Shown here: positions 1 through 22,886 of the stretch, one piece after another
Position numbering within the stretch: position 1 is the stretch's first letter
Layout of the letters: every line of letters begins with the position of its first letter
Source of the DNA: a virus
Direction: 5' to 3' (one strand)
Length of the DNA: 22,886 nt
Virus record (IMG/VR): IMGVR_UViG_3300035681_000132
Coordinates: 1-22,886 of that record
Made by a program: the position numbers and the translations under genes
The notes under the pieces: model-generated
Seen by the model: the letters and a program-made list of their open reading frames with translations, nothing else
Told to the model about the DNA's origin: nothing
The model's database searches: none

Positions 1-1
1 T

Positions 2-631
2 TTGTTCTGGAACCATTGCGAGAGCGATCATACCCGCGTCAACAACCGCCTTGCAGCCGTCGAATTTCGCGCACCATCCGCAATAATCGCACAGCCTCGG
101 GTTTGGGTTATCGCGCTGGCGATCTCTGAGAATATCGCGCACCGTCTGCATTGCTCCTTCGATCGTGTATCGGTACTCGCGAATTTCGTGCTTGTCGGCA
201 AAAACAAGGATCGCCGTCCAGTAAGTCGCGCCCGTCTTTTTCATCCACCCGAGCGAATAGGCCGCCATCTGGCTGTAATAGTCGCGGATCTCTCCGGTCT
301 TAAGATCGAACAGAAGATTCTTGTCCGGACAAACCGCGTCACACGTCCCGCCGTCGAGAAGCTGACCATCGATTTCAACATCGATCCTGCAATCCTGTTC
401 CCGGCATAAAACCGTTTCGAGCCCCGAGCGAGCGAGCACATAGTCCGCCGCCCATTTCGCAACCGAATCTTCCTCGGTCTGTTCTCGAATTTCCGGCCTG
501 CCTTGGTATTCAATGAGGCTACGAAACAGGATGTCGATCCGCGTTCCGCGTTCCGCCGCTGGCGACGGCGACGAAGAGCCCTCAAACTGCGGGCACTCCT
601 GAAGTTTCGGAAGAGAGGATGGGCGGATCAT
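2..631 (-). CDS. Fe-S PD-(D/E)XK nuclease, Cas4/RecB-like (3' end cut by window)
   Basis: Open from an ATG at 631 to the left window edge (210 codons, no stop seen). The nuclease core is visible: GGTCDAV with Asp98, then FDLKTG with Asp109 and Lys111, then QMAAYSLG with Gln121 and Tyr125. An AddB/Cas4-type iron-sulfur set is also present: Cys13 in LQECPQF near the N-terminus and Cys181, 184, 187 and 193 (CDYCGWC, then GC) near the C-terminus. Such proteins are 5'-3' exonucleases that make single-stranded ends for recombination. The start overlaps the stop of the RuvC-like gene as ATGA (628-631). Oddity: where relatives usually have GT.xH near the N-terminus, this one reads RGTRID, so the usual His appears to be Asp33. 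Family assignment is secure; the biological role is inferred from the neighbouring Sak4-like ATPase and resolvase. Confidence 0.85.
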   Translation of the reverse strand, partial: MIRPSSLPKLQECPQFEGSSSPSPAAERGTRIDILFRSLIEYQGRPEIREQTEEDSVAKWAADYVLARSGLETVLCREQDCRIDVEIDGQLLDGGTCDAVCPDKNLLFDLKTGEIRDYYSQMAAYSLGWMKKTGATYWTAILVFADKHEIREYRYTIEGAMQTVRDILRDRQRDNPNPRLCDYCGWCAKFDGCKAVVDAGMIALAMVPEQ

Positions 632-1080
632 TTTCCGTCCTCCTGTTCGAGCGCGGTCACGGCGACGGCGAGTGCTGACCACAAATGCGATTTCATGCCG
701 TACAGCGGCCCCGGATTGTTTTTTGTCCCTACTTGTCCGAGCCTATCAATCAATGCAGCCCGCACGTTTGCATCCTTGGCTCTCGGTGATCCGCAAATCG
801 TTAGTTTAACGTCCTTGCGATAGACAAGCGTCACAATTCCAAGCCTTTCAACGAATCGCCCGATCCAGACGCAAGTCTCGAAAACTTCGCGCCCGACTGC
901 CATTCCGTAACTCGCAATCATTTCGATGGCGTTGTCACAGTGTTTGAAGTCTCCAACTTTGATTCGACGGAGAAGCTCGATGTTTTCGAGGATTCCGGCT
1001 TCGTGGATCCGGCTTCCATCCCAAACGATAAACGCGGATTTTTCCGTGCCGGGATCTATTGCGAGAATTTTTTGGCTCAT
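628..1080 (-). CDS. RuvC-like Holliday junction resolvase
   Basis: A 150-residue protein starting MSQKILAIDPGT, the typical first beta strand of RuvC/RNase H-fold resolvases, with the first metal-binding Asp at residue 9. The C-terminal helix reads KSHLWSALAVAVTALE, the position where the last acidic residue of the active site normally lies; here the usual Asp pair is replaced by SHLWSA, so the exact metal ligand is unclear. The ATG at 1080 overlaps the stop of the ATPase gene (ATGA, 1077-1080); an upstream alternative start at 1095 is less likely. It probably cuts branched DNA during phage recombination or before packaging. The match is by motif and context. Confidence 0.75.
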   Translation of the reverse strand: MSQKILAIDPGTEKSAFIVWDGSRIHEAGILENIELLRRIKVGDFKHCDNAIEMIASYGMAVGREVFETCVWIGRFVERLGIVTLVYRKDVKLTICGSPRAKDANVRAALIDRLGQVGTKNNPGPLYGMKSHLWSALAVAVTALEQEDGK

Positions 1081-1976
1081 TTCGCATCCCTCCAAGCCCG
1101 GAATTTTTCATTGAACCCTTCTCGGTTTGAGCGAATCCGGTTGAGCACCGACGGCGTCGGTTGCCCGCCGTCTCCGGCCCATCCGTTGGCGGCGATGAAG
1201 AGAAGCTCTGTGTCCGTGAATTCTACCGGCAAATCCTCGTCTGGAGTGGCCTCCAATGTGGCCAAAACCGCGTTAAATACAGGGTCCAATGCTCGGATGT
1301 CGCACGGGATCTCGTCTGGAAGTCCATGCCGGTTTTTCGCGTCCCAAGCCGCCGAATGCGTGGTCTGAATGACGCGCTCTTTTCCTCCAACGCCTTTCTT
1401 TTTGCCGTCTACTTCAACGACTTTCGATTTGAAGTTAAGGAACAGAATCGCATCCGCCCATTCCTTGCAAAGCGGAGTCGTCTGTTTGCTCATTTTTAAT
1501 TCAAATCGGTCATGCTCGCCCGCCAAGTCCGGCGCGGCGAAACGCACAACTTTCGAGTGCGCGAGAAGCACGACGTGCTTGCCTCCGCGCACAACACCAT
1601 CCAGAGCCGTCAAGAGCCTGCTGAATTCCTCCGCCACCATGACCCAGCCCTTGCCATACCCGAAATCCTCAATGCTCTTTTTAGACCCATTTTGGAGCAC
1701 CGAGACGACTGCAAGCCGTTCGGCCCAATCGGCCGTATCGAGTACCAATGTGCCAAACTCCGGCATCCGGTGGATTTCGGCTGCCGCTCCCAATAGCGTT
1801 GTCCAGTCCCTGACCTCGACGCGTGCCACATCGAGTTGCGCCGTCGATCCCTCGGTGTCGATGAAGACCGGTTTTGGCATTTGGCTCGCAAGCGTCGACT
1901 TCCCAACTCCCTCCGGGCCGTAGAGAACCAACTTCTGGGGCCGTGGTTGTGGGCCCCGCTTGATTTCAATTTTCAT
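1077..1976 (-). CDS. Sak4-like RecA-fold ATPase (single-strand annealing recombination)
   Basis: A 299-residue P-loop ATPase. Walker A is GPEGVGKST at residues 20-28, and Walker B is GTLVLDTADW with Asp80. The line after Walker A (KPVFIDTEGST) and the compact RecA-like core are typical of phage Sak4 / AAA_24 proteins, which bind single-stranded DNA and promote annealing. The C-terminal ~70 residues beyond the core (TDTELLFIAANGWAGDG and onward) look like a separate helical extension. It is followed without a gap by a RuvC-like resolvase and a Cas4-like nuclease, the usual partners of this family. Its start overlaps the end of the upstream gene by 11 bases and lacks an SD sequence; instead two AACACG copies precede the ATG. 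Confidence 0.85.
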   Translation of the reverse strand: MKIEIKRGPQPRPQKLVLYGPEGVGKSTLASQMPKPVFIDTEGSTAQLDVARVEVRDWTTLLGAAAEIHRMPEFGTLVLDTADWAERLAVVSVLQNGSKKSIEDFGYGKGWVMVAEEFSRLLTALDGVVRGGKHVVLLAHSKVVRFAAPDLAGEHDRFELKMSKQTTPLCKEWADAILFLNFKSKVVEVDGKKKGVGGKERVIQTTHSAAWDAKNRHGLPDEIPCDIRALDPVFNAVLATLEATPDEDLPVEFTDTELLFIAANGWAGDGGQPTPSVLNRIRSNREGFNEKFRAWRDAK

Positions 1977-2568
1977 GCTTCGTGTTTTCCGTGTTTGCTG
2001 TTTTTTTGAGCGCCGGGACTCGCTCGGTTCCCCGACTGCGGTTTCGCGTCTCTATGACGCACGCTTCTAGGACCTGCCAGTAATTTGTGGAGCCGTTCCG
2101 GCGTCGCCGCTCCTTCTGTCCCACCAGATACATCTGATAGATGATTGAGTTTTTACCGTTGCTGATCCGGTACATCCGCACACCATATCCAAAATCAAGC
2201 GGGAAAATTATCCCGTCAGGGGGCGGCTTGTGTGTTACAACCGGCTTTCCCTTTTGTCTGCCTGTGTTCCAAAGTTTTGCGCCACTCCTAAGGCCCGCGT
2301 ATGTCGGAGTGTAACCAACTTTTACAAGCGCATCCTTCAACTCGTCCGGAGGCACGTCAACGTCATCCCTCCGTTCAAGCCACTTCCTCCACGGATCCGG
2401 ATCGGCGTCTCCGCCGACACCTTCCGAGAATCGATCCCACCACACTATCCTTCCAGCCCACGGCTGAAGGTGTGGCTGCAGCTTCTCTATTTCCTTGATG
2501 ACTTTGGCAACCGGAAGACCTCTGAGCTTCCAATGCGTCAGCATTGATTCGGACCTTTTGCGAGGCAT
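1966..2568 (-). CDS. Unassigned 200-residue phage protein upstream of the recombination cassette
   Basis: Starts MPRKRSESM at 2568 because GAGGAGGGG lies just upstream and the ATG shares one base with the stop of the preceding mini-gene (TAATG). Basic N-terminus, many Trp/Pro residues, and a mid-region aromatic stretch (GIIFPLDFGYGVRMYRI) that could be a beta-rich core. The C-terminal tail (KKTANTENTKHEN) is low complexity because the same bases carry the leader of the next gene. No recognised domain or catalytic motif. Position directly before a Sak4-like ATPase suggests a DNA replication or recombination accessory protein, but this is only context. Confidence 0.75.
   Translation of the reverse strand: MPRKRSESMLTHWKLRGLPVAKVIKEIEKLQPHLQPWAGRIVWWDRFSEGVGGDADPDPWRKWLERRDDVDVPPDELKDALVKVGYTPTYAGLRSGAKLWNTGRQKGKPVVTHKPPPDGIIFPLDFGYGVRMYRISNGKNSIIYQMYLVGQKERRRRNGSTNYWQVLEACVIETRNRSRGTERVPALKKTANTENTKHEN
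1977..1998 (-). promoter_or_regulatory. AAAACACG start-associated motif before the Sak4-like gene
   Basis: Two AACACG copies stand in tandem, the second as GGAAAACACGAAGC directly before ATG 1976. They lie inside the end of the preceding coding region. Confidence 0.5.
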
Positions 2569-2657
2569 TATAGGCCCCTCCTCATCCACCAAATCCCGAC
2601 TGCCATTCCGATGCCGATCAAGATCCCGGCGAGAGCTAGTCGTTCGTCTCTATTCAA
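2568..2657 (-). CDS. 29-residue membrane mini-protein with TTG start
   Basis: A tiny reading frame from TTG at 2657 to TAA at 2568. A GGAGG sequence lies 6 bases before the TTG, the TTG overlaps the stop of the upstream gene, and the stop overlaps the ATG of the next gene (TAATG). The product has one clear membrane helix (LALAGILIGIGMAVGIWW) followed by MRRGL, suggesting one span with a positively charged cytoplasmic tail. Function unknown. The tight coupling on both sides and the SD are the evidence that it is real; there is no homology evidence. Confidence 0.55.
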   Translation of the reverse strand: MNRDERLALAGILIGIGMAVGIWWMRRGL

Positions 2658-2811
2658 GATCGACCTCCTCGCCGTTTTTGAGCCTCTCCAGCGTCCACTC
2701 CGCCTCCGCTCGCGCATCGTCTTCAGTCCGCTCCCAGCCAAAATACAGGCTTCCCTCAAACTCAAACTGCCATTTGTGACAGTAGGATCCTACAGTTTCC
2801 ACCGTTATCAT
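2650..2811 (-). CDS. Small acidic hypothetical protein (53 residues)
   Basis: Starts MITVETVGSYCHKW at 2811, with an ATGA overlap on the stop of the upstream gene (2808-2811). A beta-like N-terminal half (WQFEFEGSLYFGWERT) is followed by one acidic helix (DDARAEAEWTLERLKNGEE). It reads like a small sequence-embellishing or DNA-mimic-sized phage protein, but no family is recognised. Longer upstream frames exist but have no coupling signal. Confidence 0.65.
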   Translation of the reverse strand: MITVETVGSYCHKWQFEFEGSLYFGWERTEDDARAEAEWTLERLKNGEEVDLE

Positions 2812-2993
2812 TCTGCGCCCTCCTCTCCGAAGATCCCGAGCTCCCTCCACCGCTCGATCCGCGCTTCCCGCTCGCGCTGGTCGAGCCATTTGCATGCCTG
2901 ATAGAGTGCTCCGGCTAGGGCGATGCCGGAGAGTGAGCCCAACAAGAACACCGTGAGCACGTCGGCTCCGCTGAGCATAAGAATGGTGCTCAT
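2808..2993 (-). CDS. Small membrane protein with cytoplasmic helix (61 residues)
   Basis: Starts MSTILMLSG at 2993 by ATGA overlap with the stop of the NLTPH-domain gene (2990-2993). One membrane span (VLTVFLLGSLSGIALAGALY) is followed by a charged helix (LDQREREARIERWRELG). This layout, span then arginine-rich helix, is common among small phage membrane proteins of unknown role. It lies outside the lysis cassette and is separated from it by two genes, so a lysis role is possible but not supported. Confidence 0.7.
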   Translation of the reverse strand: MSTILMLSGADVLTVFLLGSLSGIALAGALYQACKWLDQREREARIERWRELGIFGEEGAE

Positions 2994-3937
2994 TGCGCAC
3001 CTCCCTTGATCAGGCTTTTGCATCCTATCACCCGCCCCTGTGCATCCCGCACCAAATCCCCCGGCGCGAGCAAGTCGCCGCGCCCCACCGAAGCGGCCAA
3101 GACCATGCCGCTGACGATATATATTACCCCTGCCCGCTCATCTGGAAGGGTGTGAATTTGCCTCTCATCGAGGCACGGCGTGCCGACCCACATCGGCGGA
3201 TCGAGCGTAACCCGCTCAGAGATTTCCGAGCGGAAAACAGAGAGCCCATGAATGGACTCTCCGGTGTCGATGTTTTCGACCTGCACCCGGGCGACGTGCC
3301 CGCTTTTTGGCACCGTGAGAACCGGCGCCCCGGTTTCGGGTGACCAAAGCACCACGTCGTGCGGCGTGAGGTTCACCAGATCAGGCTGGCACGCCTGAGC
3401 AACGTCTTGGGCCGTAATGGCCCGTGCGGGAGTCCAGATCTCCCACTTGGACTCCCACGAGTCCGATATGTGGCCACGGCTATTTGCCGTGGTGCCACCC
3501 ATCCGATAGGAGAGGGCGACTTGCCCCTTTTGTGGGGCGTTGTAAGAGGTGCGCACGGCACCTCCGACGATGTTTGCCAGTTTGGCCAACTGCTCGGCGG
3601 ACAGCCCGTCCGCTAATGACAAGGAGGCCAGCAGGGCCTCCTCGGCGGCGGCCTGACGGTCTTGCTCCGCCAGAAATTCCTCTCTGGCGGCCTCAGCCGC
3701 CGCCCGTGCGGCGGTTTCCGCCGCCGTTTCATCCCTCTGATGGGCAGCCTCGACCTCCTTACAGAGGTCGCACAAACCGGCGTCCCACGCCGCCGCCAAT
3801 GCATCGGACGCGGCGTATTCCCGGGTGTGCCCAAGGATTTTGATGTACCGCTGATACCAGCGGTGGAGGCTTTGCGCCTCCGGTGAGGCTTGCGCCTCTA
3901 TAAATGAGGCAATTGCCTCGTAGTTTGTTTTTGTCAT
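2990..3937 (-). CDS. Phage protein with coiled-coil N-terminus and NLTPH-type C-terminal domain; gene tiled with hairpins
   Basis: A 315-residue protein. Residues 1-60 form a helical region, residues 60-120 are an Ala/Glu-rich coiled coil (AAETAARAAAEAAREE), and residues ~186-310 match a domain I know from many phage hypothetical proteins: VNLTPHDVVL, then VPKSGHVARV, YIVSGMVLAA, and finally APGDLVRD and GRVIGCKSLI. No activity is assigned to that domain as far as I know. Start chosen at MTKTNYEA (3937) because the ATG directly follows CCAAAAAAACACG; upstream codons run into the hairpin leader. The gene and leader carry an unusually dense set of short perfect inverted repeats (see findings), unlike its neighbours. 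Function unknown. Confidence 0.8.
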   Translation of the reverse strand: MTKTNYEAIASFIEAQASPEAQSLHRWYQRYIKILGHTREYAASDALAAAWDAGLCDLCKEVEAAHQRDETAAETAARAAAEAAREEFLAEQDRQAAAEEALLASLSLADGLSAEQLAKLANIVGGAVRTSYNAPQKGQVALSYRMGGTTANSRGHISDSWESKWEIWTPARAITAQDVAQACQPDLVNLTPHDVVLWSPETGAPVLTVPKSGHVARVQVENIDTGESIHGLSVFRSEISERVTLDPPMWVGTPCLDERQIHTLPDERAGVIYIVSGMVLAASVGRGDLLAPGDLVRDAQGRVIGCKSLIKGGAQ

Positions 3938-3950
3938 CGTGTTTTTTTGG
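3938..3950 (-). promoter_or_regulatory. AAAACACG start-associated motif before the NLTPH-domain gene
   Basis: CCAAAAAAACACG abuts ATG 3937. A pair of hairpins lies upstream. No SD. Confidence 0.5.
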
Positions 3951-4007
3951 TTTATGTGGCGAACCGCCACCGTCAACCCCCGGAGGTCCGGGGGCTGAGG
4001 GTGGAAG
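3938..4007 (-). promoter_or_regulatory. Leader with two tandem hairpins before the NLTPH-domain gene
   Basis: Between two genes. Two perfect inverted repeats stand side by side: CCCCCGGA/TCCGGGGG at 3977-3994 (8-bp arms, 2-base centre) and GTGGCG/CGCCAC at 3956-3970 (6-bp arms, 3-base loop). GTTGAC lies between them, and CCAAAAAAACACG abuts the ATG. No T-run follows, so they are not intrinsic terminators. They could insulate mRNA ends or modulate translation of the next gene; no known riboswitch class is recognised. Confidence 0.6.
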
Positions 4008-4127
4008 TTAGGCATCCCAGTCTTCGATGCAAATACCGGCTTCTTCGCAGTGCTCGATACGCGCCTCGAAGATTTCGTTCAATTCTTCGAGACCGTCTTC
4101 AGTTTGTTTGGAGTCATTATCTTTCAT
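4008..4127 (-). CDS. Small acidic hypothetical protein (39 residues)
   Basis: Starts MKDNDSKQTEDG at 4127; CCAAAAACACGAAG directly precedes the ATG, the same leader type as three or four other genes here. Strongly acidic, predicted helical (LEELNEIFEARIEHCEE), ending CIEDWDA with two Cys. The frame stays open upstream to a TTG at 4268, but that extension contains two A8 runs, a Lys-rich odd composition and no SD, so the short form is preferred. No family recognised. Confidence 0.5.
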   Translation of the reverse strand: MKDNDSKQTEDGLEELNEIFEARIEHCEEAGICIEDWDA

Positions 4128-4141
4128 CTTCGTGTTTTTGG
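4128..4141 (-). promoter_or_regulatory. AAAACACG start-associated motif before the small acidic gene
   Basis: CCAAAAACACGAAG directly before ATG 4127, with the GTCCGA/TCGGAC hairpin (4146-4168) just upstream. Confidence 0.5.
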
Positions 4142-4258
4142 AGTCGTCCGACCGACCATCGATCGGACATTTGCGTTTGTATCCCAACTCCCGCAGACCT
4201 CCAGCTTTTTTTTCGTTTTTTTTCGGGCTTGCAAACCCGAGCGGGTCGTGACAGCGCG
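4128..4258 (-). other. 131-base intergenic leader with hairpin and paired A8 tracts
   Basis: The longest probable non-coding stretch. Read on the minus strand it holds an inverted repeat TCGGG.TTGCAA.CCCGA, then two A8 runs separated by CG (AAAAAAAACGAAAAAAAAG), then a GTCCGA/TCGGAC hairpin at 4146-4168 with an inner CGA/TCG pair, and finally the CCAAAAACACG start motif. No convincing -35/-10 pair is seen. The A tracts could bend DNA or cause slippage; neither is proven. Confidence 0.5.
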
Positions 4259-4861
4259 TCAGACCCAAAGATCGCGCCCGGAATCCATCCGGCGCTTGAA
4301 TTCCGCGAGGATCCTCGGCGACTCCATCCCAACGGCCCAGCTTGGCCGGAGTTGAAAATGGGGTTCATCTTTCCATTTCCAGTCACCTCCCCACTCAAGC
4401 CCGAGCCCGCGTCCGATCTTGCCGACCTCTTTATAGAGCGGAGAGTCCTCCAGATAGTCGTCGCCGTGGAAAAGGCCCACGTCGAACGCCATGCCGTAAT
4501 TGTGCCATGACTGCCCGCCGCGTGCGTTGGTTGCGACTTTTCCGGGCTTCGTGCGCCCGATTGAATAAATCGCCTCCTGCTCTGCGAAGGTGCGGAGTCC
4601 GCAGATAATCCGGCAATCGATTCCGGCGCTTGCAGCGGCCTTTACTAGACGCTCGGCAAGAAACCCGATTTGCGGATGAATCGTTGCGATGTTTTTTTGC
4701 GAGCGCTTATCGAGGCCGGAATGATTCAGCGGGGTGGGAGCCGCCTTCGGGACGCCGCAGATGCGTTGATGCACGGCCCGCCATGTCACCGGACCAGCGA
4801 TGCCGTCTGCGTCGAGCCCGAGCGTTTCTTGCACCTCGCGGATGATTTCTGGCAGTGTCAT
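4259..4861 (-). CDS. Endolysin: M15 (VanY/T5-type) peptidoglycan endopeptidase with short PG-binding N-terminus
   Basis: A 200-residue zinc peptidase. Residues ~10-35 (LGLDADGIAGPVTWRAV) look like a PG_binding_1 repeat. The catalytic domain has GLRTFAEQEAIY, then SWHNYGMAFDV with zinc ligands His120 and Asp127, and DEPHF with His168 as third ligand and Asp165/Glu166 as likely catalytic acid. This is the L-alanyl-D-glutamate / D-Ala carboxypeptidase group, which cleaves the cell-wall stem peptide. The ATG overlaps the spanin-like gene stop (ATGA, 4858-4861), placing it last in the lysis cassette. No signal peptide, so release depends on the holin. Family assignment is firm; the exact bond cut is not determined. 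Confidence 0.92.
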   Translation of the reverse strand: MTLPEIIREVQETLGLDADGIAGPVTWRAVHQRICGVPKAAPTPLNHSGLDKRSQKNIATIHPQIGFLAERLVKAAASAGIDCRIICGLRTFAEQEAIYSIGRTKPGKVATNARGGQSWHNYGMAFDVGLFHGDDYLEDSPLYKEVGKIGRGLGLEWGGDWKWKDEPHFQLRPSWAVGMESPRILAEFKRRMDSGRDLWV

Positions 4862-5061
4862 TTTCTATCCCTCTCCAGATCGTTTATCCGGTGCAGGAGT
4901 TTGCCCACGAACCGTTTCTGCTGGCCCTGAAAGTTGAGCGTCTTGGCCTCGTCTATCAGCGCCTTGGTTGACGTCGTCGCGCAACCATGCATCGATAGCA
5001 TCGCGATTATCAGCGTGAGCGTTTTCGCGCTGCGCTTCAACGATTGCATCGATGAGTTCAT
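4858..5061 (-). CDS. Small lipoprotein, probable outer-membrane spanin (Rz1-like)
   Basis: A 67-residue protein: basic start (MQSLKRSAK), hydrophobic core (LTLIIAML), then a Cys in SMHGCATT that fits a signal-peptidase II lipobox in a relaxed form (His at -2 is unusual). Then a short, charged mature part (KALIDEAKTLNF and onward). Lies between holin-like and endolysin genes and is almost fully overlapped, in another frame, by the 4865-5125 gene, the embedded arrangement known for Rz/Rz1 pairs. The start may be 5061 or the in-frame ATG at 5049; neither has an SD. If correct it implies a host with an outer membrane. Confidence 0.6.
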   Translation of the reverse strand: MNSSMQSLKRSAKTLTLIIAMLSMHGCATTSTKALIDEAKTLNFQGQQKRFVGKLLHRINDLERDRK

Positions 5062-5125
5062 GGATGAATCCGGCGATTTTGGGAACCGCAGCAATCGCCC
5101 GCAGTGCCCAAAGCAGGAGGTTCAT
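4865..5125 (-). CDS. Small membrane-anchored protein overlapping the lipoprotein gene, possible inner-membrane spanin (Rz-like)
   Basis: An 86-residue frame whose ATG overlaps the holin-like gene stop (ATGA, 5122-5125). N-terminal hydrophobic segment (LLLWALRAIAAVPKIAGFI), then a helical acidic part (ELIDAIVEAQRENAHAD), then a Gly/Gln/Pro-rich tail. Position and coupling fit an inner-membrane spanin, with the lipoprotein nested in the other frame. Against this: it is short for Rz and its second half is low complexity, so that part may be dictated by the lipoprotein frame. Confidence 0.45.
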   Translation of the reverse strand: MNLLLWALRAIAAVPKIAGFIHELIDAIVEAQRENAHADNRDAIDAWLRDDVNQGADRRGQDAQLSGPAETVRGQTPAPDKRSGEG

Positions 5126-5295
5126 TTTTTCGAGTCCGCCGCGACGATCAATCCGACGCCAGCGCTGATTTGGGTGAAGATCGATGCCGCATCTCCGATC
5201 GTGCCAGTTTTGAGAAACTGCACGCCCGCGTTAATGACTGCGGAAAGGATGGTGAGGATGCCTAGTGTGGTGGTTTTTGAGTCTTTCATATTCAT
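5122..5295 (-). CDS. Holin-like small membrane protein
   Basis: A 57-residue protein starting MNMKDSKTTTLG, with AAGGAG upstream and an ATGA overlap on the previous gene (5292-5295). Two hydrophobic segments: LGILTILSAVINAGVQFL and ASIFTQISAGVGLIVAAD, separated by a short GTIGD turn. The ending (ISAGVGLIVAADSKK) is the pattern I know from many short phage membrane proteins next to lysins, usually called holin-like. It would form the membrane lesion that frees the endolysin. The dual Met start (ATGAATATG) resembles dual-start holins but lacks a charged residue between the two Met, so a regulatory pair is not claimed. Confidence 0.65.
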   Translation of the reverse strand: MNMKDSKTTTLGILTILSAVINAGVQFLKTGTIGDAASIFTQISAGVGLIVAADSKK

Positions 5296-5522
5296 TTGCT
5301 CCTTCGTTCGCCGAACGGACATTGCGACTGAGGGCACGCGTGAAACATTTCCAAGCGCCCCTCCGCGTGTCCGTGTTCTGATTTCAGTTTCTCTATTTCA
5401 ACCCGCAATCCGCGCCTGTCGGCCTCGCATTCCTCCGACCGAGCCCAGAGTTTAGTAACTGCCCAAACCAGCGCCGTAGTGGTTCCGGAAAGGCCTGCCA
5501 AAAGTGCCTGCTCGATGCTCAT
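5292..5522 (-). CDS. Small membrane protein with coiled coil, lysis-cassette associated
   Basis: A 76-residue protein. One hydrophobic segment near the N-terminus (LLAGLSGTTTALVWAVTKLW) is followed by a charged helix (EECEADRRGLRVEIEKLKSEHGHAEGR) and a Cys-containing tail (FHACPQSQCPFGE). This span-plus-coil design is common in phage genes between the last fibre gene and the lysin, where it may be an accessory holin, antiholin or inner spanin. It starts one base after the fibre stop. Function is inferred from position only. Confidence 0.65.
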   Translation of the reverse strand: MSIEQALLAGLSGTTTALVWAVTKLWARSEECEADRRGLRVEIEKLKSEHGHAEGRLEMFHACPQSQCPFGERRSK

Positions 5523-5523
5523 T

Positions 5524-8025
5524 TTAGGACATTGCGTTAATGAAGAGGACGTTGCTTGTGAATGCGCCTGTGGTGGCCGTGCCTGCGGTCGAGACTTTTA
5601 AGCGAGCGTATCTGAAACCGTTATTGTCCGCAGAGCAAGAAAACGCCCCGACTCCGGTGATTGTCATTGATTGCCCGGAAGAAAACCAATGCGAATTGTT
5701 TGTGGAAAGCTCCAGCGTCAAAACCGGGGAAGTTGCAAATCCGCCAGCGAAATTGTAAAGCGATACTGCAACCTTTTTGCATCCCTCTATTACTACAGGA
5801 GGAGTTGATTTTAGTGTTGACGCAAAATCACCAAGTGTTGTCGCGTTGAACACGTTATTGATCATGATGCCGTGATTGGTTGGGTCGGCAAAATCACGGT
5901 ACTGCCGAAGGATCGGATAGGATCCCGGAGGAAGCTCAAGTGATGTAATTGTTGCCGTGATGGTCGTGCTGGCGCCTCCGCCTCCGCTGAAGCACACCCA
6001 TCTCCGCCGCCCTCCGACAACGATCGGAGGAACGCGGATAATCCCTGTGGCAGAGACGTTTTCAGACATCCAGATGTCTGTGAAATTCGTTCCGCCAGAA
6101 GACTCTTGCAGTTTGAAGTAAACGTAGCTAGCCGCGCCAATCGTAAAGGCGGTTACGTTTATTTCAGCGGAAATAACGGATGCCCCGCCCCTCGCCGATG
6201 CGACCAACGTTCCGTTAACGGCGCCGGTCCCCGCGAATGCCGTCGCGTTTTGGTCGACCTGTGAAACGCCGGATCCGATCGAGACTGCCAGAGTGCTGTT
6301 TGTGCTCCCACTGGAAACGCCTAGGGATGGAACTGCTGAAGCAATCGTGGATGCGTTTATTGACCCGCCAGCAACGTTCGCTTGAATCGCTGCAACCGCA
6401 TCGGTGGAAGGGCGCGGCGCGAATTCAACTCGCTCGCGGATGTACTCAAAAATACGGATCGCTGAGATACGGAAATCGGAGCGCTTGATAACGCCTCCAC
6501 CGCAGTTTGTCGAAACGAGATTGGCTGGAGAAGGCCCACCAGTCACGGTTTCCAGCGTGAGGGTTGATGTGGCAAGATTGCGGACCTTGTAGACGCCATC
6601 GATACCAAGGTCGGATCCGTCCACCGAACTGCGTACACCGTAGATGTCGACTAAGTCTCCGATGACCAAGCCTGCCCAAGTGGTGCTTCCGGTCACGGTC
6701 AAAATCCCGCTCGAAATTGAAACGCTTTGGAACACCTGCGCAATTGCTCCGTTTTGCACAGCGCCGCCGTTTACACGGCTCATATAGCCGCCGTACGAGG
6801 TAGCAGTTCCGCTAGATCCCCAAACGATCGTGATTGCCGTTGGTGAAACGATTGATGCGACTTTGGCTGCAGTCGTTAGGTTTGCAAAAGACGTCGCGGC
6901 TTGATCGCGCACTCCATACCCCACCAGATAATCGTCAACCGTCAATCCGTGCGGATCGGCGAACGTAACGGTTGCGGATGTAGATGCCGTTTTGACCGCC
7001 GAAACGATTTTTCCAACCGGTGCGGTCAGGCCCTTGTTGTTTGTTGCAACGATGCGCGCTTTGTACAGCTTGTCAGGATCCGGACAGATCGAGTCACGGA
7101 TCACGCGTGACGTTGTCGCAGCAATCGAATCAATCGCTCCGTCGTGCCACTGCACACGGTCGGCCTGCAGGTTTAGATTGTATTTTGACGACGGGAAAAA
7201 CGAGTAAGCGCCGATCGCGTTGATTGACTGCACGGATGCCGTGGTGGAAACCGTCGTGCTCTGGTTTCCAACCGCAGTCCCGGATGCAACCGCATCTCCG
7301 CTTGCTGCGCGGACGTAAAACGATGCGTTGGTGACCGTTGCATTCTCGAAAATCATCGACGTTCCATCGGAGCTGCCCGAAAGCCTGCGCCGAACGTACA
7401 GCATCGGAGATCCAAGCGCCGCCGGAGATGCGGTCAGGGAAGGGATGGTTCCGCCGGGGCCTGCAGTAGCAGTAAATTGCGTGGCGCTCAACACGCTGGC
7501 GACAACCAACGCGCCGTAATTAAACCGCGAATCTGTGCATCCGTAGATCCCAACGCTCTGCCCTGCTGACAGATTGTGAGACGCGGACGTCGTGACTGTG
7601 AGCGTGGTGGTGGTCTGGGAGAGAGCGGATATTGCAACCTCAGCAGGCGCGGAGGACGGCGCGGCTGAATCCACAATCTGCATCGCAAATTCCTGGTTGA
7701 GAACCGCCTGAGAACGATGAAGCGCGAAAGACGCCTCGAGCGGCATCTTGAATGTTTCGAGTCCGTCAATGATTGACTCGGTTCCAACGTTGAATGGCGA
7801 CTTTGAAAGAACCCAGTAAGAAGCGCCTTGGCAGTTGCCATCTAGTAAAAGCAAGTCTCCGTTTCCCAGCGTCGTAGTCCAATCCTGCGCTGGCGGAAGC
7901 GTATCGCAGTTCGTCCGGTATTTTTTCGTTACGTTGCCGGTTGGGAACTGCGGAGAATCACTGGCAGGGACAATGCTTTGGGAGCGGTCGGACGTGGTTT
8001 GTCCTTGGTTCGGGAAATAGCTCAT
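5524..8025 (-). CDS. Large tail fibre / receptor-binding structural protein
   Basis: An 833-residue protein, last structural gene before lysis, with an ATGA overlap on the collagen-like fibre gene (8022-8025). Ser/Thr/Ala/Val-rich with many short beta stretches (LSQTTTTLTVTTSASHNL; TSATVTFADPHGLTVDDY), as in beta-solenoid or Ig-like fibre proteins. The segment GLTVDDYLVGYGVRD and the repeated 'T..VSA.S.T.FTAT' style suggest tandem small beta domains. The C-terminal ~250 residues (from SLGVSSGSTNST onward) look like a separate domain. No enzymatic motif seen. Most likely contacts the host surface. Confidence 0.7.
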   Translation of the reverse strand: MSYFPNQGQTTSDRSQSIVPASDSPQFPTGNVTKKYRTNCDTLPPAQDWTTTLGNGDLLLLDGNCQGASYWVLSKSPFNVGTESIIDGLETFKMPLEASFALHRSQAVLNQEFAMQIVDSAAPSSAPAEVAISALSQTTTTLTVTTSASHNLSAGQSVGIYGCTDSRFNYGALVVASVLSATQFTATAGPGGTIPSLTASPAALGSPMLYVRRRLSGSSDGTSMIFENATVTNASFYVRAASGDAVASGTAVGNQSTTVSTTASVQSINAIGAYSFFPSSKYNLNLQADRVQWHDGAIDSIAATTSRVIRDSICPDPDKLYKARIVATNNKGLTAPVGKIVSAVKTASTSATVTFADPHGLTVDDYLVGYGVRDQAATSFANLTTAAKVASIVSPTAITIVWGSSGTATSYGGYMSRVNGGAVQNGAIAQVFQSVSISSGILTVTGSTTWAGLVIGDLVDIYGVRSSVDGSDLGIDGVYKVRNLATSTLTLETVTGGPSPANLVSTNCGGGVIKRSDFRISAIRIFEYIRERVEFAPRPSTDAVAAIQANVAGGSINASTIASAVPSLGVSSGSTNSTLAVSIGSGVSQVDQNATAFAGTGAVNGTLVASARGGASVISAEINVTAFTIGAASYVYFKLQESSGGTNFTDIWMSENVSATGIIRVPPIVVGGRRRWVCFSGGGGASTTITATITSLELPPGSYPILRQYRDFADPTNHGIMINNVFNATTLGDFASTLKSTPPVVIEGCKKVAVSLYNFAGGFATSPVLTLELSTNNSHWFSSGQSMTITGVGAFSCSADNNGFRYARLKVSTAGTATTGAFTSNVLFINAMS

Positions 8026-10313
8026 AGAACGAAATAGGCGCTGCCGTTAGATGCGAGTGTCAACGATGTGTACTGAATTTGAAGGTATGCAGCCGACTCC
8101 CCATCGATGCTGGAAGTGGGATCGGACACGACAACGGAATTGACCGAGCCGTCAGTGCGTTTGATTTCAAAGACCTGTCCGGCAACTGTAGCCGCCGGGG
8201 GAAGTGTCAGCGCAACACCGCCGCCTGCTGCGCTCGCGAGGATGATCGAGTCGGACGCTAGGATGGAGCCGGAGGCGGACACTGAGCGAGCCGCAAGCCT
8301 GTAGCCGTTGAGCGTTGGCGTTGCGATCGTCGGAGATCCCGCACGCACGATTCCATCCGTCCCGGTGCTGGTCGACGAAACAAACGCCTGCACATCCGTC
8401 CCGATAACAAGCCCGAGGTTCGCTCGGGCACCTGCAGCGTCCACTGCTCCGGTTCCGCCGTGCGCGATTGCAATCGTGGTTCCATTCCAAGTCCCGGACG
8501 AAATCGTTCCGAGCGTCGTAATGTTGATGGACCCCGGCCACGTTGAGAGCGCCGTGTTTTCGACGTTGCTCAAACCGAGATTATTTCTCGCACCGGTGGC
8601 ATCGTTCGCGCCGGTCCCGCCGTATGCAAGGCCGATGGTTGTCGCTGCCCAAATACCGTTTGCAATCGTCCCGAGCGTGACGATGTTCGTGGATCCCGCC
8701 CACGTTGAGAGCGCCGTGTCCTCAACGTTTCCAAGACCAAGCGCGGACCTTGCAAGTGGTGCAGTCGTCGCTCCGGTGCCGCCCTTCGCGAGAGAGATTG
8801 GCGTTGCGTTCCAAGTTCCCGTTGCAACGGTTCCGAGTGTGGTAATGTTCGCCGATCCGGCCCATGTCGAGAGCGCGGTGTTTTCGACGTTCCCAAGGCC
8901 CAGATTCGTTCTGGCGCCTGCCGCCGTTGTCGATCCCGTCCCGCCGCGTGCAAGCGCGATTGTGGTTCCATTCCACGTCCCTGCGGTGATCGTACCTAGC
9001 GTTGTGATCGCTGTTGATCCTGCCCACGTTGAGAGATTGCCCAGTTTGGTGACATTTGCCGAAAGCCGCGCATCGTCAAGAGTGCCGGTCGTGATCGTGG
9101 ATGCGTCTCCGACAAATGATCCAGTATCGCCGCGAGGAATCGTGAAATTGAAAACCGCAGCGCTAGATGTCCCCGAGTTTGTAATGACAACCGAGGTTCC
9201 AGCCGCGCCAGTGGTGACCGTCCCGACCGCGATCGTTGCCGCAGTCCCCGCAGGGCCTTGCGCGCCGACAGCGCCGGATAGCGAGACCGCCCAAGCCGAA
9301 TAGGTGCCCGATCCGGTGTGATGAGCCACATCAGCCACCAACGCCCCCGTCAGCGCATTGTAACTAACAACCGTACCGTGCATGTGCGTGTCCGGAACGG
9401 TTGTCGAAGAAATGATGATTGACTGTTCGGTGATATAGGCGAGGCCGGTCCCGACGGTCAGGTTTTTGGTCCCGTTGCTAACGGTTAAACTGCTGGAGCT
9501 TGTGGTTGTGTACCTGTCGCCGTCCAGCCCCGCTGCTCCGGTGTCGCCTTTGGAAGCAACCAGATTCCACGCCGAAGTTTGAGTTGGATTCGGGTTCCCC
9601 GGCCCCGCAGGGATTGCGACGGCTGCGACGTACGAAGATCCGAGATATGCGACGACGTCGCGAATATTGAAAGCGCTCGTGTCGTTCCACGTCCCCTTCC
9701 AAGCGAACGAATCTCCCTGCGCACCGGTGGCTCCTACATCTCCGCGCGGAATGGTGAAATTGAATGTTGCGGCACTTGATGTGCCAGAGTTGGTGACGAT
9801 CGCAGAGGTCCCCGGTGCTCCTGTTGTCGTGGATCCAACCGCCACCGTTGCAGCCGCCCCCGTCGCACCGGTTGCGCCCGTTGCGCCCGTTGCGCCAGTC
9901 GCTCCTCGCGGGATTTGAAACTCTAAAACCGCTGCACTCGATGTTCCGGAATTTGCAACGATTGCGTTGGTGCCGGGGTCGCCCGTTGTGGTCGATCCAA
10001 CCGAGATCGTTGCAGCTGCCCCGGTCGCGCCAGTTGGCCCAGTCGGACCAGTTGCGCCAGTCGCACCCGTCGCGCCCGTCGCGCCTCGCGGGATTGTGAA
10101 ATTCAGAACCGCCGCTGTAGGCACGCCGACATTGACGACTTCCGCGTTCGTCCCGGGCTCTCCGGTAATCGTTGAGCCAACCGCAAAGGTCGCATCGGAT
10201 CCGTCCTCGCCTTTCGGCCCGACTAATCCGCGAGCGAGTGACAAATTGATTTCGACCTTTTGAGTGTCAATCGTGACGTCAACTGGGACGGAAAGATTCG
10301 GTTGTGTGCTCAT
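8022..10313 (-). CDS. Collagen-like tail fibre with tandem 54-residue repeats
   Basis: A 763-residue protein. After an N-terminal beta segment (VPVDVTIDTQKVEINL) come three blocks alternating collagen-type GXY runs (GATGATGATGPTGPTGATG) with a ~35-residue unit (VGSTTTG.PGT.A.V.NSGTSSAA....IPRG). Later come four 54-residue repeats of the type GGTG...GARTNLGLGNVENTALSTWAGS.NITTLGTI, and a C-terminal tip with a beta pattern (AATVAGQVFEIKRTDGSVNSVVV). Start MSTQPNLSV at 10313 is chosen for its ATGA overlap with the upstream gene. Collagen-like triplets trimerise fibre shafts. It shares the tail-fibre role with the next gene. Confidence 0.85.
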   Translation of the reverse strand: MSTQPNLSVPVDVTIDTQKVEINLSLARGLVGPKGEDGSDATFAVGSTITGEPGTNAEVVNVGVPTAAVLNFTIPRGATGATGATGATGPTGPTGATGAAATISVGSTTTGDPGTNAIVANSGTSSAAVLEFQIPRGATGATGATGATGATGAAATVAVGSTTTGAPGTSAIVTNSGTSSAATFNFTIPRGDVGATGAQGDSFAWKGTWNDTSAFNIRDVVAYLGSSYVAAVAIPAGPGNPNPTQTSAWNLVASKGDTGAAGLDGDRYTTTSSSSLTVSNGTKNLTVGTGLAYITEQSIIISSTTVPDTHMHGTVVSYNALTGALVADVAHHTGSGTYSAWAVSLSGAVGAQGPAGTAATIAVGTVTTGAAGTSVVITNSGTSSAAVFNFTIPRGDTGSFVGDASTITTGTLDDARLSANVTKLGNLSTWAGSTAITTLGTITAGTWNGTTIALARGGTGSTTAAGARTNLGLGNVENTALSTWAGSANITTLGTVATGTWNATPISLAKGGTGATTAPLARSALGLGNVEDTALSTWAGSTNIVTLGTIANGIWAATTIGLAYGGTGANDATGARNNLGLSNVENTALSTWPGSINITTLGTISSGTWNGTTIAIAHGGTGAVDAAGARANLGLVIGTDVQAFVSSTSTGTDGIVRAGSPTIATPTLNGYRLAARSVSASGSILASDSIILASAAGGGVALTLPPAATVAGQVFEIKRTDGSVNSVVVSDPTSSIDGESAAYLQIQYTSLTLASNGSAYFVL
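8400..9060 (-). repeat. Tandem 162-bp coding repeats in fibre gene
   Basis: The landmark CGTTGAGAGC (plus strand) or its variant recurs in exact register at 8541, 8703, 8865 and 9027, so the period is 162 bp (54 residues). Copies are diverged but in frame. Boundaries are approximate. Such arrays can change copy number by recombination and thus fibre length. Confidence 0.85.
9715..10210 (-). repeat. Alternating collagen-like and 35-residue repeats
   Basis: Three collagen-type GXY blocks (about 10019-10092, 9852-9912 and 9715-9740) are interleaved with units ending in NFTIPRG or EFQIPRG; a further diverged unit occurs near 9125-9245. On DNA the blocks show as runs of GCG-C-C-GT-like triplets. 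Repeat edges are approximate. Confidence 0.75.
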
Positions 10314-10651
10314 CGTGAGACGTCCTGCAAAATTTGCCAAGTTCCGGTTAGATAAGTTTCTCGAAACCCTCCTGCCAGAGTCACCTGCAGATCGTAGTAA
10401 TAAAGCCCGCTGGCGAGCGTTACGGCCTGCTCGTTAATCCTCATGATGCCATTCACCGCGTCCGGAAATGACGTTGCAAGCACCATCGAAACCGTTGCCG
10501 AAGTCGGCTCAGGACGCACCTGCAAAAGCACAGTCGCGCCCGTTAGGTCGACTGGCTCGTTGGCGATTTTGAGCGTAATATCAATCGCTCGGAACGTGTC
10601 GCCCGTCCGGTGATCCGGCAAATTAAAATTCGGCTTTAGACGGGTTGCCAT
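10310..10651 (-). CDS. Small tail/baseplate fibre-attachment-like protein
   Basis: A 113-residue beta-rich protein (MATRLKPNFNLPDHRTGDTF). The pattern GDTFRAIDITLKIANEPVDLTGATVLLQVRP, then YYYDLQVTL and a terminal TGTWQILQDVSR, is the form I know from phage proteins just before fibre genes, similar to the N-terminal domain of BppU-type upper baseplate proteins. It probably connects fibres to the tail. Start chosen at ATG 10651; a TTG in frame at 10657 is possible. A GAGTTGACA copy lies upstream at 10668-10678. Confidence 0.65.
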   Translation of the reverse strand: MATRLKPNFNLPDHRTGDTFRAIDITLKIANEPVDLTGATVLLQVRPEPTSATVSMVLATSFPDAVNGIMRINEQAVTLASGLYYYDLQVTLAGGFRETYLTGTWQILQDVSR

Positions 10652-10667
10652 GGTCAAAGTTTCGTGC

Positions 10668-10678
10668 CTGTCAACTCT
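10668..10678 (-). promoter_or_regulatory. GAGTTGACA start-associated motif, site 4 (variant)
   Basis: Minus-strand AGAGTTGACAG, 16 bases before ATG 10651 (10 before a TTG alternative); its TGA ends the sulfhydryl oxidase gene. One or two bases differ from sites 1-3. Confidence 0.5.
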
Positions 10679-11291
10679 GCTGAGAATACAGTTTCAGCGC
10701 CTCTTCGAGCGGCATTTCCGGTTTTCCGATGCGTGCATTGACCTCGTTGTGCCACTCGACGCTGAGAGCGAAAAGCGCCTCCGCAGTTTCGACGATTGGA
10801 GGCTTGCGGGTAATCATTTCAACCCAGTGAGCCTTGCACGATCCGCATGGGATCGAGTTCGTGATTCGTATGATGATTTGCCGAAGATCCTCTTTGTCTC
10901 CGGACCATTGCAAAGCAAGTGTGTGGAGCTCTCGCCAAATGTGCGGACCTTTTGCCTCCATTTCGCCCTTCTGCTGCGCACTTTGTGGTTTTGGCGGAAC
11001 AGTCGCCGCTGTGCCTTTTCGAGAGTCCGCATGAAATGCAATAGAGGCGTCGAAATGGCGAACGATCGCCGCGTGTTGCTCCAACTCGAAATACGTCGTT
11101 TCAAGCCACGGGAGCCATTCTTCCAAAACAGGCTTCAGCGCAAAAAACGCCGCCTTTCTGTCTGTCATCGATCCGCCTTCGTCGAGATGCGGAATAACCT
11201 GCGGAAACCTCTGAGTGAATTCGTCTCGAAACCTTTTCAGCTTCAGAATCCGCTCCAGCGCTGGAAATGCGAACGGTGTAATTTTTGTCAT
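10671..11291 (-). CDS. Erv1/Alr-type FAD-linked sulfhydryl oxidase
   Basis: A 206-residue protein. The C-terminal ~95 residues carry the Evr1_Alr signature: WRELHTLA (119-126), the redox pair CGSC at 149-152 in NSIPCGSCKAHW, and EWHNEVNARIGKP with His181-Asn182, which in the family contacts FAD. Such enzymes pass electrons from thiols to FAD and then oxygen, making disulfides. The N-terminal ~100 residues are a helical extension without a recognised fold and without a second CxxC that would serve as a shuttle. No signal peptide, so it acts in the cytoplasm. It follows a 41-Cys protein by 18 bases, a likely substrate. AAAAACACCGC precedes its ATG. Confidence 0.88.
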   Translation of the reverse strand: MTKITPFAFPALERILKLKRFRDEFTQRFPQVIPHLDEGGSMTDRKAAFFALKPVLEEWLPWLETTYFELEQHAAIVRHFDASIAFHADSRKGTAATVPPKPQSAQQKGEMEAKGPHIWRELHTLALQWSGDKEDLRQIIIRITNSIPCGSCKAHWVEMITRKPPIVETAEALFALSVEWHNEVNARIGKPEMPLEEALKLYSQQS

Positions 11292-11305
11292 GCGGTGTTT
11301 TTCGG
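11292..11305 (-). promoter_or_regulatory. AAAACAC start-associated motif before the sulfhydryl oxidase gene
   Basis: CCGAAAAACACCGC directly before ATG 11291 in an 18-base gap. One base differs from the ACACG core. Confidence 0.45.
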
Positions 11306-11309
11306 GGAA

Positions 11310-12227
11310 TTAAATCGGGACACATTCGCCGCCCACGCACTCGAAGCCGGGATCGCAAATGATTCCAAAGCACGGGTCCAAATCGCATTGAAAAGTGCAG
11401 TAACCAATTTGCGAAAGCCCGGGGCAGAAATAGACGTTGTAGATGTAGGCGGGTGTCGACCCGGGAGGGCATTGGCAGGATGGATCGGTGCTGCCTGTTG
11501 GTATGCAGACAGGTGCGCCTCCGGGGTCCGGCTCAGCGCATTGATCCTCTGGAGGGTCCGGCTCATAGCAATAGGTGCCAAGAGGAGCCGCCATGCAATC
11601 GTCAATGAATGTTGCTGGATCCGTGTTGCACACGGAATAAACGTAGCAAGAGTCCGTGCATTTGCCTCCGCAAAGCGAATTGTTGAAATAAACGGGATGA
11701 GGAACGCCGGTTGAAAGTTTAACGGTCCCATCTGGATCAAGCTCTGTATAACACCCGTAAAATCCAAGTTTTGGAAGGCGATTGCACTCCAAACATGTTG
11801 CACATGTGCGATGACATTCTTTAGTGATCACCGATCCGTCTGGAGGATCCGTCAACGGATTGCACTCGTAAACGTGTTTTGTAAATGTGTCGTCGTTTCC
11901 TTCGCACGCGTATCGAGCCGGTCCGCATGGGTCAAAAGGGTTGTAGTCGCCGGGGTCTAGCCTTTGCAAAATATACTGTTTGCACGGATCCACGTTTGGA
12001 TCTTTCAGACATTGGCAGCAGCAATCCGGGCATTCCTCCAAGCAATCGCAAGGCAGCGTTGCGTTGCCGCTTGCCGGTGCCCACTCGCAAATGCCATCCC
12101 AGTATCCGGGCTGGATCTGAGCGCATTGCTGGCCGGGAGGGCATCCAGCGCACGTCAGCGGATTGTAGATGTTTTCGCAATTACATCGGCCCGCGTTGCA
12201 CGGGTCCTCGGGAGGGCATGGAGTCAT
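11310..12227 (-). CDS. Extremely cysteine-rich tail-region protein (41 Cys in 305 residues)
   Basis: By hand count 41 of 305 residues are Cys (about 13%), plus many Pro, Asp and Gly. Spacing varies (CDCLEECPDCCCQC; CHRTCATCLEC; CDPGFECVGGEC), more like disulfide-knotted or EGF-like surface proteins than zinc fingers; His is scarce. Repeated DPC and PDPP motifs suggest short modules. There is no signal peptide. Sits among tail-tip genes and next to a sulfhydryl oxidase, so I infer a virion tail protein stabilised by disulfides. Zn or other metal binding remains an alternative. Family not recognised. Confidence 0.75.
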   Translation of the reverse strand: MTPCPPEDPCNAGRCNCENIYNPLTCAGCPPGQQCAQIQPGYWDGICEWAPASGNATLPCDCLEECPDCCCQCLKDPNVDPCKQYILQRLDPGDYNPFDPCGPARYACEGNDDTFTKHVYECNPLTDPPDGSVITKECHRTCATCLECNRLPKLGFYGCYTELDPDGTVKLSTGVPHPVYFNNSLCGGKCTDSCYVYSVCNTDPATFIDDCMAAPLGTYCYEPDPPEDQCAEPDPGGAPVCIPTGSTDPSCQCPPGSTPAYIYNVYFCPGLSQIGYCTFQCDLDPCFGIICDPGFECVGGECVPI

Positions 12228-12230
12228 TTC

Positions 12231-12548
12231 CTAAACTGGTGCGGGAGGAATTGTAAAATTGATGTCCATAACGCCGGGATCCGTGCAGGTGATCGTGACG
12301 GTTGCGCTCGCGATAACCTCGCGCACGATTGCGTAAATGTCGGCGGTATTTCCGCCGCCCCCGAGCACGTCGAGGTTGAAAGTCAGGACAGCGCCGCCCT
12401 CAGGGCCGACCTCTAGCTTGGCAGCGTTGGTCGGAATGAAGGTCATGTTCGCGAGCGAATTGACGGTCCCAATTAATTCGTTTGCACGCTCCGCATTCAA
12501 GAGCGTGTCCTCAGACCCTTTAACGACTGGAGCGATGCGTTTTGCCAT
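12231..12548 (-). CDS. Small structural-region protein (105 residues)
   Basis: Starts MAKRIAPVVKGSED at 12548, with GGAGGTG upstream and a TAATG overlap on the previous stop. A helical N-terminal part (ERANELIGTVNSLANM) is followed by a beta-like stretch (KLEVGPEGGAVLTFNLDV) and a Gly run (LGGGGNT). No family recognised. Its place among tail-tip genes makes a minor tail or adaptor role likely. Confidence 0.65.
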   Translation of the reverse strand: MAKRIAPVVKGSEDTLLNAERANELIGTVNSLANMTFIPTNAAKLEVGPEGGAVLTFNLDVLGGGGNTADIYAIVREVIASATVTITCTDPGVMDINFTIPPAPV

Positions 12549-13192
12549 TAGACCAGCACCTCCACATTTACATCAGGGTATGGGACGTAACGTTCTTTCC
12601 GCACCCAAATATTCCCTTTCCAGCGCGTGACCTCCGAGTCGTCTCCTAGATACGGACTCGTGATTGTCAGGGATGGTGGAGTGCCCGAAACAGGGTTTGT
12701 TCCCTGTGTGCAAATTGCGTTTTCGATTTTGAAAATCTTCCAGCCCTTATTGATCGGAATGTCGACTGCCGGATTGTCTGTTGTGTAATACTTGTAATCA
12801 ACCCGCGTCGATGCCTGCAACGGGAAAGATGCGCCCTGCGGAAAGCCGATCCAGAGGCCCGTGTCAACGTCGCGCACATAGACGACGGTGTAATTGTAAA
12901 CGATGCTCTCAAATTCGCTCCTGTCGGGCGGCTTTTGGTAATAGGTCCGCGTCCACTGCAGCATGCCCGCCCCGGCATCCGTTGGCGTCGACTCCTCAAC
13001 CAGATAGTAAAGCGTGCCGCTGATGTTGATCGTGCTATTCCACGCGAGCGGGGAGAAGTTCGCGGCGTTCACCTGAAATTCTTGCGTAAAGAATTTCGCC
13101 TGAACGTCAGAGTCGTAACCGAACACTCTGGGCCCGGATGCTTGAGCCGTTGTCGCTGCCGCTGGTAGATCGTAGTAAACTCCGGTTGGCAT
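12548..13192 (-). CDS. Unassigned tail-tip-region protein (214 residues)
   Basis: First gene after the tape measure, where the distal tail protein usually is. Aromatic- and beta-rich (TLYYLVEESTPTD; IVYNYTVVYVRDVDTGLW; YKYYTTDNP) and no enzymatic motif. It could be a diverged Dit-like or tail-tip protein, but I cannot show this. CCAATAACACG stands two bases before its ATG, overlapping the tape-measure stop. Confidence 0.7.
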   Translation of the reverse strand: MPTGVYYDLPAAATTAQASGPRVFGYDSDVQAKFFTQEFQVNAANFSPLAWNSTINISGTLYYLVEESTPTDAGAGMLQWTRTYYQKPPDRSEFESIVYNYTVVYVRDVDTGLWIGFPQGASFPLQASTRVDYKYYTTDNPAVDIPINKGWKIFKIENAICTQGTNPVSGTPPSLTITSPYLGDDSEVTRWKGNIWVRKERYVPYPDVNVEVLV

Positions 13193-13205
13193 AGCGTGTT
13201 ATTGG
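13193..13205 (-). promoter_or_regulatory. AAAACACG-like start motif before the tail-tip gene
   Basis: CCAATAACACGCT directly before ATG 13192; overlaps the tape measure stop. No SD. Confidence 0.45.
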
Positions 13206-14605
13206 TTCGTGATTGCGACGATTTTAAGGCCTTTAAGAGCGTGAGCCGCAGAGCTTAGATCCCTTGATGAATTCATCAGCGCTGTTTCTGGCCCGATAGG
13301 CTGCATGGCTTTTTCAACATCCACGGCCTTCCCTTCTCTGATTTTTCGCTCAACGATCCTCTGCGCTTTTTGCTGCGCGTGTCGCAATCGAAGCGCTTCT
13401 CTATCTGCTGCAACTCGCTCTGCTGGCGACATTAGGAGCCGCTGCGTCTGCGCCTCTACAAGATCCATTTTAGCTTGTCCTGCTTTGGCTGCAAATTCCC
13501 CGCCGATGTCTCCACCGATAGCCTTCGCCTGATCCAAAAAGTGAACAATATTTTTGACTTCAATAGACTGCAGTTTTCGGAAATTCATTGCCTTCCGTTC
13601 TGCGTCTTCTTGTTTTTTTGCGAGCTCATCCTCTGCATCCATGCGCCTTGCATGGTGTTCGAGCATGGTTTGCTCTGCTTGCTTCTCTCGATCCTTCTGA
13701 AATTTTGCGATTTCCTGCTGGAAAAGCCTTTCTTGCTCTGCTTTGGCTTTTGAAGCTTTTTCTGCCTCAGTTTCTGCAGGCTTAGGCTGTAGCTTAGTTG
13801 CAAAAGGAGTCTCTGCTTCCTTGCCTAGTCCGACCTCTCCCATTGTGTGCTTCCAAGATCTTGAAAACACTCCGAGAGCATTCCCAGACATCGCCTTGAA
13901 CCCATTCCAAAAGCGCGCCGTATCATCGCCAAGCTGATCGAGTGCTTTTGCGTTGTCTTCGCTCATTACAGTCATGGCGCTTCCTGCCTCCTTTATTGCG
14001 TCACTTCCTTGCGACATCGCTCCAACCATGCTTTTCCCGACCTTGCCAAAAATAGCTTCGAGTTTAACCGTTTTTTCTCCAGAAGATCCCATCTTATTTA
14101 CTGCGTCCGAAATCTTCAAAAGCACCTCGTCAGGCGACATGTTGCGAAGATCTTCTAGCGTAACCCCAAGCGCCTCGAAGTCGGCAATAGCATCCTCGTT
14201 TCCCCCCTTGGCTTGCTCTATGTTTGACGCCAGTGCGGACATCGCCTTCCCGAATTTTTCTGAGCCAATTCCGGATTCTCCGAACACACCTTGCATCTTC
14301 TGCAGTCGCTCAATGGAAACGCCCAAGTTCTCACTCATGTCGTTGAGCGCCCCAGCCATGTCTACAACGCCAATAATGAAATCCTTGATCTTATCGAATG
14401 CTAAAATCCCAGCAGTGAATCCCGCCAATTTCCCAATCGCTCCGCCAAAAATTCCTCCACCCGCTCCTCCTCCTGCCTTTGCTGCCTTAGCCGCTGTCTG
14501 CGACATATCCTTTGCGGCATTCTCAACTTTCTTTTTGCCTTTTGATAACCCCTCGTCCATGCCGGACGCGTCCACGCCCAGTTTTGCCATTAAAACCGAG
14601 CTCAT
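13199..14605 (-). CDS. Tape measure protein (short)
   Basis: A 468-residue protein. N-terminal Lys/Ala-rich helix (GLSKGKKKVENAAKDMSQTAAKAAK), a Gly-rich hydrophobic core (GGGIFGGAIGKLAGFTAGILAF), then long helical segments, with a central part (NLGVSIERLQKMQGVFGESGI; ALGVTLEDLRNM) typical of tape measure proteins, and a coiled-coil C-terminal half. It sets tail length; at about 1.5 angstrom per residue 468 residues predict roughly 70 nm, short for a siphovirus. Start at 14605 overlaps the upstream stop (ATGA); a second in-frame ATG at 14590 (MAKLGVDASG) is possible. Confidence 0.85.
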   Translation of the reverse strand: MSSVLMAKLGVDASGMDEGLSKGKKKVENAAKDMSQTAAKAAKAGGGAGGGIFGGAIGKLAGFTAGILAFDKIKDFIIGVVDMAGALNDMSENLGVSIERLQKMQGVFGESGIGSEKFGKAMSALASNIEQAKGGNEDAIADFEALGVTLEDLRNMSPDEVLLKISDAVNKMGSSGEKTVKLEAIFGKVGKSMVGAMSQGSDAIKEAGSAMTVMSEDNAKALDQLGDDTARFWNGFKAMSGNALGVFSRSWKHTMGEVGLGKEAETPFATKLQPKPAETEAEKASKAKAEQERLFQQEIAKFQKDREKQAEQTMLEHHARRMDAEDELAKKQEDAERKAMNFRKLQSIEVKNIVHFLDQAKAIGGDIGGEFAAKAGQAKMDLVEAQTQRLLMSPAERVAADREALRLRHAQQKAQRIVERKIREGKAVDVEKAMQPIGPETALMNSSRDLSSAAHALKGLKIVAITNQ

Positions 14606-15228
14606 TGAGCGACCCCCATTCTAGCGTTGAGATCCCGCAGGTATTCGCCAACAACCCGGCTTGATTTGCGGTTGATTAAAGCGGCCCGATTCCCTCCGCG
14701 TGCAACATGCCGAAGTCGGAAGAGTTGAAAAACGAAGGCGATTTCAAGGTTGAGGATTTCCGAAATGGGCCAGCTATATTCGGACGCGATTGCGTCGACC
14801 ATTACCGCCGCGCTCGATGCGATTGGAGAGCCTGATTCGCCGGATCCACTCGATGCCGGCGCATCCATGAACGCATCGTCGAGAAAGCCGTTTATCGCGC
14901 TGATGATGTCCTCGGTCATGGTATGTCTTACCCTACGCATTACAGCACCGTTACGGCGCTTTAAGAGCCATCTCTCAATCCATCCGCTTCCGGGCTGCCT
15001 GTATGATTCAGCCTGCAAAACAAGGAATCGCATGCAATCCATTCGCGAGATAAAACCGCCCGAGACAAACGGCGACTTGATAGCCTGCAGGTTGATTAAG
15101 TCGCGCACAGTAAACGGCCTGCACTCAATCCCGCAAACCTCCCGCCCAATGCCCAAAAGGACGGAAGACCTGACGGCCTGCTCTGCTTCAACCGCTTCCT
15201 TAAAACCGGGGATGTCTCGGAGGTTCAT
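14602..15228 (-). CDS. Protein in tail-assembly-chaperone position
   Basis: A 208-residue protein between tail tube and tape measure, where the tail assembly chaperone is found. GGAGG lies 6 bases before ATG 15228. N-terminal part (MNLRDIPGFKEAVEAEQ; RPFTVRDLINLQAIKSPF) resembles chaperone-type phage proteins; C-terminal half has a helical stretch (SEILNLEIAFVFQLFRLRHVARGG) usual in gpT-like ends. No slippery sequence with a second long frame was found, so unlike lambda gpG/gpGT it seems to be a single product. Assignment rests on position. Confidence 0.65.
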   Translation of the reverse strand: MNLRDIPGFKEAVEAEQAVRSSVLLGIGREVCGIECRPFTVRDLINLQAIKSPFVSGGFISRMDCMRFLVLQAESYRQPGSGWIERWLLKRRNGAVMRRVRHTMTEDIISAINGFLDDAFMDAPASSGSGESGSPIASSAAVMVDAIASEYSWPISEILNLEIAFVFQLFRLRHVARGGNRAALINRKSSRVVGEYLRDLNARMGVAQ

Positions 15229-15246
15229 TTGAATCCTCCGGCCCGA

Positions 15247-15621
15247 TTAAGGTGCCGGTGTGTTGATGCGTTTCCGGAAGGAGACGTTGACCTTCGTTTC
15301 AGCGTCTTGCGAGAAGCTCTGTCCGACCTGAGAGATCAGGAAATAGACCGCCGCACCGCCGACAGTCGTGATCTGGAATGCGTCTCCAATTGCAGGCAAC
15401 GCCGTTGCGCTGCTGGCAAGCTGGAGAGTTGCGGTGCCGGTCACGAATCCCTCGACGATCACCTGACCGCTGGGGACGCCGTATTCGTCCTTCTGTTCGA
15501 TAATCGTGGATGGAGCATCGATGGAAATGTTCTCGGCAACGTAGGCCACGGAGTCGATTGTGACGACTTGTGAACCAAAAACGAGACCGCCGTCATTCTT
15601 TGTACCTGCTGGATCGGGCAT
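15247..15621 (-). CDS. Major tail tube protein
   Basis: A 124-residue beta-rich protein (GLVFGSQVVTIDSVAYVAENISI; SGQVIVEGFVTGTATLQLA) ending in a beta strand (KVNVSFRKRINTPAP). Size, composition and place between a terminator-like protein and the chaperone fit a tail tube, which forms stacked hexameric rings. GAGTTGACAC stands 12 bases before the ATG at 15621. Fold identity not provable by eye. Confidence 0.7.
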   Translation of the reverse strand: MPDPAGTKNDGGLVFGSQVVTIDSVAYVAENISIDAPSTIIEQKDEYGVPSGQVIVEGFVTGTATLQLASSATALPAIGDAFQITTVGGAAVYFLISQVGQSFSQDAETKVNVSFRKRINTPAP

Positions 15622-15633
15622 AAATCTTCAGTC

Positions 15634-15644
15634 GTGTCAACTCG
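15634..15644 (-). promoter_or_regulatory. GAGTTGACAC start-associated motif, site 3
   Basis: Minus-strand CGAGTTGACAC, 12 bases before the tail-tube ATG (15621); its TGA is the stop of the terminator-like gene. Confidence 0.6.
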
Positions 15645-16113
15645 GCCAAGCATCCGTGCGGATTGAAACGATTGCGTCCCATTGCACGGTTGAAAAATCG
15701 GTGTCGTCAGCATCGTCAACGCCGCGCTCCGTGCCGCTCTCTTGGATCATCGAGAGGGCGTGATATGGGAGTACAGCGGATCCGAAACGGTCCTCGAAAT
15801 ACTGGCCTGCCAATCGAACCGCCGCGAGCCAGTCTTGGTGAAGCTCAGGCTGAGACTCGAACCGCTTCGTCTTGATATTGCATCGAATCGTTGCTGTCCA
15901 TGCGTCGAGAGTGAAATTTCCCGGTGTGACCTGCCCCCGGTGTCCGGTTGGAGCTCCGAGTGTGCACTCGACGTCAACGCGTGGGAGCGTCAGCACATCG
16001 TCGGAAATGCTCTTGAATACCGTCAGCCCATCGGCCTCCAGAACGGTTTTCCACGCCGTTTCTACGGCATCCTCGACGCGGTAAAGGGTAGCTAAGTCTG
16101 GTGCTGCGCTCAT
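15637..16113 (-). CDS. Tail terminator / neck protein (gpU-like position)
   Basis: A 158-residue protein with ATGA overlap on the upstream gene (16110-16113). The N-terminus is helical (LATLYRVEDAVETAWKTVLEADG), then beta strands (VDVECTLGAP; DAWTATIRCNIKT) and a terminal VQWDAIVSIRTDAWPS. This layout fits small tail terminators that cap the tail tube at the head-tail joint. The stop lies within a GAGTTGACAC motif. Role assigned by gene order and fold-like pattern. Confidence 0.65.
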   Translation of the reverse strand: MSAAPDLATLYRVEDAVETAWKTVLEADGLTVFKSISDDVLTLPRVDVECTLGAPTGHRGQVTPGNFTLDAWTATIRCNIKTKRFESQPELHQDWLAAVRLAGQYFEDRFGSAVLPYHALSMIQESGTERGVDDADDTDFSTVQWDAIVSIRTDAWPS

Positions 16114-16907
16114 GATTCTTCAGGAGGGTCTGGTATTTTGCGTTTCTTCTGTTTCGGGGGGATAACGAAAAGGCCCGGATACCGCTTCGCCCGTTGCGTC
16201 ATGTCCTCGAAAAGACCGTGCGCCATTTCGATTTCAAACGCGGTCTTCCGATCGTCGAGAACGCGCTGGAATTTCCGCTTGAATTTGATCATGCCGAACC
16301 AGCGGTATTTGTTGACGAGAAGTGTGAAAAAAGTATCTCCGGCATCCTTCTGCATTCCGGATCCGTTGTCGTATTTTCTACGCGTGCGTGCGCTTGCTTT
16401 TTTAACGTACCCCGGAGCTTTGACTGTGGCGGCCAAATTGAGATCCTCAGAGATTTTAAGCCACGTCTTTTTTGCAAATCCGCGAGCGCTCAAAAGTTGC
16501 TTCTCGAAATTTGAAAGTTTGGCAGTCCATCGCGCCTTGGATTCTTCGTATTGGTTCCATGTCTTATTGCTCCACCGCCGCGTTGGATCGTCAATGTAGG
16601 CCGTCATTTTTCCGGTTTTCTCGGAAGGCTTCCGGAGCCATTTCCGGCCCGGAAATTTCTTCTCCGAGTTCACCAAAAAAGATCCGTCGCCGTTTTTCAG
16701 ATACCCGCGTTCAAGACTCGAAACCTTCTGCGCCCGAGCGGAGATTTTCTTTTTGCTCGCGGGCGGCGTCTTCTTGATCAAGGCCCGCAGCACCGCGCCA
16801 GTCTGAGCGCGGACGGCTTCCTTAAACGATTTGCCGCTGATCCTCGCGAGATCGTCGCACGCCTTCGCAAAGCCGGTTGTGTCGAGACGAACGAAGATGT
16901 TTGCCAT
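16110..16907 (-). CDS. HK97 gp10-like neck / tail completion protein (long form)
   Basis: A 265-residue, strongly basic protein. Start MANIFVRLDTTGFAKACDDLARISGKSF at 16907, then AQTGAVLRALIKKTPPA, the pattern of gp10-like neck proteins. These are usually about 130-150 residues, so this one has a long Lys/Arg/Trp-rich insert (RKWLRKPSEKTGK; WSNKTWNQYEESKARW) of unknown role. The C-terminus resumes the gp10 ending (FKRKFQRVLDDRKTAFEIEM) plus a basic tail (PPKQKKRKIPDPPEES). It lies 1 base after the upstream stop and has no SD. Confidence 0.65.
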   Translation of the reverse strand: MANIFVRLDTTGFAKACDDLARISGKSFKEAVRAQTGAVLRALIKKTPPASKKKISARAQKVSSLERGYLKNGDGSFLVNSEKKFPGRKWLRKPSEKTGKMTAYIDDPTRRWSNKTWNQYEESKARWTAKLSNFEKQLLSARGFAKKTWLKISEDLNLAATVKAPGYVKKASARTRRKYDNGSGMQKDAGDTFFTLLVNKYRWFGMIKFKRKFQRVLDDRKTAFEIEMAHGLFEDMTQRAKRYPGLFVIPPKQKKRKIPDPPEES

Positions 16908-16908
16908 A

Positions 16909-17238
16909 TCAGCGCGGAACCGCAGTCGGCTGCTCCTCTTTGAGCATGAGCCGGACACACGGATCGTCTGGATCGTCGTCTATCTGAACAACGCGCACCC
17001 ATTTTCCGTCGAGCTGCGCAGCGCTGCGGACGACGATTCCGAGCCGCGCCTGTTCGGTCCGCAGCATTTCGATGGTAAGACTGAAGTCTCCGAATAGGCC
17101 CGTACTCTGCAGCGCGAGTGTTTCTGTGAACGGCGTGACAACGCATTTTGCAGACAGTCCCGATCGCGTTACGGTGTTGCCGCATTCGTTCGCAACCTCG
17201 GAAAAGCCCGACTTCATCAGGTCAAAAAATTCGCTCAT
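16909..17238 (-). CDS. Head-tail connector / stopper protein
   Basis: A 109-residue protein of beta strands (SAKCVVTPFTETLAL; FGDFSLTIEMLR; GKWVRVVQIDDDPDD) after an initial helix (FFDLMKSGFSEVANECG). The order capsid, small protein, this, gp10-like, terminator, tube fits the head-completion stopper position (lambda gpFII / SPP1 gp16-like). First gene after the intrinsic terminator at 17256-17291. No SD precedes ATG 17238. Confidence 0.6.
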   Translation of the reverse strand: MSEFFDLMKSGFSEVANECGNTVTRSGLSAKCVVTPFTETLALQSTGLFGDFSLTIEMLRTEQARLGIVVRSAAQLDGKWVRVVQIDDDPDDPCVRLMLKEEQPTAVPR

Positions 17239-17255
17239 GCGTTAGTGTGGTTTTG

Positions 17256-17291
17256 AAAAAAGGGGAGCACCAGTTTCCCGATGCTCCCCTT
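17256..17291 (-). terminator. Intrinsic terminator after the capsid-region genes
   Basis: On the minus strand AAGGGGAGCA pairs with TGCTCCCCTT (10 bp) around a 12-base loop and runs into TTTTTT. The reverse strand has no T-run after the hairpin. It lies 22 bases after the stop of the 83-residue gene and before the connector genes, so it probably lowers tail and connector transcription relative to the capsid genes. Confidence 0.85.
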
Positions 17292-17313
17292 GCTATGCCT
17301 TACAATTTTGCCT

Positions 17314-17565
17314 TTAAGCCTTGGCCTTTTTCGCTGGCGCTGCCGGTTCGGGAGCCTGCGCTGGAGTGTGGCAAAATGCCTTTCGGCGTAACCGCCCCTG
17401 CACAGTGTCGACGAGCCACACTTCGTCGTACGGAATGCCTTCTGAGACGCCTCCGTCCATGACGATAGATGTAAAACGCTTTTTGACAGAGGAAAGATCG
17501 CTCGGAGCACCGAGCACCTTCGCCTCGCCATTCTCCACGCCAAGAAGCATCGCGAAATTGGCCAT
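17314..17565 (-). CDS. Small protein after major capsid (83 residues)
   Basis: Starts MANFAMLLGVENGEAKVLG at 17565, 5 bases after the capsid stop. A beta-rich core (KKRFTSIVMDGG; YDEVWLVDTVQGRLRRKAF) and a basic Ala/Pro/Lys tail (APEPAAPAKKAKA). Similar small proteins follow capsid genes in other phages, but I cannot name a family. A role as head-tail joining or capsid decoration protein is possible. It shares the terminated transcript with the capsid gene, so it is probably abundant. Confidence 0.65.
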   Translation of the reverse strand: MANFAMLLGVENGEAKVLGAPSDLSSVKKRFTSIVMDGGVSEGIPYDEVWLVDTVQGRLRRKAFCHTPAQAPEPAAPAKKAKA

Positions 17566-17570
17566 GAGAC

Positions 17571-18467
17571 TTAAGCGGAGACGATGCGCTTGATGCCTGC
17601 GCCGATCCCGACAACGGAACCGTAAACGCACTCCCACACCTTTTTCTTCTGGCCGCTGTCCTCGTCGTACCACTCGCGCACGCCGATCGTGATGCCGGTG
17701 GCAGGATCGGTGAGGGCTTCTGCACGGGTATATCCGTGACCTTCCTGCGGTGCGAGGTAGCGGATAGCAACCGCGAGCGCGGAAGGATGCACGGCGAACC
17801 CGACAAGGTTCTGGCCGTTGGCTGGAATGATCGTCGACTTGTAGACGTCGAACCCTGCCAAGCGTGGGAGCTTGTTGTTGTGCAGCGGATCGTTGGTGCC
17901 GTAGGCCTGAAGAACGGTCACGGTCTGATCCTTCAGGAGGTTCGCGTAGTAGGTTTCCTTCAGGACCAGCGAACGCATTTCCTCGGGCATGTCTGCGGTA
18001 TCGCACACCTGCGCCAGAGTGATGACGCTGTCGACGTCGAAAGCGGTTGCAGCGCCGGTGAATGATGCCGCGCCGAAGTTGGCTAGAGTCACATTCGCGA
18101 GGATGTCCTGCACGACTTTCTTCCCGAGCTGGAAGCCCTTCTGCTTGCCGTACATTTCGAGATTCAGAACGCTCGAAGATGCAACTTCGACGTCGTCCAA
18201 AGCCCCGGAAACGTACACGGGCTGCCCAAGGCTAATTTCGACTGCGTCGGACGTGTTGTCCTGAATGACGTAGTCCGCGCCTGTGACTTTTGCGACAGCT
18301 ACCGACTGAGCGCCGATCCGAGGGATCGACACTTTGTCGCCTTTTTTTACAGCATCAGCGTTGAAGCTGGTACTGAACGCCTGCAGAGGTAGGAGGGCTG
18401 CGACGAAACCGTCGAGCACCCCCTGTGAAATGACATCGTCGTTGATGCCGGTAATGGTATTGGCCAT
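17571..18467 (-). CDS. Major capsid protein
   Basis: A 298-residue protein in the capsid position directly after the protease/scaffold gene. N-terminal MANTITGINDDVISQGVLDGF and strands DKVSIPRIGAQSVAVAKVTGADYVI and QPVYVSGALDDVEV suit an HK97-fold capsid, possibly of the P22 gp5 type rather than the cleaved HK97 type. The C-terminus ends KVWECVYGSVVGIGAGIKRIVSA. ATG lies 15 bases after the protease stop with no SD, surprising for what should be the most abundant product. Fold inferred from position and strand pattern. Confidence 0.8.
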   Translation of the reverse strand: MANTITGINDDVISQGVLDGFVAALLPLQAFSTSFNADAVKKGDKVSIPRIGAQSVAVAKVTGADYVIQDNTSDAVEISLGQPVYVSGALDDVEVASSSVLNLEMYGKQKGFQLGKKVVQDILANVTLANFGAASFTGAATAFDVDSVITLAQVCDTADMPEEMRSLVLKETYYANLLKDQTVTVLQAYGTNDPLHNNKLPRLAGFDVYKSTIIPANGQNLVGFAVHPSALAVAIRYLAPQEGHGYTRAEALTDPATGITIGVREWYDEDSGQKKKVWECVYGSVVGIGAGIKRIVSA

Positions 18468-18482
18468 GTTGGGTGGATTGGG

Positions 18483-18929
18483 TTACTTGGTGGTTTTCGC
18501 CGCCTCGATCAGCTCGCTGCGGTTTTGTTTAAGGAATGCCAACCATTCGGTCGACTTTCCGCTCTGTCTCAGTTGGTTAAACTGATCGAGAATGTTCACT
18601 CCTTTGTTTGGAGAAATTTTGTCGTCGGCCTGAGCCGAAATCGAAACCGGAGCGTGCCCAGTTTGAGCCACAAGCGCAGCCGCCTTCGCGTTCACCTGTT
18701 CGAGCACCGATGCGGATTTTGCGCGTTCCGCTTCGAGCTCATTCTTGAGCGATTCGCATTCGGCCTTTGATGTCGCGAGATTGGCTTGTGCGGCGTTCAA
18801 TTCTTCTGAGATCCCATAGATACGTGCCTCTGCGTTCAAAAGATCCTGCGCCGTTTTTGCGAGCATCGCTTGGAAGTCCGGAAGCACCGGTGGTTGCTCG
18901 ATTGCGTTCTGAGGTTCTGGGTTTTCCAT
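18483..18929 (-). CDS. Internal-start scaffold protein (C-terminal part of protease gene)
   Basis: In frame with the protease, an ATG at 18929 is preceded by AGGAAGGAAGCACA, i.e. AAGGA 6 bases before the ATG. The product (148 residues) begins MENPEPQNAIEQPPVL, just at the acidic linker, and contains the coiled coil (LNAEARIYGISEELNAAQAN; LKNELEAERAKSASVLEQ). Lambda gpC/Nu3 sets the precedent: a free scaffold made from an internal start. Read from sequence; not shown to be used. Confidence 0.5.
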   Translation of the reverse strand: MENPEPQNAIEQPPVLPDFQAMLAKTAQDLLNAEARIYGISEELNAAQANLATSKAECESLKNELEAERAKSASVLEQVNAKAAALVAQTGHAPVSISAQADDKISPNKGVNILDQFNQLRQSGKSTEWLAFLKQNRSELIEAAKTTK

Positions 18930-19895
18930 TGTGCTTCCTTCCTGTTCGATCTGTTCTTCCTGCTCCTTCTCGTGCTCCGCGTATTTTGCTTCGGCCCACG
19001 CCATCGCACGCTCCGAGTCCACCTTCGGCCACCCACCCCAAAGCGCATGTGCAACCATGCCGGGGGTCGGATTGGATTCGTCGCCCTCGACTCCGTCCAA
19101 GTCTCCCATGTGCCGTGCGAACCATGCTGCCATCCTCTGCGCCTTGTCAGGCGAAACGAGATTGCCGCCAGCGATTGCACGCGCTTCCTCAATCGTCGAG
19201 TCTGCGAGCCCGTCGCCGCCGAAGCCTTTTTCAAACCAGTCTAGGCCTTTGCGGAAATTGTCGCGCATCCACTGCGGCGCTGGCCACGGATTGGCGAAGT
19301 GAAACACGCCGGAAGGCGCTTTTGCGGAGATGGCTGAAAGATCGATCTTAGCGGCGGCTTGCATGCCTTCAAAAACTTCGTCGGCGAGTCCGAAGGCCAC
19401 GGCCTCCTCTGCGGAAAACCATGTCTCCGCGTCCATCGCTGCAGCGATGTCTTCCTCTGGCATCCCGCTTTTGTCTGCGTAGATTTTGACCAGAGAATCT
19501 TTGAGCTTGTCGAGAACGTCAGCCTGTTTCCGCATCTCCTCGGATCCGCCTGCGGCTTGGCTCCAAGGGTTATGAATCATCAGGAAGCCGTTGGAAGCGA
19601 TCTTAACTGGCTTGCCCGCCATCGCGATAACGGACGCCATGCTGGCGGCGATTCCGTCAACCATCGTCGTGACGCCTGCCGGATGGATCCGAAGCGCGTT
19701 GAAAATGGCGTGACCTTCAAACACTGATCCTCCGGGGGAATGAATGTGAAGGTTGATGTGCTGGCCCTTCCGGCTTGCGAGTTCGGCGATAAATTCGGAT
19801 GCCGATGCGCCCCAGCCGCCGACCTCGCCGTATAGATACAAGTCGCCTTCTGGTGTGTCGGCGGATGCTTTGAAGTCGTACCAGTTGGAAGCCAT
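18483..19895 (-). CDS. ClpP-like (S14) prohead protease fused to scaffold
   Basis: A 470-residue fusion. Residues 1-180 are a ClpP-fold serine protease: IHSPGGSVFEGHAIF, nucleophile Ser85 in GIAASMAS, His108 in MIHNPW, and MDAETWFSAEEA where ClpP has its catalytic Asp (here Asp155 or Glu157). A central domain (residues ~190-305) with AWFARHMGD and ALWGG follows, then an acidic linker (EKEQEEQIEQEG) and a coiled-coil scaffold C-terminus. The protease matures the prohead. Start taken as ATG 19895 with GAGTTGACAC 13 bases upstream; a GTG at 19907 is also in frame. Confidence 0.88.
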   Translation of the reverse strand: MASNWYDFKASADTPEGDLYLYGEVGGWGASASEFIAELASRKGQHINLHIHSPGGSVFEGHAIFNALRIHPAGVTTMVDGIAASMASVIAMAGKPVKIASNGFLMIHNPWSQAAGGSEEMRKQADVLDKLKDSLVKIYADKSGMPEEDIAAAMDAETWFSAEEAVAFGLADEVFEGMQAAAKIDLSAISAKAPSGVFHFANPWPAPQWMRDNFRKGLDWFEKGFGGDGLADSTIEEARAIAGGNLVSPDKAQRMAAWFARHMGDLDGVEGDESNPTPGMVAHALWGGWPKVDSERAMAWAEAKYAEHEKEQEEQIEQEGSTMENPEPQNAIEQPPVLPDFQAMLAKTAQDLLNAEARIYGISEELNAAQANLATSKAECESLKNELEAERAKSASVLEQVNAKAAALVAQTGHAPVSISAQADDKISPNKGVNILDQFNQLRQSGKSTEWLAFLKQNRSELIEAAKTTK

Positions 19896-19908
19896 TGGAT
19901 TTTTCACG

Positions 19909-19919
19909 GTGTCAACTCG
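19909..19919 (-). promoter_or_regulatory. GAGTTGACAC start-associated motif, site 2
   Basis: Minus-strand CGAGTTGACAC, 13 bases before the protease ATG (19895), in the short gap after the portal stop. No SD. The same distance as site 1. Confidence 0.6.
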
Positions 19920-19922
19920 TCA

Positions 19923-21410
19923 TTAAATTTCAACCGGAGTGCCAGAAAGCCCGCCTCCGATTTGTCCGCTTGCGGTGCGTTGCTGAAGCATCGAAAGCGC
20001 GGTTCCGAAATCGATGCCGGTTTGATCCGAGATGCGCTTCGCACGATTGATAACGTCGACCGTTTCGCGCTCGCGTGCGTCCATGTGCTGATCCAGCACC
20101 TGCCCTTGTTCCGCGATCACCTCGGACAGATTTTTGAACCCGAGTTTGTAGTCCTCGCGGCGCGCTGCGGAATCCCGCCCAAGATCGATTGAGAATTTCG
20201 GTGGAAGTGTGAAATCCCATTTCAAGAATCCGCCCAAGTCGCTGCCTTTGTACTCTGGCAGGATGCCCGACTTGATCGCTTTGGAAATCGCATAGCCTAT
20301 TATCCTCTGAGCGACTGGCTTCAAAAGCTCCTGCCGGTCCAAGATCGTCGTCCGAGCCTTCTCAATCTCGGCCCGTTCCTGCGTCCCGTTCTGTCCGTCC
20401 GGTTTCCAGCACAGCGAATACGGCCATCCGACTCCGAGAAGCGCTTTGCGTGCAAGCCGGTCTTGGAATTGATCCCAGTCAGCGCCGGGGCGCATGTTAA
20501 CGAACTGCTCCAACTTGGATCCGGTCCCGGCCTTGAAATATGTAATCGTTCCGCCTTCCAAACGTTCGATGCTGGTATCCACCGAATTCTCTCCGCGATT
20601 CAGAATAACCGCCGGATCGTTCACATCGGCCTGCCCGCTTTCGTTCGTCTCGATCAGCGTCCGCGAACTGCTCGCCATCTGGTTGAGTTGCTCCCAGTAC
20701 TGGCTCTGGTCCGCGTCCCTCAGATCGTTCAGCGCGTGCGAGAAAAGCGGTAGCCCCCGGAGTTGATCCGCCCATTCGGGATCGAAGGCTAGGATCAGAT
20801 CCCTTGCAGAAACGTCTTTGTCGTCGCCTTCTTCGTCCGCAAGAACCCGATAGGCAACGGCGCGGCCCACTCGGTTTGTAATGACTCCATGCGAAATCTT
20901 CAGCCCCTTGTACGGGCCGTTTTCAACCGTGGTTTCGGTAGAACTGCGCTGCCCGATCCGGTGCGCCGGAATGGTTTGCAACATCGGCCACATCCCATCC
21001 TCTGAGGCCGTCAGTAAAACGCCTTGGTCTCCGTCCCGGTCAATCGCGATGCTCTGGAGATAGAGGGACGTTTTGAAATCGAACACATCCCCTCGGACAT
21101 TCGATGTCCCATACCAAAGCAAAAGCCACTCGGAAGCAACCTTCCCCCACTCTTGATCGGCCCCTCGGAAGACAGGATTCCACGCCCGCCCCACTGAGTG
21201 CATCGCCTTCTGGGCCGTCGCGCCTTTGACGATCCCATTGTTTGCCCAGAGTCGACGCGATAAAGAAAGAAGCGTGCGCCAGTCCTGAAGATTGACGGAC
21301 CGGTTTATGCTCTCGGTGCGCGTCGGAAGATACGGGCGGCCTGTCGTCTGCGAGGTCGCATTGATCAGCCTTGAATCGATTGGGTATCCCCACTGGTCCA
21401 CGAGTGCCAT
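19923..21410 (-). CDS. Portal protein (lambda gpB type)
   Basis: A 495-residue protein of the lambda portal family. Features: LSRRLWANNGIVKGATAQKAMHSVG, FDFKTSLYLQSIAIDRDGDQGVLL, IPAHRIGQR, and the C-terminal DRQELLKPVAQRIIGYAISKAI with a Pro-rich end. Twelve copies form the ring through which DNA passes and which the terminase docks on. ATG lies 3 bases past the previous stop with GAGG about 9 bases upstream. Length is close to family size (about 530). Strong family and position match. Confidence 0.92.
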   Translation of the reverse strand: MALVDQWGYPIDSRLINATSQTTGRPYLPTRTESINRSVNLQDWRTLLSLSRRLWANNGIVKGATAQKAMHSVGRAWNPVFRGADQEWGKVASEWLLLWYGTSNVRGDVFDFKTSLYLQSIAIDRDGDQGVLLTASEDGMWPMLQTIPAHRIGQRSSTETTVENGPYKGLKISHGVITNRVGRAVAYRVLADEEGDDKDVSARDLILAFDPEWADQLRGLPLFSHALNDLRDADQSQYWEQLNQMASSSRTLIETNESGQADVNDPAVILNRGENSVDTSIERLEGGTITYFKAGTGSKLEQFVNMRPGADWDQFQDRLARKALLGVGWPYSLCWKPDGQNGTQERAEIEKARTTILDRQELLKPVAQRIIGYAISKAIKSGILPEYKGSDLGGFLKWDFTLPPKFSIDLGRDSAARREDYKLGFKNLSEVIAEQGQVLDQHMDARERETVDVINRAKRISDQTGIDFGTALSMLQQRTASGQIGGGLSGTPVEI

Positions 21411-21413
21411 GCG

Positions 21414-21716
21414 TCAGAACCTCGCTTTGATTTTGGTTATTGGACGCATGGAGAGATAGCGCTGGACCTGTTCCAACGTCATGCCGTCAAAAAACTCCAA
21501 GGCCTCCTCAACACGCGCCAGAAGCTCGGAGGTCGACAGTTTCGGATCCACCTGAAACGAGAACGATTTCCCATTGGCGGAGAGGGATGTCATTTGCCGC
21601 CCGCCCTTCTCGGAAATCAGTGTGAACTGTCCGGTGACGATGTTCTCCAAGACCTCGCGGCCCTGCGCCATCGCAATTCGCAAAAGCGATTTTGTGAAAA
21701 AGTCGGGCCCGGCCAT
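21414..21716 (-). CDS. Small gpW-like head-tail joining protein
   Basis: A 100-residue protein between terminase and portal, the place of gpW. It has GQFTLISEKGGRQMTSLSANGKSF, a beta hairpin like the TGKRVATVQKDGRRVEF of lambda gpW, then a helix (SELLARVEEALEFFDG), but an extra 20-residue helical N-terminus. Start ATG at 21716, 13 bases after GAGTTGACAC; a TTG at 21725 is in frame. gpW closes the head after packaging. Similarity is by pattern only. Confidence 0.5.
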   Translation of the reverse strand: MAGPDFFTKSLLRIAMAQGREVLENIVTGQFTLISEKGGRQMTSLSANGKSFSFQVDPKLSTSELLARVEEALEFFDGMTLEQVQRYLSMRPITKIKARF

Positions 21717-21729
21717 TGAATCCAAAACC

Positions 21730-21740
21730 GTGTCAACTCG
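21730..21740 (-). promoter_or_regulatory. GAGTTGACAC start-associated motif, site 1
   Basis: Minus-strand CGAGTTGACAC. It contains the terminase stop (TGA) and lies 13 bases before ATG 21716. There is no SD for that gene. It looks like a -35 box, but no -10 is found 15-19 bases further. Confidence 0.6.
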
Positions 21741-22886
21741 GCGAACCTAGGAACCCGTTGAATATCGCGAAAACAGTCTGCATCGCTTCGCAATCCCACA
21801 AGTGATTGTCCTTCCGGACTCGCACCCATCGCGACGAAATCGCCTTCGTGGTTTTTGAGACGACGTCACGCTTAACCTCGGAAGCGATTTGGTGGATGTA
21901 ATCGCCCGAAGCATCGTCCGGCGTCTCCCATCTCGCGCCCTTCCCGGCCCGCAGATTTGCGAGCACGTCTTTGACCTTCTCGTTGCTCCAAAACAGATAG
22001 TACGCCGTCCCTCCGGATGGTGCGGACGCTCGTTTGAGTTCGGAGTAAAACCGTTTCGTCGCCGGTTTGTTTTTCGGGAAATGCATAAACCCGTCGTCTT
22101 TGGATCCGTGCAAGGCAACCCATCCGAACCGCACGCACTCATCGTAAACCGCACCTGTCTCGAACTGCGCGTCTTGAAATGTGTACTGCGGGCGGACGTT
22201 CAACCTACGTCTGAGTTGCTCGATGTCCTCCGATGTATTCATTTTCCCCTCCCAAATCAGGCGGCTCGATCCGTCGCGATTCCAAGCCCTGCAGAGCACC
22301 CACCGATGGTCCCGCTGCCTGTCAATCGTGATGGCGCGGAGCACCGGAGAGAGTCGGCTCTCGAATTGTTCAAGGTCCCACGGCTCTCCGTTTTCGTATT
22401 CCGTTTTGCAATACCCGGCCCCGCCGAGTGACACCTCGGGCGCCGTCTCTTCCTCCCGCCAGAATTCCGCCAAGCGCTTGGTTTTGAAAATCTTTAATGG
22501 CTCCTGATCCCCGAGCGAAAGCGCCTTCTGGGCTCGCGTCCATCCTAGCGCGAGGTCCCCCCACTTCTCGTGAAATAGCGCCACCGCTGGCGCGTGCCAT
22601 CCGTGGTGTCCCGGAAGGCCTCCGGGATTTGTGACGACATAGCGAGACGCAATCGAGAGCCCGCGGCGGACATCCGGTTTGTCCTCATATCGAGTCTGGC
22701 AAAGCGGGCATTCGTAAACCGCAGACTGCGCAAGAGCGGCCTCGTCGATCAATCCGTTGTCGCCGGTTGTCACCTCGTACTTGAGGTTCTTGAAATCCCA
22801 TCGCGACGTCTCTCCGCACGTCGGGCACACCATCGAAAACTCCCGCCGGTCAGATCGCATCCACGCCGCGAACAGTTCTGAATCCC
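21733..22886 (-). CDS. Terminase large subunit, GpA family (5' end beyond window)
   Basis: Open from the right edge to a TGA at 21733; the N-terminal ATPase half with Walker motifs is outside the window. Two Cys pairs (MVCPTCGET; YECPLCQTRYED) are a zinc-ribbon typical of GpA proteins. RNase H-fold nuclease landmarks: ITIDRQRDHRWVL with Asp, FQDAQFETGAVYDE with the second Asp, and the late NHLWDCEAMQ with the third. The protein packages DNA into the prohead through the portal, which follows. An in-frame ATG at 22860 is internal and not the true start. Stop lies within a GAGTTGACAC motif. Confidence 0.93.
   Translation of the reverse strand, partial: DSELFAAWMRSDRREFSMVCPTCGETSRWDFKNLKYEVTTGDNGLIDEAALAQSAVYECPLCQTRYEDKPDVRRGLSIASRYVVTNPGGLPGHHGWHAPAVALFHEKWGDLALGWTRAQKALSLGDQEPLKIFKTKRLAEFWREEETAPEVSLGGAGYCKTEYENGEPWDLEQFESRLSPVLRAITIDRQRDHRWVLCRAWNRDGSSRLIWEGKMNTSEDIEQLRRRLNVRPQYTFQDAQFETGAVYDECVRFGWVALHGSKDDGFMHFPKNKPATKRFYSELKRASAPSGGTAYYLFWSNEKVKDVLANLRAGKGARWETPDDASGDYIHQIASEVKRDVVSKTTKAISSRWVRVRKDNHLWDCEAMQTVFAIFNGFLGSPS

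Follow-up and report, generated by a model that had tools for sequence, protein, structure and literature searches.

Erv/ALR-family sulfhydryl oxidase genes beside variable cysteine-rich tail-region genes in uncultivated tailed phages

Many uncultivated tailed phages carry a gene for a sulfhydryl oxidase of the Erv/ALR family directly beside a variable cysteine-rich (Cys-rich) gene of the tail region. We present the case of IMGVR_UViG_3300035681_000132, a virus DNA record of 22,886 bases that was analysed whole (positions 1 to 22,886, the window from here on), and we follow the pair through IMG/VR. We consider it likely that the phage Erv oxidase, encoded in a late tail operon, makes disulfides in the adjacent Cys-rich tail protein, which is itself exchanged between phages.

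Results

The gene pair in the window

The head-module genes identify the window as DNA of a tailed phage. Besides head and tail genes it codes an M15 endolysin and a Sak4-like annealing protein, and all of these genes are on the minus strand. The features that matter here are the following.

17571-22884, minus strand: head module with a gpA-type terminase, a lambda-family portal, a ClpP-like head protease and the major head protein
13199-14605, minus strand: tape measure protein (phrog_9483, E=2.3e-14, and others)
12548-13192, minus strand: conserved tail-module protein of 214 aa, the anchor of the slot test described below (alignment A6 and scan)
12231-12548, minus strand: small conserved tail-module protein of 105 aa, whose gene immediately precedes the Cys-rich one
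11310-12227, minus strand: Cys-rich putative tail protein, the presumed oxidase substrate, 305 aa with 41 Cys
12009-12023, minus strand: CCCQC motif, the counterpart of the CCCxC/CCxC motif of partners in other phages
10671-11291, minus strand: Erv/ALR-family sulfhydryl oxidase of 206 aa (Pfam PF04777)
10923-10937, minus strand: WRELH motif, residues 119-123 of the oxidase translation
10836-10847, minus strand: CGSC, the redox active-site Cys pair, residues 149-152
10737-10751, minus strand: HNEVN FAD-binding motif, residues 181-185, invariant in alignment A10
10310-10657, minus strand: BppU-N-like baseplate/tail protein (phrog_1084, E=1.1e-16), coded immediately after the oxidase
8022-10340, minus strand: collagen-like tail fibre (phrog_21765, E=7.5e-30; phrog_4120, minor tail protein)

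Transcription runs from the tape measure gene through the genes for the 214-aa, 105-aa, Cys-rich, oxidase and BppU-N-like proteins to the fibre. The pair is flanked by the tape-measure module and the collagen-like fibre, in a tail region as the original prediction had it; the same prediction placed the oxidase gene directly downstream of the gene for a 305-aa, 41-Cys protein, and both the coordinates and the minus strand agree with ours. The two genes are on the same strand, separated by 18 nt. The BppU-N-like product also hits Pfam BppU_N, below the cut-off (E=3.9e-4). The GXT/GXA stretches that make the tail fibre collagen-like are coded by short tandem repeats of 9/18 bases at 9859-10085. 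A Glyco_hydro_48 match on 12548-13192 is weak and we judge it to be chance.

Among deposited phages, the best match to the window portal is the portal of Verrucomicrobia phage P8625 (NC_029047), with 29% identity. The head-tail order of P8625 is similar, with a gpA terminase, a ClpP protease and a tape measure, but there the fibre follows the tape measure, and the phage has neither an oxidase nor any Cys-rich tail protein. This link to P8625 is the one hint of a host among the Verrucomicrobiota. We assign no host, because two pattern scans (A1 and A3, of limited reach) of 84,980 prokaryote genomes gave no relative.

The oxidase is a member of the Erv/ALR family

The window protein passes all the sequence and structure tests that define the Erv/ALR family, and it belongs to that family. 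The original prediction read a full Evr1_Alr signature in the gene and proposed a profile search of 10671-11291. The three motifs WRELH, CGSC and HNEVN are indeed present, and Pfam Evr1_Alr (PF04777) matches residues 117-197 with 53.6 bits (cut-off 27.6, E=2.9e-14). The domain covers approximately residues 105-206, preceded by an N-terminal extension of about 105 aa without Cys. In Erv enzymes, the Trp and the His of the motif corresponding to WRELH pack on FAD. The oxidase has two Cys in total, both in CGSC, which leaves none to form a shuttle disulfide; the additional shuttle Cys pair is absent. Such a pair is found in many Erv/ALR members, though not in all, and does not define the family. 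A PDB search with a five-sequence oxidase profile returns only Erv/ALR structures at E<0.001, of which 3gwl is the best (E=2.5e-12). The AF2 model of the oxidase domain, built from 19 phage sequences, has a pLDDT of 91 and shows five helices in the Erv layout, that is, the four-helix bundle plus a fifth helix. Foldseek with this model ranks 3gwl first (TM 0.84), followed by Erv1 (0.80), Erv2 and ALR (0.78), and in the viral library all named top matches are sulfhydryl oxidases of eukaryotic viruses. From this membership we predict that the protein is a thiol oxidase. An assignment to Poxvirus E10 (PF04805) is insignificant (14.9 bits against a cut-off of 27, E=0.024), and a GemA match on the oxidase is weak and judged to be chance.

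The Cys-rich protein of the window

Cys makes up 13.4% of the 305 residues of the Cys-rich protein. No hydrophobic N-terminal signal is seen by inspection, which agrees with the lack of a signal peptide originally reported. The protein has no match in Pfam or PHROG and no credible match in the PDB; matches of its profile to methanol dehydrogenase and to a small venom peptide are weak, and we attribute them to chance. In four relatives (L002-L005) the Cys-rich and oxidase genes occur in unchanged order, and the gene for the 105-aa tail-module protein keeps its place in these four and in L156-L158. Between the window and the relatives, 33 of the 41 Cys are kept at an overall identity of about 38%, with 30% at non-Cys positions. 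When compared to a 95%-identical relative, both the oxidase and the Cys-rich gene have a dN/dS of about 0.07, indicating purifying selection. The order kept in four relatives, the conservation of Cys and the low dN/dS together tell us that both genes are real. Structure prediction, which had been suggested for the pair, succeeds for one member: the oxidase domain is modelled well, as given above, and for the Cys-rich protein an AF2 model built on 5 sequences yields no usable fold (pLDDT 30).

The pair is widespread in IMG/VR

Scans with single proteins and close alignments reach only the four near relatives and miss the wide family, and the diverse alignment A9 offers no stretch of sufficient conservation for scanning. 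Among the matches listed, pattern and alignment scans of IMG/VR produce 154 calls of an Erv domain, on loci that overlap, and these calls form at least 61 sequence clusters of phage Erv domains. Allowing for a CxC active site, 116 of the 120 loci from the HNxVN pattern scan encode an Erv domain. All clusters have a Cys pair, either CxxC or CxC, and the W..xH motif, absent from the search pattern, is found in 61/61; the conservation of HNxVN in the pattern-found set is partly ascertainment.

We define a partner as a gene directly upstream of the oxidase whose product has 10 or more Cys, with a Cys content of 3.5% or higher. For 57 of the 61 clusters there are at least 900 bases upstream; nine of these form the CPC clade described below, and 48 are others. 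In 46 of the 48 non-CPC clusters, among the matches listed, a Cys-rich gene with 10-41 Cys is directly upstream, as compared to a background on the same loci of 11 in 690 genes (1.6%); raw counts are inflated by related phages. The co-occurrence survey thus comes out in favour of the original prediction, which underestimated how broad the pair is (at least 61 clusters and 20 partner families). The exceptions are L061, where the protein beside the oxidase has 6 Cys and a CCC motif, and L060, where the best ORF upstream reaches no more than 9 Cys. Partner genes mostly overlap the oxidase gene or lie within a few bases of it. The 20 partner families are mutually unrelated by blastp, and all have 10 or more Cys; simple inheritance of one gene pair therefore does not account for the link. 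One family of Cys-rich proteins, to which the L112 protein belongs, has 42 members. Of the 46 partners, 33 carry a CCCxC/CCxC motif in their first 45 aa. The pair occurs with a lambda-type portal, as in the window, and with an HK97-type portal (L058).

CxC active sites, the CPC clade and fusions

The active site is CxC (CSC, CGC, CDC, CQC and others) in 33 of the 48 non-CPC clusters, a majority noted among the oxidase genes of L010-L129, L143, L144, L147 and L177. Members with CxC score above the Pfam cut-off. Redox activity is known for the CxC and CPC motifs of Mia40 and of engineered PDI mimics, which offers a lead for the phage sites. CxxC has been taken as the signature of the Erv family (PMC10598087), and the papers found by our literature search do not describe CxC spacing in this family. 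The CPC clade, nine clusters with 99/98 support, has CxC spacing as well and no Cys-rich neighbour. The CPC proteins (L012, L054, L023 and relatives; L194-L202) have an N-terminal extension and are found on contigs of 43-61 kb, two of which code a small CxxCxxCC (PF03692) protein.

A few oxidases are longer. In L048 (6973-8163) and in L082, the oxidase frame opens with a segment that resembles rubredoxin (PF21349; below the cut-off, E=1.9e-4), possibly an electron carrier fused to the oxidase. In L138 (7953-9020; also L139-L141) and in L017 (10365-11480), a C-terminal extension of approximately 230-250 aa is fused to the oxidase. The L017 extension has a weak likeness (E=0.035) to glycosyltransferase family 8.

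The Cys-rich gene is exchanged between phages

Three comparisons describe how the partner gene moves. L134 and L138 have a tail gene that is 99% identical and Cys-rich proteins with 24% identity. L131 and L147 share a tail gene at 100% and the C-terminal end of the oxidase at 93%, with 33% for the Cys-rich protein and 35% for the N-terminal half of the oxidase, which includes the active site. L131 and L134 are the reverse case, with unrelated tail genes (28%) and Cys-rich proteins that are 94% identical; the N-half of their oxidases is at 69%, from which we conclude that the matching of oxidase to partner is not strict. Judged from these alignments, the Cys-rich gene is swapped as a module between otherwise near-identical phages. 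Mosaicism of this kind is typical of host-recognition proteins, and for this reason we favour a tail-tip adhesin as the identity of the Cys-rich protein, which is probably a tail-tip or host-recognition component. The Cys-rich genes of L130, L147 and L148 are long versions, 721-740 aa. A DUF11 domain forms the C-terminal part of two long versions, which suggests a surface adhesin.

Loci without the oxidase

For a view that does not depend on the oxidase, we scanned with the gene that lies upstream of the Cys-rich gene's slot as the anchor (the slot test). About 21 contigs, among the matches listed, have a slot protein with at least 14 Cys together with an oxidase; in one of them, L175, the contig ends within the oxidase. 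No slot protein that we saw has more Cys than the one ahead of this incomplete oxidase (L175, 6404-8071; 555 aa, 53 Cys). The original prediction named related phages with the Cys-rich gene, no oxidase and metal-bound Cys as evidence that would count against it. Contigs without the oxidase are small in number, and the prediction fares well in L159 and L162, which have no oxidase match and no more than 6 and 5 Cys, respectively, in the slot protein; it fares less well in L182, where a 25-Cys protein sits beside an Erv remnant (8079-8450) that keeps CGKC and has lost HNxVN, possibly an oxidase in decay. The CCxC motif is kept in both L159 and L162. In L162, the 5-Cys protein with CCxC (9211-10127) is followed by an 89-aa protein with 8 Cys and no Pfam match.

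Discussion

Disulfides or metal

In the mechanism that we propose, the enzyme activity, the substrate, the disulfides, the virion location and the timing are all predictions. Synthesis of the Cys-rich protein would take place in the bacterial cytoplasm, which is reducing. The Cys pairs of the protein, perhaps those of CCCxC first, would reduce the active-site disulfide of the oxidase, and electrons would then move from the oxidase Cys to FAD and on to O2, giving H2O2. The disulfide-stabilised protein would be built into the virion. The function given in the original prediction, a phage that oxidises its own tail protein, is plausibly correct.

The alternative that survives best has the Cys-rich protein binding Zn or Fe-S, with an oxidase that acts elsewhere, guards the virion or sets the redox state. 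The CCCxC/CxxC clusters look like metal sites, and the CCxC kept in the oxidase-less L159 and L162 points to a role of the motif apart from the oxidase. Odd numbers of Cys, found in 29 of the 46 partners, are also in line with metal binding and count against disulfides. On the other side, Cys-metal sites would be disrupted by oxidation, and all 20 unrelated partner families are found beside a thiol oxidase. The content of His in the partners is very low (median 0.9%), and the number of Cys goes up to 41 among complete pairs and to 53 in the slot protein of L175. The Cys columns are unchanged in pairs down to 62-83% identity, and close homologues of equal length differ by 0 or 2 Cys in nearly all pairs, changing in twos and not in fours. 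Neither the window Cys-rich protein nor the other partners scanned match a metal-binding family (in Pfam, and for the window also in PHROG). Given the adjoining thiol oxidase, the low His, the stable Cys columns and the changes in twos, we favour disulfides and find a metal-binding role unlikely.

We find it very improbable that the oxidase-like protein has ceased to be an enzyme and serves the Cys-rich protein as a chaperone or as a component of the virion. Such a role could account for the unusual CxC spacing in most of the family and for the loss of HNxVN in L182, but W..xH is present in every cluster even though we did not search for it, and the window enzyme has a canonical CxxC and HN-x-VN, with a dN/dS of 0.07. 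Least probable of all is a host-takeover factor that oxidises host thiols or makes H2O2 beside an incidental Cys-rich neighbour, as the CPC clade, with an Erv protein and no Cys-rich partner in its contigs, might suggest, since the oxidase is in the late tail operon rather than in an early region and the adjacency holds in 46 of the 48 other clusters.

Disulfide formation by the oxidase in its tail-protein neighbour can be extended, more tentatively and at somewhat less than even chance, to a general and widespread class in uncultivated phages: hypervariable, disulfide-rich host-recognition proteins at the tail tip that phages exchange as modules, each oxidised in the bacterial cytoplasm by a dedicated Erv oxidase coded next to it, which is mostly CxC and for which the CCCxC of the partner replaces the shuttle.

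Significance

Erv/ALR proteins have so far been treated as enzymes of eukaryotes and of their large DNA viruses, and a large and diverse set in tailed phages reopens the origin of the viral enzymes. A further implication is that virion proteins rich in disulfides would be made by some phages inside the bacterial cytoplasm, which is normally reducing. Gene pairs of a dedicated oxidase and its likely substrate are a supply for making disulfide-rich proteins in bacteria, and the variable Cys-rich gene may represent a new class of receptor-binding proteins.

Our literature search found Erv/ALR proteins only in eukaryotes and their viruses and none in phages, in keeping with the original statement that the pair was not known from a tailed phage. 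A pangenome study argues that Erv/ALR was captured from eukaryotic hosts and remarks on the absence of bacterial homologues (PMC10598087), and a review of extremophile viruses states that viral disulfides in the cytoplasm require a host or viral oxidase (PMC6842933). Neither five oxidases nor three Cys-rich proteins find a relative by tblastn in 50,697 deposited phage records, and none was found in PHROGs; such searches have a limited reach at this degree of divergence. A match to a Bacillus phage B103 head protein in a tblastn-type search of deposited phages is weak and judged to be chance.

Comparison with known systems

ASFV pB119L (3gwl) and other NCLDV oxidases such as mimivirus R596 are, like the window oxidase, small virus-encoded Erv domains, and they share with it the helical fold (3gwl, TM 0.84) and the W..LH, CxxC and HNxVN motifs. 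The NCLDV are cytoplasmic viruses that use Erv/ALR enzymes to make disulfides in their own proteins. Unlike these, the window oxidase belongs to a tailed bacterial virus, has no shuttle Cys pair and is tied to a Cys-rich tail gene, and its phage relatives differ further in that they are mostly CxC. Of a putative virion disulfide pathway of the NCLDV type, the genetic linkage is seen here, with the Cys-rich gene adjacent to the oxidase in 46 of 48 clusters. Poxviruses code a relay, E10R/A2.5L/G4L, that oxidises virion proteins in the cytoplasm. The principle would be common to the poxvirus pathway and to the window, where no relay protein is seen and the virus realm is different; E10R has a role in morphogenesis (PMC10598087). 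Yeast Erv1 and Erv2 and human ALR are in the same Pfam family as the window oxidase, with the same FAD-binding four-helix bundle. Erv1 and ALR use a flexible shuttle disulfide (for the shuttle Cys of Erv1, see PMC4019985) and partners such as Mia40, whereas the window enzyme has no Cys beyond the active site. A virus-coded Erv oxidase with a virion substrate is already known; what is new here is an Erv oxidase in another virus realm, with a new partner and, for the most part, a new active-site spacing.
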